Assembly: GCF_900167905.1 (NCBI RefSeq)
Contig: NZ_FUYZ01000012.1
Span: 1-64,000, forward strand
Source of the DNA: Soonwooa buanensis
GTDB taxonomy: Bacteria; Bacteroidota; Bacteroidia; Flavobacteriales; Weeksellaceae
Direction of reading: 5' to 3'
Length of the DNA: 64,000 bases
The notes beneath the pieces were generated by a model, which saw only the letters and a list, made by a program, of their open reading frames with translations, made no database searches and was not told where the DNA came from. This document shows positions 1 to 64,000 of the stretch, in pieces. The translations under genes and the position numbers were made by a program. Positions within the stretch are counted from its first letter, which is position 1; each line of letters begins with the position of its first letter.

Positions 1-28
1 TTGCATTTAATCCTTATTTGTACTTTTG
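1..28 (+). promoter_or_regulatory. Promoter of yaaA (TTG-N17-TAnnTTTG)
   Basis: TTG at 1-3 and TACTTTTG at 21-28 are 17 bp apart, matching the Bacteroidetes -33/-7 consensus. The predicted transcript would have a leader of about 85 nt before the yaaA start. Seen in sequence; promoter activity is inferred. Confidence 0.5.
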
Positions 29-122
29 TAAAATCTGAATTTAGAATTTCTTTTGTGACTTTTGTGGCCAATTTATTTAAAAGCCAAGCTAAAAGTTAGT
101 TTATTGACAACTTAAAAAAATT

Positions 123-884
123 ATGAAAATACTAAGCTCACCAGCCAAATTGATGAACATCGAAAATCACACCGATTTACTGCGTTCGACAACGCCAAAA
201 TTCATCAAAGAAGCCGAAGAAATACAATCTTACCTCAAACATAAAGACCCAAAATATTTGTCCGAACTCATGGAGATTTCTACCAAATTAGCGGACGAAA
301 ACTGGGAGCGTAACCAAAACTGGAAAGCCAATCCAAAACCTAAAGAATCTGCACCAGCAATGTTTGCCTTTGTGGGCGAAGTTTACAGAGGTTTGGATGC
401 CAAAACTTTGGACAAATCAGCCATCGATTATTTACAAAAAAATTATAGAATGTTGTCGGGACTTTATGGTTTACTAAAGCCGTCTGACCGCATTATGTTG
501 TATCGACTAGAAATGGGACGTCCTTTTGCGTTTGACAAAAACAAAAACCTTTACGATTTCTGGACAGAGCGTGTGACAGAGCAACTTAACTCCGAGTTGA
601 AAGCCAAAGATTTAATTCTAAACTTAGCCAGCAATGAGTACGTAAAAGTTATCGATCGCAAAAAGATAAAAGCGACAATCATCGATTTCGAATTCCGACA
701 AATACAACCCGACGGAAAACTAAAAACGATTGTTGTATACACCAAACATGCAAGAGGATTGATGATTCGTTTTTGTGCAGAAACCAATGCTAAAACACTT
801 AACGATGTTAAAGCATTCAATTATGAAAATTACTTAATCGATGAGAAACTATCAACCGACACCAATCTAGTTTTCACAAGATAG
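123..884 (+). CDS. yaaA: Peroxide stress protein YaaA (DUF328/UPF0246)
   Basis: This 253-residue protein matches the YaaA family over its full length. In E. coli YaaA limits intracellular iron and oxidative DNA damage during peroxide stress and binds DNA. Family landmarks are the N-terminal KILSSPAK, the FVGEVYRGLDA stretch near residue 82, LSGLYGLLKP near 111, NLASNEY near 167 and KHARG near 208. The ATG follows an A-rich stretch and has no clear Shine-Dalgarno sequence, which is normal in this phylum. It stands alone, with a consensus promoter upstream. Family call secure; role inferred from homologues. Confidence 0.93.
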   Translation: MKILSSPAKLMNIENHTDLLRSTTPKFIKEAEEIQSYLKHKDPKYLSELMEISTKLADENWERNQNWKANPKPKESAPAMFAFVGEVYRGLDAKTLDKSAIDYLQKNYRMLSGLYGLLKPSDRIMLYRLEMGRPFAFDKNKNLYDFWTERVTEQLNSELKAKDLILNLASNEYVKVIDRKKIKATIIDFEFRQIQPDGKLKTIVVYTKHARGLMIRFCAETNAKTLNDVKAFNYENYLIDEKLSTDTNLVFTR

Positions 885-902
885 TTTTAATTAAATCAAA
901 AA

Positions 903-951
903 ATTCATAATTCATAATTCATAATTCGTAATTCGTAATTCGTAATTCGTA
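903..951 (+). repeat. Heptamer tandem array (ATTCATA x3, ATTCGTA x4)
   Basis: Seven perfect 7-bp units fill the gap between yaaA and prmC: three ATTCATA followed by four ATTCGTA. The array ends 16 bp before the prmC TTG start. Related heptamers flank the four-helix-bundle gene at 41951-42357. Confidence 0.9.
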
Positions 952-967
952 AATCAAAAATATCCAA

Positions 968-1822
968 TTGACCATTTCAGATCTTAAAAAACGTTTTCAA
1001 AATGAACTTTCAGAGCAATATTCAACCTCCGAAAGCATCACGCTATTTTATATTTTTGCGGATAAAATCTTTGGATTTACAAGACATCAACTTCGAAAAT
1101 TCGAAAACCAAGAAATCTTAAAAGATGATGAAGATACTTTTGAAAACATTCTTAATGATTTAAAATCAGGAAAACCTTACCAACAAATAACGGGCGAAGC
1201 GGAGTTCTATGGTAAATTATTTAAGGTTAACGAACATGTTTTAATACCACGACCAGAGACGGAAGAACTTTTGGAATTGGCTTCCCATTACATCAAAGAG
1301 TTTCAAAAAGAAAATAAAATTGAGAATTTAAAAATCCTTGACATCGGCACCGGAAGTGGCGTTATTCCTATAATTTTAAAACTAAATTTCCCAAATGCGG
1401 AAGTTCACGCATTAGACGTTTCCGAAGAAGCTTTAGAAATAGCTAAGCAAAACGCGGCTTTACATGAAGTTGACATTCAGTTTTATAAAAAAGATATTCT
1501 TAACGAAAGCCCAAGTGATATGTATGACATCACCATCAGTAATCCGCCTTACATCGGCATTGACGAGAATATCAATATCGAAGATTCGGTAAAGTCGTTT
1601 GAACCCAATTTGGCTTTATTTTCGCCAACAGAAGATGTGTTGATATTTTATAAAAGAATCGCGGAACTCGGGAAATCCCACCTCAAAGAAAAAGGATTAA
1701 TCTTCCTAGAAATTAATCAAAAATACGGTCCCGAAACTTTGGAATTATACAGAGAATTTGAAGTTTCAAAATTGATAAAAGACCTCTCAGACAACGATAG
1801 AATGATCTACGTCAAAAAATAA
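968..1822 (+). CDS. prmC: Release factor glutamine N5-methyltransferase PrmC
   Basis: PrmC methylates the GGQ glutamine of peptide chain release factors with S-adenosylmethionine. The 284-residue protein has the N-terminal helical domain (about 1-75), the LIPRPETEEL segment (92-101), the SAM-binding DIGTGSG motif (125-131) and the catalytic NPPY motif (192-195). The only in-frame start matching the family N-terminus is TTG at 968, just downstream of a heptamer array. Length is typical. Confidence 0.95.
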   Translation: MTISDLKKRFQNELSEQYSTSESITLFYIFADKIFGFTRHQLRKFENQEILKDDEDTFENILNDLKSGKPYQQITGEAEFYGKLFKVNEHVLIPRPETEELLELASHYIKEFQKENKIENLKILDIGTGSGVIPIILKLNFPNAEVHALDVSEEALEIAKQNAALHEVDIQFYKKDILNESPSDMYDITISNPPYIGIDENINIEDSVKSFEPNLALFSPTEDVLIFYKRIAELGKSHLKEKGLIFLEINQKYGPETLELYREFEVSKLIKDLSDNDRMIYVKK

Positions 1823-1911
1823 AGTTCGTATTAAAACAAGTATTTTTGGTTTAATAGTCAAAAATAGTTGGTAGAATTCTTTCTATCGCCTATTATTATT
1901 GATGATACGAG

Positions 1912-1946
1912 AAGTTTATTGAACTTTGTTTCAATAAACTTTTTTT
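1912..1946 (+). terminator. Terminator-like hairpin just upstream of the transposase start
   Basis: A perfect 12-bp stem, AAGTTTATTGAA (1912-1923) and TTCAATAAACTT (1930-1941), is followed by a run of seven T ending at 1946. The transposase ATG starts at 1947. Such hairpins can block read-through transcription into a transposase from the host gene upstream, here prmC. It may also terminate prmC. Confidence 0.7.
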
Positions 1947-2976
1947 ATGCCTGAAAAATCAAAAAAAATCGTTGTTGGAGCTGTAAAAGTCTGAATGTAA
2001 TTTCGTGGGGAAAACAAAATAATAAGAGACGTTTTAAATGTAAAAATTGTGGTATTTATTTTACCTCCGAGAACAAGTCTGTTGGCTTAAAAAATAAGGA
2101 AGTTTGGTTCAAAAAATGGATTGTTGGAAAACAGACTTATGAAGAAATTTCACGAGACTCAGGATACTCAGTTAGTACTCTGCAACGATATTTCAATATA
2201 ATGCTTGGGAATACACCCAAGCTTAGTTATAGTCAGAACAAAGAGGTTTATTTACTAATTGATGCTACTTATTTTTCTAATGAAATTTGCTTAGTAGTTT
2301 TTAGGGATGATGTATTTAAGCAAACTCAGCTTTATAGAATTACTGATGGAGAGCATTATGAAGAACTAAATGAAGACTTGGAAAATATCTTGAGCTTAGG
2401 AATACAAATTGGAGGAATAACTTGTGATGGTGATAAATCTTTGCTCAAAGCTATACGAAAAGTCTGCCCAAAAGTTCCTGTACAGAGGTGTCTAGTTCAT
2501 ATCCAGAGAATGTGTAAAATATGGCTTTCTGCTCATCCGAAATCAAATGCGGGATTTGAACTTCGCGAAATTGCTTGTAAACTTCATTTCATTGATAATG
2601 AATTGAAAAAGCAATACTGGATAAAAGAAGTACTTGACTGGTATACAAAACACGAAAATTTTGTAAATGAGAAATCATACAACCACGAAACAGGAAGATA
2701 TTGGTATACGCATAAAATGGTACGACGATGTTTTTCCGTAATCAGAAAGGCTTTGCCTAATATGTTTGTATTTCTTCAGAATTCTAAAATACCAAAAACA
2801 ACAAATGGTATAGAAATGCAAAGCATTCGTGAATACCATAAAAATAATAAATATTTAATGAACAATCTTTTTTTGGTCACTTAAAAGGCAATCTCAATAT
2901 TCATAGAGGTCTTACCAAAAGTAGAAGAAAGCAATTTATCCAATGGTATCTTTTTTACAAAAATCAAAAACAATAA
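1947..2976 (+). pseudogene. IS256-family transposase, variant zinc-binding type, disrupted
   Basis: Joined across two lesions, the frames give about 326 residues. They hold an N-terminal zinc ribbon (CWSC then CKNC), a helix-turn-helix-like segment, and a DDE nuclease with Asp in LLIDATYF, Asp in ITCDGD and Glu in TNGIE, then FFGHLK and the basic C-terminus. Lesion one is a needed -1 shift at the A8 run 1961-1968, without which the ATG frame does not continue. Lesion two is an extra 50 bp at 2816-2865 between the catalytic Glu and the next family residue (Ser-Phe-Phe-Gly-His). The longest intact frame is 2201-2884, which ends on unrelated residues after the Glu. Confidence 0.85.
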
Positions 2977-3116
2977 TACATTAGGTAGTTAAGGTTTTTT
3001 TTAGCCATAAAGCTGTTCCAATAATTTACAAAGAAGGATGGCAAAAGCCACCCTTCTAAACTATTGTTTACAGCATTGATTGTATTGCTAATAAGTTGCT
3101 CCTCAGCAGAGCTCAT
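2964..3116 (-). CDS. Small unexplained reading frame inside the IS right end
   Basis: A 50-codon minus-strand frame starts at ATG 3116 after a purine-rich GGAAGAGGAA and ends at TGA 2964, overlapping the 3' end of the transposase. It encodes a non-membrane-looking N-terminus (MSSAEEQLISNT) and an aromatic, Asn-rich tail. I do not recognise it. It may be a gene remnant, an IS passenger or chance. Low confidence. Confidence 0.2.
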   Translation of the reverse strand: MSSAEEQLISNTINAVNNSLEGWLLPSFFVNYWNSFMAKKNLNYLMYYCF

Positions 3117-3200
3117 TTCCTCTTCCAATCAATCTCAGTATATTACAAAATATTTTGTGAAAAAACACCAACTATTTTTGACCACATTACCAACAAACAA

Positions 3201-3228
3201 AATCCTGAGTCAATGCTCAGGATTTTTT
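3201..3228. terminator. Bidirectional terminator 3' of the Crp-family gene
   Basis: Stem AATCCTGAG (3201-3209) and CTCAGGATT (3216-3224) with a 6-nt loop. A run of six T follows on the plus strand and four T on the minus strand. It lies 18 bp beyond the stop of the minus-strand regulator. Confidence 0.7.
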
Positions 3229-3245
3229 ATTTGTTTCAAAGTGTT

Positions 3246-3836
3246 TTAAACCTCGAAATTCTTCTTTGCAAGCTCTTTTCGCACACGGCTAAGACTTTCT
3301 GGTGTAATCCCGAGATACGAAGCCACCATCCATTGCGGAACACGTAGCATGATGTTCGGATACTTTTTAAGAAAATCTAAGTAACGTTCTTCAGCTGTGG
3401 TGCTTATCAAAGCATTAACTCTGTTTTGCAAGTTTTTGATGTGGTTAAACATCAACACTTGATTTCTTTCTGCAACTTGTGGATGCAATTCTGCTAACTT
3501 AAACAAAAAATCATCTGCCATAACAACAACTTCAGAATCTTCAATAGCTTCTATATAAAAACGAGATTTCTCACTTAACATTTGACTAGTTGAGTCCGAA
3601 ATAATCCAACCTTCGGGCGCAAATTGGATCACATGCTCTTTCCCCAACTTATCGATAGAATACATTCTCAAAAGACCTTTCTCGACAAAATAACGATCAT
3701 TATTCACCTCACCTTCTCGCACCAACACACTTCCTTTTTTAAAGAATTTGACATCATAATGCGTCGAACATTGCGTTATGCTATCCTCAGGAATTTCAAG
3801 AATCTGCGAAAGATGTTTATGAAAATTATTTACCAT
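3246..3836 (-). CDS. Crp/Fnr family transcriptional regulator
   Basis: This is a 196-residue cyclic-nucleotide-binding-fold regulator. The N-terminal beta-roll covers about residues 12-115 and a winged helix-turn-helix occupies the end, with recognition-helix residues ITPESLSRVRKEL near 178. The cysteine cluster of Fnr is absent, so it probably senses a small ligand or another signal. ATG at 3836 is preferred to an upstream TTG at 3845. It is divergent from nicotinamidase across a 170-bp region with two inverted repeats, so control of pncA or of itself is possible but unproven. Confidence 0.88.
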   Translation of the reverse strand: MVNNFHKHLSQILEIPEDSITQCSTHYDVKFFKKGSVLVREGEVNNDRYFVEKGLLRMYSIDKLGKEHVIQFAPEGWIISDSTSQMLSEKSRFYIEAIEDSEVVVMADDFLFKLAELHPQVAERNQVLMFNHIKNLQNRVNALISTTAEERYLDFLKKYPNIMLRVPQWMVASYLGITPESLSRVRKELAKKNFEV

Positions 3837-3893
3837 TTCTGTCAATCTGTTTTATTTTTTAAAAATACTAATTCTTATTTAAATTCAATGCAT

Positions 3894-3942
3894 GATTTTA
3901 AAATCAAAAACATGACAATTTGTACCATAGGAATAATTGGTA
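3894..3942. promoter_or_regulatory. Candidate operators between the crp-like gene and pncA
   Basis: A perfect 12-bp palindrome GATTTTAAAATC lies at 3894-3905. An interrupted inverted repeat TACCA-N10-TGGTA lies at 3923-3942, just upstream of the pncA -33 box. Function is inferred from position only. Confidence 0.3.
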
Positions 3943-3945
3943 TAA

Positions 3946-3975
3946 TTGATGTAATAAGCTTTACAACTAAATTTG
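3946..3975 (+). promoter_or_regulatory. pncA promoter (TTG-N19-TAAATTTG)
   Basis: TTG at 3946-3948 and TAAATTTG at 3968-3975 are spaced 19 bp, the Bacteroidetes optimum, with a leader of about 25 nt to the start. A second TAAATTTG at 3983-3990 lacks a well-placed -33 box. Confidence 0.6.
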
Positions 3976-4006
3976 TTTAGTGTAAATTTGTATTAAATAT
4001 TATCTT

Positions 4007-4612
4007 ATGAAAAAAGCCCTTATAGTTGTTGATGTACAAAATGATTTTTGCGAAGGAGGAAGTCTTGCGGTGCCAGGCGCTAGCGAAATTATTCCTTTCA
4101 TTAATAGGTTGATGGAGAAAGGAAACTATGACGAAATTGTTTTTACCCAAGATTGGCATCCCGCAGAACACAAATCGTTTGCAAGTAACAACGACCGCCA
4201 AGTTGGTGAAACTATTATTTTAAATGGCATCCCGCAGTTTATGTGGCCAGATCACTGTGTACAAGGGACTTTTGGTGCAGAATTCCATAAAGATCTTGAT
4301 GTCTCAAAAGCTACAAAAATTTTCCAGAAAGGTACACATCCTGACATTGACAGTTACAGTGGTTTCCAAGATAACAATCATTTTTTGAAAACAGGTCTAG
4401 AAGATTATCTTAAATATCACGATATACAAATTGTGGAAATCGTTGGTTTAGCATTAGATTATTGTGTTAAATATACTTGTCTAGATGCGATGGAAGCAGG
4501 ATTTGTCCCAATGTTACACTTCCAAGGGACAAGAGCTGTTAACGTAAAGCCTGATAGTGCAAAAAATACAATCTATGACTTATTACAACATCACGTAACC
4601 ATTGTTGGTTAA
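4007..4612 (+). CDS. pncA: Nicotinamidase (pyrazinamidase) PncA
   Basis: PncA hydrolyses nicotinamide to nicotinic acid for NAD salvage in the cytoplasm. The 201-residue isochorismatase-fold protein shows the catalytic triad Asp9 (VVDVQNDF), Lys108 (FQKGT) and Cys153 (LDYCV). Likely metal ligands are Asp49 and His51 (TQDWHP) and His83 (WPDHC). Length and motif order are those of the bacterial enzyme. It is a single gene with its own promoter and terminator, divergent from a Crp-type regulator. Confidence 0.96.
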   Translation: MKKALIVVDVQNDFCEGGSLAVPGASEIIPFINRLMEKGNYDEIVFTQDWHPAEHKSFASNNDRQVGETIILNGIPQFMWPDHCVQGTFGAEFHKDLDVSKATKIFQKGTHPDIDSYSGFQDNNHFLKTGLEDYLKYHDIQIVEIVGLALDYCVKYTCLDAMEAGFVPMLHFQGTRAVNVKPDSAKNTIYDLLQHHVTIVG

Positions 4613-4639
4613 GAAGTTCTAGAACATAATAAATTATCA

Positions 4640-4668
4640 AAACTGCTTTATTCTAAGCAGTTTTTTTT
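4640..4668 (+). terminator. pncA terminator
   Basis: Stem AAACTGCTT (4640-4648) and AAGCAGTTT (4655-4663) with a 6-nt loop, running into a long T tract. Confidence 0.85.
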
Positions 4669-4676
4669 TATTTTTG
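4669..4676 (+). promoter_or_regulatory. -7 box TATTTTTG for the outer-membrane protein gene
   Basis: TATTTTTG matches TAnnTTTG and lies 28 bp before the ATG at 4705. It begins inside the T tract of the preceding terminator. No -33 TTG is seen at the usual distance. Confidence 0.4.
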
Positions 4677-4704
4677 TAACGAAAACATTTAAAACTATAA
4701 AACC

Positions 4705-5259
4705 ATGAAAAAATTAGTGTATATGGCTACATTGTGTAGCGTATCATTTTTTAATGCTCAAAAATTTGAAGTTTCTGCTGGATATGGAACAGGATCTTTA
4801 TTCGGAGGTGCAGATTCTATTCTAAAAGCTGTTGGTACAACGATTTTCAACGGCGAACCCGAAATGCCAAACAGTAATGGCGTTCTAACAGTTGCGCTTA
4901 CTACTTATAACGAAAACATGAAGTGGCGTTATGGTCTAGAAGCCAATCTTGAATCTTTTAACGAAACTAAATCAAGCTACAGAAAGCAATCTTATTTCTC
5001 TATTCTTCCAAAAGTTGATTATTTCTGGTCAGATGCCGATAATAAATGGCGTTTTTACTCAGGAGTTTCGGTTGGGGTTTTATTCCGAGATTTGGATTAT
5101 GTGGATCCTTCGAAGAATGTTCAAAAGACAAATGATACTTTTTTAGCTTTTAACATTATGCCGATTGGCGTAAGATATGGCGGAAATTTCGGCGTTTTTA
5201 TAGAGCCTAGTATTGGCACAAGAGGTTTTGTACAAGGCGGTCTTAATTATATTTTTTAA
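4705..5259 (+). CDS. Small outer-membrane beta-barrel protein, uncharacterised
   Basis: A 184-residue protein with an N-terminal signal peptide likely cleaved after NAQ (about residue 19). Alternating-hydrophobicity strands follow (VLTVALTTYNENMKWRYGLEANL, split by short turns), and the chain ends in aromatic Phe (GGLNYIF), the usual end of an outer-membrane barrel. No catalytic motif is visible. It is probably a small OmpW/OmpX-like barrel of unknown role, transcribed alone and convergent with the pseudouridine synthase. Confidence 0.7.
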   Translation: MKKLVYMATLCSVSFFNAQKFEVSAGYGTGSLFGGADSILKAVGTTIFNGEPEMPNSNGVLTVALTTYNENMKWRYGLEANLESFNETKSSYRKQSYFSILPKVDYFWSDADNKWRFYSGVSVGVLFRDLDYVDPSKNVQKTNDTFLAFNIMPIGVRYGGNFGVFIEPSIGTRGFVQGGLNYIF

Positions 5260-5278
5260 ATTAAATTTTAACAAAATA

Positions 5279-5307
5279 AAAAGAGAGCTAAATTTTAGCT
5301 CTCTTTT
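5279..5307. terminator. Bidirectional terminator between convergent genes
   Basis: Near-perfect stem AAAAGAGAGCTAAA (5279-5292) and TTTAGCTCTCTTTT (5294-5307) between the genes ending at 5259 (+) and 5311 (-). Both arms provide a T-rich end. Confidence 0.85.
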
Positions 5308-5310
5308 GTT

Positions 5311-6339
5311 TTATAACATTTTCAAATTGTTAACTTCTAGTTCGGTAAGGATTCTCCAATGTCCACGTTTGATGTTTTTCTTGGTAAGTCCAGCAAACAT
5401 AACACGGTCAAGTGATTCTACTTCATAACCTAACTTTTGGAAAATACGTCTCACAACACGATTCCATCCGATATGGATTTCGATACCGATTTCATTTTTA
5501 GGTTTTCCTTCGATGAAAGAAATACTGTCAACTTCCGCAACACCTTCTTCTAGACGAATTCCGTCAGCAATCGATCTTAGATCTTCAATTGACAATTTTC
5601 TATCCAAAGTCACATGATAGATTTTCTTCATGTTAAATGATGGATGCGTCAATTTTTTTGTCATGTGACCATCATTTGTCAACAAGATAACACCCGTCGT
5701 TTGACGATCTAGACGACCAACTGGGAATAATCTGTACGGTGAAGCGTTGGCTACAAGATCCATAACTGTTTTTCTAGCTTTGTCATCTTTAGTCGTTGAG
5801 ATATAACCCTTTGGCTTGTTAAGCACAACATAGACAGGTTTTTCTGGCGTGATGCTTTGTCCGTCAAACACCACTCGATCTGTCTTCTGAACTTGGTACC
5901 CCATCTCTGTCACCACTTTTCCGTTAACTTCTACAAGTCCTTGTGTGATAAGATCATCCGCCTCTCTTCTACTACAAATCCCTGAATTTGCAATATATTT
6001 ATTAAGTCGTATCGTTTCTTTTGGCGCTTTCGCTAACTTATCCAATTTTCTTCTTTGGATATAAGATTTTACACGTTCGCCTTCTTCTTCTGTTTTATTA
6101 AAAGGTCTTCTTGGTCCGAATTTTCTCTCGCCGCCTTCGTATTTATCTCTAGAATCGAAGTCACGACCACGTGTCGTTTTTGGCTTTCCAAATTTGCCAC
6201 CTCTTTCGAAAGAACCTCCTTCTCTAGATGTATTTTTTGAATCCCCTCTTGAGCCACGCGAATTTTCAGAAGACTTTCTCCCTCCAAAATTTCCGGTCTT
6301 TTTATTTCTGTCTGAAGAATTTCTATCGTTTCTGCTCAT
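5311..6339 (-). CDS. rRNA pseudouridine synthase, RluB/RluF/RsuA family, with basic N-terminal extension
   Basis: The protein converts a uridine of ribosomal RNA to pseudouridine. The 342 residues comprise a charged, Gly/Arg/Ser-rich extension (about 1-100), an S4 RNA-binding domain (about 109-155, RLNKYIANSGICSRREAD) and the synthase domain with catalytic Asp211 in GRLDRQTTG. The length without the extension is normal. The extension is common in Bacteroidetes homologues and probably adds nonspecific RNA affinity. The family cannot be resolved to one E. coli paralogue. A -7 box (TATCTTTG, minus, 6355-6362) lies 16 bp upstream. Confidence 0.93.
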   Translation of the reverse strand: MSRNDRNSSDRNKKTGNFGGRKSSENSRGSRGDSKNTSREGGSFERGGKFGKPKTTRGRDFDSRDKYEGGERKFGPRRPFNKTEEEGERVKSYIQRRKLDKLAKAPKETIRLNKYIANSGICSRREADDLITQGLVEVNGKVVTEMGYQVQKTDRVVFDGQSITPEKPVYVVLNKPKGYISTTKDDKARKTVMDLVANASPYRLFPVGRLDRQTTGVILLTNDGHMTKKLTHPSFNMKKIYHVTLDRKLSIEDLRSIADGIRLEEGVAEVDSISFIEGKPKNEIGIEIHIGWNRVVRRIFQKLGYEVESLDRVMFAGLTKKNIKRGHWRILTELEVNNLKML

Positions 6340-6404
6340 GTTTTAAAATTTTTGCAAAGATAGACTTTTTTAAGTCAATATAGAAAAGGCTTTTCGCACT
6401 CCTA

Positions 6405-7328
6405 TTATATTGCCCAACTAAATCTAGAATATATACCATCGAACAACATCGCTAAGATTCCAAAAAATATCCATAATTTAAGAACACTTAATGTTGTCAC
6501 TTTGTCATTTTTATGATTTCTGAATAACCAAAAGATACTTAATATTAATACGAAAAGACCTATTGCAAAATACCAAGCCATGATACTTTGTAGTCCAATA
6601 CCTTTAATAATGATAAGCGATACAACAAAAGCCATCAAACAAAATACGATAATAATTTGCCTTGCAATTTTAGAACTAAATTGATTTGCAATCGTTTTGT
6701 AACCAAAAACTTTATCAGCATTTTTCGTTAAAAGATCTTTAGTCATGTCGATAATCATCAACATTAAAAAAAGAAAAATTGCCATGAAAAAGACTTTCAA
6801 AGTGAAGGTTCTGTAATAGACTAACATCCCGAAAAACGGATACATCGTCAAGCCAACAAATGTGAGATTATTTAAAAATAAAACTTTACTAATCTTATGA
6901 CTGTAAAACCACATCAAAAATTGATATACCAAAAAGAATACAAACACGCGCCAAGACTGTGTAAATGCAATTGTTAAACCTAAGGCATTGAGAAAAATAT
7001 AGGCGTAAAGAAAATATTTTTGTTTTAAAAAAGATTGTATTCTGCTGCGAAAAGGTTTGGTTACTTGATCTTTTTCTCGATCATAAAACTGATTAATAAT
7101 TCCACCAGCCAAAATACTTAAAACCGAACACAGAATAATTAAATGTGCGTGATAATCGAAGACAAAAGCACGAAAACTTTCTTCTCTGTTAAATAAGAAA
7201 AACGTCGAAACATACAGCGCAAACGTCAACAAAGCCACGAAAAAAAACCGTGCACCCAAAATAAAGCCCATCAATTGATTCAATCGATAGGCAAGATTTT
7301 TATGTCGTTTTTGTATGTTTTGACTCAT
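6405..7328 (-). CDS. UbiA-family prenyltransferase (geranylgeranylglycerol-phosphate geranylgeranyltransferase-like)
   Basis: An integral-membrane prenyltransferase of 307 residues with about eight hydrophobic segments. The first Asp-rich motif is NQFYDREKD (79-87) and the second is DMTKD near 195, which bind Mg2+ and prenyl diphosphate. The usual database label is geranylgeranylglycerol-phosphate geranylgeranyltransferase, but the true acceptor is unknown; it is clearly distinct from the MenA copy at 50851. It lies 6 bp downstream of mevalonate kinase, so the pair form an isoprenoid operon. Confidence 0.85.
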   Translation of the reverse strand: MSQNIQKRHKNLAYRLNQLMGFILGARFFFVALLTFALYVSTFFLFNREESFRAFVFDYHAHLIILCSVLSILAGGIINQFYDREKDQVTKPFRSRIQSFLKQKYFLYAYIFLNALGLTIAFTQSWRVFVFFLVYQFLMWFYSHKISKVLFLNNLTFVGLTMYPFFGMLVYYRTFTLKVFFMAIFLFLMLMIIDMTKDLLTKNADKVFGYKTIANQFSSKIARQIIIVFCLMAFVVSLIIIKGIGLQSIMAWYFAIGLFVLILSIFWLFRNHKNDKVTTLSVLKLWIFFGILAMLFDGIYSRFSWAI

Positions 7329-7334
7329 ACTTTA

Positions 7335-8264
7335 TTAAAATCTGTAAATCACCTCTTTCTGAAATCCAGAAAGCATTTTTTCAGCTTTTTCGTAATCTTT
7401 TGTAAATCCTAAAATGTAGCCTCCGCCACCACTTCCACAAAGTTTAAGGTAATAAGCATTGCTATCAATTCCTTTTTTCCAAATGTTATAGATACTTTCC
7501 GGAATCATCGGTTTGAAGTGGTCATACGCCCAAACTGATAGTTTTTTCAAATTCTTGAAAAACGGATTCATATCTTTTTTAAGGAAAGCCTCAATACAAG
7601 CGTTGTTATAACGGATAAACTCTTCCTTCATCGTTTTTCTGAAACCTTCAGTTTTCATTTTTTCAAAGAAAATCTGAATCATCGGTCCAGTTTCGCCAGT
7701 TATCCCCGAGTCGATCAAAAATACAGCGCCTTTACCTTCTGATGCATGATCAGGAATGGCAACTTTGTCAAGATTTTCTTTATTTTCGATAAGAATCGGA
7801 AGATTCATGTAACAAATCAAAGGATCCATCCCAGAACTTTTACCATGGAAATAGCTTTCCATTTCACCAAAAATGGCTTTTAGCTTTTTAAGATTATCTT
7901 TAGAAATGGTATCTGGACTAAGTTTTTCTGACGAATATTTTTCAAAAATTGCAGCAACCAAAGCTCCAGAACTTCCAACGCCGTAACCTTGCGGAATGTT
8001 AGAATCGAAGAATAATCCTTCTTCAATATCTTTTTTGAAAGCGTCGATATTTAACTTAAAATTACCTGGTAAGTTAAGTGTTGCCAAAAAGTCGGCATAC
8101 TTTTGTAAATGGTGATTCGATTTCTTTTCGAACTCCGAAGCCAATTCCGAGAACTTCAAAGTTCCTTTATAAAAGCTGTACGGAACGACAAGCCCTTGCG
8201 AGTTTTCGATCATTCCATATTCTCCGAAAAGAATAATTTTAGCATAAAATAAAGGGTTGGTCAT
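7335..8264 (-). CDS. Mevalonate kinase (GHMP kinase family)
   Basis: It phosphorylates mevalonate in the mevalonate route to isopentenyl diphosphate, the pathway used by Flavobacteriia. The 309-residue protein has the ATP-binding GHMP loop PQGYGVGSSGA (91-101), SSGMDPLI near 143, and the C-terminal glycine loop CGSGGGG near 276. It starts with FYAKIILFGEYG, typical of the enzyme. It is the first gene of a two-gene operon with the UbiA-type transferase. Another GHMP specificity cannot be fully excluded. Confidence 0.87.
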   Translation of the reverse strand: MTNPLFYAKIILFGEYGMIENSQGLVVPYSFYKGTLKFSELASEFEKKSNHHLQKYADFLATLNLPGNFKLNIDAFKKDIEEGLFFDSNIPQGYGVGSSGALVAAIFEKYSSEKLSPDTISKDNLKKLKAIFGEMESYFHGKSSGMDPLICYMNLPILIENKENLDKVAIPDHASEGKGAVFLIDSGITGETGPMIQIFFEKMKTEGFRKTMKEEFIRYNNACIEAFLKKDMNPFFKNLKKLSVWAYDHFKPMIPESIYNIWKKGIDSNAYYLKLCGSGGGGYILGFTKDYEKAEKMLSGFQKEVIYRF

Positions 8265-8290
8265 TGTTTATTTTTTTGTGTTTTGTAATG

Positions 8291-8298
8291 CAAATTTA
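8291..8298 (-). promoter_or_regulatory. -7 box of the mevalonate kinase operon
   Basis: TAAATTTG on the minus strand matches TAnnTTTG and lies 26 bp before the start codon. No good -33 TTG is seen. Confidence 0.4.
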
Positions 8299-8359
8299 CA
8301 AAATATTTTCTATTGCGTTATCTGCAAATTAAATGCCGAAATTTTAAATATTATTAATA

Positions 8360-9823
8360 TTACAAATTAGCTTTATTATTGTTAGCATTTACTTTTAAAA
8401 AACGAATTAAAACTAAACCAATTGCAAAGAAAACCGTCATGGACAATGCCGCATAACGCATATTGTTAAAATGCTCGATCAAAGTTGCAAAAATGAAAGT
8501 TCCTAAAATAATCGCCAATTTTTCTAAAACATCATAAAAACTGAAATAGGTTGTATTTTCCATGCCGTCTTGTGGTAACAATTTAGAATATGTTGATCTC
8601 GACATTGCTTGTAGACCGCCCATTACTAGACCAACAATTGCAGCAACACCATAGAATTGATATTCTACATTTGGATTTTCTTTATTAAGATAATAGGCTG
8701 AAAGACAAGCTACAATCCACAAAACAATACAAATCGAAATGACATTCTTATTACCTATTTTTCTTGATAAACGTGAGAATGCAATCGCACCGATAATTGC
8801 TTCAATCTGAATAACCAAAAGCGTCATAATCAATTTGTCTTGAGCTAAATTAATTTCTGATTTACCAAACAAGGTTGCCATCAAGAAAATCGTCTGCATA
8901 CCAACACTGAAGAAAAAGAAACTCGACAAGAAATACTTTAAGTTAGAATCTCTAAATAAATGATTACCAACCTTAAACAACTCTCTAAAGCTTTCTTTAA
9001 CAATATCAATATAGAAAGTAATATTCTTTTTTAATACAAAGAAAAAACCGCCATTATTTTTATGACTTTTAAAAAAGTTTTTATGATTTAATAATACCAA
9101 ATCTTTAGGAAGTTGATCTTTAACATTCCCAAATTGTGGTAAATGTTTAAAAGTATATTGCGAAAAACCAAACCACCAAGCTCCTGTTAATAAGAAACTT
9201 ATACGTGTATAAAGCTTAGCTTGTTCGGCATCTTTTGCTAAAACTTGGATTAAAACTAAACAAATAATAACCAAGATTACAGACCCGATGTATCCGTAAA
9301 CATAACCTTTTGCGGACAAAGCATCCTGCTTATCCGGCGTTGCGATATCTGGTAAAAACGAATTATAAAACACCAAACTTCCCCAGAACCCGACACTGGC
9401 TGTGACACTAAATAAAAGTCCTAACCAAACGGTATTCATCCCTGTAAACATCGCTAATCCCATGCAAGAAGTTGCGCCTAGATAACAGAAAAATTGCAAG
9501 AATGATTTCTTGTTACCGATTGTATCTGCCAACGATGACAAAATTGGTGACAACAAAACAACAATTACAAAAGACAAGGTTAAAGAATAACCATAAACTG
9601 CGTCTGGCTGATAATCTCTCCCGAAAATATTGATCATGTGTCTAACGGGCACTTGGATTGTTTTTCCAGTCTCTTCGACATACTCACTTCTTTCGCTAGC
9701 GGTTGTTAAAATCGAATAATAAATAGGAAAAATCGTGGATGTAATTACTAAAGAATATACAGAGTTGGCCCAGTCGTATAACGCCCAAGCCTTCATGATT
9801 TTTGGATTATTTTTGATACTCAC
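8360..9823 (-). CDS. MFS transporter, UMF1 family
   Basis: A 487-residue major-facilitator protein with about twelve hydrophobic segments. The N-terminal signature AWALYDWANSVYSLVI identifies the UMF1 (Atg22-like) group. Substrate is unknown; Atg22 in yeast effluxes vacuolar amino acids. The start taken is GTG at 9823. ATG at 9796 would remove nine residues and still keep the signature. A minus-strand TATATTTG box lies at 9848-9855. It is probably monocistronic. Confidence 0.88.
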   Translation of the reverse strand: MSIKNNPKIMKAWALYDWANSVYSLVITSTIFPIYYSILTTASERSEYVEETGKTIQVPVRHMINIFGRDYQPDAVYGYSLTLSFVIVVLLSPILSSLADTIGNKKSFLQFFCYLGATSCMGLAMFTGMNTVWLGLLFSVTASVGFWGSLVFYNSFLPDIATPDKQDALSAKGYVYGYIGSVILVIICLVLIQVLAKDAEQAKLYTRISFLLTGAWWFGFSQYTFKHLPQFGNVKDQLPKDLVLLNHKNFFKSHKNNGGFFFVLKKNITFYIDIVKESFRELFKVGNHLFRDSNLKYFLSSFFFFSVGMQTIFLMATLFGKSEINLAQDKLIMTLLVIQIEAIIGAIAFSRLSRKIGNKNVISICIVLWIVACLSAYYLNKENPNVEYQFYGVAAIVGLVMGGLQAMSRSTYSKLLPQDGMENTTYFSFYDVLEKLAIILGTFIFATLIEHFNNMRYAALSMTVFFAIGLVLIRFLKVNANNNKANL

Positions 9824-9889
9824 GTTTTAAGATTTCAAATATTAGAACAAATATAAAATTAATGTTGAGAAATTAAACTTCGACGAGAA

Positions 9890-11290
9890 TTAATTTTCTG
9901 TCATTTCTGGCGCAAGTGTTGGGTCCTTGCCTTCTTTTCTCTGTTTTTCATAATCTTTGAAAAGGAACATCGCCTTCTTCTGCATCAACAAAATCGCAAT
10001 AATATTGAGCCAAGCCATTAATCCAACACCGATATCACCAAGCATCCATGCACTTTCTGCAGTTTTGATTGTACCGTAAAATGCAGAAAACATAATCACA
10101 ACTTGGAAGATTCTGATATAGATTTTTTTGTTAGAATGTTTTTGAAGATAACTAATATTGGTTTCTGCGATATAGTAATACGCCATTATAGTCGTGAATG
10201 CAAAGAAGAACAACGAAATAGCGACAAAAGCTTTCCCAATCGACGGAAAATGCTGCGCTACTGCAAACTGCGTAAAATCCGCTCCCATTTTAACATTCGG
10301 GATATTTTCAACAACAAAACCACCTGCAGGATTTTCGACATTATACATCCCAGTGAACAAAATCATCAAAGCAGTTGCCGTACAAACAAAAATCGTATCA
10401 ACATAAACCGAAAAACCTTGTACTAAACCTTGCTTCATCGGGTGCGATACTTCTGCTGCTGCCGCTGCATGTGGTGCAGTCCCCTGTCCTGCTTCGTTAC
10501 TGTAGATTCCACGTTTTACACCCCAAGCAATTGCCATCCCGATAATACCTCCAAAGGCAGAATCTATACCCAAAGCGGATTCAAAAATTAACTTAAAAAC
10601 AGCTGGGACTTGGTGAAAATTAAGACCAATTATCACCAAAGACATCAGAATGTAACCTCCTGCCATAAATGGAACAACAAATTCTGCAACCGTACTAATT
10701 CGTTTAACACCACCTATTATAATAATACCTAAAATAATTGCAACAACAATACCTGTTATATACATGGGGATATCAAAAGCATTTTTGACCGCAACCGCAA
10801 TACTATTACTTTGTACACCAGGCAAAAACAAACCACAGCTAAAGACCGTTACCACCGCAAAGGCAATCGCGTACCATTTTAGTTTTAGACCTTTTTCGAT
10901 GTAGAAAGCTGGTCCACCACGATATTGTCCATCTTTAACAACTTTATAATATTGTCCAAGTGAGGCTTCAACAATCGCAGACGCACTCCCAAGAAACGCT
11001 ATAACCCACATCCAAAATACTGCGCCAGGTCCGCCCATGCCGATTGCTGTTGCCACACCCGCAATATTTCCTGTGCCTACACGTCCAGAAATAGCTAAAG
11101 CAAAAGCTTGAAACGACGAAATCCCTTTCTCAGAAGCATTACCTTTAAATAATAATTTCCACATTTCGCGGATATAACGAATTTGTGGAAAACGCATTCG
11201 GATCGAAAAAAAGATGCCCGAAAACAAACATAAAAATATTAAAGTGTTACTCCATACAATTCCATTGATGACTTTTAAGAATTCGTCCAT
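9890..11290 (-). CDS. Alanine/glycine:cation symporter (AGCS family)
   Basis: This inner-membrane protein takes up alanine or glycine with Na+ or H+. The 466 residues carry about eleven membrane segments. They include the AGCS motif with GRVGTGNIAGVATAIGMGGP near 69 and the conserved GVKRGIYSNEAGQGTAPHA near 257. Length is typical and I see no missing motif. It lies alone, 66 bp upstream of the MFS gene start on the same strand. Confidence 0.94.
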   Translation of the reverse strand: MDEFLKVINGIVWSNTLIFLCLFSGIFFSIRMRFPQIRYIREMWKLLFKGNASEKGISSFQAFALAISGRVGTGNIAGVATAIGMGGPGAVFWMWVIAFLGSASAIVEASLGQYYKVVKDGQYRGGPAFYIEKGLKLKWYAIAFAVVTVFSCGLFLPGVQSNSIAVAVKNAFDIPMYITGIVVAIILGIIIIGGVKRISTVAEFVVPFMAGGYILMSLVIIGLNFHQVPAVFKLIFESALGIDSAFGGIIGMAIAWGVKRGIYSNEAGQGTAPHAAAAAEVSHPMKQGLVQGFSVYVDTIFVCTATALMILFTGMYNVENPAGGFVVENIPNVKMGADFTQFAVAQHFPSIGKAFVAISLFFFAFTTIMAYYYIAETNISYLQKHSNKKIYIRIFQVVIMFSAFYGTIKTAESAWMLGDIGVGLMAWLNIIAILLMQKKAMFLFKDYEKQRKEGKDPTLAPEMTEN

Positions 11291-11544
11291 AGCTTTTATT
11301 AGATAGTTGAAGCTTCTAAGATAGGTTTTTTATTGATAAATGTTGGATAATTGACTTTCTTTATTGGAGAAAATTTCATTGAAAAGGAATTCAAAATAAG
11401 ATAAAACAGAGATTTTTTGAAACATATTATCCAGAATTAAGTATTGAAATTAGACTTTCTATTGTTCCAAAAATTCATACATTAGAAATATGAAAAGTAA
11501 ATTTTCGTTCTTTATTAAAAGAATTTTTAAAAATTAAAAAGCAA
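11291..11544. other. AT-rich gap of 254 bp upstream of the hypothetical gene island
   Basis: No complete gene is seen. One short plus-strand frame ending at the TGA near 11490 (IKQRFFETYYPELSIEIR and onward) looks protein-like but has no start, so it may be a gene remnant. Nothing else is supported. Confidence 0.35.
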
Positions 11545-12258
11545 ATGATTAATAAATTTTCAACAGTTTTGATGACCATCTTTAGCTTAATTTCGATCCA
11601 AATTACTGCTCAAAAAAACTACACTCATCTGAAAGAATATGGCTTAAATTCTAAGGTTAAAAAAGTTACAACTTATATTAAAAACATTGAAAATAATCTT
11701 ATCCCAAAAGACACTTTAGGCCATGATCGGAAAACAATTATGACTTTCGATTCCAAGGGAAATATGCTACAAAACGCGCGTTATTTTATGCCAAATAAAA
11801 AAATTGATATTATAAAAGACATCATAACTTTTAATTATAATGACAATGATATAAGTTACACGCAGAAAAGTGTTTTTAGAACACAAAAAGACATCCTTCA
11901 AATCTTAAAATATGTTTGGAAAGACGATTATAACTACGATATTATAAATACTGATACTAATTCTGTTACTGATCAAGTTAGTCTAAACCAAAACTTAACA
12001 CTTAAAAAAGAAATTTTTAAAAATGATGGAAAAGCAATTTATGAATCCGAATTTATCAATGAATATAAAGACGGAAAATTAGTAAAACGTACTCATAAAA
12101 ATTTTGATTTTGTGGATGAAAAGCAAAGCGAATCTTTTCAAGTTGAAATTATAAAACAATACGACAAAAACGGAAATCCTAGTCTAATATATTTTTATGA
12201 TGACAAAAACGCAACAAAATTATTAGCGGTCTCTTTTAAGTTTTATGACTATTATTAA
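11545..12258 (+). CDS. Secreted hypothetical protein
   Basis: A 237-residue protein with a signal peptide (MINKFSTVLMTIFSLISIQ, likely cut after TAQ). The rest is hydrophilic and Lys/Asn/Asp-rich, with repeated short turns of the type FDSKGN, YDKNGN and FINEYKDGK, reminiscent of YD-like or YwqK-like beta repeats. It is probably periplasmic or surface-located. I do not recognise a family. The next lipoprotein gene starts 12 bp downstream, so they are co-transcribed. Confidence 0.65.
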   Translation: MINKFSTVLMTIFSLISIQITAQKNYTHLKEYGLNSKVKKVTTYIKNIENNLIPKDTLGHDRKTIMTFDSKGNMLQNARYFMPNKKIDIIKDIITFNYNDNDISYTQKSVFRTQKDILQILKYVWKDDYNYDIINTDTNSVTDQVSLNQNLTLKKEIFKNDGKAIYESEFINEYKDGKLVKRTHKNFDFVDEKQSESFQVEIIKQYDKNGNPSLIYFYDDKNATKLLAVSFKFYDYY

Positions 12259-12270
12259 ATAAAAAACACA

Positions 12271-13035
12271 ATGAAACTCCTGACTATTCCTCTTTTAATT
12301 TTTTTAATGAATTCTTGCAACAACAAGTCTTCTACAAAAACTGAAACAGAAACGATTACAAACCAAGCTTCTCAAAAAACCAATGACAGTATCGAAATTG
12401 GCTTTTATGACAACTTTGAAAAGCTTCAAAAATTCGAATTAAAAACGGCAACTAAAGATGGTTTTGATCAATTAAAATCAAATACAACTTTTCTACAAAC
12501 GAAAATTGAAACCGACAAAAAGAATTTCTACTTAGAGATTGCGAACAAAAAAGTGAAATTCAAAAAATATGATGAAGATTCTACCGAAGATCACAATGGC
12601 AGTGAATATTTAGGTTATAGCCCGAATTTGGATTTGTTTGCAGTACAAAATAATTCGGTTGCAGATAATTTAGGATTTGCTGATATAGATTTAATCAACA
12701 AAACAAATGCTTTTAAATACAAAATCGTTTCGCTTGGCGATTGGAGCGGTTCGATTCCGTTAGCCTCCCCCAACAATCAATTTTTGGTTTATTTTCAAAA
12801 TCCTGAATATGAATCTCCAACTTTAAGTATCGCGATTCTAACAATTAATAATCAAAATAATCCTAAATCATTTTTAAAAGAATATGCGAGTTGTTTTGTA
12901 GATAATGACTTTTCGATTGAAGAAATAAGATGGAAAGACGACCATAATTTTGTGATAAAAGCTTACAAATCAGAAAATGATGACGCTGGCAAAGAAATTA
13001 AAAATTATTCTTATTTCTCTGCAAAATTTAATTAA
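12271..13035 (+). CDS. Hypothetical lipoprotein
   Basis: A 254-residue protein with a short lipoprotein signal (LLIFLMNSC, Cys at residue 16). A Thr/Ser/Gln-rich linker follows, then a globular region with SPNLDLFAVQNN and SLGDWSGSIPLASPNNQFLVYF. These suggest beta-propeller-like or solvent-exposed strand repeats. No family recognised. It follows the secreted protein by 12 bp and probably forms a two-gene operon. Confidence 0.65.
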   Translation: MKLLTIPLLIFLMNSCNNKSSTKTETETITNQASQKTNDSIEIGFYDNFEKLQKFELKTATKDGFDQLKSNTTFLQTKIETDKKNFYLEIANKKVKFKKYDEDSTEDHNGSEYLGYSPNLDLFAVQNNSVADNLGFADIDLINKTNAFKYKIVSLGDWSGSIPLASPNNQFLVYFQNPEYESPTLSIAILTINNQNNPKSFLKEYASCFVDNDFSIEEIRWKDDHNFVIKAYKSENDDAGKEIKNYSYFSAKFN

Positions 13036-13146
13036 ATCTAATTAAAACGCACGCCTTATTAACAATTAAACGAATATTTTTATTGATAAATTAATTTTAA
13101 TATTGAAAATTTTTAGTATTTTAATCAATATTTAAATAAAACAAAA

Positions 13147-14031
13147 ATGGCAGAAATAGAAAACCTCATTAACGACTATCTGCAACAAGCGCCAAAGACT
13201 TCGCAAGAAATCCTTTTTAGCAACTTAGATCAACATCCAGTTTGGGAGGATAATCGAGAAATTATGCAACTTGCGACGCAACAAATATTGCAACCAGTTG
13301 GCGTACTCACTAACGAACATGTTTTAGCCTACATCGGCGTACACGCAAAAACAGCAATTACAGGAAAACGTGACAGCATTGGTTTTTTAATCACAAATTT
13401 CAGGATTTTAACACAATATGATTTTTCGGTTTTATTAACGCCTCAGCCTGCAAAAGCCACTTATTTCACTTCAAAAACTACAGCCGAGGAAGTTTCTTCT
13501 AAAGTTTGGAACGAATTTTTAACACTCAATAAATTAAGCATCCCAAATGAACAACTAGCCGCAATGCACGATGCTTTGGTGGATCTTACAAAGATCATTT
13601 TGCCCGCACTACACCAATCTGGTCATCTTCCTGAAGACATAAAAAAATCAACAAGCGTCACGACGCGAATTCCAGAATTAGGTTTACAAAAAGAGCTGAA
13701 AACTTATGCTGAAAACGAGAAAAAATTGAAAGCTTTTGCTGAAAAATTTAAAATCGAAAATATAAAATACGGCATGGTAGACAAACCATTATTTGGTGGC
13801 GTTTATGGTTTAGCAATCACCGAAAAAGGTATTACCAGTCGCGATCTTATGGAAGATAGTCAAACAAGCACTTGGGACGAAATAAAAACTGATGCGGCTC
13901 GAAATGGGAATAAAAATTTTGAAATCTTGGCAGGAAATAAAATCCATATAGTGCCTTCACATAACAACGATCTAGTCCCAGCCTTGATAACCTTAATCAA
14001 TGAAATTGCAACGAAGGAAATTTCTTTTTAA
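13147..14031 (+). CDS. Hypothetical cytoplasmic protein with two possible PH-like halves
   Basis: A 294-residue protein without signal peptide or membrane segment. Residues about 55-110 (ITGKRDSIGFLITNFRIL) and about 205-285 (YGLAITEKGITSRDL, then TSTWDEIKTD) resemble PH/GRAM-like domains, in which a strand reading 'lviT..ri' is followed by an 'i.w.ei' strand. That resemblance is inference from pattern only. It begins a three-gene plus-strand cluster: the next start is 11 bp downstream. Function unknown. Confidence 0.6.
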   Translation: MAEIENLINDYLQQAPKTSQEILFSNLDQHPVWEDNREIMQLATQQILQPVGVLTNEHVLAYIGVHAKTAITGKRDSIGFLITNFRILTQYDFSVLLTPQPAKATYFTSKTTAEEVSSKVWNEFLTLNKLSIPNEQLAAMHDALVDLTKIILPALHQSGHLPEDIKKSTSVTTRIPELGLQKELKTYAENEKKLKAFAEKFKIENIKYGMVDKPLFGGVYGLAITEKGITSRDLMEDSQTSTWDEIKTDAARNGNKNFEILAGNKIHIVPSHNNDLVPALITLINEIATKEISF

Positions 14032-14042
14032 AACACAAAATA

Positions 14043-14408
14043 ATGAGTTACGACATTGCATTATACCGCATCGAAACCAAATTACAAGAAGAAAAATCAC
14101 AAGATGAGAACTTTTTTGAGAACGAAGCGAATTTGGTTTCCTTTACAGAAAAACAATTTCAAGATTTAAAAAATAGACTCGAAAATTATGAATATAATGT
14201 GGTCGACCAAACGAACAACCAAATAACATTCAGTCATCCAGATGAGGATTTCGGAACTGCACTTTTGACAAAAGAAGCTTTATTTTTCACAGCTAGTTGG
14301 AGTGACAATTCGATTTTTGAAGTAGGCATGACGGCCTCCGAATTTACAGATACAGGCGAGTTTGCGAAATATGATTTTCAAAATAGCGAATGGGAAAATT
14401 TTGATTAA
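14043..14408 (+). CDS. Hypothetical acidic protein
   Basis: A 121-residue acidic protein (Glu/Asp-rich, no signal peptide) starting MSYDIALYRIETK. MSYDIALYR-type openings occur in small proteins near polymorphic-toxin and immunity genes in Bacteroidetes. It sits between the PH-like protein and the YwqK-like protein with gaps of 11 and 10 bp. No function can be assigned. Confidence 0.6.
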   Translation: MSYDIALYRIETKLQEEKSQDENFFENEANLVSFTEKQFQDLKNRLENYEYNVVDQTNNQITFSHPDEDFGTALLTKEALFFTASWSDNSIFEVGMTASEFTDTGEFAKYDFQNSEWENFD

Positions 14409-14418
14409 TTTCAGTATC

Positions 14419-15114
14419 ATGAAGAGACTTATTTTCATTTTTTTAATACTTAGTTTTAAATCTTTAGCATTCGCACAAAAGGAACATAAAAGATATTACA
14501 GCAACGGAAAACTTGAAGAAAGTGGACAATTTGATGCCAATGAAAAAGCTGTTGGAGAATGGAAATATTATTATGAAGAAGGAAATATTGAACGTATTGA
14601 AACTTATGATGGAGACAAAGTTTTTGCGCAATCCTTTTGGAAAAATGGAAAAAAACATCAAATCTCAACTTCACAAAACGGATATTTTTTAGGAACCAGC
14701 CTCTCTTATTACGAGAATGGGCAACCTTGGAGTATTAAAAATTTTGTAAATGGAAGTTTTGATGGAATGCAGAAAAGCTTTTACAGTAACGGAAAACTAG
14801 AATATATTGGTTTTTACAAAAAGGGAATGCGTGTCGGAAAATGGGAATATTTTCATGAAAACGGAAAACGATCAATAGTTGCAACATACGATAACGATAA
14901 AAACTTGAGTACAGATTGGTATCGTGATGATGGCACACCTTGGAAGAAGGAAAAAAATGATTACAGCACAGACGGAAAACTAACTGTCTATTTTGAAGAA
15001 TATCATCTTAACGGAAAATTGGAGCGGACAGGAAGCTTTTTTGAAGGTGTCGAAGTCGGCATTTGGGAATACTATGACGAGAAAGGGAAATTGATAGAGA
15101 GGAAGGAGAAATAA
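14419..15114 (+). CDS. YwqK-family / MORN-like repeat secreted protein
   Basis: This 231-residue protein has a signal peptide (MKRLIFIFLILSFKSLAFAQ) and about eight repeats of the YwqK antitoxin-like pattern, an aromatic pair then NGK, a short strand and G. Examples are RYYSNGKLEESGQF, SFYSNGKLEYIGFYKKG and EYFHENGKR. Related repeats are annotated as toxin-antitoxin YwqK-family antitoxins, but many are simply repeat-rich surface proteins. The start is ATG 14419: an upstream in-frame ATG at 14362 would overlap the preceding gene and hide the signal peptide. Confidence 0.75.
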   Translation: MKRLIFIFLILSFKSLAFAQKEHKRYYSNGKLEESGQFDANEKAVGEWKYYYEEGNIERIETYDGDKVFAQSFWKNGKKHQISTSQNGYFLGTSLSYYENGQPWSIKNFVNGSFDGMQKSFYSNGKLEYIGFYKKGMRVGKWEYFHENGKRSIVATYDNDKNLSTDWYRDDGTPWKKEKNDYSTDGKLTVYFEEYHLNGKLERTGSFFEGVEVGIWEYYDEKGKLIERKEK

Positions 15115-15298
15115 TTTCATTTTAAAAGAAAATATTAGTAAAAATGCTAATTCAGGTTTTTTGTTTTGTTATTTGTCGAAAAAGAAATTATTGGTCTTAT
15201 TGCATTTCATGAGACGTATACTGCCAAAAACTTGGATAGAAACTCAGTAAGTGCAAACTCGCAAAATAGAGCTTGATTTTTCATTTTTAAACCAAAAA

Positions 15299-15324
15299 AA
15301 ATCGGACTCCAAAGAATCCGATTT
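15299..15324 (-). terminator. Terminator of the thiolase gene
   Basis: Stem AAATCGGA (15299-15306) and TCCGATTT (15317-15324). On the minus strand it is followed by a T tract, 24 bp past the thiolase stop. Confidence 0.75.
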
Positions 15325-15347
15325 AACATTATTAAAATAAATAATAC

Positions 15348-16526
15348 TTAGATATTTTCGATAACAATAGCTGACGCTCCACCGCCTCCGTTACAGATTG
15401 CAGCAGCACCATATTTTGCACCATTTTGTTTTAATACGTTGATAAGTGTTACGATGATTCTAGAACCAGAACTTCCTAGTGGATGTCCAAGCGCTACTGC
15501 ACCACCGTTAACATTAACTTTAGAAGCATCTAATCCTAAAATTTTGTTGTTTGCTAAACCTACAACTGAGAAGGCTTCGTTAAACTCGAAAAAGTCGATG
15601 TCTGAAACTTCTAAACCTGCTTTCTTAAGAGCGATTGGTAAAGCTTTAGCAGGCGCAGTTGTAAAGTTTTCTGGCTCGTGTGCAGCATCTGCGTAAGAAA
15701 CGATTTTAGCCAAAGGTTTAAGACCAAGTTCTTCCATTTTCTCTTTTGAAACCAAGATTAACGCAGAAGCTCCGTCATTAAGTGTTGACGCATTAGCTGC
15801 TGTAACCGTTCCGTTTTCTTTTTTGAAAACTGTAGGAAGCGTCGGTAATCTATCGAAGTTTACAGACTTATATTCTTCATCTTGAGCAAAAATAACTGGC
15901 TCTCCTTTTCTTTGCGGAATTTCTACAGGAACAACTTCATCATTGAATTTTCCTGCTTCCCACGCTGCTGCCGATCTTTTGTAAGATTCAATTGCGAAAG
16001 CATCTTGTTCTTCCCTTGTGATGTTGTAATCTGTTGCACATTTTTCTGCGCAAACGCCCATGTGTACTTTGTTATAAACGTCTGTAAGACCGTCTAATAC
16101 CATCCCATCAAGCATTTTAACATCACCAAGTTTAGTAGCAACTCTAGCATTGTAATAATGCGGAACCATCGACATATTTTCCATACCACCAGCAACAATA
16201 ACATCCATATCGCCAGCTTTGATAGATTGTGCAGCCATCATAACCGCCTTCATCCCAGAAGCACAAACTTTATTAATAGTTGTAGAAGGTGTATGATTTG
16301 ACAAACCAGCTCCCAAAGCTACTTGACGTGCAGGCGCTTGTCCTTCGCCAGCTTGCAAAACGTTACCCATATAGATTTCCTGAACCGCGTTAGGATCCAT
16401 CCCGATTTTATCTAAAGCACCTTTAACCGCAGTTGCTCCCAATTTAGTTGCTGGTACTGTTGACAAACTTCCCATAAAACTTCCCATTGGTGTACGCACC
16501 GCTGAAACGATAAATACTTCTTTCAT
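15348..16526 (-). CDS. Acetyl-CoA C-acyltransferase (thiolase)
   Basis: It catalyses thiolytic cleavage, or Claisen condensation, of acyl-CoA in beta-oxidation or acetoacetyl-CoA formation. The 392-residue protein has the acyl-accepting Cys88 (NKVCASG), the His of [16 protein letters not shown] and the C-terminal Cys of CNGGGGAS. In a mevalonate-pathway organism it could supply acetoacetyl-CoA, but chain-length preference cannot be read from sequence. The gene downstream of its start (16538) is read in the same direction with an 11-bp gap. Confidence 0.94.
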
Positions 16527-16537
16527 TATTTTTAATA

Positions 16538-16933
16538 TTAATTATTTAAATTTTTATTTTTATTAATTCCGAAAAACATTAATGCTGCACCTACAAATTC
16601 GAAAAACCATCCCCAAGATAATTTTACGATCCCTGCAAAAGCGCTTTGCCAAGACTTAAACGGCAGAAAAGCAAAAAAATCAAGTGACTTTAGCTTAATG
16701 GCAACAATTGTAAAAATGAACAAAAAGATAAGACTTCCTGCAATTATTCTTGTCGCTTTTAGTTTTTCTTTTTGAATAAAATATAATCCTAAAGCCGACA
16801 GAGTCCAGATAATACCAGATAGATAAGGATCAATCTTCCAATAATTCCAGTTGCCAACTAACGGAATGCGTAATAATGGGAGAAAACTTCCCACAATAAC
16901 TAAGATAACGCCTATTAATTGTATATTTCTCAT
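16538..16933 (-). CDS. Small membrane protein, unknown
   Basis: A 131-residue hydrophobic protein with four likely membrane segments: ends begin [37 protein letters not shown] and [13 protein letters not shown]. No family recognised. ATG 16933 is preferred because the first membrane helix follows at once. An in-frame ATG at 16972 would add 13 residues but lies next to a possible -7 box. It precedes the thiolase gene by 11 bp in the same direction, so the two are probably co-transcribed. Confidence 0.6.
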
Positions 16934-17128
16934 TTTGTAAAATGCTTCGCCAAAATACGAAAAAAAACACATCTATAAAAGTGTGTTTTTAATATTGAAT
17001 GTCTTTCAGTTTTATATATGGAAGTTATTTGGTTAAAAACATTTATATTTTTCGACAACCAATCAATAATAAATCGTAAGCAATAGTTAAAATATTTTGT
17101 AAAGGTTTAATGCTATAAATTTAATTTG

Positions 17129-17136
17129 TAACTTTG
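17129..17136 (+). promoter_or_regulatory. -7 box of the toxin-antitoxin operon
   Basis: TAACTTTG matches TAnnTTTG and lies 17 bp before the antitoxin ATG. The -33 box is not obvious. Confidence 0.4.
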
Positions 17137-17153
17137 ATATAAATGATTTTAAA

Positions 17154-17384
17154 ATGGATATTCAAACTAGAAAATTAGAATTTATTCAAGAATTCTTGAA
17201 AATCCAAAGCGAAGAAGTAATTTCTCGTCTTGAAAAGATTTTGAAAAATAATGACGAAGAAGACATTAAGTCATTCTCGATTGAAGAATTTAACTCAAGA
17301 ATTAATGAGTCATTGGATGATTCCAAACATAATAGAATTACAGAATCTAATGAACTACTTTCTGAAATTAAAGAATGGCAATAA
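17154..17384 (+). CDS. Antitoxin of a ParE/RelE-type module
   Basis: A 76-residue, strongly acidic and mostly helical protein (Glu/Asp/Ser-rich, FSIEEFNSRINESLDDS) overlapping the toxin start by 10 bp. This position and composition fit the small uncharacterised antitoxins found before ParE-type toxins in Flavobacteriia. No DNA-binding fold is obvious by eye. It should neutralise the downstream toxin and may repress the operon; both are inferred from context. Confidence 0.75.
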   Translation: MDIQTRKLEFIQEFLKIQSEEVISRLEKILKNNDEEDIKSFSIEEFNSRINESLDDSKHNRITESNELLSEIKEWQ

Positions 17385-17692
17385 AAATATTTTGGACTGA
17401 TTTTTCCAAAAAAGAACTACGAAAGATTTTCAAACACTACAAAGACATCGCAAATCTTAATGTTGCAAAAAATTTAGTTGAGGGAATTATTAAAAAGGGA
17501 AATACTTTGGATTTTCAAACAAAAATTGGACAACAAGAAGAACTTCTACTGAATCGAAAACAAGAATTTCGATATTTAGTTTATAAAAGCTATAAAATTA
17601 TTTATTGGTTTAATGAACCAAAACAACGAATAGAAATCGTTGACGTTTTTGATGCGAGACAATATCCAGAGAAAATAAAACGAAATAAATAG
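17375..17692 (+). CDS. Type II toxin, RelE/ParE family
   Basis: A 105-residue basic protein with the RelE/ParE pattern. It opens KIFWTDFSKKELRKIFKHYK, has a helical middle with Lys/Arg-rich face, then strands FRYLVYKSYKIIYWF and IEIVDVFDARQYP. The family either cleaves ribosome-bound mRNA or inhibits gyrase; which applies here is not visible. The start codon lies inside the antitoxin gene, implying translational coupling. Both genes appear intact. Confidence 0.88.
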   Translation: MAIKIFWTDFSKKELRKIFKHYKDIANLNVAKNLVEGIIKKGNTLDFQTKIGQQEELLLNRKQEFRYLVYKSYKIIYWFNEPKQRIEIVDVFDARQYPEKIKRNK

Positions 17693-17913
17693 TTCGGATC
17701 CCCATTAATATGATGTTAGAAAAACCGAACTGACTAGAAGTAGATTATATAATTTAACCTGAGTTCGCGGTAAGAAAATTAACGTCAGTTTGAGTGGTTT
17801 TCGTAGAAAACTTTATCGAAAATAAGTGATTTTTTTTGCATTAAAGCTTCTCGATATGCTTTGCTACTCTAAGTAACGTCCCGTTTAAAGAAAAATACTT
17901 TATCCCGAACTGA
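17691..17913. repeat. Probable dispersed intergenic sequence bounded by short repeats
   Basis: This gene-free stretch contains AGTTCGG (17691), CCGAACTGA (17725-17733) and CCGAACTGA again (17905-17913). Between them lie AACGTCAGTTTGAGTG and TTCTCGATATGC-type segments that resemble intergenic repeats common in Flavobacteriia. No promoter or gene is evident. The repeat call is from memory of such sequences and needs a genome search. Confidence 0.35.
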
Positions 17914-17930
17914 TGCTAATTTAAAAATTT

Positions 17931-19604
17931 CTATTTTTTGCCCTCTTTTAAAAACTTTAAAATTTCCGTATTTAAAATTTTAGGCTGCTCGAACGGAACA
18001 TAGTGCCCTGACTTTTTAACTATCAAAAGTTCTGATGTTGATAAGGATTTTTGAATAAGTTCGGTATGTTCTTTTTTTATAATATCAGTTTCTCCAGCCA
18101 CGACCAAGGTTGGTACTTTTATCAAATTAAGATCTTCAGGTTTTAATTTTGGTTGCGTTAACATTAGCTTCAGAAGTCTTTTATCATCGGTATTTTCTTC
18201 GTTTTCAAAATCATTTTTAATGTCATTTAACAATGATTCGTCAACACCTTCGGGATAAAGATTGGCACCAATAGTCACTAATTTATCAACCAATTCCGGA
18301 TGATTTTTAGCAAAGATCAAACCTGTATTGCCGCCATCACTCCAACCAAGTATATTGATTTTCGAAAGATTAAGTTGTTTTACCACCTCAAACAAGTCAT
18401 CAGCAAAACCTTGGTAAGAATAATTTTGCTTCGAAAGATTCGTGCTTCTACCCTGTCCGCGCGTATCAATCGCAACAACTTTAAAATGTTTTTCAAAAAA
18501 TGGAATTTGCTTATAAAAATCCGAAATACTGCCACCATTCCCATGAAGTAAAACCAAAACTGGTCCTTCACCATAAGTTTCGTAATAGATTTTAGCATCT
18601 TTGACGTCTGAAAATTCTCCCGATTTGTTGCGTCCAAAAATAGAATTCTGAGCTTCAAGTTTATATTTCATGATCGCAAGACTCTCTTTCGCTTTTTCAT
18701 CATCGAAGTCGTCTGCTGTTTCTGTAGAAGTTGCAATGTCTTTTTCTTGAGGAGTTTTGTTATAAGAGACTTCGATGTTCGCGATATATTGTCCAGTCGC
18801 ACGTTCCCAATTTCCTTGACTTTGATAACGGTACCAAAGATTCTGTCCCAAACTTTTTTTTGCGGAAACCCCAAACACGAAATCTTCATTCGCTAACTTC
18901 TTATAATCAACCAGTTGAAGTGTTATTGCAATTTCTTTTTCATTTTTAAAAAGAAGACGATAATTGGACAAATCAATACGTTGCCAACCCGTTGTTTTAG
19001 TTTTATAAATAATATTTTCCGTTAATAAATTTTGATGTGGAAAGCCATTTTTGAGATTGTAAATATTTAGTTTTAAAGTTAATTCTTCAAAACGTGAACT
19101 TGGCATAATATAGAAATTGTAGGCTTTAATCTTGGTTGTGCTATAAACTTGGAAAACACTTCCCTGCTCCGCTGTTGGCGTATTTTGATTAAAAAACTTC
19201 GTAAACGTCAACATTGGACGCTTTTTCTCACCAATTAATTTATCATTTAATTTTATAGATTTTACAACAATTTCATTAAGATCTGTTTGTTTTTGGTCTA
19301 AAATAACATTCGGATTCATCTTTAAATCCTGAAAACTTATTTGCTTATCCACAAATCCAGCTGTAGAAAAAACAATAGAATCATTGGTTTTTGGATCTTT
19401 TTCAAAATTTAATTTAAATAAACCATTTTTATCAGTCACAGTTGCAGATTCCGAAGATTTAACACCGATATTGACGTAAGCCAAAGCTTTTTTATCAACG
19501 CTAAAAACTTGACCAGAAATCTCCGTCTGCGCTGAAATCATCACCACAGACAGAATAAATCCGAGAATAAATATGAAAAATTTAATAACAGAATTCAGAA
19601 TCAT
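17931..19604 (-). CDS. Alpha/beta hydrolase with N-terminal carboxypeptidase-regulatory-like domain
   Basis: A 557-residue exported protein. A signal peptide (about 1-25) is followed by a CarboxypepD_reg-like beta-sandwich (about 28-110, GQVFSVDKKALAYVNIGV), a poorly conserved beta-rich middle, then an alpha/beta hydrolase (about 335-555). The hydrolase has the oxyanion HGNGG loop, Ser in GWSDGG, Asp in AGETDII and His in SGHYVPFEQP, so the triad is complete. The substrate is unknown; an ester or peptide is likely. The domain pairing suggests a cell-surface enzyme. Confidence 0.87.
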   Translation of the reverse strand: MILNSVIKFFIFILGFILSVVMISAQTEISGQVFSVDKKALAYVNIGVKSSESATVTDKNGLFKLNFEKDPKTNDSIVFSTAGFVDKQISFQDLKMNPNVILDQKQTDLNEIVVKSIKLNDKLIGEKKRPMLTFTKFFNQNTPTAEQGSVFQVYSTTKIKAYNFYIMPSSRFEELTLKLNIYNLKNGFPHQNLLTENIIYKTKTTGWQRIDLSNYRLLFKNEKEIAITLQLVDYKKLANEDFVFGVSAKKSLGQNLWYRYQSQGNWERATGQYIANIEVSYNKTPQEKDIATSTETADDFDDEKAKESLAIMKYKLEAQNSIFGRNKSGEFSDVKDAKIYYETYGEGPVLVLLHGNGGSISDFYKQIPFFEKHFKVVAIDTRGQGRSTNLSKQNYSYQGFADDLFEVVKQLNLSKINILGWSDGGNTGLIFAKNHPELVDKLVTIGANLYPEGVDESLLNDIKNDFENEENTDDKRLLKLMLTQPKLKPEDLNLIKVPTLVVAGETDIIKKEHTELIQKSLSTSELLIVKKSGHYVPFEQPKILNTEILKFLKEGKK

Positions 19605-19725
19605 TTTAAAAATCTAAATTTACTAATTCGATACCGATTTGGATGCCGTTTTTACTTGGCAAAATCGCTTTATCATTGGAAATTGGAGTAAAATCTTTTT
19701 TAATAAATAAGTTTTTATATCAAAT

Positions 19726-19757
19726 AAAAATGCTCTTAATTGATTTAAAAGCATTTT
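19726..19757 (-). terminator. Terminator of the M14 peptidase gene
   Basis: Imperfect stem AAAAATGCTCTTAA (19726-19739) and TTTAAAAGCATTTT (19744-19757). On the minus strand a T run follows, 15 bp past the stop at 19772. Confidence 0.6.
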
Positions 19758-19771
19758 GTATTATCTAAAAT

Positions 19772-20878
19772 TTATTCCATCTTAAAATTAATTTCTGCAT
19801 CTAGCTTTGGAAATTTATAGTCCGAAACAAAGTTTTTCCCAGTGCAATCTATTTCTTTCCAACCTTTTTTACGACCCAAATCTCCGACTTCAACAACATA
19901 AGGAACAAGCTTTATATTTTTGATTTCTTCGTCGAAAATTTCTTTATATTGTACCGCAACATCTAACACGCAGTCAAAATTGGTATTAAGCTTTACATTG
20001 CGATAGATAATGTCAAAATGACTTTCTTTATTCTCTGGGATGCTAAAATAAGTTTCGTAACCAATAGAATCGCCTCGTAAAACAGCCATCGATTTTAGAG
20101 CATAGAACAAAGCATAAGTATAGAATTTTCTTGTTTTTTCGCGACCATAATCGTCTGGATAAAATCCACCTTCAAATAAAATAGTCGGAATGCCTGATTT
20201 CATAAGATTATCACCAGCCGATGTTGGATAAAACTCATCATTATAACGTGCTATTTGTTTCGGCAAAAAGTTTTGCATTTGGATAAATATTCCTGCAATA
20301 ATTGCCATACTTTTTTTACGATTTTCTGTCAAACTTCTATCAATGTCTTCTGATGGCGCCAAAAAAGATAAGGTGGCAGGCATATCATCACTTGCCGAAA
20401 ATATGGTGCGTTGATCATGAAGATTAAGTGCGTAATCATAATTCTTAGCCTTGATAAAGTCTTTAAGAAGACGAAGCTCTATACTCGATTCTTTCAAAAA
20501 ATCACGATTGATATCGATATCAAATGCATTGCGACGCGTCCAAACTTCAGAACCATCAGGATTTAGCATGAAGATAAAATCTAAAGTTAAAGCCGAAAAC
20601 AACTTTTGCTTAACCTCATCATTCTCTTTAAAGAATTCTAAAAGATCTAACATCGCCAATGTCGCCGTTGATTCGTTACCATGCATTTGCGACCAAGCTG
20701 CAACCTTTACAGGCCCATTTCCTAAACTCAGTTTATAAATAGGTTTCCCTAAAGATGATTTTCCGATTTCAGAAATGTAATCGCTGAGATTGTCCTGTAG
20801 GTAAGAAAATAATTTTTCAGGGGAAACATAGCGTTCTGAGAAATTTTGGTTTTTAACGTATTGAAAGACTCCAGCCAT
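19772..20878 (-). CDS. M14-family zinc carboxypeptidase
   Basis: A 368-residue metallopeptidase with zinc ligands His66 and Glu69 (MHGNES) and His154 (NLHDQ), substrate-binding NPDGSEVWTRRN with NRDF (about 106-127), and probable catalytic Glu236 (LFEGGFY). No signal peptide is seen, so it is probably cytoplasmic. That is unusual for classic carboxypeptidases but common for this Bacteroidetes group. The C-terminal 90 residues form an extra beta-rich domain. It may remove C-terminal residues or trim peptidoglycan peptides; unresolved. Confidence 0.88.
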   Translation of the reverse strand: MAGVFQYVKNQNFSERYVSPEKLFSYLQDNLSDYISEIGKSSLGKPIYKLSLGNGPVKVAAWSQMHGNESTATLAMLDLLEFFKENDEVKQKLFSALTLDFIFMLNPDGSEVWTRRNAFDIDINRDFLKESSIELRLLKDFIKAKNYDYALNLHDQRTIFSASDDMPATLSFLAPSEDIDRSLTENRKKSMAIIAGIFIQMQNFLPKQIARYNDEFYPTSAGDNLMKSGIPTILFEGGFYPDDYGREKTRKFYTYALFYALKSMAVLRGDSIGYETYFSIPENKESHFDIIYRNVKLNTNFDCVLDVAVQYKEIFDEEIKNIKLVPYVVEVGDLGRKKGWKEIDCTGKNFVSDYKFPKLDAEINFKME

Positions 20879-21473
20879 TTATTAACAATTTAAGTTTGTC
20901 AAAAGTAATGATTTCAAATGAAAACTTAACGGTTTACAAATGTAATTTCATTAAACATTTACACATGTCATTTTGTCTGTTGATTTTAATGTCTATTACA
21001 CTTAATATAATACAAAAATGTAATTACATGAAAGTCAGCATTTAATTAAATTTACATAAAGTTAATTTATAAACTTACTTTAAGTGTTTAAATTAAGATT
21101 TATCCCCAATTAAGGACGAATTTACCAAACAAAGACAATGTGTATAATGTATTGTTAATTAAAACTATGTACAATTGTAAATTATTGAAATCTAATTGAA
21201 AATGTCTTAAGTCGACTTTAAAACTGTCCTAACTTAATGAAAATGAATCATTTAAATTAATATATAATCATTTCTAGATATTATCTAATGTCATTATTTA
21301 ATAATGTAAACAGTAATTATCATAACCTACAATTCACATAAAAGAACTTACTAACATTATAAATAGTTGATTACCAGCTATATTTACTTTGGTTTACATT
21401 TGTATATATACTTTATTTACTTCTGTTAATTTGATTGCTTTTACATTTCTAAAACATTTATTACATTTGTAAC
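20879..21473. promoter_or_regulatory. 595-bp operator-rich region with six TTACAnnTGTAA-like sites
   Basis: No gene is found. The pattern TTACAnnTGTAA occurs exactly at 20934-20945 and 21461-21472. One-mismatch copies lie at 20959-20970, 21169-21180, 21394-21405 and 21441-21452, and the everted palindrome ATGTAATTACAT lies at 21018-21029. The last exact site ends one base before the XRE start codon, and the first lies 56 bp upstream of the M14 start. Some sites also contain TACATTTG, which fits the -7 motif, so operator and promoter may overlap. Confidence 0.6.
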
Positions 21474-21977
21474 ATGGAAATAAATGAGAGAATCTCCATC
21501 ATTATGGAGCATTTTAATATAACGCCTTCAGAATTTGCAGAGAAAGTTGATGTGCAACGTTCAAGTATTTCGCACATCACTTCGGGACGTAACAAACCAT
21601 CATTGGAATTTATCACTAAAGTCAAAAACGCCTTCCCAGACATAGAATGGGACTGGTTGATCAATAGTAATGGACCTATGATAAAACCAAAAATCGAAAT
21701 TGTTGAGGAAAAACCCGAAGCCAAGAAGCTTCCCCTACCCGACCTCTTCTCTATTATAGAAGACGAAAGTTTTGGTCAAGAAAATTCTGAAAACAAATTG
21801 CCCGAAAAGACTAATCGTCCAGAACCGATTGTTTCTGCTCCTATTAAAGAAGAAAAAAAAATAATCGATTCTCAGCCATTAGAGAATTTTCCAATTCCGC
21901 AAGGAAAAACGACAAAAAAAGTAAAGCGCGTTATTCTTTTTTTTGAAGACGGAACTTTTGAAGCTTTTGAAAATTAA
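21474..21977 (+). CDS. XRE-family helix-turn-helix regulator
   Basis: The 167-residue protein has an N-terminal lambda-repressor-type helix-turn-helix (about 1-65). Its recognition region FAEKVDVQRSSISHITSGRNKPS is followed by a long Glu/Pro/Lys-rich linker. A short conserved-looking tail VKRVILFFEDGTFEAFEN ends the chain. The start codon abuts a TTACATTTGTAA palindrome, suggesting autoregulation and possibly a leaderless transcript. It is followed 36 bp later by a lipoprotein hydrolase gene. Target genes are unknown. Confidence 0.85.
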   Translation: MEINERISIIMEHFNITPSEFAEKVDVQRSSISHITSGRNKPSLEFITKVKNAFPDIEWDWLINSNGPMIKPKIEIVEEKPEAKKLPLPDLFSIIEDESFGQENSENKLPEKTNRPEPIVSAPIKEEKKIIDSQPLENFPIPQGKTTKKVKRVILFFEDGTFEAFEN

Positions 21978-22013
21978 TTTTTGTTAGGCATAAATTTTGA
22001 AAAAGAGAATGTC

Positions 22014-23063
22014 ATGAAAAACTCATTTTATTTTCTCATCATCCTCTTCGCATTAAACTCGTGCGGCGCTATACATAATACTCCAAAATCGCAAACGCCC
22101 AATAAAATCGAAAGCTCTAGCATGGCTTATTCTTTCGTGGATCAAAACGGAAATTTCTATCCAGATAATTGGAGTTCGCAATATGGAAAACCTCCTAAAA
22201 ATGCGAAAAGCAAGGAGTTTTCTTTAAAAAAATTAGCTAGTGAAAAAGGTAAAGAAATAGAACTTTCGGCTTCTGAAAAAACCAAAATCGCACAAGTCGC
22301 CAATAGTGGAAAAAACAAGAATCGAATTTTCGTTTTTGTCCATGGTTTTAATGCAAGTTCGGATGAAGTTACGAAAAGTTATAAGGCGATAAAATCGCAA
22401 CTTAATACAACAAACAAAGATCAAATTATCAATTTCTACTGGGACGGATTGGTGGCACAGTCGATGTTTGGAGCAGGTAAAATTTGGTTTAACGCCACTA
22501 ATAACAGTCAAATGGCTGGAGAATTTGGACTTAGACGACTTCTTAATTCTTATCAAAACAAAGACATTTATATTATTTCGCACAGTCGTGGTGCATCGGT
22601 TGTCCTTAGTTCTTTAAGCAATCCGCCATTTAGCAAACGCGAAATCGAGGATCGAAAAGACGACCACAATGTTGACATTGACAACGATTCTAAAATATTG
22701 CAAGAGAAAAATAATAGTATCTACTGTATCATGTTGGCGCCAGCGATTGGGACGAAAGATTTCAAATCGGAAGATCTAAAATCGGGCGATGACAGCTACC
22801 GCGAATTCAGTCCGCAACTGAAAAAAGTGCATATTACAATTAATAATACCGATCCGACTTTGAAGAAGTTTTTAGGCTTTTTATCGGACAAACTAAAACC
22901 GACTGATTTGGGCTATAAATCTGATGCTTTTGATGCTTTGAAGGAACATTATGATTTCTTAGAGAAAACGGATTTTAGCGGTCAAAAATCACATAATTTT
23001 GATGTTTATATTCGGAATCCGAAGTTCAAAACTATTTTAAAAGAATTCAATATTGCGAAATAA
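22014..23063 (+). CDS. Lipoprotein with alpha/beta-hydrolase-like (DUF900-type) fold
   Basis: A 349-residue lipoprotein (signal MKNSFYFLIILFALNSCG). Residues about 105-190 show a hydrolase-like strand and loop, IFVFVHGFNASSDE, then the nucleophile elbow IISHSRGAS with Ser of the SHSRG turn. A short catalytic Asp or His region is less clear. This resembles DUF900/esterase-like proteins of the envelope. The start is ATG 22014; an upstream in-frame TTG at 21981 would mask the lipobox. Same strand and likely same transcript as the XRE gene. Confidence 0.65.
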   Translation: MKNSFYFLIILFALNSCGAIHNTPKSQTPNKIESSSMAYSFVDQNGNFYPDNWSSQYGKPPKNAKSKEFSLKKLASEKGKEIELSASEKTKIAQVANSGKNKNRIFVFVHGFNASSDEVTKSYKAIKSQLNTTNKDQIINFYWDGLVAQSMFGAGKIWFNATNNSQMAGEFGLRRLLNSYQNKDIYIISHSRGASVVLSSLSNPPFSKREIEDRKDDHNVDIDNDSKILQEKNNSIYCIMLAPAIGTKDFKSEDLKSGDDSYREFSPQLKKVHITINNTDPTLKKFLGFLSDKLKPTDLGYKSDAFDALKEHYDFLEKTDFSGQKSHNFDVYIRNPKFKTILKEFNIAK

Positions 23064-23093
23064 AAAAAGCCTTGAGATTTTCAAGGCTTTTTT
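23064..23093. terminator. Bidirectional terminator
   Basis: Stem AAAAAGCCTTGA (23064-23075) and TCAAGGCTTTTTT (23081-23093) directly between convergent genes ending at 23063 and 23095. Confidence 0.85.
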
Positions 23094-23094
23094 G

Positions 23095-23835
23095 TTATTT
23101 AAGAATTTCCGCTAAAAACATCAAAGTATGTTTCCAAGCACGTTTTGCCATAATTTCGTTGTAGTCGGGCGATTCAGGATTTGTAAATGTATGACCAGAA
23201 TTTGCATAAGTAATAATTTGCCAATCCGCTTTTCCTTCGTTCATTTCTTTAATTAAATTATCATAATCGTCTTTAGTCACACTTTTATCATCGGCAGGAT
23301 TTTCAACCAAAACTTTTGTTTTAATCATAGAATTTGGACGCGATTTATCTTTCGCCAAACCACCATGAATACTAACAACACCTTCAACAGGAAAGCCTGC
23401 TCTCGCCACTTCCAAAGCGCCAGTTCCGCCAAAACAATAGCCAATAACTGCAATCTTTTTGGGATCAGCATTTTGTTTGATTAAGGCTTCTAACGCCAAA
23501 TTGATCCGATGTTGGTAAGCTTTGTAATCAGTCTTATACGACGTTGCGATTTTGGAAGCTTCTTCGTTGGTTTTTGGAATATTCCCTTCTCCATAAATAT
23601 CAGCAATTAAAGCAATGTAACCTTCTTTTTGAAGATCAAGTGCCGCTTGTTTTGCTTCGTTATCAATACCTTTCCAAGCGGGTAAAATAAGAACCGCTGG
23701 ACGTTTTTGATTGGTGTTATCCGTAACCAAAGCATTTAACTTTTGTGAGCCATCTTTATAAGCAACATTCTTGAGTGTTTGTGCAGAAATATTTGTCATC
23801 ATAGCTAAACTTAAAATTGCAATTATCTTTTTCAT
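23095..23835 (-). CDS. Dienelactone hydrolase family protein, exported
   Basis: A 246-residue DLH-fold alpha/beta hydrolase with an N-terminal signal peptide (likely cut after NISAQ). The catalytic nucleophile is Cys in GYCFGGTGA, with Asp in PADDKS and His in SGHTFTNP completing a triad. Substrate unknown; the family is promiscuous toward esters and lactones. ATG 23835 is chosen over the upstream TTG at 23841. It is exported, so probably periplasmic. Confidence 0.88.
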   Translation of the reverse strand: MKKIIAILSLAMMTNISAQTLKNVAYKDGSQKLNALVTDNTNQKRPAVLILPAWKGIDNEAKQAALDLQKEGYIALIADIYGEGNIPKTNEEASKIATSYKTDYKAYQHRINLALEALIKQNADPKKIAVIGYCFGGTGALEVARAGFPVEGVVSIHGGLAKDKSRPNSMIKTKVLVENPADDKSVTKDDYDNLIKEMNEGKADWQIITYANSGHTFTNPESPDYNEIMAKRAWKHTLMFLAEILK

Positions 23836-23892
23836 ATTCAAAATTTTAGGTGTTTTTAAAATTAATCATTTTTAAAATATTTAAACAAAAAA

Positions 23893-23920
23893 AAAACAGT
23901 TCCAAATCTGAAACTGTTTT
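23893..23920 (-). terminator. Terminator of the M28 peptidase gene
   Basis: Stem AAAACAGTT (23893-23901) and AACTGTTTT (23912-23920), followed on the minus strand by a T tract. Confidence 0.85.
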
Positions 23921-23926
23921 AATAAT

Positions 23927-24970
23927 TTATCTTGTATTTTTTCCGTCAACTTTGATTCGTTCTGGACGATTCGCCAACTCCCAAGCCGTTGTGAAAACCA
24001 ATTGTGTTCTCTTATGTAACAACGGATAGTCGATTCTGTCAGGCGTATCTGTTGGTTTGTGATAATCCTCGTGGATGCCATCAAAGAAAAATGCAATCGG
24101 CACATTGTGTTTCGCAAAATTATAATGGTCGGATCTGTAATACAATCTATCTGGATCGTTAGGATCGTCGTATTTATAATTTAGGATTAAGTTATGTGTG
24201 TCTTTGTTAGCTTGTTCGTTAATCTTTTTTAATTCTGTACTTAACATTTCAGAACCGATAACGTACACATATTGTTTACCTCTATTTTCTGCATCATCGC
24301 GACCAATCATATCAATATTAAGGTCAGCAACAGTATTTTCTAATGGAAAAACTGGGTTTTTAGAATAATAATCAGAACCCCAAAGTCCGTGCTCCTCACC
24401 TGTGACGTGTAAAAACAAAATAGAACGTTTTGGACCGTAGCCCGCTTTTTTAGCTTTTTGAAAAGCCTCTGCAATTTCCATAACCGCTACCGTTCCGCTG
24501 CCGTCATCATCCGCACCATTGTAAACAACACCGTTTTTAGTACCGATATGATCGTAATGTGCAGAGATCACGATAAGCTCATCTGGTTTTTCGCTACCTT
24601 CAATATAAGCAAGAATATTTTCTGACTCAGGAAGTTGACCATTACGAGTTTTCATAAACTCCGACGGCACTGTTTGATAATAAGAACCTAAAGCTTTTGG
24701 AAACGAAACGCCATAACTTTTGTATTGGCTAATCATGTATTCACCGGCTTTCTTTTGACCTTTAGTCCCCGTGTCACGGCCTTCCATCTCGTCCGATGCG
24801 ATGATGTAAAGATTCTTTTTAAGATCCTCAACCGTGATGCTGTTATAGGCTTTTTTGAATCCATCACCATTCACCGCGTAATTCTTGCCACCAGCGACAT
24901 TAGAACTCGTGCCACAACTTTGCATAAAAGCTGCAACTGCAACAAGTCCTAAATACTTTAAATTCTTCAT
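23927..24970 (-). CDS. M28-family zinc aminopeptidase, lipoprotein
   Basis: A 347-residue peptidase with a lipoprotein signal (LVAVAAFMQSCG, Cys19). M28 metal and catalytic residues are in place: His138 and Asp140 (SAHYDHIG), Asp154 (GADDDGSG), Glu192/Glu193 (TGEEHG), Asp220 (LNIDMIG) and a late His near 313 followed by HEDYHKPTD. This should be an active envelope aminopeptidase. It lies upstream of a dienelactone hydrolase on the same strand, but a terminator separates them. Confidence 0.94.
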   Translation of the reverse strand: MKNLKYLGLVAVAAFMQSCGTSSNVAGGKNYAVNGDGFKKAYNSITVEDLKKNLYIIASDEMEGRDTGTKGQKKAGEYMISQYKSYGVSFPKALGSYYQTVPSEFMKTRNGQLPESENILAYIEGSEKPDELIVISAHYDHIGTKNGVVYNGADDDGSGTVAVMEIAEAFQKAKKAGYGPKRSILFLHVTGEEHGLWGSDYYSKNPVFPLENTVADLNIDMIGRDDAENRGKQYVYVIGSEMLSTELKKINEQANKDTHNLILNYKYDDPNDPDRLYYRSDHYNFAKHNVPIAFFFDGIHEDYHKPTDTPDRIDYPLLHKRTQLVFTTAWELANRPERIKVDGKNTR

Positions 24971-25000
24971 ATAATTTATTTTTTGCTTTTTTAAAATTTA

Positions 25001-27814
25001 TTAATGCGCTTCTAGCCAATTGTCACCAACACCAACCTCCACTGTCAACGGTACTTTTGTTGAATAAGCCGACTCCATCGCATCTTTTATAATTGTTGAA
25101 ACCTCATCAACCTCATCCAATGGCGCTTCAAAAATTAGTTCATCATGAACTTGAAGCAACATTTTGGTTTTCAATTGTTTTTCGGTCAAAATGTTATCAA
25201 TTTTAATCATCGCTAATTTGATAATATCAGCTGCACTTCCTTGGATTGGTGCGTTGACAGCATTACGTTCCGCATGACCTTTCACTACAAAATTACTAGA
25301 ATTGATGTCTTTAAGATGTCGCTTTCTTCCCAACATTGTTACAACGTAACCGTTTTTTCTTGCATTTTCGACTTGTTCGGACATATATTCTTTAAGTCTT
25401 GGATAAGTTTGGAAATACGCATCAATCATCGCTTTAGCTTCTGATCTCGACATTCCTGTTTGATCCGCAAGACCAAATGCACCTTGTCCATAGATAATTC
25501 CGAAATTAACACTTTTCGCTTGAGAACGTTGTGTTTTACTAACTTCTTCAATCGGAATTTTAAACAATTTTGCAGCTGTTGCAGCGTGAATATCTTCACC
25601 ATTTTGGAAAGCTTCAATCATATTAAGCTCATCCGAAATCTCTGCAATAAGACGTAATTCGATTTGTGAATAATCGGCAGAAATAATTTTGTAACCTTTG
25701 TCCGCCACAAAAGCACCACGAATCTGCTGTCCACGAAGCGTACGAATCGGGATATTCTGCAAGTTAGGATTAACACTCGCCAAACGTCCAGTCGCCGCAA
25801 CCGTTTGTGCATACGTTGTATGCACGCGGTTGTCAATTGGATCAATCTGGTTAGGAAGTGCGTCTACATAAGTTGATTTCAGTTTTTGAAGCTGACGATA
25901 ATCGAGGATTAAAGCAATAATTTCGTGTTTTGAAGCCAATTTTTGCAACACATCTTCGGATGTTGCGTATTGTCCAGTTTTGGTTTTTTTAGCTTTTGGA
26001 TCAAGTTTTAATTTTTCAAATAAAATCTCTCCCAATTGTTTAGGAGAATTCATATTAAATTCTTCCTCTGACAATTCAAAGATTTTGGTTTCTAAATTTC
26101 GAAGATCGTTTTCTAGATCGCCACTTTCTTTTTTAAGCCATTCAGAATCGAGTTTAACACCAATTAATTCCATTTTTGCAAGAACCAACATCAAAGGCAT
26201 TTCGATAGTTTTGAAAACCTCTTCTAAGTTTTCTTTAATTAATTGAGGTGCAAAAAGTTGATACAATTGGAAAGTAATATCGGCATCTTCTGCGGCATAA
26301 GCTGTTTGCTCTTCCAAACTAACACCACGCAAAGTCAACTGATTTTTACCTTTTTTACCAATTAAACTTTCGATCGGAATTGGTGTATAATTAAGGTACA
26401 TTTCGGACAAATAATCCATCCCATGACGACCATCAGGATTCAGCAAATAATGCGCAATCATCGTGTCGTACATTGGACCTTTGACTTCGATATTGTAATT
26501 TTTTAAAACTTTAAAATCATATTTAAGATTATGAGCGATTTTTAAAACCTTTTCATCTTCAAAAAATGGTCGGAAAATTTCAACAATTTCTTGTGCTTTT
26601 TCTTGATCTTCAGGAATCGGAATATAATACGCCAAACCAGCTTTATAAGAAAAACTTATCCCAATAAGTTGCGCCTCTAACTCGTTAAGGGACGTTGTTT
26701 CTGTATCAAAACAAACCGCAGGCTGCGCTAACAAATTGTTAAGCAACATTCGCATCGCTTTCGGCTGATCTACGAATTGATAAAGATGATCGTTTTCTTT
26801 AATATTCGATTTGGAAGAAGTGGCTTCATTTAATTCTTCAAAATTGGCGAAAAGATCAAGTTGCGTCACTTGAGGTTTTGCTGAAGTTGATGTTTTAACA
26901 TCAGAAACTTCCGCTGGAGCAAGAGTTTCGGTTGAGAAAGTTCTGTAAAGATTCTCGTATAAACGACGGAATTCCAGCTCTTCAAAAATTTCTTTAACTT
27001 TATCAAAATCAGGTGTTTCGAGATCGTAATCTTCCTCTTTAAAATCAATCGGCGCATCAAGAAGAATCGTCGCAAGCTTTTTTGACAACAAACCACGCTC
27101 GGCACTTGCTTCAACTTTTTCTTTTAATTTACCTTTTAACTCGTTAGTGTGCGCCAAAAGATTCTCCATAGAACCATATTCTTTAATGAATTTCTTAGCC
27201 GTTTTTTCGCCAACACCTTCCAAACCTGGAATGTTATCTACGGCATCGCCCATCATCCCAAGATAATCAATAATCTGTTTGGGATCGTCGACTTCATATT
27301 TAGTTTTAACTTCTTCAACCCCTAAAATCTCAACATCGCCACCTTTTAATCCAGGTTTATAAATTTTAACCTTATCGGTCACCAACTGAGCAAAATCCTT
27401 GTCTGGCGTTACCATAAAGACATTGTAACCTTTGTCCGAAGCTTTACAAGACAAAGTCCCGATAACATCATCCGCTTCATAACCTTCCACTCCCAAAATC
27501 GGAATGTGCATCGCTTCAAGAATCTGATGAATATAAGGTTTTGCAAGAATAATCGCTTCTGGTGTTTCGGCTCTGTTGGCTTTGTAATCGCTGTAATCTT
27601 CGTGTCGAACATTAGTCCTACCAACGTCAAAAACCACCGCAAGATGGCTAGGACGTTCTCTTTTAATAAGTTCTATCAAAGAGTTGGTAAATCCGAAAAT
27701 AGCCGAAGTATCTAGCCCTTTTGTAGAGAGCCTAGGATTCTTTATAAATGCATAATAACCACGAAAAATCATCGCATAAGCATCGATTAAGAAAAGTCTT
27801 TTGTCTGTTGTCAT
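25001..27814 (-). CDS. polA: DNA polymerase I
   Basis: A 937-residue replication and repair polymerase with all three activities. The 5'-3' exonuclease domain occupies about 1-295. The proofreading exonuclease lies at about 340-530, with intact FDTETTSLNE, NLKYDFK and YAAEDAD motifs. The polymerase domain follows with motif A SADYSQIELR, motif B RSQAKSVNFGIIYG and motif C LQVHDELIFE. Unlike many Bacillus-type enzymes the proofreading site is complete. A minus-strand TACTTTTG box (27820-27827) ends 5 bp before the ATG, suggesting a leaderless or very short-leader transcript. Confidence 0.98.
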   Translation of the reverse strand: MTTDKRLFLIDAYAMIFRGYYAFIKNPRLSTKGLDTSAIFGFTNSLIELIKRERPSHLAVVFDVGRTNVRHEDYSDYKANRAETPEAIILAKPYIHQILEAMHIPILGVEGYEADDVIGTLSCKASDKGYNVFMVTPDKDFAQLVTDKVKIYKPGLKGGDVEILGVEEVKTKYEVDDPKQIIDYLGMMGDAVDNIPGLEGVGEKTAKKFIKEYGSMENLLAHTNELKGKLKEKVEASAERGLLSKKLATILLDAPIDFKEEDYDLETPDFDKVKEIFEELEFRRLYENLYRTFSTETLAPAEVSDVKTSTSAKPQVTQLDLFANFEELNEATSSKSNIKENDHLYQFVDQPKAMRMLLNNLLAQPAVCFDTETTSLNELEAQLIGISFSYKAGLAYYIPIPEDQEKAQEIVEIFRPFFEDEKVLKIAHNLKYDFKVLKNYNIEVKGPMYDTMIAHYLLNPDGRHGMDYLSEMYLNYTPIPIESLIGKKGKNQLTLRGVSLEEQTAYAAEDADITFQLYQLFAPQLIKENLEEVFKTIEMPLMLVLAKMELIGVKLDSEWLKKESGDLENDLRNLETKIFELSEEEFNMNSPKQLGEILFEKLKLDPKAKKTKTGQYATSEDVLQKLASKHEIIALILDYRQLQKLKSTYVDALPNQIDPIDNRVHTTYAQTVAATGRLASVNPNLQNIPIRTLRGQQIRGAFVADKGYKIISADYSQIELRLIAEISDELNMIEAFQNGEDIHAATAAKLFKIPIEEVSKTQRSQAKSVNFGIIYGQGAFGLADQTGMSRSEAKAMIDAYFQTYPRLKEYMSEQVENARKNGYVVTMLGRKRHLKDINSSNFVVKGHAERNAVNAPIQGSAADIIKLAMIKIDNILTEKQLKTKMLLQVHDELIFEAPLDEVDEVSTIIKDAMESAYSTKVPLTVEVGVGDNWLEAH

Positions 27815-27959
27815 AGCAACAAAAGTAAGGAAAATTGCAAGATGATTCTAAGTGAATGTTCAGTAATAAAATTAAAACAAATTCAAAAAATAATTATTCG
27901 ACAACCAGTAATATTATAAAAAAACAAATATTTGTTAAATTTTCTTAAAAAAAAGTCAT

Positions 27960-27986
27960 TTGAGAAAAAATTTGGTAGTATTTTTG
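27960..27986 (+). promoter_or_regulatory. Promoter of the hypothetical lipoprotein gene
   Basis: TTG (27960-27962) and TATTTTTG (27979-27986) with a 16-bp spacer. The -7 box ends 13 bp before the ATG at 28000. Confidence 0.5.
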
Positions 27987-27999
27987 CATTGTAATCGCG

Positions 28000-28581
28000 A
28001 TGAATAAAAAACTACTTTTTGGTATTGGCATTTTTGCCGTTTCTTTACTTGTAATAAGCTGTTCCACTGCTGGAAAAAGCCAAATGGCTGTTGCACAATT
28101 GGCAAAGAAAAATGATATCAAAAGGATTCTTTATTTTATTCCTGAAGTAATTCCTGATATTGAGGAAATAAAACAACCAACCTACGACGTATTTTTTACA
28201 GCTGCTAGCGACAAAATGATGTCTCTTGGTACTCGCGATTATCTAAGAATTGATATTCCTGTAGAATATGATAGCGTTAATGTTGATATGCTTCGCGAGT
28301 TTTGTAAAAACAATGATGCGGACGTTGCTGTTGTACCTCGTGTTAAATACTTTAAAGTTGGATTAGGAAAATATGTATTTTCTAACCAAGTCGAAGTTAG
28401 TCTTAAACTTTTCGACGCAGAAGGTAACCTGATGTTAGAAACAAGTTATGACACCTTTAAAGCTGGTGGTCGTATGCTAGGTTCCGCTGCCAACTCTGTA
28501 AAAATCGGTACAAAAGGCGCACTTCAAAACATGAATAAAGAATTACAAAACAATCAAATTTTCTTTATTAAATCTACTTAA
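28000..28581 (+). CDS. Conserved lipoprotein, unknown function
   Basis: A 193-residue lipoprotein (signal MNKKLLFGIGIFAVSLLVISC). After the signal come short beta strands with AVVPRVKYFKVGLGKYVFSNQVEVSLKLFD and a Gly-rich GGRMLGSAANSVKIGTKGAL, which resembles proteins carrying an outer-membrane assembly or LPS-associated role. No named family is assigned. Single gene with its own promoter. Confidence 0.7.
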   Translation: MNKKLLFGIGIFAVSLLVISCSTAGKSQMAVAQLAKKNDIKRILYFIPEVIPDIEEIKQPTYDVFFTAASDKMMSLGTRDYLRIDIPVEYDSVNVDMLREFCKNNDADVAVVPRVKYFKVGLGKYVFSNQVEVSLKLFDAEGNLMLETSYDTFKAGGRMLGSAANSVKIGTKGALQNMNKELQNNQIFFIKST

Positions 28582-28629
28582 CATTTTTATAAGAACTCCG
28601 TTAGATTTCTTTATTCATAGACTTTTTAA

Positions 28630-28637
28630 TACTTTTG
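28630..28637 (+). promoter_or_regulatory. -7 box of mgtE
   Basis: TACTTTTG matches TAnnTTTG and lies 19 bp before the TTG start codon at 28657. No -33 TTG at the usual spacing. Confidence 0.4.
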
Positions 28638-28656
28638 CACTTTAAACAAAAAAGCT

Positions 28657-29976
28657 TTGGAAAACACGGAACTTATAAAAAACCCTGCTGATATTGCCGA
28701 ATCTCTAAGTGGACTTCCCGCTAAGGATAGGCTTTTAGCGTTTTTGAAAGTTCCAAAATCCGATAAAGCGGAAGTTTTTGCCCATCTCGATCCCGATTTT
28801 CAAGAAGAAACGATACGAAGTATTGGTAGCAACGAAGTGGCGTATATCCTTAACGAAATGACGCCTGATGATCGTACACAGTTGTTTGAGGATTTTCCAG
28901 ATGAGCTTATTAAATATTCCATCAATCTACTTAATCCGCAAGAACGTCGTGTTGCCCTAAAACTTTTGGGTTATCACTCGGACTCTATTGCGAGATTGAT
29001 GACGCCTTATTATATCCAAATTCGCAAGGAATGGACTGTTAAACGTTGTTTCCAACAGATTAAAAAAGTTGGTGCCAAAGTAGAAACCATGAATTATCTA
29101 TTTGTGGTGGACGAAAAAAATCGATTAATCGATGATATTACAATTGGTACTTTATTGTTAGCAGACGAAGATCAATTGGTTTCTGAACTTTGTGACAATC
29201 ATTTTGTAGCGATTACAACGACAACTTCCAAAGAAGATGCGGTCCCTTATTTTGAAAAATATGACCGTAGTGCAATGCCGATTATCACCGAAGCAGGTGT
29301 TTTGGTTGGGATTGTAACGATTGATGATATCCTTGACCAAATTGAACAACAAAACACCGAGGACATTCAGAAATTTGGTGGTTTGGAAGCTTTAGATTTG
29401 CCGTATACACAAACGCCTTGGACAGAAATGATTAAGAAAAGAGCGACTTGGCTTATTATTCTTTTCGTGTCCGAAATGTTGACTGCCAGTGCAATGGGTT
29501 ATTTTGATAAAGAAATAGAAAAAGCTGTTGTATTAGCATTATTTGTTCCGTTAATTATTTCGAGTGGCGGTAATTCAGGTTCTCAGGCAGCAACACTAAT
29601 TATCCGTGCAATGGCGCTACAAGAGCTTAGTCTTAAAGATTGGTGGTACGTCATGAAAAAGGAAATTATCTCGGGTATAATTCTCGGCTTAATCCTCGGT
29701 GCGATTGGATTTTTAAGAATTATGATGTGGCAAGAGTTGGGACTTTTTAACTATGGCGAATATTGGGTTTACGTAGGATTAAGTGTTTCTGTATCCTTAA
29801 TTGCCATTGTACTTTGGGGAACGCTTTCTGGATCGATGATACCGTTTGTTTTAAAGAGATTAAACCTTGACCCCGCAACATCATCCGCGCCTTTTGTGGC
29901 AACTTTAGTGGATGTTACAGGATTAATTATTTATTTTACTGTAGCGGGATTATTCTTAACAGGCAGATTATTGTAA
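28657..29976 (+). CDS. mgtE: Magnesium transporter MgtE
   Basis: A homodimeric inner-membrane Mg2+ channel. The 439 residues comprise an N-domain of helical repeats (about 1-115), two CBS domains (about 118-245), a plug helix, then five membrane helices. Channel motifs include [14 protein letters not shown] and [19 protein letters not shown]. Both CBS domains are complete, so cytosolic Mg2+ gating is expected. The start is TTG 28657. The next gene begins 7 bp downstream, so it is probably transcribed with mgtE although it is functionally unrelated. Confidence 0.97.
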
Positions 29977-29983
29977 ATTATCT

Positions 29984-31363
29984 ATGCTAGAATCACGATA
30001 TCTTTTTCAAAATAGTCATAAGCTAACACTTGGGATTTTACTAAGTATTTTCTTTAGTATTATTGTCATTCTTTATCGAGATTTAATTATTGATGATGCA
30101 TTTATTACATTTCAATATGCACGTAATTTTGCTGAACATTTCAAACCTTGGTATAATCTAGATCCTTTTTATCAGGGAAATGGACAAACGAGTATCCTTT
30201 GGATGTTATTGTTGTCGCTGTTTAATCTTTTTGGAGTTGCATCTGAGCACATTTTTTACATTATTAATTTATTTCTAGGGTATTTTTTAATCTATCAATT
30301 TGTTAATTTTTTATTTAAAGATAAATTAAGTCTTTTTGAGGTTATATACAAAATAGCGTTTTTAGTATTTTTCTCGTTTTGGATGGGACTAAATGCAACC
30401 CATGGTTTAGAAACATTATTATCGACGGTAATACTTTTAATGTTTTTAAAAAATTGGAAAAAACCAAACAATTACTGGAGCTTATTAATGCTTTTGGTTC
30501 GTCCAGAATTTGCTTTGTATTTAGTATTTTGGGTCCTAGATTCAGATTTTAAAGAGATTAAAACTTTTTTCAGAAAAGTAATCTTGGCTTCCAGTACGTT
30601 TATTTTAATTGTAATTTTTTACCTAGTTTTTTTCGATTATTACATTCCGCTTCCCTTAGTTTTAAAATCACAAAGTAGCGAGTTTAGTTTAGTGAGTATC
30701 AAAGTGGCTATCGGGTATTTAGTCCTTTATATGCCAATTATTGTTAGTCTTTTTAAGCAAAAACGTTATCTATTTTTAGCTCCGTTAGTTTTCTTTATTT
30801 TATATTACACATTCGGGATTAATAGTTACTCGGGTAATATCTATATCCGTTACTTTTTTCCTTTGTTGGCATATTTCTTTTTTATTGATTTTAAACTTAA
30901 GATCAATCAATGGTTTTTTACATTAATTTGTACACTATCCATGCTGAGAATGTTGGATTTAGGCTTCAATTTTAATACCGACCGAAAAAATGTCATTATC
31001 GACAACGACGGCTTCATGACAAGCTATGGCGAAATGGCAAAACATATAAAACCAACTGATAAAGTCCTAATAATGGACGCTGGCCACGTTGCTTATTTCA
31101 CAAATGCGATGGTCTACGATGGTCTTGGGTTAAATGACGCAACAATGCTTTTAGCAAGAAAACACAATGACAATGCCACCTACAAAAACTATGTTGAAAG
31201 TCGCAAAATGAATATCATAAGTGTTGTTTCTAGCGAGCCAGATCGATTCGTGCCGAGAGAAGATTCTACATTTACATATAATAGTCTTAATCTAAAATCT
31301 AAAAAACTCCTATACGTCTTCCCACTCGACAATCACTTTTTTTTATTTGTTTATCAATATTAG
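29984..31363 (+). CDS. GT-C fold membrane glycosyltransferase, uncharacterised
   Basis: A 459-residue polytopic protein with about ten membrane segments. The first loop carries DDAFITFQYARNFAEH and, later, NGQTSILW, which matches the signature of GT-C polyprenyl-phosphate-sugar transferases (DD.FI..RYA.N then G.TS.LW, as in AftB-like enzymes). Such enzymes move a sugar from a polyprenyl carrier on the periplasmic side. The donor and acceptor are unknown. A soluble tail of about 120 residues follows the last helix. Family-level call only. Confidence 0.65.
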   Translation: MLESRYLFQNSHKLTLGILLSIFFSIIVILYRDLIIDDAFITFQYARNFAEHFKPWYNLDPFYQGNGQTSILWMLLLSLFNLFGVASEHIFYIINLFLGYFLIYQFVNFLFKDKLSLFEVIYKIAFLVFFSFWMGLNATHGLETLLSTVILLMFLKNWKKPNNYWSLLMLLVRPEFALYLVFWVLDSDFKEIKTFFRKVILASSTFILIVIFYLVFFDYYIPLPLVLKSQSSEFSLVSIKVAIGYLVLYMPIIVSLFKQKRYLFLAPLVFFILYYTFGINSYSGNIYIRYFFPLLAYFFFIDFKLKINQWFFTLICTLSMLRMLDLGFNFNTDRKNVIIDNDGFMTSYGEMAKHIKPTDKVLIMDAGHVAYFTNAMVYDGLGLNDATMLLARKHNDNATYKNYVESRKMNIISVVSSEPDRFVPREDSTFTYNSLNLKSKKLLYVFPLDNHFFLFVYQY

Positions 31364-31418
31364 GTCGTAGAATTCTGTAATTTTTAGTATTTTTAAACCT
31401 CAGAAACAGAATCTCATT

Positions 31419-32120
31419 ATGATTAATAAAACGGTAAAAAACGTTGAAGAAGCTTGCCATGACATCCAAGATGGCGCTAAAATTATGCTAGGCGGTTTTG
31501 GTCTTTGCGGAATTCCAGAAAATAGTATTGCCGAATTGGTAAAAAAGAACGTCAAAAATTTAACTTGTATTTCTAATAATGCTGGTGTTGACGACTTTGG
31601 ACTTGGATTATTACTTCACCAAAAACAAATCAAAAAAATGATTTCGTCTTATGTTGGCGAAAATGCTGAATTTGAACGTCAATTGTTAAGTGGCGAGTTG
31701 GAAGTTGACCTAATCCCACAAGGGACTTTGGCGACACGTTGTATGGCTGCTGGTTACGGTATGCCAGCAATCTACACACCTGCAGGTGTTGGGACCGAAG
31801 TTGCGGAAGGCAAAGAAACGCGAAATTTCAACGGGAAAAATTATTTGCTAGAATATGCTTTTGATGCAGATTTTGCGATTGTAAAAGCTTGGAAAGGTGA
31901 TACAGCGGGCAATTTGATTTTCCGTTCGACGTCACGTAACTTTAATCCTTTGATGGCGATGGCTGGTAAAATAACAATTGCTGAAGTTGAAGAATTGGTA
32001 GAAGTTGGTGAACTAAATCCTGACGAAATCCACACGCCAGGAATCTACGTGCAACGCATCTTCCAAGGTGAGAAATACGAAAAAAGAATCGAACAAAGAA
32101 CTGTTCGTCAAGCTAACTAA
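31419..32120 (+). CDS. scoA: 3-oxoacid CoA-transferase subunit A
   Basis: Subunit A of a two-subunit CoA transferase, which activates acetoacetate with succinyl-CoA or a related pair. The 233-residue protein has the family [11 protein letters not shown] loop (near 25), [14 protein letters not shown], and [25 protein letters not shown]. Its partner subunit B, usually the next gene, is not here: the following gene is an unrelated VOC protein behind a terminator. Function therefore depends on a B subunit encoded elsewhere. Confidence 0.92.
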
Positions 32121-32126
32121 ATATAA

Positions 32127-32153
32127 GGCTCCAGATTTTTGGAGCTTTTTTTT
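32127..32153 (+). terminator. scoA terminator
   Basis: Stem GCTCCA (32128-32133) and TGGAGC (32140-32145), then eight T. It lies 7 bp past the scoA stop, so it is not read through to a B subunit. Confidence 0.75.
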
Positions 32154-32170
32154 AAATTAAATTTTATCAA

Positions 32171-32539
32171 ATGAAATTAGGTGCATTTTCTATAAGCTTG
32201 AGTGTCAAAAATTTAGAAGTTTCTAAAAACTTTTATGAAACACTTGGATTCGAGGTTTTTGCTGGCGCATTGGCTCAAAAATATTTAATCATGAAAAATG
32301 GCGACAGTCTTATTGGTCTTTTTGAAGCGATGTTCGAAGGGAATCTCTTGACCTTCAATCCTGGTTGGGACCAAAATGCACAAGCATTGGAAGATTGGAA
32401 CGATGTCCGCGAAATTGCTAAACATCTTGAAGAAAAAGGCATTAAAGCCAATATACAAATCGATAACGAATCTGGCCCAGGAAGTTTAACTTTACAAGAT
32501 CCAGACGGTAATATGGTCTTAATCGATCAACATCGATAA
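32171..32539 (+). CDS. VOC-family (glyoxalase/bleomycin-resistance-like) protein
   Basis: A 122-residue vicinal oxygen chelate protein with the paired beta-alpha-beta-beta-beta modules (FSISLSVKNLEVSKNFYETLGF and a second half ending LQDPDGNMVLIDQH). Only some typical metal ligands are evident, so whether it binds a metal or acts as an antibiotic- or metabolite-binding protein is open. Single gene flanked by terminators. Confidence 0.85.
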   Translation: MKLGAFSISLSVKNLEVSKNFYETLGFEVFAGALAQKYLIMKNGDSLIGLFEAMFEGNLLTFNPGWDQNAQALEDWNDVREIAKHLEEKGIKANIQIDNESGPGSLTLQDPDGNMVLIDQHR

Positions 32540-32549
32540 TATTAAAAAC

Positions 32550-32577
32550 AAAAAGCTCAGAAAATTCTGAGCTTTTT
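32550..32577. terminator. Bidirectional terminator
   Basis: Stem AAAAGCTCAGAA (32551-32562) and TTCTGAGCTTTT (32565-32576), which separates the plus-strand VOC gene from the minus-strand Arc-type gene that stops at 32580. Confidence 0.85.
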
Positions 32578-32579
32578 TA

Positions 32580-32759
32580 TTAAGATTTATCTGTTTCCCT
32601 TTCTTTTGTTTCCTTTTTCTTTCGTCCAGCATTGGTAAGACTTTGATGAATGAGAAATTCGATTTGCCCATTGACACTACGGAACTCATCAATTGCCCAT
32701 TTTTCAATCAATTTATAGGTTTCTTCATCAATCCTTAAAACAAAACTTTTCTTGCTCAT
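32580..32759 (-). CDS. Arc-family DNA-binding protein (59 residues)
   Basis: A small ribbon-helix-helix protein. From ATG 32759 it reads MSKKSFVLRIDEETYKLIEK, then WAIDEFRSVNGQIEFLIHQS and a basic tail. The FVLRID strand, the EETYKLIEKWA helix and the SVNGQIE helix fit the Arc domain; a homodimer would place the strand pair in the DNA major groove. It lies 36 bp downstream of the SPFH gene on the same strand, an arrangement I recall in Flavobacteriia. Targets unknown; it may be an autoregulator. Confidence 0.85.
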   Translation of the reverse strand: MSKKSFVLRIDEETYKLIEKWAIDEFRSVNGQIEFLIHQSLTNAGRKKKETKERETDKS

Positions 32760-32795
32760 TTCGTTTCATTTAAAAGCCCAAAAGCTTCGTTTACA

Positions 32796-33662
32796 TTAAT
32801 TATAAAGAGTTCCTGTATTCAGGATTGGTTGCGCGGCTTTTTCACCACATAACACTACCATCAGATTGCTTACCATCGCTGCTTTGCGCTCGTCATCCAA
32901 CTCAACGATATTTTCTTCGGATAGCTTTTTCAATGCTAAATCTACCATCCCGACTGCACCTTCTACAATTTTGGTTCTTGCCGCAACTATTGCCGTCGCT
33001 TGTTGTCTTTGTAGCATCGCACCAGCAATTTCGGAAGCGTAAGCCAAGTGCGAAATTCTCGCTTCTTGGACGATAATTCCTGCAGGAGCAAGACGCTCTG
33101 TCAATTCTCTTTCCAAAATATGATTAACATCTTCCCCACCACCTCTCAACGTGATTGGTGCATTTTCGTCCTCCAAATTATCATAAGGAAAACTAACTGC
33201 TAGGTGACGAACAGCCGCTTCACTTTGGGTTCTAACATATTCCAAATAACGCTCTACATCGAAAGCTGCTTTGTAAGTATCGCCAACTTTCCAAACGATA
33301 ACTGCTCCGATTTCGATGGGATTTCCCATTTTATCGTTTACTTTAAGGGTTTGACCTTGTAGGTTTTCTGAACGTAAACTCATTCTTTGTGATGAATAAA
33401 AAGGATTGATAAAAAATAAACCATTCTCTTTAACAGAACCTACATATTTTCCGAAGAAGTTAAGAACACGCGAGTGATTGGGTTGGATGATCATTAATCC
33501 TTTCATAAAAAAGAATGACAATAACACCATCAAAATCGCTACAACTGCCAATCCTACGCTATAATCGATAGAATATATAAACAATCCTACGCCTGCAAAA
33601 AACAGGATTATGCTTATTAATAAAGCAAGGTAACCAGACATTGGTTTTAAAACTTTTTCCAT
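32796..33662 (-). CDS. SPFH-domain (prohibitin/flotillin-like) membrane protein
   Basis: A 288-residue protein with two N-terminal membrane segments (about 10-60) and an SPFH domain (about 63-235). The domain's VIVWKVGDTYKAAFDVERYL and EARISHLAYASEIAGAMLQRQQA are typical. Family members oligomerise at the inner membrane and organise proteases or lipid domains. No protease partner is adjacent, but an Arc-type regulator is. Length is usual for the group. Confidence 0.92.
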   Translation of the reverse strand: MEKVLKPMSGYLALLISIILFFAGVGLFIYSIDYSVGLAVVAILMVLLSFFFMKGLMIIQPNHSRVLNFFGKYVGSVKENGLFFINPFYSSQRMSLRSENLQGQTLKVNDKMGNPIEIGAVIVWKVGDTYKAAFDVERYLEYVRTQSEAAVRHLAVSFPYDNLEDENAPITLRGGGEDVNHILERELTERLAPAGIIVQEARISHLAYASEIAGAMLQRQQATAIVAARTKIVEGAVGMVDLALKKLSEENIVELDDERKAAMVSNLMVVLCGEKAAQPILNTGTLYN

Positions 33663-33728
33663 GTGTTTGAAATTTTGATATTAATTTGATATCATAAAGA
33701 TATATATTTTTAAAATACAAAACATAAA

Positions 33729-33752
33729 AAAAACGCTTAAAAAAGCGTTTTA
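33729..33752. terminator. Hairpin between SPFH and ccsBA genes
   Basis: Stem AAAACGCTT (33730-33738) and AAGCGTTTT (33743-33751) with a 4-nt loop. It lies in the gap between two minus-strand genes and could reinforce termination of ccsBA. Confidence 0.55.
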
Positions 33753-33811
33753 AATTTTTATTGTTTAATAAAGCTTTGTTTAATGAGCTTATCCTGAAAT
33801 TTTAAAACAAA

Positions 33812-33840
33812 AAAAGGCACATCATTAACGATATGCCTTT
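33812..33840 (-). terminator. ccsBA terminator
   Basis: Stem AAAGGCA with a G-U tolerant extension and TGCCTTT, followed on the minus strand by a run of T, 19 bp past the ccsBA stop. Confidence 0.7.
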
Positions 33841-33859
33841 ATTATTTTATTAATTAAAA

Positions 33860-36800
33860 TTAAGGTTGATCTTGCGTACGTTCCTCTTTTTTAATTAAAA
33901 GACTTTTGTGTAAACTTTTATATCTGAAGTAAGAAACAATTGACAAGGTCGCCATAAATAACAATCCTAAATATACCCAAAGCGGAACCGGAATTGGATC
34001 TCCTTTAGCATAAGAGTGAAGTCCTGTCAGATAGTAATTAACACCGAAATAAGTCATTACCATAGAACAGAATGCAATCATTGTCATTACATGGAAAATG
34101 TGTCTTCCACGAAGTCCAGGTACCAATCTCATGTGCAATACAAAGGCATAAACCATAATCGAGATGAAAGCCCAAGTTTCTTTCGGATCCCAGCTCCAAT
34201 AACGTCCCCAACTTTCGTTAGCCCAAATACCACCCATAAAATTACCAACTGTAAGAGCAACAAGACCAATACTTAAAGACATTTCGCTAACGATAGCTAA
34301 TTCTTTTAAAGTTGTATCATTATGTTTTTTGAAAACTGTTGGCGATGCAATAATGTAGAAAATCAAAGAGATTACGGCAATCAACATCGATAATGAGAAG
34401 AAACCATAACTCGATGCAATAATCGCAACGTGAACAATTAACCAATAAGATTTAAGAACTGGTACAAGTGGTGTAATCTGAGGATCCAAAGCTGCACCAC
34501 CGTGCGCAAATCCCATCATAACAACCGCAACCAAGAATCCTGCTGCAGGAATTAATGCATTCGAATTTCGGTACAATGCGAAACCAGCCGAGATACCAAC
34601 CCACGAGATGAAGATAATCGCTTCGTAACCATTACTCCAAGGGGCGTGACCCGAGATATACCATCTTGCAATTAATCCTAAAAAGTGGAATAAATAACCA
34701 ACTGCTCCTAGGTAAATTAATCCTTTAACGATTTTGTTTAAAACCTTGCTTGGTCTGAATAATTCAATAAAAGCAAAAATCAACAATACACTACCTAAAA
34801 TTGTATAGAAAATCAACAACTTAAAGTTGATATCTAATTTATTTAAAAGAACTTCTAATTCAATTTTCGCATCTGGCGGAATCACTTGTTTTCCCCATTT
34901 GTGTTGATAAGCTTCAACTTTTGCTAACTCTTCATCTGCTTTTTTCCAATTTCCGTTTTGTGTTGCAAGAAGAACACTGGACAGATATGGACCAAGAACA
35001 TCTTGTGCGTTTTTATCCATTTCGAAGTCCGCTGTCATCACCGAATTCCAAGTGTGGTTAGCGTCATTCTGAACAGGAACTGCACGGAAATATTGATAAG
35101 ACATTAAGGCATTAAGAACCTGAACTTTATCGTTTAGTTTAATAACCGCTTCATCGAATTTTGTCTTTTCAACTGGCTTTTTACGGAATGCTGCATTATA
35201 TTCGTCTTCCAAAACGAAACGAAGATTTCCGTTCTTATCAGCTGGGAATAATTTTACTAAACTTGTAAAACTATCATCATTAGCTTTAGTAATTTTTGCT
35301 AAATCTCTACCAACTTTTCCTCGAGTTTCGATTTTAATAATATTAACCTGAGCCCAAAACATTGGATCGATTGTCGCTGCCAAAAACCATTGGTTAGCAT
35401 CCAAATGTTGGAAGTGATCGCGACTAGTCAATTTATGCAAAATGTCGATCGCCTGTGTGTTAGCCGGTTGTATACGACCTTCATAACTTTGCACCAACAT
35501 ATGCCCAAACTTCTCCGCATGTTCCTTATCAATCTGAATATTCTTCACCAAATCATCTGCAGAAATGGTATTCATTTTAGACGTTGGCGCAGGATTATTA
35601 GTTTTAGGCGCTGACACATTATCTTTGCTACCATCCGATGTCGAATGGGTTTCAATTTTTTGTGCATTAAGTCCTAAACTTAAAAACAATAATAAAGCAC
35701 CGGCTACTTTAGCTTTTTTCTTGCTGACATCTTTCAGCATTTTGTTAAGATTCCAGAATCTAGAACCTTTCCAGAACATTGTTACAAACATCCCTACGAA
35801 CAAAAATCCGTAACCGATATAAGAGATTAACGTCCCCCAATAATCGTGGTTAACAGACAAAATAGTCCCTTTTCTATCTGGGTCAAAACTCGCTTGGAAA
35901 AATCTGTAACCTTTATGATTAAGAACGTGGTTCATATAGATTTTATACGGTGTTTGTTTACCTTCGTCAATAATTTGTACATGAGATTCATATGCCGATG
36001 GCGACGAACTTCCTGGATAAGTTTCCATCACGAATTTATCAAGTTTTAAAGCAAAAGGTGTGTTATAGACTTTTGGACCGAAGCCAATCATCACATTCAT
36101 ACCATCTAATTGGATTTGCTTATATGCATTAGGGTTTCCTTTTTCAACAGAAAGATCAACCATCATTTTAGACTTTGGACCTTTTACCTCGACAGTTAAT
36201 TGATCTGGTACATCTTTATCTTTTTGTTTATCACCTTCGTAAGCTTTCAAACTTCCTTTTTTAAGACCTTCTGGCACAACCAATTTTAGATCATTAATAG
36301 AGTAAAGACTTCTCAAAACCAAAGGTTGAAATTTATCTTTAGTCGTTGTCCCAGTTGCTTGCGTCGCCATCGTCATAAACTGCGCATCAACTGGCGTTTT
36401 AATAAACAATGAATCTTTTTCTTGTCTGAATTCTACAGCACCTTCAATGGCATTTCTGTTAAAACTCACCAAAGTCCCATTAATGTTTTGAACATCGCCT
36501 GGCGCCAAGTAGATATTTTGTCTTCCTCCTTTTTCGTTGGTAGAAACAAGGTGTAGATATTCTTTACCATTCGGGTTAACGACCATGCTGTCCATCTTCC
36601 GTTGCATGTAGTTAACCGCTTTCACTTCCAGTTGTTTTTCGTGGAAGTTGTATTTTGCGTTCATTTTGTAATGAAGCGGCGACATAAGATACGGAATATC
36701 AGGATAATGCAGCTCTTCTCCTTTTTCTTCAACCTTAACTTTTAAAAAGGTTTTATCAGTAACAATCTCGTTATTGGTTTCACCTTCGCGGATGTGCATC

Positions 36801-37108
36801 ACCCCTTCGAAACTGATGTATCGCGTAATAGCACCACCAATAAAAATTAAAATAAATGCCAAGTGAAACATTAGAACAGGCCACTTTTCTCTTCTCAGAA
36901 GTCGATATCTACCAATATTCCCAATAAAATTAAGAATCAGTAAAAACATAATCGCTTCAAACCATTTGGCCTCATAGATTAGAGCCTTTGCGGTTGGCGT
37001 TCCGTAGTCATTTTCTACAAAAGTAGCGACAGCCATTGCGATAGCGTATAACAATAGCAAAGTCGCCATAGTACGCGTCGAAATCAGAATATCCTGAATT
37101 TTTTTCAT
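33860..37108 (-). CDS. ccsBA: Fused cytochrome c biogenesis protein CcsB-CcsA (ResB/ResC)
   Basis: System II cytochrome c synthase in one chain of 1,082 residues. The N-terminal part (about 1-470) is ResB/CcsB-like with four membrane segments around a large periplasmic domain. A periplasmic segment follows (about 475-750). The C-terminal part (about 770-1065) is CcsA, with the haem-handling tryptophan-rich motif WGRYWSWDPKETWAF. It attaches haem to apocytochrome CXXCH motifs on the periplasmic side. Such fusions are normal in Bacteroidetes. A -7 box (TATTTTTG, minus, 37182-37189) lies about 73 bp upstream. Confidence 0.93.
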   Translation of the reverse strand: MKKIQDILISTRTMATLLLLYAIAMAVATFVENDYGTPTAKALIYEAKWFEAIMFLLILNFIGNIGRYRLLRREKWPVLMFHLAFILIFIGGAITRYISFEGVMHIREGETNNEIVTDKTFLKVKVEEKGEELHYPDIPYLMSPLHYKMNAKYNFHEKQLEVKAVNYMQRKMDSMVVNPNGKEYLHLVSTNEKGGRQNIYLAPGDVQNINGTLVSFNRNAIEGAVEFRQEKDSLFIKTPVDAQFMTMATQATGTTTKDKFQPLVLRSLYSINDLKLVVPEGLKKGSLKAYEGDKQKDKDVPDQLTVEVKGPKSKMMVDLSVEKGNPNAYKQIQLDGMNVMIGFGPKVYNTPFALKLDKFVMETYPGSSSPSAYESHVQIIDEGKQTPYKIYMNHVLNHKGYRFFQASFDPDRKGTILSVNHDYWGTLISYIGYGFLFVGMFVTMFWKGSRFWNLNKMLKDVSKKKAKVAGALLLFLSLGLNAQKIETHSTSDGSKDNVSAPKTNNPAPTSKMNTISADDLVKNIQIDKEHAEKFGHMLVQSYEGRIQPANTQAIDILHKLTSRDHFQHLDANQWFLAATIDPMFWAQVNIIKIETRGKVGRDLAKITKANDDSFTSLVKLFPADKNGNLRFVLEDEYNAAFRKKPVEKTKFDEAVIKLNDKVQVLNALMSYQYFRAVPVQNDANHTWNSVMTADFEMDKNAQDVLGPYLSSVLLATQNGNWKKADEELAKVEAYQHKWGKQVIPPDAKIELEVLLNKLDINFKLLIFYTILGSVLLIFAFIELFRPSKVLNKIVKGLIYLGAVGYLFHFLGLIARWYISGHAPWSNGYEAIIFISWVGISAGFALYRNSNALIPAAGFLVAVVMMGFAHGGAALDPQITPLVPVLKSYWLIVHVAIIASSYGFFSLSMLIAVISLIFYIIASPTVFKKHNDTTLKELAIVSEMSLSIGLVALTVGNFMGGIWANESWGRYWSWDPKETWAFISIMVYAFVLHMRLVPGLRGRHIFHVMTMIAFCSMVMTYFGVNYYLTGLHSYAKGDPIPVPLWVYLGLLFMATLSIVSYFRYKSLHKSLLIKKEERTQDQP

Positions 37109-37558
37109 AGTAATTCTATATAAACGATGATCCTAAATCCAGTAAAAACACACTTAAAAATAGCCTAGATTCAGTCGAATGCAAAAATAGTGATGTTATT
37201 TAGATTAAATACATAAAATCAGGCATTAATGACAATTCTCATAATCGATTTTGACTATTATTTGACTAAAATTTGATTAGTTAAACTAATAATTTAGCAC
37301 TAAAATTCACTTTCCGAATTGTTATTAAATATTTACTCACTTTTTTATGTTATTCAATCTTAAAAATCAGATATAAATTCATTTTCAAAATTTTTATTTT
37401 TATTAAATCTAAATAACATTACGATTCAAAATTATTTTTAAATCTAAATACATCATAGCCTCAATTATTTACACCAGAATCGATAAGAAAGCCCTATATT
37501 TAACTTCAAAATTCATTTAAAAAAGATTAAATTTGCACGGAATTGACCGTATTTATCA
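37109..37558. promoter_or_regulatory. 450-bp AT-rich divergent intergenic region (ccsBA / ftsK)
   Basis: No gene is seen. A minus-strand TATTTTTG at 37182-37189 suits ccsBA, and a plus-strand TAAATTTG at 37528-37535 ends 23 bp before the ftsK ATG. The middle is very AT-rich, with no clear inverted repeat. Confidence 0.5.
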
Positions 37559-40054
37559 ATGGAAAAAAGCAAAACAACGAACACAAACGACCAAACAAAA
37601 ATCCTTCCCAAATCCCGCATCGTTACAGGTATTTTACTATTTTGTATCGCTGGGATGATGACCATCGCTTTCGTCTCCTACCTTATGAACTGGAAAGCAG
37701 ACCAGTCGCAAGCTGGCACAATGGGCGATCGACACATCAAATCTTCTAATGTTTTAGGAAAAATAGGCGATTGGCTGGGTAATCTTTTCATCTTCGATAG
37801 TATTGGCGTTGCTGCTTTTATTATTCCGTTTTTGTTGATGGTTTTCGGATTTATCATCCTTAAGAAAAACTACTTCAAACCTTGGAAAACCATTTCGCAC
37901 AGTTTATTTTTCATCTGTTGGTTGCCTATTTTCCTAGGCGCTGTGACCAAAGGCGATGGCGTATGGAGCGGTGTGTACGGATACCAAATCATGGATTATC
38001 TTAAAGCCTATGTCGGATCGGTTGGACTGTGGCTTATCATATTAGTAAGCATATTGCTTTATTTTGTTTTAGAATTTAATTTAAGACCAAGTAGCATCAG
38101 GAATAAATTCAATGAGATTAATGACAATACCATTGGAAAACTAAAAGAAATGATGCCAAAATCGGAGGAAAATTTCGAAGCAGATGAGGAACTAGAAGAT
38201 GAACTTGAGAAACATCACGAAGAAGTTGCATCTGAGAAAACCGAAATCCCAACAGAACTTCCAAAAATAAAAGTGACGGAAGATATTCAACCGATTGCAA
38301 CACCAAACAAAACAACTTTTGAAAGCATTGAAACGCCACCTGTAATGCCTGAGAAAGATTTAGAAGCCGTCTCTATTAAATTGGATAATGATTTCACCGC
38401 ACCTCCAGTTGTAGAAAAACCAGTTACTACAACTCAAAACATTACTTCAAACACAGAAGATATTGCGTTTAATATCGAAGTTAATCAAGAAGAACAACTT
38501 GACCCTACCGAAGTTAAATCTCAAGAATTGGTGAAAGAATATGGTTTGTACGATCATAGATTGGAGTTAGCGAAATTCCAAATGCCAAGTTTTGATTTAT
38601 TAAAAGATTACGGAAACGAAGAAATTACCATTAACAAAGACGAATTAGAAGAAAATAAAAATAAAATTGTTGGACTTCTTAAGAATTTTAATGTTGGAAT
38701 TTCTGAAATTAAAGCAACGATTGGTCCAACCGTTACACTTTACGAAATTGTCCCAGAAGCGGGAATTCGTGTAGCACAAATTAAAAAACTACAAGACGAT
38801 ATTGCGCTTAATCTTTCGGCTTTAGGAATCCGTATTATCGCGCCAATGCCAGGAAAAGGAACCATAGGAATCGAAGTTCCGAGAAAAAATCCAACGATGG
38901 TATCGATGCGCTCTGTGATTGCATCTAATAAATTCCAAACTTCGGATATGGATCTTCCTGTAGTATTTGGTAAGACCATTTCCAACGAGATTTTCATGGC
39001 GGATTTAGCGAAAATGCCGCACTTATTGATGGCTGGTGCTACTGGTCAAGGTAAGTCTGTTGGTATCAACGCCATCTTGACTTCCCTACTCTATAAAAAA
39101 CATCCAAGCGAACTTAAGTTTGTAATGGTTGACCCGAAAAAAGTAGAATTATCACTTTATTCTAAAATTGAAAGACATTATTTAGCAAAACTTCCAGATG
39201 CGGAAGATGCGATTATCACGGACAATAACAAGGTCATTAACACGCTTAATTCACTTTGTATAGAGATGGATAACCGTTACGAATTGCTAAAAAATGCATT
39301 TTGTAAAAACTTAAAAGAATACAATAAAAAATTCACAGAACGAAAATTAAACCCTGAAAACGGACATCGTTATTTACCTTATATTGTTTTGGTTGTGGAC
39401 GAATTCGCGGATTTGATTATGACAGCTGGTAAAGAAGTTGAAGTCCCGATTGCACGTCTTGCACAGCTTGCCAGAGCGATTGGTATCCACTTGATTGTGG
39501 CGACGCAACGTCCGTCTGTTAATGTTATTACGGGTATGATTAAAGCCAACTTCCCTGCTCGTGTGGCTTTCCGTGTTATTCAAAATACCGATTCGCGTAC
39601 GATTTTGGACTCTACTGGTGCAGAACAATTAGTTGGTAAAGGGGATATGTTGTACTTTAATGGTAACGAACTTACTCGTCTACAATGTGCTTTTGTTGAT
39701 ACGCCAGAAGTTGAAAAAATTGCCGACTTCATCGGTGAGCAAAAGGCGTACTCTGATGCTTATATCCTTCCAGAATATAGTGGGGAAGAAACCTCTTCTG
39801 CATTCGGCAGTTTTGATCCGAATGAGAAAGATCAATTGTTTGAGGAAGCTGCTAAAATTATTGTGTCGTCACAGCAAGGTTCGACTTCGATGCTACAACG
39901 CCATCTAAAGCTAGGCTATAACAGAGCTGGAAGAATCATAGATCAATTGGAAGCTTCGGGTATTATTGGAGGCTTTAATGGTGCAAAAGCACGAGAAGTT
40001 ATGATCCCTGATTTACAAAGTCTCGAACAGTTTTTAGACAACTTAAAGAAATAA
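37559..40054 (+). CDS. ftsK: DNA translocase FtsK/SpoIIIE
   Basis: An ATP-driven double-strand DNA pump that clears chromosomes at the division septum. The 831 residues have four N-terminal membrane helices (about 22-175), a Glu/Pro-rich linker (about 190-330), the RecA-like motor with Walker A GATGQGKS and Walker B VLVVDEFADLI, and the C-terminal winged-helix gamma domain (about 765-830, QRHLKLGYNRAGRI) that reads orientation sequences. Domain order is complete. Start ATG 37559. Confidence 0.97.
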   Translation: MEKSKTTNTNDQTKILPKSRIVTGILLFCIAGMMTIAFVSYLMNWKADQSQAGTMGDRHIKSSNVLGKIGDWLGNLFIFDSIGVAAFIIPFLLMVFGFIILKKNYFKPWKTISHSLFFICWLPIFLGAVTKGDGVWSGVYGYQIMDYLKAYVGSVGLWLIILVSILLYFVLEFNLRPSSIRNKFNEINDNTIGKLKEMMPKSEENFEADEELEDELEKHHEEVASEKTEIPTELPKIKVTEDIQPIATPNKTTFESIETPPVMPEKDLEAVSIKLDNDFTAPPVVEKPVTTTQNITSNTEDIAFNIEVNQEEQLDPTEVKSQELVKEYGLYDHRLELAKFQMPSFDLLKDYGNEEITINKDELEENKNKIVGLLKNFNVGISEIKATIGPTVTLYEIVPEAGIRVAQIKKLQDDIALNLSALGIRIIAPMPGKGTIGIEVPRKNPTMVSMRSVIASNKFQTSDMDLPVVFGKTISNEIFMADLAKMPHLLMAGATGQGKSVGINAILTSLLYKKHPSELKFVMVDPKKVELSLYSKIERHYLAKLPDAEDAIITDNNKVINTLNSLCIEMDNRYELLKNAFCKNLKEYNKKFTERKLNPENGHRYLPYIVLVVDEFADLIMTAGKEVEVPIARLAQLARAIGIHLIVATQRPSVNVITGMIKANFPARVAFRVIQNTDSRTILDSTGAEQLVGKGDMLYFNGNELTRLQCAFVDTPEVEKIADFIGEQKAYSDAYILPEYSGEETSSAFGSFDPNEKDQLFEEAAKIIVSSQQGSTSMLQRHLKLGYNRAGRIIDQLEASGIIGGFNGAKAREVMIPDLQSLEQFLDNLKK

Positions 40055-40088
40055 AAAACTCGGCATTCACTGAATGCCGAGTTTTTTT
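40054..40088 (+). terminator. ftsK terminator
   Basis: Stem AACTCGGCATTCA (40057-40069) and TGAATGCCGAGTT (40071-40083), running into seven T. It immediately follows the ftsK stop. Confidence 0.9.
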
Positions 40089-40109
40089 ATTTTACACTAA
40101 AACTTTTCT

Positions 40110-40463
40110 CTATTTCGTTTCAAAAAAAGCTCTTAAATTCTCCAAATTCTTTTTGTCGCTACCCGCAAAAATTTCTTTATCAGTGATAAATACTGGACGT
40201 TTCAGAAAACTGTAATGATCGAGAATCAAATCTTTGAAATCTTTTTCTCCTAAGGTCTTTACATCAATTTCTCGCGCCTTAATTTGCGTTGACTTTTTAC
40301 TAAACAAAGCTTCATAAGATTTCGTCAAATTATACATTTCTGCCAATTCTTCTTTTGTAACTGGCGCTGATTTTATTTCACGAAGTTCCCAATCTGACAA
40401 ATCAAATTCTGCCATTATCTTTTTGCAAGTTCCACAAGTTTTAAGATAAAATACTTTTTTCAT
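40110..40463 (-). CDS. ArsC/Spx-like thioredoxin-fold protein
   Basis: A 117-residue thioredoxin-fold protein of the ArsC family with the redox pair CGTC near residue 10 (KTCGTCKK). It has the usual helix after it and the C-terminal FITDKEIFAGSD strand-turn. Without arsenic genes nearby, an arsenate reductase role is not secure; Spx- or MgsR-like regulatory or general disulfide roles are equally possible. ATG 40463 is preferred to a TTG at 40469. It is followed 10 bp upstream on the strand by a LolA-like gene. Confidence 0.8.
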   Translation of the reverse strand: MKKVFYLKTCGTCKKIMAEFDLSDWELREIKSAPVTKEELAEMYNLTKSYEALFSKKSTQIKAREIDVKTLGEKDFKDLILDHYSFLKRPVFITDKEIFAGSDKKNLENLRAFFETK

Positions 40464-40479
40464 AATCAATTATGTTTAA

Positions 40480-41142
40480 TTAAAACTTAAAAGTATTTGC
40501 AGGAAATTCTTTATTCACTTCAATCTTAAAAATCGAAAGGACATAATCTCCATCTTTTTTAGGCGAGGAAGATTCGATGCGATGCGCCATCACAAGATTT
40601 CCAACTTTCTTGTATTCATCATAAGTTAAGGTCTCATCTTTCTTTATTTCTCTGTATAACATATAAGTTTTAACATCGAAATAATAAATCGTTTTGTTAA
40701 CGTTTTTGGTCAATTCAACCTTAAAATAACTATTATTTCCGATTTGTTCTTTTCCTAACAAATTGGCTTCAAAACCTTTATTTTCCCAATCGATAAAATC
40801 GTTATCAAAACTTTCTGGGACATAACTAGGATATTCCTGAATTTTGTTTTGAGCGTAATTCATCGCATAGCCTTTTTTACCATCATAACCTTCAACCGTC
40901 GTTTCCTTTTGATTAATCATAATCACGGTTTTTGTCAAATTAGGACGTTTTTGATAGATTTTAAAAGGATATTCGTCATTAACTCCCAAAGTCACGCGAC
41001 CTTGTAATAACACAGAATTCAAGAGTTTCCAGTTAGTTAAACCGCCCGAAAGCTCAATATTTTTGTCGATAATTTCTTTTGCTGTTTGTGCTTGAATAAA
41101 ACACGATAGAACCACACCAAATACTAATAGTAATCTCTTCAT
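40480..41142 (-). CDS. LolA-like outer-membrane lipoprotein-sorting protein
   Basis: A 220-residue exported protein (signal MKRLLLVFGVVLSCFIQAQ) whose beta-rich body (NLTKTVIMINQKETTVEGYDGKKG split by turns) resembles the LolA/LolB baseplate fold. It probably binds lipoproteins or acyl chains in the periplasm. A second LolA-like gene lies at 57411. ATG 41142 is preferred to a TTG at 41151. Confidence 0.7.
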   Translation of the reverse strand: MKRLLLVFGVVLSCFIQAQTAKEIIDKNIELSGGLTNWKLLNSVLLQGRVTLGVNDEYPFKIYQKRPNLTKTVIMINQKETTVEGYDGKKGYAMNYAQNKIQEYPSYVPESFDNDFIDWENKGFEANLLGKEQIGNNSYFKVELTKNVNKTIYYFDVKTYMLYREIKKDETLTYDEYKKVGNLVMAHRIESSSPKKDGDYVLSIFKIEVNKEFPANTFKF

Positions 41143-41210
41143 TAATTGCAATTAAGCTCCAAATATAAGTTTTTTAAAACGCTTTTTTCTTTTGAAAATT
41201 ATAAAAGATG

Positions 41211-41942
41211 TTAATTCTGACCAATAATCAGCTTTGCTTTTTCCAAATCTTCGGGTGTATCGATGCCAACGCCTACGAAATGGGTTTCTATCAATTTAAT
41301 TTTCATGCCATATTCCAAATAACGTATGCACTCTATTTTCTCGGAAATTTCTAATGGTTTCATTTCTAATTTTGAAAACTGCAACAAAGCTTCTTTTCTA
41401 AAAGCATAGACGCCAATATGCTTGTAATATTGAACATCAAAGCTTGTTTCACGATGAAATGGAATAACCGAACGGCTGAAATACAGGGCAAATCCATTGT
41501 TATCCGTAATCACTTTTACATTGTTAGGATTTTCGATTTCCGATTTTTCTTTGAGTTCAATTTTTAAAGATGCTAAAGATATTTCTTTATTGTCATCAGT
41601 TTTAAAAACGTCTATCAACTGTTGCAAAGGCTCCAATTTAAGGAAAGGTTCATCACCTTGAACATTAATAACAATGTCGCAATCGATATTTTGAACAGCT
41701 TCCGCAATTCTATCACTTCCTGTTTCGTGTTCGCCTGTCATAACAGCTTTCCCGCCGTTTTTTTCTATTTCATTGAAAATAATTTCGGAATCTGTTGCCA
41801 CAAAAACATCATCGAAAAGCCCTGTCGCCAAAACATTTTGATAAGTAGTTGTAATAATGGTTTTGTCACCCAAAATCTCCATTAATTTCGCAGGAAATCT
41901 AGTCGAATTATAACGTGCGGGAATAACTGCAATGATTTTCAT
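41211..41942 (-). CDS. kdsB: 3-deoxy-manno-octulosonate cytidylyltransferase (CMP-KDO synthetase)
   Basis: KdsB activates KDO with CTP for attachment to lipid A. The 243-residue nucleotidyltransferase begins [19 protein letters not shown], with the CTP-binding loop, ATDSE, GDEPF and the C-terminal [11 protein letters not shown]. Length is normal. It stands alone, separated from the next gene by a heptamer array. Confidence 0.95.
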
Positions 41943-41950
41943 TTTTAAAA

Positions 41951-41978
41951 GTTATGAGTTATAAATTATGAGTTATGA
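41951..41978. repeat. Heptamer array, 3' side of the four-helix-bundle gene
   Basis: Four 7-bp units (GTTATGA, GTTATAA, ATTATGA, GTTATGA) lie directly after the kdsB start and end 2 bp before the stop codon of the next gene. Related to the array at 903-951. Confidence 0.8.
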
Positions 41979-41979
41979 G

Positions 41980-42342
41980 CTAATTTGAACCTATATTCTT
42001 TTTTGTTGTTACAATAATGCTTCGAATAATTTTCAACAATTCGGTTGCATCATTTATTAAAGAATCTCCTTCATCAGAACTAATAAAATTGGTTTCTTTT
42101 AATAATTGAAACCAATATATTGTTTCGTCACATTCTTTTTGTGCGATTGACAATTTATGAATGAAATCCATTTTACTTTGTGCATTCTGAGCTTCTCTTA
42201 CATTTGCACCAATTGAAGTTCCAGAGCGTAAAAACTGTTTTGATAAAACATATTCTTTTTTCTCAATTGAAAATATTTTGTAAAAATTTACAATCTTTAC
42301 AGCAAAATCAAAACTCTTTTTAACAACAATGCTTTCATTCAT
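41980..42342 (-). CDS. Four-helix-bundle protein (S23/IVS-like)
   Basis: A 120-residue helical protein of the S23-like family, of which members are encoded in 23S rRNA intervening sequences or scattered in genomes. Conserved parts visible are FDFAVKIVNFYK, QFLRSGTSIGANVREAQ, and SIAQKECDETIYWFQLLKE. The function is unknown; a homopentamer is typical. It lies between two heptamer arrays in inverted orientation, with its ATG made from a repeat unit. Confidence 0.85.
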   Translation of the reverse strand: MNESIVVKKSFDFAVKIVNFYKIFSIEKKEYVLSKQFLRSGTSIGANVREAQNAQSKMDFIHKLSIAQKECDETIYWFQLLKETNFISSDEGDSLINDATELLKIIRSIIVTTKKNIGSN

Positions 42343-42357
42343 AACTCATAATTCATC
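42337..42357. repeat. Heptamer array, 5' side of the four-helix-bundle gene
   Basis: Three units (ATTCATA, ACTCATA, ATTCATC) in the opposite orientation to those at 41951-41978. The start codon of the gene (42340-42342) lies inside the first unit. Confidence 0.75.
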
Positions 42358-42361
42358 ATTA

Positions 42362-43615
42362 TTAATTTAAAAAGTTTAAAGCTTTTTCCAATTTTGGAAG
42401 CATTTCTTTGATTTCGTCAACTGAAAGTCCACCAACTGATGCACGGAACCAAGGGTCAGTAACTGCGCATCCAAATGCCGAAAATGGTACAAATGCAACG
42501 CCGCCTTCACGAATTAAATAAAACACCAAATCCGAAGTTTTCTCGATAACATCGCCATTTGACATTTTTTTGCCGATATAATCCATCTTGATAGTTAAAT
42601 ACATCGCGCCCATCGGCTGAATGCTGTCAACATTCAATCCTTTTGATTTTAAACCTTGAATTCCGTCATGCAAAACCTTCAAACTGTTTTCTAATTCACC
42701 TTTAAAATGATTTACAAAACGATTTAATTCCGCCGTATTTTGATAATAATTTGCTGTTGCTTCCTGCTCTGGTTTTGGTGCCCAAGCTCCGATGTGCGTG
42801 TTTAGAGCTTTCATTTTTTCGATAATTTCTGAAGGTCCGAAACTCCAACCTACTCTAACGCCTGTTGCAGCAAGGCTTTTTGAAATTCCATCAACGAAAA
42901 TCGTGTATTTCTTTAATTCCGGAAACAAAGAAACTGGATTGAAATGCTCCTCACCGAAAGTTAAATTAGAATAAATTTGGTCGTACAACAAATACAAAGG
43001 TTTTTGGTCTGCAGAACGTTTTTTATTTTCTTCTAAAATCAATTCACAAATTCCGTACAGTTGGTCTTTTGTAAACATCGTCCCAGTCGGGTTTAGCGGC
43101 GAACACAACGAAATAAGAACCGCATCCGACACATGAGGTGCTATTTCTTCGGCCGTCGGTAAAAAGTTGTTTTCTGGCTTAGTTTCCACTTCGATTCCTT
43201 GTGCGGAAGTCAAATAAGTGTAATGGTTGTTATTCCACGATGGAACTGGATAAATTACCTTGTCACCTTCATCTACAATGGTTTTGTAAATAGCGTAAAT
43301 CAAAGGTCTTGCACCCGCTGTAATCAAAATATCTGCAGGCGAATAATCGAGATTCCAACGGCTTTTTAAATCCTCAGAAACGGCCTTTCTTAACGGTAAA
43401 ATTCCATTTGCTGGTGGATAATTGGTTTGATGATTTTTGTAAGCTTTTTCGATTTCCTCTTCTAATAAAGTAGGAATTGGATACAGTTGAGAATTCAAAT
43501 CACCAATGGTAAGGTTGGCAATTTGTGCTCCGTTTGCCTTCATATCGTTTACTTCATTTCCGATTTTTACGATTTCGGAACCGATAAGATTGGCTGCTAA
43601 TTTTGAAACTTTCAT
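42362..43615 (-). CDS. PLP-dependent aminotransferase (aspartate aminotransferase-like, class I/II)
   Basis: A 417-residue fold-type I transaminase. The family N-terminus (IANLTIGDLN), PLP-phosphate and ring contacts (AGARPLIYAIY, then CSPLNPTG near 165-175), and the PLP lysine in VDGISKSLAATGVRVGW are present. Aspartate or another amino acid donor cannot be decided. Monocistronic. Confidence 0.88.
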   Translation of the reverse strand: MKVSKLAANLIGSEIVKIGNEVNDMKANGAQIANLTIGDLNSQLYPIPTLLEEEIEKAYKNHQTNYPPANGILPLRKAVSEDLKSRWNLDYSPADILITAGARPLIYAIYKTIVDEGDKVIYPVPSWNNNHYTYLTSAQGIEVETKPENNFLPTAEEIAPHVSDAVLISLCSPLNPTGTMFTKDQLYGICELILEENKKRSADQKPLYLLYDQIYSNLTFGEEHFNPVSLFPELKKYTIFVDGISKSLAATGVRVGWSFGPSEIIEKMKALNTHIGAWAPKPEQEATANYYQNTAELNRFVNHFKGELENSLKVLHDGIQGLKSKGLNVDSIQPMGAMYLTIKMDYIGKKMSNGDVIEKTSDLVFYLIREGGVAFVPFSAFGCAVTDPWFRASVGGLSVDEIKEMLPKLEKALNFLN

Positions 43616-43706
43616 TTTCTTTTTTATAGATTTTATTTAGATTTTTTCCTTTTTATTAAACGAAAAACAAAAGGCTTATTATTTCCGTATAAATTTATTT
43701 TTAAAC

Positions 43707-43737
43707 AAAAAATTCGGGATGAATAAATCCCGAATTT
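43707..43737 (-). terminator. Terminator of the phosphosugar mutase gene
   Basis: Stem AAATTCGGGAT (43710-43720) and ATCCCGAATTT (43727-43737), with T tract on the minus strand, 6 bp past the stop. Confidence 0.85.
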
Positions 43738-43742
43738 AGATA

Positions 43743-45458
43743 TTAATTGAGATTAAGACTCTCTTTTACGGCTTCAATTTTCTTTTCTAAAATCGGAAGT
43801 TTTACGATAAAATCAGCTTCCGAATTGATACTATCTTTCACAGAAACATAAAATTTAATTTTTGGTTCTGTTCCTGATGGACGCACACAAACTTTCGTTC
43901 CATCTTCTGTGTAATAAATCAAAACATTAGATTTTGGAATATCATCCATTACCTTTTTCTCGTTGCTTGCAACCACTAAACAAGTTTGCTCTTTGAAATC
44001 TTTAACTTCTGCAACTGGCGAACCAGCGATTTCTTTTGGTAGATTTTCGCGGAAATTCTTCATCATTTCCTGGATTTCTTCCGCACCTTCACGACCTTTT
44101 TTAACAACATTTATCAAGCCTTCATAATACATTCCGACTTCTTTATAAATATCAATCATGTATTGGTACATCGTTTTGCCATTGGCTTTGCACCAAGCTG
44201 CAATTTCGCACGCCAACAAAATAGATCCGCAAGAATCTTTATCTCTTACGAAATCTCCCGTCATAAATCCAAAACTTTCTTCGCCACCGCAAATGAATTT
44301 TTCTTGACCTTCGAAATCGCGAATCATTTTACCAATCCACTTAAATCCCGTTAATCCAACTTTGCAATCAACACCGAATTTCTCAGCCACATCAAAGAAA
44401 ACATCAGAAGTTACAATCGTAGAACCAATAAATTCTTTACCCGTAATTCTACCTTGTTTTTTCCATTGATCAAGGATATAATAAGTTAAAATTGTGTTGG
44501 TTTGGTTACCATTCAACAATTCTATATTTCCATCTAAATTTCGAACGGCAATTCCTAATCTATCGCCATCTGGATCGGTCCCGATAACGATATCACCATT
44601 GGTAATTTTCGCTAAATCCATCGCCATTTCCAAAGCTGCAGGCTCTTCAGGATTTGGAGATTCTACCGTTGGGAAATTTCCACTCGGAATCATTTGCTCC
44701 GTCACCAAATCAACTTTTGTGAAACCTGCTTTTTTCAAAGCTTTAGGAATCGTTGTGTAAGTTGTACCGTGAATTGAAGTGAAAACGATATTCAAATTAT
44801 CTCTTCCAACATTTTGATACAAAGAGTTTTCCATACAAGCATCTATGTACACATCATCTTGCTCCTCGCCTATCCACTCGATTAAATCATCATTTCCATC
44901 GAATTTTATAGCGTCAAATTTCGTGGCATAAACTTCTTTGATAATATTTTCGTCATCTGGTGGAACAACTTGTGCTCCATCATTCCAATAAACCTTGTAG
45001 CCATTATATTCTGGCGGATTGTGTGATGCTGTCAACACAATTCCTGCGTTACATTTTTTATCACGAACCGTAAATGACAATTCAGGAGTTGGACGGTGAT
45101 TTTTAAACAACAAAACCTTAATTCCGTTTGCTGTTAAAACATCAGCAACCAATTTTCCAAATTCTTTAGAATTATTACGAACGTCGTAAGCAATCGCAAC
45201 TTTTATCTCTTGATTTGGAAACGATTGATGAAGATAATTCGCCAAACCTTGCGTAGCTTGTCCGAGCGTATATTTATTAAGACGATTGGTACCAACGCCC
45301 ATTATACCGCGCATTCCGCCAGTCCCGAACTCCAATTCTCTATAAAAAGAATCTTCCAAATCTGGTGAATTGCTATCGATAAGTTGTTGTACTTTTTCTT
45401 TAGTTTCAGTATCAAATGTATCCGTAAGCCACAATTGTGCTTTCTCTAATGTTGTCAT
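43743..45458 (-). CDS. Phosphoglucomutase/phosphomannomutase family enzyme
   Basis: A 571-residue phospho-sugar mutase. The phosphoserine loop TASHNP near residue 147, the Mg2+-binding GTDPDGDRLG, the sugar-binding GGEESFGF and the phosphate-binding RPSGTEPKIKF are present in the correct order, so all four domains are intact. The longer form is typical of Bacteroidetes and Firmicutes PgcA-type enzymes; sugar preference is not fixed. Alone on its transcript, 18 bp downstream of the GIN gene on the same strand. Confidence 0.94.
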   Translation of the reverse strand: MTTLEKAQLWLTDTFDTETKEKVQQLIDSNSPDLEDSFYRELEFGTGGMRGIMGVGTNRLNKYTLGQATQGLANYLHQSFPNQEIKVAIAYDVRNNSKEFGKLVADVLTANGIKVLLFKNHRPTPELSFTVRDKKCNAGIVLTASHNPPEYNGYKVYWNDGAQVVPPDDENIIKEVYATKFDAIKFDGNDDLIEWIGEEQDDVYIDACMENSLYQNVGRDNLNIVFTSIHGTTYTTIPKALKKAGFTKVDLVTEQMIPSGNFPTVESPNPEEPAALEMAMDLAKITNGDIVIGTDPDGDRLGIAVRNLDGNIELLNGNQTNTILTYYILDQWKKQGRITGKEFIGSTIVTSDVFFDVAEKFGVDCKVGLTGFKWIGKMIRDFEGQEKFICGGEESFGFMTGDFVRDKDSCGSILLACEIAAWCKANGKTMYQYMIDIYKEVGMYYEGLINVVKKGREGAEEIQEMMKNFRENLPKEIAGSPVAEVKDFKEQTCLVVASNEKKVMDDIPKSNVLIYYTEDGTKVCVRPSGTEPKIKFYVSVKDSINSEADFIVKLPILEKKIEAVKESLNLN

Positions 45459-45476
45459 AAAAAGTTATGTGTGTTT

Positions 45477-46178
45477 TTAGTTTAAATTCTTTTGTTGCAT
45501 CGTAGCTTTTTCCTCAACTTTTATCTTCTTCGAAGGATTCCCGTAGTAGACTAATTTGCCTGTATTGGTAATAGTTCCTTTAATTTCTTCATCCACATTA
45601 ACTTCGGTATAATTTCCGTTTTTAGAATCCAATTCTAGACTGTTGATAAACCAATATGGCGAAATAATACTTGCCGTATCAGCGATTTTAACATAAGCTT
45701 GATCGGTTTTTCCGAGAAGATTAGCACGACTTTTCTGCGTCATATTTAACCAAGTTTTACTAGAAATAACGCCTCCAATAAATTTGGATTGATCTTTAAG
45801 CGTCAACTTGAAGTCATTGACTTTCATCTGACTAGAGATATTTAATTCTACAGAATCCGCCAATTTAACATCATCAAAAGGGTGTTTTCCGTAAATTGTT
45901 AAATTATAAAAACCTGCTTTTTCGGTTGGTCTTTTCTCTTTAATGGTTAAAATTTTATTTTCAACACCGATTTCTAAATTATTAAACAAATTGGGTGTCG
46001 TCTCAACCGCCACAAAATTATGCGGACTTTCTACATAAAAAAGTCTAAATTTCCCTTTTGCATCGAGTTTCGAAAACTCTGCAAGTTCCACATCTTTAGC
46101 TTCGATATCGCCTTTTGGACTAATATTTCCACAAGAAAATAAAGTCACAGTTAGCAATAAATAAACTAGGTTTTTCAT
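45477..46178 (-). CDS. GIN-domain (DUF2807) lipoprotein
   Basis: A 233-residue lipoprotein (signal MKNLVYLLLTVTLFSCGN) with a DUF2807 domain. This has a right-handed beta-helix pattern of short strands separated by polar turns (LEIGVENKILTI, VELNISSQMKVNDF, and others). The start is ATG 46178, because an upstream in-frame ATG at 46238 would place 20 charged residues before the signal. Function unknown. A second GIN gene lies at 56478. Confidence 0.8.
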   Translation of the reverse strand: MKNLVYLLLTVTLFSCGNISPKGDIEAKDVELAEFSKLDAKGKFRLFYVESPHNFVAVETTPNLFNNLEIGVENKILTIKEKRPTEKAGFYNLTIYGKHPFDDVKLADSVELNISSQMKVNDFKLTLKDQSKFIGGVISSKTWLNMTQKSRANLLGKTDQAYVKIADTASIISPYWFINSLELDSKNGNYTEVNVDEEIKGTITNTGKLVYYGNPSKKIKVEEKATMQQKNLN

Positions 46179-46312
46179 TCTTAAAATTTGAAGTTTCAAG
46201 TTAGCTTTTTTCCTAGAAATAAGGGCAAATTTTTTCAAAAAAATATCATTTAGAAATACAAAGAAAAATCATGACGATTTTTACGAAATTTTCAATTTAA
46301 AACAGAAAAAAA

Positions 46313-47356
46313 TTAATTTTCTTGAATTTTATTAATTGAAACAACATTCTTAAGTTTAACCTCAGAACCAGAATTCTCTAGATAAACATCAAAAAGATTA
46401 TCGGTTTTATTTAATTTAAAAACAAAATAAAAATCTTTAGACTTAGATTTTTGCAATAAAGTGTCATAAACCTCCATCAACTGCATCCGATCAGGGAAAA
46501 AATCATAGCGAAAACCTGATTCATCCTCATAATATTGCAACTGAAGTTTTTGTGGAAACAAATTAGTTTCTAAGCTTGTTGTATTATTTTTGAAATCTGT
46601 AAACTTAAAATCATTTTGAAGAAAATCTGTTGCAAAGACAATCTTAGCATTTAGATTTTTAACATAGTCAACTTTTATTCCCCAATTGACTTGGGTTTTA
46701 TAGACAAACATATAATCTTCTAAAATTTTTACATCCTCGAATCGATCTCCATCACTCCTTAATAAATTAAGATTTTCGGGTATTTTCTTTCCTTGAAAAG
46801 TACCAAGTGAAGTTGTTTCAATTTTATTTTCATCCTCAAAAGGACTGTCAGATTTAAAGCCCGCCAAAGATTTTGTTAAGCCAAATTCTAGCTTTCCGTT
46901 TGGAAGAATTTTAGCAACGAAGCAAGGATCTGATTTAAGATTTTCAGTTAATTCTTCAATTTTTTGTGATGGTAATTTAGTTTCAGCTTCATAAAAAGTT
47001 TCGTCTTCGTAACAAAACCATTTTAATTTTAAAGAATGAGGATAAGGTTTTGTTGATGATCGAGAATACAAACTTGGACTAAATGCATAACCTAAATTAT
47101 TGAAATTGGTAGCATTTTTTGGATTAAGAATTTGATATTCTGCTTGCCAAATTCCGTCATATTCGTTGTCATTGTAAATGAGCTGATATTCTATAATTTT
47201 GTAATGTTGATGAGCATCTTCTGTTGTCAAATACCAATACCAAACTTTTTTATCAAAGTATTTATCCTTTTTTAATTGAATAAAAAACGCCACACAAAAA
47301 CCGACTAATATTAGAAATAGCCCTAGATTGATGATATTGACACGATTCTTAAACAT
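46313..47356 (-). CDS. Membrane-anchored protein, possibly DUF2931-like
   Basis: A 347-residue protein with one N-terminal membrane anchor (about 10-28) and a large extracytoplasmic beta-rich domain. The stretch LKLKWFCYEDETFYEAETKLP resembles the DUF2931 pattern of Bacteroidetes lipoproteins, but this one lacks a lipobox. Function unknown. The small membrane gene downstream of its start (47362) is read in the same direction with a 5-bp gap. Confidence 0.5.
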   Translation of the reverse strand: MFKNRVNIINLGLFLILVGFCVAFFIQLKKDKYFDKKVWYWYLTTEDAHQHYKIIEYQLIYNDNEYDGIWQAEYQILNPKNATNFNNLGYAFSPSLYSRSSTKPYPHSLKLKWFCYEDETFYEAETKLPSQKIEELTENLKSDPCFVAKILPNGKLEFGLTKSLAGFKSDSPFEDENKIETTSLGTFQGKKIPENLNLLRSDGDRFEDVKILEDYMFVYKTQVNWGIKVDYVKNLNAKIVFATDFLQNDFKFTDFKNNTTSLETNLFPQKLQLQYYEDESGFRYDFFPDRMQLMEVYDTLLQKSKSKDFYFVFKLNKTDNLFDVYLENSGSEVKLKNVVSINKIQEN

Positions 47357-47361
47357 TATTC

Positions 47362-47655
47362 TTATTTATTCCCACTTCCTAAACCAATTAAAAATTGGGT
47401 TACTAAAAAGTAAAACACGAAAAATATCGCCGAAAATTTAAAAGCTTTTTTAAAAAATTTGGAGTAAACAGGATCTGACTTCATCGTCAACAACCACAAA
47501 ATCAAGAAAAAGAACAAGGTCATAATCGGGTTAAAATAAAACACCGATGTACGACCTAGCTCTAAATATTTGAATAAAAATTGGTAACTAACTGCGTTAA
47601 TAAATACTAGTAAAACAAAAGACAATGCTATTTGTCCGAAAACTTTATCTTCCAT
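47362..47655 (-). CDS. Small three-helix membrane protein, unknown
   Basis: A 97-residue protein with three hydrophobic segments (IALSFVLLVFINAVSY, IMTLFFFLILWLLTM, FSAIFFVFYFLVTQFL). No family recognised. It precedes the DUF2931-like gene by 5 bp and follows the GT2 gene by 19 bp, so the three may form one unit on the minus strand. Confidence 0.5.
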   Translation of the reverse strand: MEDKVFGQIALSFVLLVFINAVSYQFLFKYLELGRTSVFYFNPIMTLFFFLILWLLTMKSDPVYSKFFKKAFKFSAIFFVFYFLVTQFLIGLGSGNK

Positions 47656-47674
47656 TTTTGTATTATTAATCGAG

Positions 47675-48625
47675 TTAAATTACTTCTTCCACGTTATAAT
47701 TTTTGTGATCTCTTTTGGAACGGACAATCATCTCGCCCAAAAATCCTGAAACAAACAGCAAAGTTCCCAAAATCATCATTGTCAAAGCAATGTAAAACCA
47801 AGGATTTAATGCAATCAAATGACCATAAACGCCTTTGGAAACATCAATTAATTTGGAGATTCCCAACCAAAGTGCTGACAAAAATCCGATGATGAACATC
47901 AAAGTTCCAGCAGCGCCAAAAAAATGCATTGGACGTCCGCCAAATCGACTTACAAACCACAATGTCACCAAATCTAGGAAACCACGAATAAATCTTTCGG
48001 TCCCGAATTTTGAAGTTCCATATGGACGCGCTTGATGTTGCACTGGTTTTTCTGTTATTCTCTTGAAACCTGCATTAGCAGCCAAAACTGGAATATAACG
48101 GTGCATATCGCCGTATACATCAATAGATTTTACAACACGTTTTTTATAGGCTTTCAGTCCACAATTAAAATCGTGAAGATGAACACCAGACAACTTACGA
48201 GCCGCACCATTAAAGAGTTTTGATGGAAGATTCTTGGTCATAACGTTGTCAAAACGCTTTTTCTTCCAACCCGATACGATGTCGTAATCTTCTTTGGTAA
48301 CCATGTCATACAACTCAGGAATTTCTTCTGGAAAATCCTGTAAGTCCGCATCCATCGTTATTACAACATCTCCTTGCGCTTTCTCGAAAGCAGCGTGCAA
48401 AGCTTGAGATTTTCCATAGTTTTTGGAAAATTTAATCCCATGTACTTGCGGATGTTGCACTTTTAGATTTTCTATAATGCTCCAAGAAAGATCCGTACTA
48501 CCATCATCGACAAACCAAACATCATAACTTAACTGATGTTGCTTACATACAACATCAATACGGTTAAAAAGTTCTTCGATGGATTCTTCTTCGTTGAGAA
48601 GTGGAATAATTATAGAAAGATTCAT
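47675..48625 (-). CDS. Glycosyltransferase family 2 (DPM1/Pgf-type) with C-terminal membrane segments
   Basis: A 316-residue polyprenyl-phosphate glycosyltransferase. The GT2 fold covers about 1-220, with VDDGSTD, the DADLQD metal-binding motif near 92 and the FNCGLKAY acceptor region. Two C-terminal membrane helices follow (about 232-300). It probably makes polyprenyl-phosphate sugars for GT-C enzymes, such as the candidate at 29984. The upstream gene is DUF4199, the usual partner of this family in Flavobacteriia. Confidence 0.9.
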   Translation of the reverse strand: MNLSIIIPLLNEEESIEELFNRIDVVCKQHQLSYDVWFVDDGSTDLSWSIIENLKVQHPQVHGIKFSKNYGKSQALHAAFEKAQGDVVITMDADLQDFPEEIPELYDMVTKEDYDIVSGWKKKRFDNVMTKNLPSKLFNGAARKLSGVHLHDFNCGLKAYKKRVVKSIDVYGDMHRYIPVLAANAGFKRITEKPVQHQARPYGTSKFGTERFIRGFLDLVTLWFVSRFGGRPMHFFGAAGTLMFIIGFLSALWLGISKLIDVSKGVYGHLIALNPWFYIALTMMILGTLLFVSGFLGEMIVRSKRDHKNYNVEEVI

Positions 48626-48650
48626 TAATTTAATTTAGGTAAAAATAAGA

Positions 48651-49238
48651 TTATTCGTAGCGTTTTTTGTTTTTCAAAAAGGCTGCAATAATAATCGACA
48701 AAAGTAAATAAAATAATAAAATGCCGGCAAAGAGTTTTCCTAAAAATTCGAAAGAGAAATAGTTACGCTTTTCCTTTAAAGCTATTTCGCGCGCTTCCTT
48801 CGCTTCTTTATAATTCTTTTCTAACTCAACAACGACATTGGCATCTTTATGATTAGCTGCATCAATTTTTTGTTTTTGATAAGCTTCATCAAGATTAGTA
48901 AGTTCGGTTTGCACGTATTGATAATTTAGTAAATCACGTGCATTGGTATCCACATAATTTAGGAATCCAAACATGGTTAGCATCGACAAAAACCCACCAA
49001 CAAAAAGTGTTACAAATGATTGCTTAAAAGCTTGAGGATAAGTAATTTGAGTTCCTTTTCGCAACCAATATGTTGATAAAAAAGCAGCGATACCGTAAAG
49101 AAAAGTTAAACCAAACGCATTGATTTTCATACTAATATCCCAATAATTAGGACCAGCAAAAAAATAATAAACACCAAAGAATAACAACATCGTTACTCCG
49201 TATAAACCAAGACCAATAACTACTGGATTTTTCGTCAT
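48651..49238 (-). CDS. DUF4199 membrane protein
   Basis: A 195-residue protein with four hydrophobic segments and a charged loop (about 115-160, rich in Lys/Glu) between the third and fourth. The pattern matches DUF4199, commonly upstream of a GT2 gene as here (25-bp gap). Possible role in lipid carrier flipping is unproven. Confidence 0.8.
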   Translation of the reverse strand: MTKNPVVIGLGLYGVTMLLFFGVYYFFAGPNYWDISMKINAFGLTFLYGIAAFLSTYWLRKGTQITYPQAFKQSFVTLFVGGFLSMLTMFGFLNYVDTNARDLLNYQYVQTELTNLDEAYQKQKIDAANHKDANVVVELEKNYKEAKEAREIALKEKRNYFSFEFLGKLFAGILLFYLLLSIIIAAFLKNKKRYE

Positions 49239-49435
49239 AATTTTCTAAAATGTGGGAAGATTATCTCTTTTGAACTTCATTTTTGTCATTTTAAAAACTG
49301 ATTTTTCTTTGTTAAATGACAAAATTTTAAAAATTTTCAAGATTTTTTCAAATTAAAAATCAAGCTATTAGGCTAATTAACGCCTATAAATTCTGATTTT
49401 CTTGAGAAGACTCTTCCAAATTCATAAATAATTTC

Positions 49436-49443
49436 TATATTTG
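49436..49443 (+). promoter_or_regulatory. -7 box of the SRP RNA gene
   Basis: TATATTTG matches TAnnTTTG and ends 4 bp before the RNA 5' end inferred at 49448. The -33 box is not at the usual distance. Confidence 0.55.
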
Positions 49444-49447
49444 CACC

Positions 49448-49540
49448 GGCAAGTCCTACACAACCAGCTCCTGAGAATCCTCCAGGGTGGGAACGCAGCA
49501 AAGGTAATCGGTTGTAGCGGTGTGATGTAGGTAGCTTGCC
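49448..49540 (+). ncRNA. ffs: Signal recognition particle RNA (4.5S, small bacterial type)
   Basis: The ends pair: GGCAAGTCCTACAC at 49448 with GTGATGTAGGTAGCTTGCC at the 3' end. The apical loop has the Ffh-binding motif GGAACGCAGCA (around 49490-49500) in CTCCAGGGTGGGAACGCAGC, with the conserved asymmetric internal loop. A T6 run at 49542-49547 ends transcription. It sits alone between DUF4199 and the metallo-hydrolase, with no overlapping gene on either strand supported. Confidence 0.92.
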
Positions 49541-49686
49541 ATTTTTTGTGTCTATATGTTTCGTAATTTTATTTAAAAACTGAAGCATTAAATTCTCCCA
49601 AATTCTTGAATATTCTAATTTCAAGTTATTTAAAATCAAACTATTAGCTGCATTTTTCAAAACTTAAAGCTTCAATTTTGTTTTAA

Positions 49687-50367
49687 TTAGAATTCAAATT
49701 CTTCACCTAATTCTGGCAAACTGAATTCGATACCTGCATCTGCAAAATGTTTCTTTGCATTATCATGATTAATTTTAATCGGCTCAAACGTATCAAAATG
49801 ACAACCGATAACTTTTGGCGTCAATAACAATTCTTTCGCTGCAAAAGCCGCTTTACGAGGACACATCGTATAATGACGACCAATCGGAAGAATCGAAACA
49901 TCTAATTTTCCAAACACTTTTGGGAAAATAGCCATCTCAGCAGAAACACCCGTATCACCCGCTAAATAAAGATTTTTACCAGGCAAACGGAAAATATATC
50001 CCGCAGCTTCACCGCCATAAGTTCCGTCCGGAAAAGAGCTTGTATGGCTTGCTGGCACCATTGAGATTTTAAGATCGTCAATTTTTGCAGAACCACCGAA
50101 ATTGATATCAATATTGTTCGCATGTTTGAAGTAGCCACAAATTTCTGGTTGCCCAATAACGGTCGCATCTGGATGATTTGCCAACACCTCAGCAACGTCA
50201 GCTGTATGATCACCGTGTGCATGCGTAATCAATACATAATCAATTTTTTGCGCAGTAATATCGAATCCTGTTTTATCTTTTTGAAAGTTGTAAAAAGGAT
50301 CACTCAAAATCGTTTTTCCGTTATGAGTGAACAAAAAGCAATTTTGTCCTAAGAATTTTATTTTCAT
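49687..50367 (-). CDS. Metallo-beta-lactamase-fold hydrolase (UPF0173)
   Basis: A 226-residue metal-dependent hydrolase with the HAHGDHT motif near residue 51, an IGQPEIC strand and a late His/Asp pair (GCHFDTFEPI). The UPF0173 group has broad phosphodiesterase or thioesterase-like activity; exact substrate unknown. It ends a four-gene minus-strand unit with menB, menA and the SRPBCC gene. Confidence 0.9.
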   Translation of the reverse strand: MKIKFLGQNCFLFTHNGKTILSDPFYNFQKDKTGFDITAQKIDYVLITHAHGDHTADVAEVLANHPDATVIGQPEICGYFKHANNIDINFGGSAKIDDLKISMVPASHTSSFPDGTYGGEAAGYIFRLPGKNLYLAGDTGVSAEMAIFPKVFGKLDVSILPIGRHYTMCPRKAAFAAKELLLTPKVIGCHFDTFEPIKINHDNAKKHFADAGIEFSLPELGEEFEF

Positions 50368-50393
50368 TTTTTAATTTTAAAATTTAATTATAC

Positions 50394-50840
50394 TTATTCA
50401 GCTGGGAATTTATCTTCGATAAGATTTAATTTAATCCCATGTTCTAACCAAGCTTTACAACCATCCAAAACTGTTGTAAATCCGCCCGTATTATCATTAA
50501 CGACTTTAGCTAAGTCATCGCCAGTTTGTGAGTAGCCATAACTTTTGATGATTACTAAAGTTCCGTTTTTCATTTCTTGAAACTCATAATCGACGTTGGT
50601 TGCAGGATTTCCCCACAAAGTTTCGATTTTTTGATTTGGAACAATCTTCAAAGTTTGTACTTCTGATGACACATTATACATTTCCCAAGTCCAAGTCGTC
50701 ATCTTCCCTTCTTCTAACTTTCCACTCGATTTTGTAAACCAAAATTTGGTTGTTATTTCAGGATTTACAAATGCCTCAAAAACCTCAGCAATAGGCTTTC
50801 TTATTAACATTTGACATTGTACAAAAATTGGATTTTCCAT
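50394..50840 (-). CDS. SRPBCC/AHSA1-family protein
   Basis: A 148-residue START-like beta-sandwich protein with the AHSA1 pattern (KPIAEVFEAFVNPEITTKFWF, then VDYEFQEMKNGTLVIIKSYGY). Such domains bind hydrophobic ligands or chaperone partners. No catalytic residues. It follows menA by 10 bp, suggesting a role linked to quinone or membrane metabolism, which is context inference. Confidence 0.88.
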   Translation of the reverse strand: MENPIFVQCQMLIRKPIAEVFEAFVNPEITTKFWFTKSSGKLEEGKMTTWTWEMYNVSSEVQTLKIVPNQKIETLWGNPATNVDYEFQEMKNGTLVIIKSYGYSQTGDDLAKVVNDNTGGFTTVLDGCKAWLEHGIKLNLIEDKFPAE

Positions 50841-50850
50841 ATATTTTGTT

Positions 50851-51777
50851 TTAAAAAAGATTAAGTCCAGCAGCGGTTAAAACCGCCATCATAAAGGTTA
50901 AAATCCCAACTTGTTTTAGGAAAGGATCTAACTCACGGTTTTCTTTAATTTGCATAATCTTGCGTCGAAGTCCAGCAAATGGAAACAACAAAATCATCAC
51001 AATAAATGCATAATATCTGCCTTGCGCTTGCAATTGGTTAATCATTAAAAAAGTCAAAACCAACAAAATAGGAAGTTGCAACAACACCATTTCGTAGATC
51101 ATCGCATTTTTGTAACCAAGTTTCAGAGCCAAAGTTTTTTTGCCAGAAGCTTCGTCGTTTTGCATATCGCGCATATTGTTAAGATTAAGCACCGCCGCAC
51201 TCAACAAACCAACAGCCGCAGCCGGAAGCAAAACATCCCAACTAAACGTTTTAGTAAACAAAAAATAACTTCCACAAACCGATACCAAACCAAAAAAGAC
51301 AAACACGAAAATATCGCCCAAGCCCATGTATCCGTAAGGTTTTTTGCCAACTGTATAACCAATCGCCGCCAAAATACAGGCTACGCCCAAACCAATGAAA
51401 ATATAAAATTCATTCATATAATTTGGGATAAATGCCACATACAACAAAGCAACGGTCGCTACAAATGACAAAATTGAAAGCAAAATAACTGCGTTTTTCA
51501 TTTGTTTGGCAGTAATCTTCCCCGAAGCCACTGCACGAGCTTCCGCTTCATTGATTCTTAGTTTATCAGTTCCTTTTACGCCATCACCATAATCGTTAGC
51601 GTAGTTGGAAAGAATTTGATACAGCAAAGTCACCAAAAGCGCCAATGCAAAAATCTTCCAATCCCAAAAGCCACCATCTTCCTTCAATCGCCATTTGGCA
51701 ATAAAAGATCCCATGATAATTCCACTCAAAGAAAGTGGTAAAGTTCGCAGACGCGCTGCATGTATCCAGTCAATCAT
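50851..51777 (-). CDS. menA: 1,4-dihydroxy-2-naphthoate octaprenyltransferase MenA
   Basis: MenA prenylates dihydroxynaphthoate to demethylmenaquinone. The 308-residue membrane protein has about eight helices and the first Asp motif NYANDYGDGVKGTD (about 62-75). The second motif is NLNNMRDMQNDE, typical of MenA rather than UbiA. It lies 85 bp downstream of menB on the same strand, consistent with a menaquinone operon. Confidence 0.95.
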   Translation of the reverse strand: MIDWIHAARLRTLPLSLSGIIMGSFIAKWRLKEDGGFWDWKIFALALLVTLLYQILSNYANDYGDGVKGTDKLRINEAEARAVASGKITAKQMKNAVILLSILSFVATVALLYVAFIPNYMNEFYIFIGLGVACILAAIGYTVGKKPYGYMGLGDIFVFVFFGLVSVCGSYFLFTKTFSWDVLLPAAAVGLLSAAVLNLNNMRDMQNDEASGKKTLALKLGYKNAMIYEMVLLQLPILLVLTFLMINQLQAQGRYYAFIVMILLFPFAGLRRKIMQIKENRELDPFLKQVGILTFMMAVLTAAGLNLF

Positions 51778-51830
51778 TTTTATTTAGGTAATAGAAAACA
51801 GAAATAAGGTTTTAGTTTTAGCATTGATGC

Positions 51831-51858
51831 TAATTTCTAATTCCTAACTTCTACTTCC
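51831..51858. repeat. Heptamer-period repeat between menB and menA
   Basis: Four 7-bp units TAATTTC, TAATTCC, TAACTTC, TACTTCC fill most of the 85-bp gap. The period matches the arrays at 903-951 and 41951-42357, though the unit sequence differs. Confidence 0.7.
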
Positions 51859-51862
51859 TTAT

Positions 51863-52699
51863 TTAAGATATCCATTGGTCGTCGCCAAAGTTTGGTTTTC
51901 TCTTTTCTAAGAAAGCATTACGGCCTTCGATGGCTTCGTCTGTCATATATGCCAAACGTGTTGCTTCACCAGCAAAAACCTGTTGTCCTACCATGCCATC
52001 GTCTGTTAAATTCATAGCAAACTTCAACATTCTGATTGACATTGGTGATTTTCCAAGAATCTCTTGCGCCCATTCGTAAGCGGTATCTTCTAACTCTGCA
52101 TGTGGAATAACAGCATTAACCATTCCCATTTCGAAAGCTTCTTGCGCCGAATAATTTCTGCCCAAAAAGAAAATTTCTCGCGCTTTTTTCTGTCCCACCA
52201 TTTTTGCTAAATAAGCAGAACCATAACCACCATCAAAACTTGTTACATCAGCATCCGTCTGTTTAAAAATCGCGTGCTCTTTACTTGCCAACGTCAAGTC
52301 ACAAACCACATGAAGTGAATGTCCGCCACCAACAGCCCAACCAGGAACAACTGCAATAACCACTTTCGGCATAAAACGAATCAAACGTTGAACTTCCAAA
52401 ATATTAAGACGATGTCTTCCGTCTTCTCCAACATAACCTTTTTGGCCACGTGCTTTTTGGTCGCCACCGCTACAAAATGCCCAACCGCCATCTTTAGAAC
52501 TTGGCCCTTCGCCTGACAACAACACAACGCCTATCGATGGATCTTCCGAAGCATCAAAAAAAGCATCATACAATTCTGAAGTTGTTTTAGGACGAAAAGC
52601 ATTTCTAACTTCTGGTCTATTAAAGGCGATTCTCGCAACGCCACCACATTTTTTATAAGTGATATCGTCGTATTCTTTAACTGTTTTCCAGTCTATCAT
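51863..52699 (-). CDS. menB: 1,4-dihydroxy-2-naphthoyl-CoA synthase MenB
   Basis: MenB cyclises o-succinylbenzoyl-CoA to dihydroxynaphthoyl-CoA. The 278-residue crotonase-fold protein has the oxyanion loops GDQKARG and GWAVGGGHSLHVVCDLT, plus DADVTSFDGGYGSAYLAK, and ends in the family tail RKPNFGDDQW. Length and motifs are standard. Confidence 0.97.
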   Translation of the reverse strand: MIDWKTVKEYDDITYKKCGGVARIAFNRPEVRNAFRPKTTSELYDAFFDASEDPSIGVVLLSGEGPSSKDGGWAFCSGGDQKARGQKGYVGEDGRHRLNILEVQRLIRFMPKVVIAVVPGWAVGGGHSLHVVCDLTLASKEHAIFKQTDADVTSFDGGYGSAYLAKMVGQKKAREIFFLGRNYSAQEAFEMGMVNAVIPHAELEDTAYEWAQEILGKSPMSIRMLKFAMNLTDDGMVGQQVFAGEATRLAYMTDEAIEGRNAFLEKRKPNFGDDQWIS

Positions 52700-52856
52700 T
52701 TTAATAAAATTTGGCGTAAAGATAAGGCTATAATGACAATTATTAAAATCTTAAAATTATTAATTCTCGAAAACAATTTTATTCCTATTTTTAGGAGTTA
52801 TAATCAGGATTATGGAGATATAGATTAACAAAACACCAATCCTGTTTTAGTTCGAA

Positions 52857-53264
52857 ATGAATTTTATGAAAAACAAAAATATTTTGTACGCAGCACCAGT
52901 CGTTTTGGTGATTATTGTCGGTTTTATTAATTCATATATTGTAAGCGGAAAAATTAATAAACATCCAAAATATACCACCGCAGTCCTTATTAATGAATAT
53001 GTAGCAGGCAAACGAACTACTTTTGATTACAATTACAACATCAAAGGAATTAAGTATACCAATGCAATTAGTTCTAACAAAGTAGAAATTGGAGAAAAAT
53101 ACCTCGTTGTTTATGATTCCCTAAATCCTAAAAACTGTGCTTTACTGCTAATCTATCCTATTGAAAAAGATTATAAACCCACAAGTAATGGCTGGAAGTA
53201 CAATGAAGTTCCTTTTAAAATAGACACTGTATTAATACAAAAATATGTGAAAAATTACAATTAA
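52857..53264 (+). CDS. Small membrane-anchored protein, tandem paralogue 1
   Basis: A 135-residue protein with one N-terminal membrane anchor and a beta-rich domain ending KPTSNGWKYNEVPFKIDTVLI. It shares YDSL-P, NGW and EVPF/EIPF positions with the next gene, 2 bp downstream, so the two arose by duplication. ATG 52857 or 52866 could start it. No family recognised. Confidence 0.6.
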   Translation: MNFMKNKNILYAAPVVLVIIVGFINSYIVSGKINKHPKYTTAVLINEYVAGKRTTFDYNYNIKGIKYTNAISSNKVEIGEKYLVVYDSLNPKNCALLLIYPIEKDYKPTSNGWKYNEVPFKIDTVLIQKYVKNYN

Positions 53265-53266
53265 CT

Positions 53267-53650
53267 ATGAAGAAAGAAATACTGAAATGGCTTCCATTAA
53301 TGATTTGTATTATTGTACTATATGTATGGTCTCATTCAGGTAAAGCAAATTGGAAATTTATAGACGCCACTGTGACTTCTGAGTTTCGATATAAAAGTAC
53401 ATCAAGAGGCGCTGGATATGATTATGTATTTTATTTGAATGGAAAAAAATATTCTAGAGTTGAATCTCAGGGAAACTTTTGGACGGGTTACAAATATTTA
53501 GCCGCATATGATTCTTTAGATCCCGAATCTGGAACATTGTTACAAATTAACATTACAGATTTTAAGTTTTCTTCTCCTAGAAATGGTTGGAAGCTAAAAG
53601 AAATTCCTTTTCCTGTAGATAGCTTACAAATTAAAAAGATGTTGGAATAA
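53267..53650 (+). CDS. Small membrane-anchored protein, tandem paralogue 2
   Basis: A 127-residue protein with one N-terminal anchor and a domain carrying AAYDSLDPESGTLLQI and NGWKLKEIPFPVDSLQIKK. It parallels the preceding gene. The two probably form a short operon. Function unknown; both may face the periplasm. Confidence 0.6.
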   Translation: MKKEILKWLPLMICIIVLYVWSHSGKANWKFIDATVTSEFRYKSTSRGAGYDYVFYLNGKKYSRVESQGNFWTGYKYLAAYDSLDPESGTLLQINITDFKFSSPRNGWKLKEIPFPVDSLQIKKMLE

Positions 53651-53658
53651 ATTTTCAC

Positions 53659-53700
53659 AAAAAAATAAGCGCCTTCAACAGATGTCGAAAGGCGCTTTAC
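53659..53700 (-). terminator. Terminator of the DUF4920 gene
   Basis: Stem TAAGCGCCTT (53666-53675) and AAGGCGCTTTA (53689-53699), with a T tract on the minus strand beyond the DUF4920 stop at 53731. Confidence 0.75.
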
Positions 53701-53730
53701 AATATAATAATTGTGATTGGTCGGTGTTGA

Positions 53731-54219
53731 TTATTTCACGACTTTAATAGCACTTGCTAAAAAGCGTGTTTCTGTTTTTGGATCTTTGATAGCATCAATC
53801 TCCGATTGTGGTTTTTTAGCATCTTCAGCGTAATGTTTCAGCTCGTTAACAGAAGTTGTTTTGCTTTCTGCATTGCCTTCTAGCACAACATTCTTCCCAA
53901 CTAAAGCCATCGGTACGAAGAAACCGTAATCTTTCATTTTAACAAAGAAATCTTTACCATCATCAGTTTTTAGTTTTACCCAACATCCTTTTTTAGGACA
54001 AACTTCGGTAACTGTACCTTTAACAGCAACGTTTTCAACTTTTGCTTCTTTCGTTAATTTTTTATTTAAATCTTTAACTGTAATTGCATTTTTCGCAACA
54101 GTCATTTCTACGTCTTTACCGTAAAACTCGCCAACTTTTGCGTCGCCAGCTGGTGGACCAGATTGTGCGAAAGTGATAACACCAATCCCTAATCCTAATA
54201 AAAATAACAAGTTTTTCAT
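53731..54219 (-). CDS. DUF4920 exported protein
   Basis: A 162-residue exported protein (signal MKNLLFLLGLGIGVITFAQ). The body fits DUF4920: GEFYGKDVEM, TEVCPKKGCWVKL with a Cys pair, and FFVPMALVGKNVVLEG. The Cys pair may bind metal or form a disulfide. Single gene in the periplasm. Function uncharacterised. Confidence 0.88.
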   Translation of the reverse strand: MKNLLFLLGLGIGVITFAQSGPPAGDAKVGEFYGKDVEMTVAKNAITVKDLNKKLTKEAKVENVAVKGTVTEVCPKKGCWVKLKTDDGKDFFVKMKDYGFFVPMALVGKNVVLEGNAESKTTSVNELKHYAEDAKKPQSEIDAIKDPKTETRFLASAIKVVK

Positions 54220-54252
54220 GCTAATGTTAAATTTTTGTAAATGTAATAAAAA

Positions 54253-56343
54253 TTATTTTGAAACAGACTTATCCAGCTTTTTATTTTTCAACCAATAAGA
54301 CGTCGCCTCGTATGTAGCCACAGTTTCGTTCTTTAATCGCTCGTCAATTGTCGTTCTCGGAACTTCATCAAAATATGGATTATAGATTGCTGGGATGTTA
54401 TTTTTTTGAGGTTTTAGATCATATTGTTTCACTTTTTTGGTTGGTGAAATAATCGTCAAAATATTATCTTTTATTAAACCTAAATCTTGATAAGTCGCAA
54501 TATAAGCACGCGGTTGATAATTTGATTTAAAAATATCTTGACCTAAAAACTGACTTTCATAATTGAAATTCATTAGACCAAACAAAGTTGGCATCACATC
54601 AATCTGCGACATCAAAGTGCTAACTTCTTTCGGTTGAATAAGACCTTCGGAGAAAATCATAGCTGGGATTCTGTATTTATCCATTGGCAATTCGGTTTTA
54701 CCAGCAGACGACGCACAATGATCGGACACGATTACAAAAATTGTATTCTTATACCAATCTTGTTTTTTCGCCATTTCGAAAAACTTCTTAATTGAATAAT
54801 CGGTGTATTTAACACCACCTTCACGCGATTTTGCATTTCCTGGAATGTCGATTCGTCCATCTGGATACGTGAAAGGTCGATGATTACTAACTGTCATCCA
54901 ATGGTTAAAGAAAGGTTTTCCAGTTTTAGCTTCGGCATTCATCGTTTGGATCGCTTTTTTCGCCATATCTTCATCACTAACACCCCAAATATTTGCAAAT
55001 GTAATTTCTTCTGGTTTAAAGGCCGCTCTATCAACAATATCATAGCCATTTCCGCCAAAGAAATCTTTCATATTATCAAAATAAGAATCGCCGCCGTACA
55101 AATATTTAACTTGATAACCTTTCGATTTGAAAACCGATCCAGTCGTAAATTTATTCTTATTATCTTCACGTTTAACAACACTTTCTCCAGCAGTTGGCGG
55201 AATACAAAGCGTTAAAGCTTCCAAACCGCGAACAGTACGATTTCCTGTCGCATAAAGATTGGTAAACATCATACTTTTGGTTGCTAAACTATCCAAAAAT
55301 GGCGTGATATTTTGCTCGTTTCCGTAATGTTTTAAGAAATCTGCAGAAAGACTTTCAATGGAAATTAGAACCACATTTTTACGAATTTCCGCCGAATCAC
55401 CAACAACTGGACGACGCAATTCTAATGGTTGATATTGACGTAAAAATTGTTTTTCCGCTTGTTCGATACCTAAACTTGGGTAGAATTTAACAAAATCCAA
55501 TTCTTTAGTATTAAAAGCCGTATAGAATTTCTCCAAACCATTGCTTTTAATTTCTTCCGAAAAGGTATTTTGATAATGTATTTTTTTAAGCTGACCAATT
55601 GCGAATAGACTCACTCCAAACAATACAACATAAGCTACAACAAAGACTATTTTTTGTACAAAATTTGGAAGAGTTAATAGCTCAGATTTTGTTTTTTTAT
55701 AAATGAAAATCGTAACGCCAATTGCAATTGCAATAATCACCGAAAACAACGGAACCACGGGATAAGATTCCATTATATTACCGATAACTTCGTTGGTATA
55801 GATTAAATAATCAACCGCGATAAAGTTGTAACGAACCCCAAATTCATTCCAGAAAAAATATTCGCTCACCGCATTTTGAATGATTAAAAACACATACAAA
55901 AACAGCGTAATGAAGTATAAAATATTTCTAAATCTTTGTCTTTGATTTGGGACAAATAAGAGTAATCCGAACAGAATCGTTTTTAAACCAACAAAAATTA
56001 ATGCAATCTCTGCGACAGAACCGCCATATTGTTTAAAAATATTATTTGGGACAAAGGCGATGTACAATGCAAAAGCCAATAACAATCCGAAAATAATGTA
56101 ACCCCAAGGTTTGTTGTATTTAGAATTGGATAAAAACAAAAAGTAAATCACCAAAAACACCGACGCAATACTAAAAATAAAAATATCGCTGATTGCGCCA
56201 ACTAACAAAATCCCCAAGCTTTCGAAAAAGCCAAAACTACTGGTTGTTATTGGATGAAAAAAGAAAACCAATCTCAACAAAAATGAAATTAGCAAGTAAA
56301 AGCCGCCTAAATAAAAATAGGCTTTTAGTTTTTTGAAGTCCAT
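54253..56343 (-). CDS. LTA-synthase-like sulfatase-fold membrane enzyme
   Basis: A 696-residue protein with about five N-terminal membrane segments (to about 265) and a periplasmic alkaline-phosphatase-superfamily domain. The nucleophile Thr lies in NLYATGNRTVRGLEAL, and metal residues include SIESLSADFLK and the late SDHCASS. In Gram-negatives the family moves phosphoglycerol or phosphoethanolamine onto glycans or lipid A. ATG 56343 is preferred to the TTG at 56379. Confidence 0.87.
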   Translation of the reverse strand: MDFKKLKAYFYLGGFYLLISFLLRLVFFFHPITTSSFGFFESLGILLVGAISDIFIFSIASVFLVIYFLFLSNSKYNKPWGYIIFGLLLAFALYIAFVPNNIFKQYGGSVAEIALIFVGLKTILFGLLLFVPNQRQRFRNILYFITLFLYVFLIIQNAVSEYFFWNEFGVRYNFIAVDYLIYTNEVIGNIMESYPVVPLFSVIIAIAIGVTIFIYKKTKSELLTLPNFVQKIVFVVAYVVLFGVSLFAIGQLKKIHYQNTFSEEIKSNGLEKFYTAFNTKELDFVKFYPSLGIEQAEKQFLRQYQPLELRRPVVGDSAEIRKNVVLISIESLSADFLKHYGNEQNITPFLDSLATKSMMFTNLYATGNRTVRGLEALTLCIPPTAGESVVKREDNKNKFTTGSVFKSKGYQVKYLYGGDSYFDNMKDFFGGNGYDIVDRAAFKPEEITFANIWGVSDEDMAKKAIQTMNAEAKTGKPFFNHWMTVSNHRPFTYPDGRIDIPGNAKSREGGVKYTDYSIKKFFEMAKKQDWYKNTIFVIVSDHCASSAGKTELPMDKYRIPAMIFSEGLIQPKEVSTLMSQIDVMPTLFGLMNFNYESQFLGQDIFKSNYQPRAYIATYQDLGLIKDNILTIISPTKKVKQYDLKPQKNNIPAIYNPYFDEVPRTTIDERLKNETVATYEATSYWLKNKKLDKSVSK

Positions 56344-56477
56344 AATTCGGTTTATAGTTGCTGTTTTTTGCGCCCGCAAGTTAAGATTTTATAAATTATT
56401 AAAAATATTTAAACTAAAATGTAACAAACTTGCCGTTTTGATTGTCTAACTATTATAACATTACAAATTATATCACT

Positions 56478-57302
56478 ATGAAAACAAATAAAATCTGTGC
56501 TATCTTATTAGGTTTAAGCCTTACATTAAGCGCTTGCAGTTACTCAAAATCTAATGGCGAAACCGAATTTACAATCGGAGGTTTTAACATGGGAAGCAAC
56601 GAAGGCAAAGGCGCTTTGACCGACAAAACTTACACTTTTGATTTTGATGAAATAAAATCTTCTAATGCTTTGGACGTTGAAGTTGTAAAATCTAGCACCG
56701 AAAAAATTGTTGTTAACGCACCATCGGATATTATCGACCAAATCGAAGTTGTACAAGAAGGCTCAGCTGCAGTTATTCGTATTGCGAGAGGCGTTAGAAA
56801 TGTTTCTACTAATCGAGTTAAGGTTAAAGTCTATGCTAAAGATTTTAACAAATTATCAGCTTCGTCAAGTTCGACAATTACCGTAGCAGACGACTTTAAA
56901 TCGAATGGTTTTCTCCTAAATGCATCTAGCTCGTCAACTATTAAAGGGACTTTCGATGCACCTTCTATCAATATCCAAGCAAATAGCAGCGCAGACGTTG
57001 TGGCAAATATTATGTCTAAAGATGTTATTGCACAAGTTTCTTCCTCGGGAACTATTAGCCTAAAAGGTCGTTCAGAAAGTATTAATGCTCAGGCTTCATC
57101 ATCAGGAGATGTGGAAGGTGCAGAATTTACAGCAGACTCTGCCATGTTACAAGCCTCATCATCAGGTGGAATAAAAATAGGCGTTAGAAATTCGGTATCG
57201 GGAAGTGCATCTTCTAGCGCTGATATTGTTGTCCTAAAACGAGGGAATCTAGAAAGTAAAAATATAAAAGAAAGCAGCTCGGGTTCTGTCACTATTAAAT
57301 AA
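56478..57302 (+). CDS. GIN-domain (DUF2807) lipoprotein with serine-rich helix turns
   Basis: A 274-residue lipoprotein (signal MKTNKICAILLGLSLTLSAC, Cys20) with a DUF2807 beta-helix. A striking feature is a ladder of SSSS or SSSG turns at a steady interval (SASSSSTITV, NASSSSTIKG, QVSSSGTISL, QASSSGDVEG, QASSSGGIKI, SASSSADIVV), as expected for helix coils of equal length. ATG 56478 gives the correct lipobox. Related gene at 45477. Function unknown. Confidence 0.85.
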   Translation: MKTNKICAILLGLSLTLSACSYSKSNGETEFTIGGFNMGSNEGKGALTDKTYTFDFDEIKSSNALDVEVVKSSTEKIVVNAPSDIIDQIEVVQEGSAAVIRIARGVRNVSTNRVKVKVYAKDFNKLSASSSSTITVADDFKSNGFLLNASSSSTIKGTFDAPSINIQANSSADVVANIMSKDVIAQVSSSGTISLKGRSESINAQASSSGDVEGAEFTADSAMLQASSSGGIKIGVRNSVSGSASSSADIVVLKRGNLESKNIKESSSGSVTIK

Positions 57303-57334
57303 AACTAATTTTTTGTCCTATTTGTGCGGTTTGG

Positions 57335-57348
57335 CATACAATTGTATG
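57335..57348. promoter_or_regulatory. Perfect 14-bp palindrome upstream of the LolA gene
   Basis: CATACAATTGTATG lies 63 bp before the LolA start and 33 bp past the GIN stop, between two plus-strand genes. It could be an operator or a stem of an RNA hairpin. No T tract follows directly. Confidence 0.35.
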
Positions 57349-57410
57349 TTTAGACTTTAACTTCTAAAAACTAGAAGCATCTAAACTATACGAACTAGAA
57401 AAGAATAAAA

Positions 57411-58055
57411 ATGAAAAAATTATTAGAAAAGACAACTTTGGTGGGGCTTTCATTATTCACATTTGGATTGTCTTTTGCGCAAAAAATTGACCAAAAATCA
57501 CAAAGCATTTTGGATGCTGTAACATCTAATTATAAGAGCAAAAAAAATACTTATTTCAAATTCACTTATGGTTCAGGTTCTGGAAAAGTAACCAAAGCCG
57601 AAACTGGGATTTTCTATTCTAGCAATGATAAATACAAGTTAAAAATCATGGGAATAGAACAGATTTTTGATGGTAGCAAAGTCTACAACATCAACGATTC
57701 TGACAAAGAAGTTACGATTGCAAAACCAAATGATAGCGATGTGATGTTTTCGCCGCTTAGTTATTTAGAATCTTATAAAAAAGACTACAATGTAACCTAT
57801 GTTGGCAAACGAAATGTTAGCGGAAAATCTTTGGATTATATCAAGATGACGCCTGTTAAAGAAAATGGTCTTTCGCAAGTTAATCTTTATGTTAACAGCG
57901 CCCAAAACAAATTAGTAAAACTAGAACAAATCGCTACTAACAACCAATTAGCAACGATTAGCATTAGCGATTACAAAGAAAATCAAAACTTATCTTCTAA
58001 TGTTTTTAGCTTCGATAAAGCGAAATATGCTAAATATTTAATCACAGAACTTTAA
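57411..58055 (+). CDS. Outer-membrane lipoprotein carrier LolA
   Basis: A 214-residue periplasmic protein (signal to about residue 24) with the LolA beta-baseplate. Visible parts are YFKFTYGSGSG, GIFYSSNDKYKLKIMGIEQIFDG and the SQVNLYVNSAQNKLVKLEQI pair of strands. It ferries lipoproteins from the inner to the outer membrane. An LptF/G-type permease follows, so the region supports outer-membrane biogenesis. The terminator at 58079-58114 separates the two transcripts. Confidence 0.88.
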   Translation: MKKLLEKTTLVGLSLFTFGLSFAQKIDQKSQSILDAVTSNYKSKKNTYFKFTYGSGSGKVTKAETGIFYSSNDKYKLKIMGIEQIFDGSKVYNINDSDKEVTIAKPNDSDVMFSPLSYLESYKKDYNVTYVGKRNVSGKSLDYIKMTPVKENGLSQVNLYVNSAQNKLVKLEQIATNNQLATISISDYKENQNLSSNVFSFDKAKYAKYLITEL

Positions 58056-58078
58056 TTTTATCATTAAAGCTTAAATAT

Positions 58079-58114
58079 AAAAAGTCATAATGTCTTTCGC
58101 ATTATGACTTTTTT
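58079..58114 (+). terminator. LolA terminator
   Basis: Stem AAAAAGTCATAATG (58079-58092) and CATTATGACTTTTT (58100-58113), with T run. The next -7 box TATTTTTG starts at 58119. Confidence 0.85.
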
Positions 58115-58118
58115 GCTG

Positions 58119-58126
58119 TATTTTTG
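58119..58126 (+). promoter_or_regulatory. -7 box of the LptF/G gene
   Basis: TATTTTTG matches TAnnTTTG, ending 25 bp before the TTG start at 58152. No clear -33 TTG. Confidence 0.4.
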
Positions 58127-58151
58127 ACGTCAAATTAGATAATTTTTCCAT

Positions 58152-59609
58152 TTGAAAAAGTTAGACAAATATATCATTAAAACCTTTTTCGGGCCATTTT
58201 TCTTTATATTCAGTGTCCTGTTTTTCATCTTCATTGTCAACATCATTTGGGTGCAGATGTCGCAATTCACGGGTAAAGGGCTGACCTATTGGGAGATTAT
58301 TAAGTTTTTGTTCTACATGAGCGCGAATGTCGTGTCGATGGTTTTGCCATTAACGATTTTGCTATCTGCCATTATGACCTTTGGAGATTTTGGAGAGCGT
58401 TATGAGCTCGCTGCGATGAAAGCTGCTGGTATTAGTCTGACGCGAGTTATGGCGCCACTTTTTATTACGGTGACCATGATGTCCTTTGTGCTATTTTTGT
58501 TTTCAAATAATGTCATACCCGACTTCCAACGGAAAGCTAAAAATATGTTGTTTAACATTGTTTCTAGTAAACCTGCTCTTAATTTTACACCTGGAGTTTT
58601 CATCGATCAAATCTCTGGCTATTCTGTAAAGTTTGATAAAATTTCAGGAGAAAATAAGGAAAATTTAGAAGGTGTTTTTCTTCACAAAAATTCAAATTCT
58701 TACGAAAACCAACAAACGATTATTGCCAAAAAAGGTCGTTTTGCAAAAGCACCAGATCCTAATTATTTAAAACTAATCTTGTATAGCGGTTACATCTACG
58801 AAGACGATATCGCCAACAAAGCTTATAACGAAAGGTTAAATCAGCCCAATCAGTCCATTAAATTTGATTCCTTAGCATTTCACTTCGATATTAGCGAATT
58901 AATTAATCAAGCCATCGAAAGTGAGAAAATCACGGATGATTATCGTTTTCAAAATTATTTTGAAGTCAACGAAACACTTGCCAAAACCGATGAAAACAAT
59001 AAGGTTAGCATCAATAGTATATCGAATCAGTCGATGATGACGGTCAATGCTTATGTTCAATATTTAGATAATCCACATAATAAAATTAAGGTTGATCCAA
59101 CGCCAAACTTTACAGGTGAAGGTCTCGCTGCGGACAAAAAAATGGAAGTCTTTTACAATGCTTACGTAAGACTTAACAACCTGAAAGACAGCAACAAACA
59201 ATCGCAAGACCAAATCTTGGAAATGAAAAAATACAAGAACAAAATGGTCATTTACCAACAGAGAATCCTCTCTTATTCAGTGACTTGTATTATTTTCTTC
59301 ATGATTGGTGCGAGTCTCGGATCCATTATCCGAAAAGGCGGAATGGGACTTCCCGTCGTTATTGCGATTATCATTTTCATTATTTTCTACGTCATTAATT
59401 TGAGTGTCGAAAACTTATCTTGGAAGGGACAACTCGATCCATACTTGGCAACTTGGGCGCCAAACATGATTTTGTTCCCGTTTGCTATTTGGCTGACATA
59501 CAAAGCTTTAACAGACTCTCAACTATTTGATATTGAGAAATATCGAACTTTGTTAAAACCAATCACGAAAAGATTTACAAAAACTAAAGAACACAAACGT
59601 TATCAATAA
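58152..59609 (+). CDS. LptF/LptG-family LPS-export permease
   Basis: A 485-residue inner-membrane protein of the YjgP/YjgQ family. Three helices lie in the N-terminal quarter (KYIIKTFFGPFFFIFSVLFFI first), a large periplasmic jellyroll fills about 145-375, and three helices finish it (IIFFMIGASLGSIIRKGGMG last-but-two). It would form the LptB2FG exporter with an ATPase encoded elsewhere. Start TTG 58152. A GNAT gene begins 1 bp after the stop. Confidence 0.92.
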   Translation: MKKLDKYIIKTFFGPFFFIFSVLFFIFIVNIIWVQMSQFTGKGLTYWEIIKFLFYMSANVVSMVLPLTILLSAIMTFGDFGERYELAAMKAAGISLTRVMAPLFITVTMMSFVLFLFSNNVIPDFQRKAKNMLFNIVSSKPALNFTPGVFIDQISGYSVKFDKISGENKENLEGVFLHKNSNSYENQQTIIAKKGRFAKAPDPNYLKLILYSGYIYEDDIANKAYNERLNQPNQSIKFDSLAFHFDISELINQAIESEKITDDYRFQNYFEVNETLAKTDENNKVSINSISNQSMMTVNAYVQYLDNPHNKIKVDPTPNFTGEGLAADKKMEVFYNAYVRLNNLKDSNKQSQDQILEMKKYKNKMVIYQQRILSYSVTCIIFFMIGASLGSIIRKGGMGLPVVIAIIIFIIFYVINLSVENLSWKGQLDPYLATWAPNMILFPFAIWLTYKALTDSQLFDIEKYRTLLKPITKRFTKTKEHKRYQ

Positions 59610-59610
59610 T

Positions 59611-60141
59611 ATGGAATTCTCGCTGCAACCACGATTAGAAAACGATTTTTTGATTTTGGAACCACTTCAAAAAGAAGATTTCGAAGCTTTGTACAAAGTT
59701 GCATCCGAAAAGGAAGTTTGGGCGCAACATCCCAATCCTGATCGTTACAAAAGAGAAGTTTTCCAAAACTTTTTCGAAGGTGCCATACAAAGCGGAGGTG
59801 CGTTCAAAATTTATGATAAAAACTCTGGCGAATTAGCAGGAAGTTCGCGCTTTTACGATTACAATGATGCTGACAATAGTATCTTAATTGGTTACACTTT
59901 TTATGGAACTAATTTTTGGGGAACTGGGCTTAATCACAAAGCGAAACGCATCATGATGGACTATATTTTCCAGTATGTTGATAAAGTTATTTTCCACATT
60001 GGCGCAGAAAATCTACGTTCTCAAATTTCTATTTCTCGTCTCGGTGCCGAAAAATTTGACGAACAATTGGTTGAATATTTTGGAGAAAGTCCAAAATTAA
60101 ATTTCATTTATCAAATTAAAAAAGAGAATTACCTGAAATAA
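59611..60141 (+). CDS. GNAT-family N-acetyltransferase
   Basis: A 176-residue acetyltransferase of the RimJ/RimL type. LENDFLILEPLQKEDFEALY opens it, the acetyl-CoA-binding region is TFYGTNFWGTGLNHKAKRI, and HIGAENLRSQISISRLG is the conserved C-terminal strand. The substrate, protein N-terminus or small amine, is not evident. It is 1 bp downstream of the LptF/G gene. Confidence 0.92.
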   Translation: MEFSLQPRLENDFLILEPLQKEDFEALYKVASEKEVWAQHPNPDRYKREVFQNFFEGAIQSGGAFKIYDKNSGELAGSSRFYDYNDADNSILIGYTFYGTNFWGTGLNHKAKRIMMDYIFQYVDKVIFHIGAENLRSQISISRLGAEKFDEQLVEYFGESPKLNFIYQIKKENYLK

Positions 60142-60157
60142 TTTCATTTTTAAAATT

Positions 60158-60192
60158 AAAACCTCATACATCTTAAAAACATATGAGGTTTT
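60158..60192. terminator. Bidirectional terminator (GNAT / purE)
   Basis: Stem AAAACCTCATA (60158-60168) and TATGAGGTTTT (60182-60192) between convergent genes ending at 60141 and 60216. Confidence 0.8.
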
Positions 60193-60215
60193 CTAAAATC
60201 GAATAAGCTCGAATA

Positions 60216-60716
60216 TTAATCGTATTGGTTCGGATGTTTAGCTTTAATATCGCTGACCGTTCCCAAAACTTTTTCTTTTAAAGAATCTTGATATTGCTGC
60301 ATTTTGTTAGAAACATCTTCATCAGAAGTTCCTATAATTTTAGCGGCTAAAATTCCAGCATTTAGTGCACCATTTAATGCAACAGTTGCCACAGGAATTC
60401 CGCCTGGCATTTGCAAAATGGACAAAACCGAATCCCAACCATCAATAGAATTACTCGACAAAATCGGAACACCAATCACAGGAATCGTCGTGCAACTCGC
60501 CACCATACCAGGAAGATGCGCCGCCCCGCCAGCTCCAGCGATTATCACTTTCAGTCCTCGTTCTTTTGCTTTTTGTGCATAATCGAACATACGCTCTGGC
60601 GTTCTGTGCGCCGAAACCACTGTCAACTCGTAAGGAATTCCTAGTTTTTTTAGAAAATCTGCTGCTTGTTCCATAATCGGAAGATCGCTTTGACTTCCCA
60701 TAATTATTCCTACCAT
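60216..60716 (-). CDS. purE: 5-(carboxyamino)imidazole ribonucleotide mutase PurE
   Basis: PurE converts N5-CAIR to CAIR in purine synthesis. The 166-residue class I enzyme has the family motifs [40 protein letters not shown] and the C-terminal LSNKMQQYQ-type helix. Active as an octamer in the cytoplasm. The usual partner purK is not adjacent in this window. A minus-strand TTG-N21-TATCTTTG promoter (TATCTTTG at 60737-60744, TTG complement at 60766-60768) lies upstream. Confidence 0.96.
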
Positions 60717-60736
60717 TTCATTTTTTATTAGATTTT

Positions 60737-60768
60737 CAAAGATAAAAATTAATAAAAGACGAAACCAA
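60737..60768 (-). promoter_or_regulatory. purE promoter (TTG-N21-TATCTTTG)
   Basis: On the minus strand TTG (60766-60768) and TATCTTTG (60737-60744) are spaced 21 bp, 20 bp before the start codon. Confidence 0.55.
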
Positions 60769-60828
60769 TTTGAATAAAAATTGATCTGTAAAAAGTATCT
60801 GTAAAGCCTATTTTGCCCTCGAAAAGTC

Positions 60829-60836
60829 TATCTTTG
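60829..60836 (+). promoter_or_regulatory. -7 box of the EamA transporter gene
   Basis: TATCTTTG matches TAnnTTTG and ends 22 bp before the TTG start at 60859. Confidence 0.4.
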
Positions 60837-60858
60837 CAACTTCTTATTTCACTAAAAC

Positions 60859-61764
60859 TTGAAAAACTACAAATTACTTTTCGCCATTTTAACCGTCGCA
60901 CTCGTCTGGGGAACCACCTTCATGGGAATTCGCGTTGCCGTAGAAACAATTCCGGGCTGGTTTGTAGCGGGAATTCGTCAATTTTTGGCAGGATTAATTA
61001 TGTTGACCATTCTATTATTTCGTAAAGAATTAAAATGGATTGGTTGGAAAAATTTTGGATACCAAATTGTTTTTTCGGTTTTAATGTTAGTCATGGCAAA
61101 TGGTCTAACCACCGTTGCTGAAGAAGAATTAAGCAGTAGTTTGGCGGCGTTAATTAGTGCTTGTTCTCCTATTTTAGTCTTTATCGGAAGTCTATTTTTA
61201 GGTTTACAAAAATTTAGTTTTAAATCATTATTAGGCGTTATCATTTGTTTCAGCGGGATTCTAATGATTTTTTGGGATGGATTACAAGACCTTGCTATTC
61301 CTGAATATCGAAACGGCATTATCATGATGTTTTTCGCAATTTTAGGTTGGGCAGGTGGCACTATTTTCACAAAAAAAATGAATATCAAATCCGAGAATAT
61401 TTCGCTTAATCTGGTCTATCAATTTTTATTTGCAGGCGTTTTCCAAATTCTATTAGCATTTTTAGTAACTGACAACTATAATTTTGGAAATTGGAGCTCG
61501 AAAAGTATTGCTGCAATGCTCTATTTGGCGGTTTTTGGTTCTGTTATTACCTTCTTTGCGTTTCATTATGCGTTGACAAAAATTAGTCCGATTCAGGTTT
61601 CTATTTTATCTTATATCAACACAATTATCGCTATATTTTTGGGTTGGCTGTTGCTAGATGAAAAAATCACCATTCAGTTTATTTTGGCTGCAATATTGAT
61701 TATTTGTGGTGTTTTCATTATCAATTATAAGCCCGAAATGTTTAGAAGAAAAGTTTTAAAATAG
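60859..61764 (+). CDS. EamA-family (drug/metabolite) transporter
   Basis: A 301-residue inner-membrane protein with ten membrane segments in two EamA repeats. Each repeat shows the VWGTTFMGIRVAVE and GWAGGTIFTKKMN type openings. The family exports small metabolites or amino acids; substrate unknown. Start TTG 60859. It is convergent with the ABC-F remnant. Confidence 0.93.
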   Translation: MKNYKLLFAILTVALVWGTTFMGIRVAVETIPGWFVAGIRQFLAGLIMLTILLFRKELKWIGWKNFGYQIVFSVLMLVMANGLTTVAEEELSSSLAALISACSPILVFIGSLFLGLQKFSFKSLLGVIICFSGILMIFWDGLQDLAIPEYRNGIIMMFFAILGWAGGTIFTKKMNIKSENISLNLVYQFLFAGVFQILLAFLVTDNYNFGNWSSKSIAAMLYLAVFGSVITFFAFHYALTKISPIQVSILSYINTIIAIFLGWLLLDEKITIQFILAAILIICGVFIINYKPEMFRRKVLK

Positions 61765-62472
61765 TTACAAAAAAATCTCTTTTTGCATATTCAAATCCTT
61801 TAAAAATTCATGATCGTGAGAAATAACGAGCAAACTTCCTTTGTAATCTTGCAAAGCAGAAGTTAGGATTTCAACATTTTCCAAATCGAGGTTGTTGGTT
61901 GGTTCGTCCAAGACGATTAAATCAGGCGCTTTTCCTATAATTGAAAGACAAGCAAGCAACAATCGCATTCTTTCGCTACCACTTAAACTTGAGACTTTTT
62001 TGTTCCAAACTTCTTTTCGAAATAAAAATCTTGTTAAAATTGTTTTCAATTCGTGGTCGGGAATTGGAGTTTTATTAAAATGCTCGGCTTGGTCTAAAAC
62101 ACTGAAATTTTCATTTAAACTCGAATAATTTTGGTCTAGATAAATGGATTTAAAATCTACTTTTTCAATTTTTCCTTTTGATGGTTTCAAATCTCCGAGA
62201 AGAAGTTTTACCAACGTTGATTTTCCAGAAGCATTATTTCCTTTAATTGCCCAACGTTCGCCACTTAAAATCTGGAGGTTCAAATCTTCTTTCCACAAAA
62301 AATCGTATTTATATTTAAAATTAAGCTCCTTCACATCAAACAAAATTTTTCCTTGATGCAAAGCAGAATCATCAAAATTAAATTTCATTTGTTGCAGTTG
62401 CGAAACTTCTCGTCTTAACTTCGATAAATCCTCAGAAATTCCGCCAATTTTTTCAGCGTGAACATCTTTCAT
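61765..62472 (-). pseudogene. ABC-F ATPase, C-terminal half only (5' truncated)
   Basis: A 235-residue reading frame that opens in the middle of an ABC-F linker (KMKDVHAEKIGGISEDLSKL) and then has one complete ATPase domain: Walker A GNNASGKST, signature LSGSERMRL, Walker B LIVLDEP and the switch His. ABC-F proteins normally carry two ATPase domains in about 530 residues. The first domain is missing and nothing like it lies upstream. Its start codon overlaps the stop of the DUF4870 gene by four bases (ATGA). Confidence 0.85.
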
Positions 62473-62753
62473 TTTTGAACTTGAATTTTCCGCTTTATAG
62501 CAGCATTAATAATTCCGATGACAACCAATGCCCAAACGACATAACCTATATATCCTAGGAAAGTCAAACTTGGGACAATCATGACAATGATAAAGAAGGC
62601 AACATTGAAAAGAATCCCAAAAATAACAAGTGCCAAGCTTTGCTTAAGATGAAACTTTAAAAAATTATCAGCATTATCTCTTCCAATAAAAAATGCGATT
62701 AACCATCCTATTAAAGGGATATAAGAAATGATTGCTAATGTTTTGTTGTCCAT
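62469..62753 (-). CDS. DUF4870-family small membrane protein
   Basis: A 94-residue membrane protein with three or four hydrophobic segments. TLAIISYIPLIGWLIAFFIG and FHLKQSLALVIFG match the DUF4870 (Tic20-like) pattern. Its last residues KRKIQVQK are short compared with family members, possibly because the gene was cut at the junction with the ABC-F remnant. Function unknown. Confidence 0.82.
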   Translation of the reverse strand: MDNKTLAIISYIPLIGWLIAFFIGRDNADNFLKFHLKQSLALVIFGILFNVAFFIIVMIVPSLTFLGYIGYVVWALVVIGIINAAIKRKIQVQK

Positions 62754-63105
62754 GTTATTGTATTTTAAAAGTTAGTTTCGATTTTAAAATCTGACGACTC
62801 GCTTATCCACAACTATGGAAATGAAATTGGATAAGCGAAGTCAATCAGTATCTAATCATTTGTGTTTTCTCTGAGGACAAAATTCTGCATCTCAGCAACG
62901 AAAACCTAACAATCAATCACTACCTTCCTACTACAACATCAATTTCACACCTACTACAAAGCTACTACAACTATATTTAAAATATTAATAATCAAATATT
63001 TATAAAAATTGATTTAAAAAAAATAAAATACTTGATCAATTAAATTTAGTTTTTTTGTCATAACTTATTCCTCAGTTAAAGTATTCAAGCTTTACAACAC
63101 AAAGA
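62754..63105. other. 352-bp gap with a long hairpin and short direct repeats
   Basis: No gene is seen. A long imperfect hairpin spans 62791-62847 with stem GACTCGCTTATCCA and TGGATAAGCGAAGTC (one bulge) and an 18-nt loop. CTACTACAA occurs three times at 62928, 62951 and 62962. Either could bear on the TPR gene downstream. Confidence 0.55.
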
Positions 63106-64000
63106 ATGAAAGACAAAATTTTTATAGTTTTTTTATTGGGATTATCAGTGTTTACTTATTCTCAAAACAAATATTTGGACAGTCTAAAAACGATTGCTCA
63201 AAAAGAAAGTACTCCAACAAAAGAAAAAATGAAAGTTCTTGGACTTCTTACCGAAATGTATCGAAGTGAAGAACAATATAAAACGGCTTCTGATTACGGA
63301 AAACGCTTTTTACAACTCGCTAAAAAGGAAAAAAACGACCTTGAAATTACAAAAGCTTATGCCTATCTTGGTATTATCGCCAACAATCAATCGCTTTACG
63401 AGCAAACCAACTTGTATATTGATTCTGCAAAAGTGGTTTCTTCAAAGTCCAATAATGCTTTAGCGAAAGCCTATTCCGAGTACTTGCAGGCTTATCAAAA
63501 TTTTGGATTTCAAGATTTAAAGAAAAGCATGGAACATACACTTGCTGCTGTTTCAAGCGCCGAAAATCAAAAAGATTATGAGATCGAATTTAAGCTTAAT
63601 TACATGCTTTATAGTCTCTACACCAACTGGAATGATTTACAAAAAAGTATGAAATATGCGGAAGCAAGCGTCGCTTCTGCAAAAGCTTCGAACAACAAAA
63701 ATTATTTAAGTAACGCCTATTCAATCTTGGCTGTAGCGCATTCCTATCTTTATGCGAAAACTAATAAAAAGGAAGATTTAGCGGCTATTTTTAAATTTTC
63801 GGAAGAGGCCGCAAGTCTTTATCAGAAATTTCCAGGACATGTTTCAAATTACACGTATGCTTTAGCACGAAATAATATTGCAAACTATTATTTGAGTTAC
63901 TATCCAAAACTTACGCCTGATTTGGTTAAAAAAATAGAATTTAATGTCAATGAATCGCTTTCAATTTTGCAAAAAAGCAGCAATAGCCAGTCTTTGCAAG
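63106..64000 (+). CDS. TPR-repeat sensor or regulator, N-terminal part (runs off the window)
   Basis: From ATG 63106 the frame stays open to the end (298 codons). It starts with a signal peptide (KDKIFIVFLLGLSVFTYSQN) and continues as alpha-helical TPR-like repeats (KAYAYLGIIANNQS, AYSEYLQAYQNFG, LARNNIANYYLSY and others). TPR-rich N-termini of this kind in Bacteroidetes often precede a membrane helix and a histidine kinase or LuxR domain, but the C-terminus is outside the window. The family call is tentative. Confidence 0.75.
   Translation, partial: MKDKIFIVFLLGLSVFTYSQNKYLDSLKTIAQKESTPTKEKMKVLGLLTEMYRSEEQYKTASDYGKRFLQLAKKEKNDLEITKAYAYLGIIANNQSLYEQTNLYIDSAKVVSSKSNNALAKAYSEYLQAYQNFGFQDLKKSMEHTLAAVSSAENQKDYEIEFKLNYMLYSLYTNWNDLQKSMKYAEASVASAKASNNKNYLSNAYSILAVAHSYLYAKTNKKEDLAAIFKFSEEAASLYQKFPGHVSNYTYALARNNIANYYLSYYPKLTPDLVKKIEFNVNESLSILQKSSNSQSLQ

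Follow-up and report, generated by a model that had tools for sequence, protein, structure and literature searches.

The palindrome TTACAnnTGTAA, which recurs in front of an XRE-family regulator gene in the window (the whole 64,000-nucleotide stretch of Soonwooa buanensis DNA analysed here), is best explained as the operator of that regulator, which would govern a small regulon made up of its own gene, a divergent M14 gene and, in many genera, an adjacent TerC/Alx metal-homeostasis gene; as a whole, this explanation is considered likely. Binding of the sites by the XRE protein appears highly likely, and the protein very probably controls itself and its neighbour genes. Comparison across genomes showed that the candidate operator accompanies the XRE gene across the class, is present at promoters of the neighbouring genes, and is mostly missing at M14 genes in genomes without an XRE match. 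A preliminary description of this DNA had read the sites as the operator array of the XRE protein and knew of no described target genes; the targets predicted here are the regulator's own gene and the M14 gene, joined in many genera by TerC/Alx. An autoregulated XRE protein with an operator array is a known kind of system, and the regulon itself appears to be new. Literature searches of open papers, with subscription papers largely outside their reach, returned no paper on an XRE/M14/TerC regulon, and to our knowledge few Bacteroidia regulators outside the two-component, ECF-sigma and polysaccharide systems have both a predicted operator and a predicted regulon. A near-universal flavobacterial regulator gains in this way a predicted operator, predicted targets and a testable geometry.

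The features of the locus are listed in window coordinates; palindromic sites are given without strand.

21474..21977, + strand: XRE/HTH_3 regulator, 167 aa (HTH_3, 32 bits against a cut-off of 23)
21461..21472, no strand: predicted core XRE operator TTACATTTGTAA, separated from the ATG by a single base; exact, kept in the sister species, and at -13/-14 in many orthologues
21462..21469, + strand: predicted -7 box TACATTTG inside the core operator; predicted start at 21474, the first base of the XRE start codon (box rule from excerpts of PMC9723704)
21441..21452, no strand: predicted XRE operator TTACATTTCTAA; one mismatch, position kept in the sister species
21417..21428, no strand: predicted XRE operator TTACTTCTGTTA; two mismatches, one mismatch at the equivalent place in the sister species
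21394..21405, no strand: predicted XRE operator TTACATTTGTAT; one mismatch, exact at the equivalent place in the sister species
20934..20945, no strand: predicted M14 operator TTACAAATGTAA, preceding the M14 -7 box by 38 bp; exact, kept in the sister species, equivalent place in other M14 promoters
20900..20907, - strand: predicted M14 -7 box TACTTTTG; predicted start 20895 (box rule from excerpts of PMC9723704)
19772..20878, - strand: divergent M14 zinc carboxypeptidase-like gene (Peptidase_M14, 34.9 bits against 21.6)
20959..20970, no strand: near-match TTACACATGTCA, probably no operator; present, not kept in the sister species
21018..21029, no strand: everted palindrome ATGTAATTACAT, probably incidental; single, not kept in the sister species
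21169..21180, no strand: near-match GTACAATTGTAA, probably incidental or degenerate; present, degraded in the sister species

A local cluster of sites between the M14 and XRE genes

A motif scan of the window placed six TTACAnnTGTAA sites between the M14 and XRE genes, two exact (20934 and 21461) and four with one mismatch (20959, 21169, 21394 and 21441), and a single everted palindrome at 21018, all at the coordinates given in the preliminary description. One site abuts the XRE start codon (21461) and another precedes the divergent M14 gene (20934), as had also been described; the GC content, put earlier at about 24%, is in fact 20.8% in the 595-bp intergenic region 20879..21473. In 5000 dinucleotide shuffles of this gap, the mean number of exact copies was 0.015, which bears out the earlier expectation of far fewer than one, and two copies were reached in 2 of the 5000; with up to one mismatch allowed, the mean was 0.25 and the maximum 4, and no shuffle reached six. 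Over the 64-kb window, 7 near-matches were found against 4.45 expected, a number that 18 of 100 shuffles reached and that is unremarkable; the packing of six of these seven into 540 bp is not chance. Nor is the exact motif enriched across the S. buanensis genome as a whole (3.33 Mb), in which 7 exact sites, two of them in this gap, were counted against 14 for a reversed control pattern. Because the exact motif is rare genome-wide, the sites represent a local accumulation rather than an element spread through the genome.

Alignment of the gap with that of the sister species, another member of the genus, showed that the places of 20934, 21394, 21417, 21441 and 21461 are kept, and that 20959, 21018 and 21169 are not; the latter three are rejected as functional because they are not conserved. 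The operator array proposed earlier is consequently retained for 20934, 21394, 21441 and 21461 and given up for the remaining three places. Absent from the preliminary description was the XRE-proximal site at 21417, which carries two mismatches here and whose counterpart in the sister species, TTACTTCTGTAA, carries one. The working array would then consist of four predicted sites before XRE, at -80, -57, -33 and -13 from its ATG, and one before M14, at -67 from its ATG. The AT-rich gap was also considered as a replication origin or skew switch, a candidate that was rejected because a 2-kb skew profile has no switch at the site, and Rfam and tRNA scans returned nothing at the locus. Directly downstream of XRE, at 22014-23063, lies a gene for a DUF900 alpha/beta hydrolase with a lipoprotein-like start, which was not found at the equivalent place in the sister species.

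Conservation of the array at XRE orthologues

A match to the XRE protein was found in 80 of 99 relatives (one match in 79 of them and two in one), giving 81 places, of which 70 were fetched and oriented and the 150 bp upstream of each scanned. Exact sites were present in 48 of these 70 promoters, with 59 copies against 0.21 expected from dinucleotide shuffles, and sites with at most one mismatch in 65, with 157 copies against 4.3 expected; 5 of the 70 promoters were without a site. A similar picture was obtained from 80 loci fetched by name, including Chryseobacterium, Epilithonimonas, Kaistella, Halpernia, Riemerella, Lutibacter and Christiangramia: 76 carried a site, exact in 58 (182 sites against 5.55 expected), and 4 carried none. 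The two sets overlap in organisms and the loci are related, so that these counts are not independent. Of 31 places outside the order, 25 were read; a site was present in 21 of these promoters, exact in 12 (38 copies against 1.13 expected). Conservation upstream of orthologues, whose absence would have counted against the array reading, therefore extends through the order (48/70 exact) and into the class (12/25 exact). The XRE gene is not universal across the class, since only 35 of 149 genomes had a match at E 1e-8.

Closely spaced pairs of sites were sought in 59 genomes. The pattern matched in 14 genomes, and 20 of its 21 rows lay upstream of an XRE gene, the sole row elsewhere being in genome G075; the reversed control matched once. 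The S. buanensis genome gave no match to the strict close-pair pattern or to a similar one, because its proximal sites carry mismatches. On the frequency of the site in other intergenic regions, as judged from genome-wide pattern counts and the pair scan, dense pairs are nearly confined to XRE genes, which speaks for the array, and the exact motif, at 7 against 14 below its reversed control, speaks against the earlier reading.

Among 144 neighbouring pairs of operators at XRE (at least 12 bp apart), spacings of 13, 22-24, 33-35 and 46-47 bp occurred in 8, 38, 54 and 12 pairs, and the best-fitting period among those tried was 11 (R 0.73), as expected if neighbouring dimers keep helical phase. 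The XRE protein would bind as a dimer, with neighbouring dimers in a preferred phase on the helix. A second motif, TTTACTTTAA, was present in 16 of 149 XRE upstream regions against 3.3 expected, mostly at -64 to -87; it occurs in the window at 21074-21085 with one mismatch, where it is not above chance.

The XRE protein as the probable binder

Alignments of the XRE protein revealed an N-terminal HTH, a long variable linker with short conserved motifs, and a conserved C-terminal tail, KRVILFFEDGTFEAFEN, which is a candidate sensing or partner-binding part. The protein scores above the curated cut-off for HTH_3 (PF01381), and residues R6, A22, H34, R39, N40, P42, S43 and L44 of the HTH are invariant in the alignment, which would fit an unchanged operator. 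The nearest solved chains by sequence were small HTH proteins with weak scores. The scores fell short of the HigA-type antitoxin family (20.8 bits against a cut-off of 47.7) and of the RstR phage repressor family (26.8 bits against 80); among Pfam matches up to E 0.01 no S24 peptidase domain was found, and PF03965, the family of BlaI, MecI and CopY, was likewise not among the Pfam matches.

The last of these families offers a different binder, since the known core of the operators of BlaI/MecI/CopY-type winged-helix repressors, TACAnnTGTA, is identical to that of the sites described here. The CopR-CopY operator is given as TACANNTGTA in the excerpted text of PMC7253601, and this ten-base palindrome is present exactly at 20934 and 21461; the S. 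buanensis genome also contains three PF03965 genes, two of them with TACATTTGTA just upstream. At both of these BlaI-type sites, however, the outer T...A is missing on one flank or both, and the array tracks the XRE gene class-wide. Moreover, no PF03965 match was found in five genomes that carry an exact XRE site (G003, G008, G017, G066 and G068), and a BlaI/CopY protein is rejected on this ground as the general binder. The system also differs from BlaI/MecI/CopY in its HTH_3 regulator, in the longer TTACAnnTGTAA form of the site, and in its arrays in place of one or two sites. Ownership of the sites by such a repressor is accordingly regarded as improbable, and the XRE protein is retained as the probable binder.

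M14 and TerC/Alx genes as predicted targets

Wide flanks were examined at 41 loci. An M14 gene lay upstream on the opposite strand in 39 of them, and a TerC/Alx-like gene was present in 18, as a rule between M14 and XRE. The site was found in 27 of the 39 M14 promoters (22 exact; 1.31 sites expected) and in 14 of the 18 TerC promoters (6 exact; 0.46 expected). At the named loci, 52 of 64 M14 promoters and 13 of 15 TerC promoters carried it, the TerC count leaving out one row, that of locus L208, as a slicing artefact. M14 promoters without a site numbered 12 of 39 in the wide-flank set and 12 of 64 in the named set.

Of 19 genomes without an XRE match, nine had an M14 match, and in eight of the nine no site was present in the 150 bp before M14, whereas the M14 site was present in 3 of 3 XRE-bearing control genomes. 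The exception among the nine was G006, a 79% complete genome, in which M14 carries a one-mismatch site. The eight site-less genomes represent about four lineages, and the test is weaker for two genomes of one genus (G022 and G044), where M14 follows the upstream gene within 2 bp and may lack a separate promoter. M14 is also retained without an XRE match in genomes of 0.3-0.6 Mb (G074, G085 and G094; loci L280, L282 and L283), which hints that the peptidase matters on its own.

The M14 protein contains the motifs HGNE, NRD, LHD and FEGG and, because these are present, may be an active metallopeptidase; by eye, no signal peptide was seen. Like the MpaA-type murein tripeptide amidases, it belongs to the M14 fold family and is apparently cytoplasmic, but the resemblance is weak, its score against the MpaA NCBIfam equivalog (21.9 bits) lying far below the curated cut-off of 157. 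The linked membrane protein, represented by the TerC/Alx protein of locus L174, reaches 349.6 bits against a cut-off of 246.4 for TIGR03718. TerC proteins have been linked in abstracts to manganese and to exoenzyme metalation. Unlike known TerC/Alx proteins, the one considered here is predicted to stand under an XRE regulator; in the S. buanensis genome the nearest TerC-like gene is on another contig, and no site was found in the 3.8 kb read there. An uncharacterised, cytoplasmic-looking M14 peptidase is in this way tied to a TerC/Alx protein.

Promoter geometry and predicted mode of control

In Flavobacterium psychrophilum, the -7 box TAnnTTTG spans -12 to -5 of the start, and 5.5% of mapped mRNAs are leaderless, according to excerpts of PMC9723704. 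Among 121 XRE promoters, such a box starts one base inside an operator 167 times, and in 30 of the 121 a box starts at -12 or -13 from the ATG. The box at 21462 in the window places the predicted start on the first base of the XRE start codon. The XRE mRNA of S. buanensis is accordingly predicted to be leaderless, and the 30 promoters lead to the same prediction for part of the group. The operator sits on the predicted core promoter of XRE itself, the place expected of an autorepressor, and this is conserved. Because the core operator at this promoter contains the -7 box, bound XRE would shut off its own gene, and self-repression is judged likely.

The overlap of site and box raises the question of whether -7 boxes in AT-rich promoters give rise to the palindrome as a by-product, since the site includes TACATTTG and is nearly a mirror image of it. 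Such an origin is very improbable: only 7 exact copies occur in the 3.33-Mb genome, the 59 exact copies in 70 XRE promoters far exceed the 0.21 obtained from dinucleotide shuffles, and the site stands apart from the -7 box at M14 and TerC.

Distances at M14 and TerC were taken from promoters with a measurable separate -7 box, after de-duplication at 85% identity. In 45 of 59 M14 promoters the operator starts 36-39 bp ahead of this box, as it does in 15 of 24 TerC promoters (34-41 bp in 22 of the 24); the modal distance of 37 bp (11 of 24 at TerC) is shared by the two unrelated promoters. The operator is thereby centred about -43 to -44 from the predicted start, which is close to the place of lambda CI and of class II activators. 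The preliminary description had taken the -7 box within several sites to mean that binding would block RNA polymerase; this suits the XRE promoter, whose proximal site contains the box, and is doubtful at M14 and TerC, because the operator there precedes a separate -7 box by about 37 bp, an activator-like place. The M14 geometry would fit activation at least as well as a block of RNA polymerase.

XRE repressors commonly act by occlusion, and all targets, M14 and TerC included, may simply be repressed, with an operator at -49 to -38 hindering RNA polymerase at the -33 region. The 10 of 94 de-duplicated M14 promoters in which the -7 box lies only inside the operator, as at XRE, look like repression. 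Occlusion requires no fixed phase, however, and at M14 the operator-to-box distance varies little and has a mode that recurs in the unrelated TerC promoter. Simple repression of all targets is thus a serious possibility with somewhat less than an even chance, and activation of M14 and TerC by XRE is modestly favoured. A TTTG at -33 was found in 27 of 85 XRE, 1 of 42 M14, 0 of 13 TerC and 22 of 234 other candidate promoters; its scarcity at M14 and TerC decides nothing, because the other candidate promoters are also low, and the lack of a -33 element was dropped as proof of activation. In many M14 promoters a recurrent GTTTA-like element precedes the operator by about 9-12 bp; in the window it is weak (about 20954-20947, - strand).

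Lambda CI-type autoregulators resemble this system in their XRE/HTH_3-type HTH, in several operators upstream of their own gene, in a site on their own promoter core, and in sites near -42 of a promoter. In contrast to lambda CI, no S24 peptidase domain was found in the XRE protein described here, no phage context was seen around its gene, and the predicted target genes are cellular. We tentatively suggest, as a reading with less than an even chance, an ancient, chromosomal, lambda-CI-like circuit of the Bacteroidia. In it the regulator would use one operator both to cap its own -7 box and so repress itself, in some lineages with a leaderless mRNA that begins at the ATG, and to activate M14 and TerC/Alx from a fixed place near -43, self-control being class-wide and the targets lineage-specific. 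If this were true, a cytoplasmic peptidase would be linked with metal handling.

Exact sites away from XRE

The other exact sites of the S. buanensis genome form no second array; one precedes an Rrf2-type gene, another adjoins an S24-type repressor on what looks like a mobile element, and three are in or between unrelated genes. The first, an exact TTACAAATGTAA outside the window at C16:72877-72888 (L034 3001-3012), is about 17 bp upstream of the Rrf2-type regulator gene, which adjoins a copper nitrite reductase-like gene (names assigned by eye). In genome G022, which has no XRE match, an exact site (L078 1501) precedes a different Rrf2-type gene, also named by eye, by about 15 bp. The genus to which G022 and G044 belong (g22) has no XRE match, yet these genomes contain 4 and 9 exact TTACATTTGTAA sites; no XRE, M14 or TerC homologue was near the exact sites in the loci read, which were 12 of the 13. 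The site on the mobile-looking element, an exact TTACAAGTGTAA at C21:702-713 (L035 702-713), lies beside genes that by eye are phage-type repressor-like and Mu-like transposase-like.
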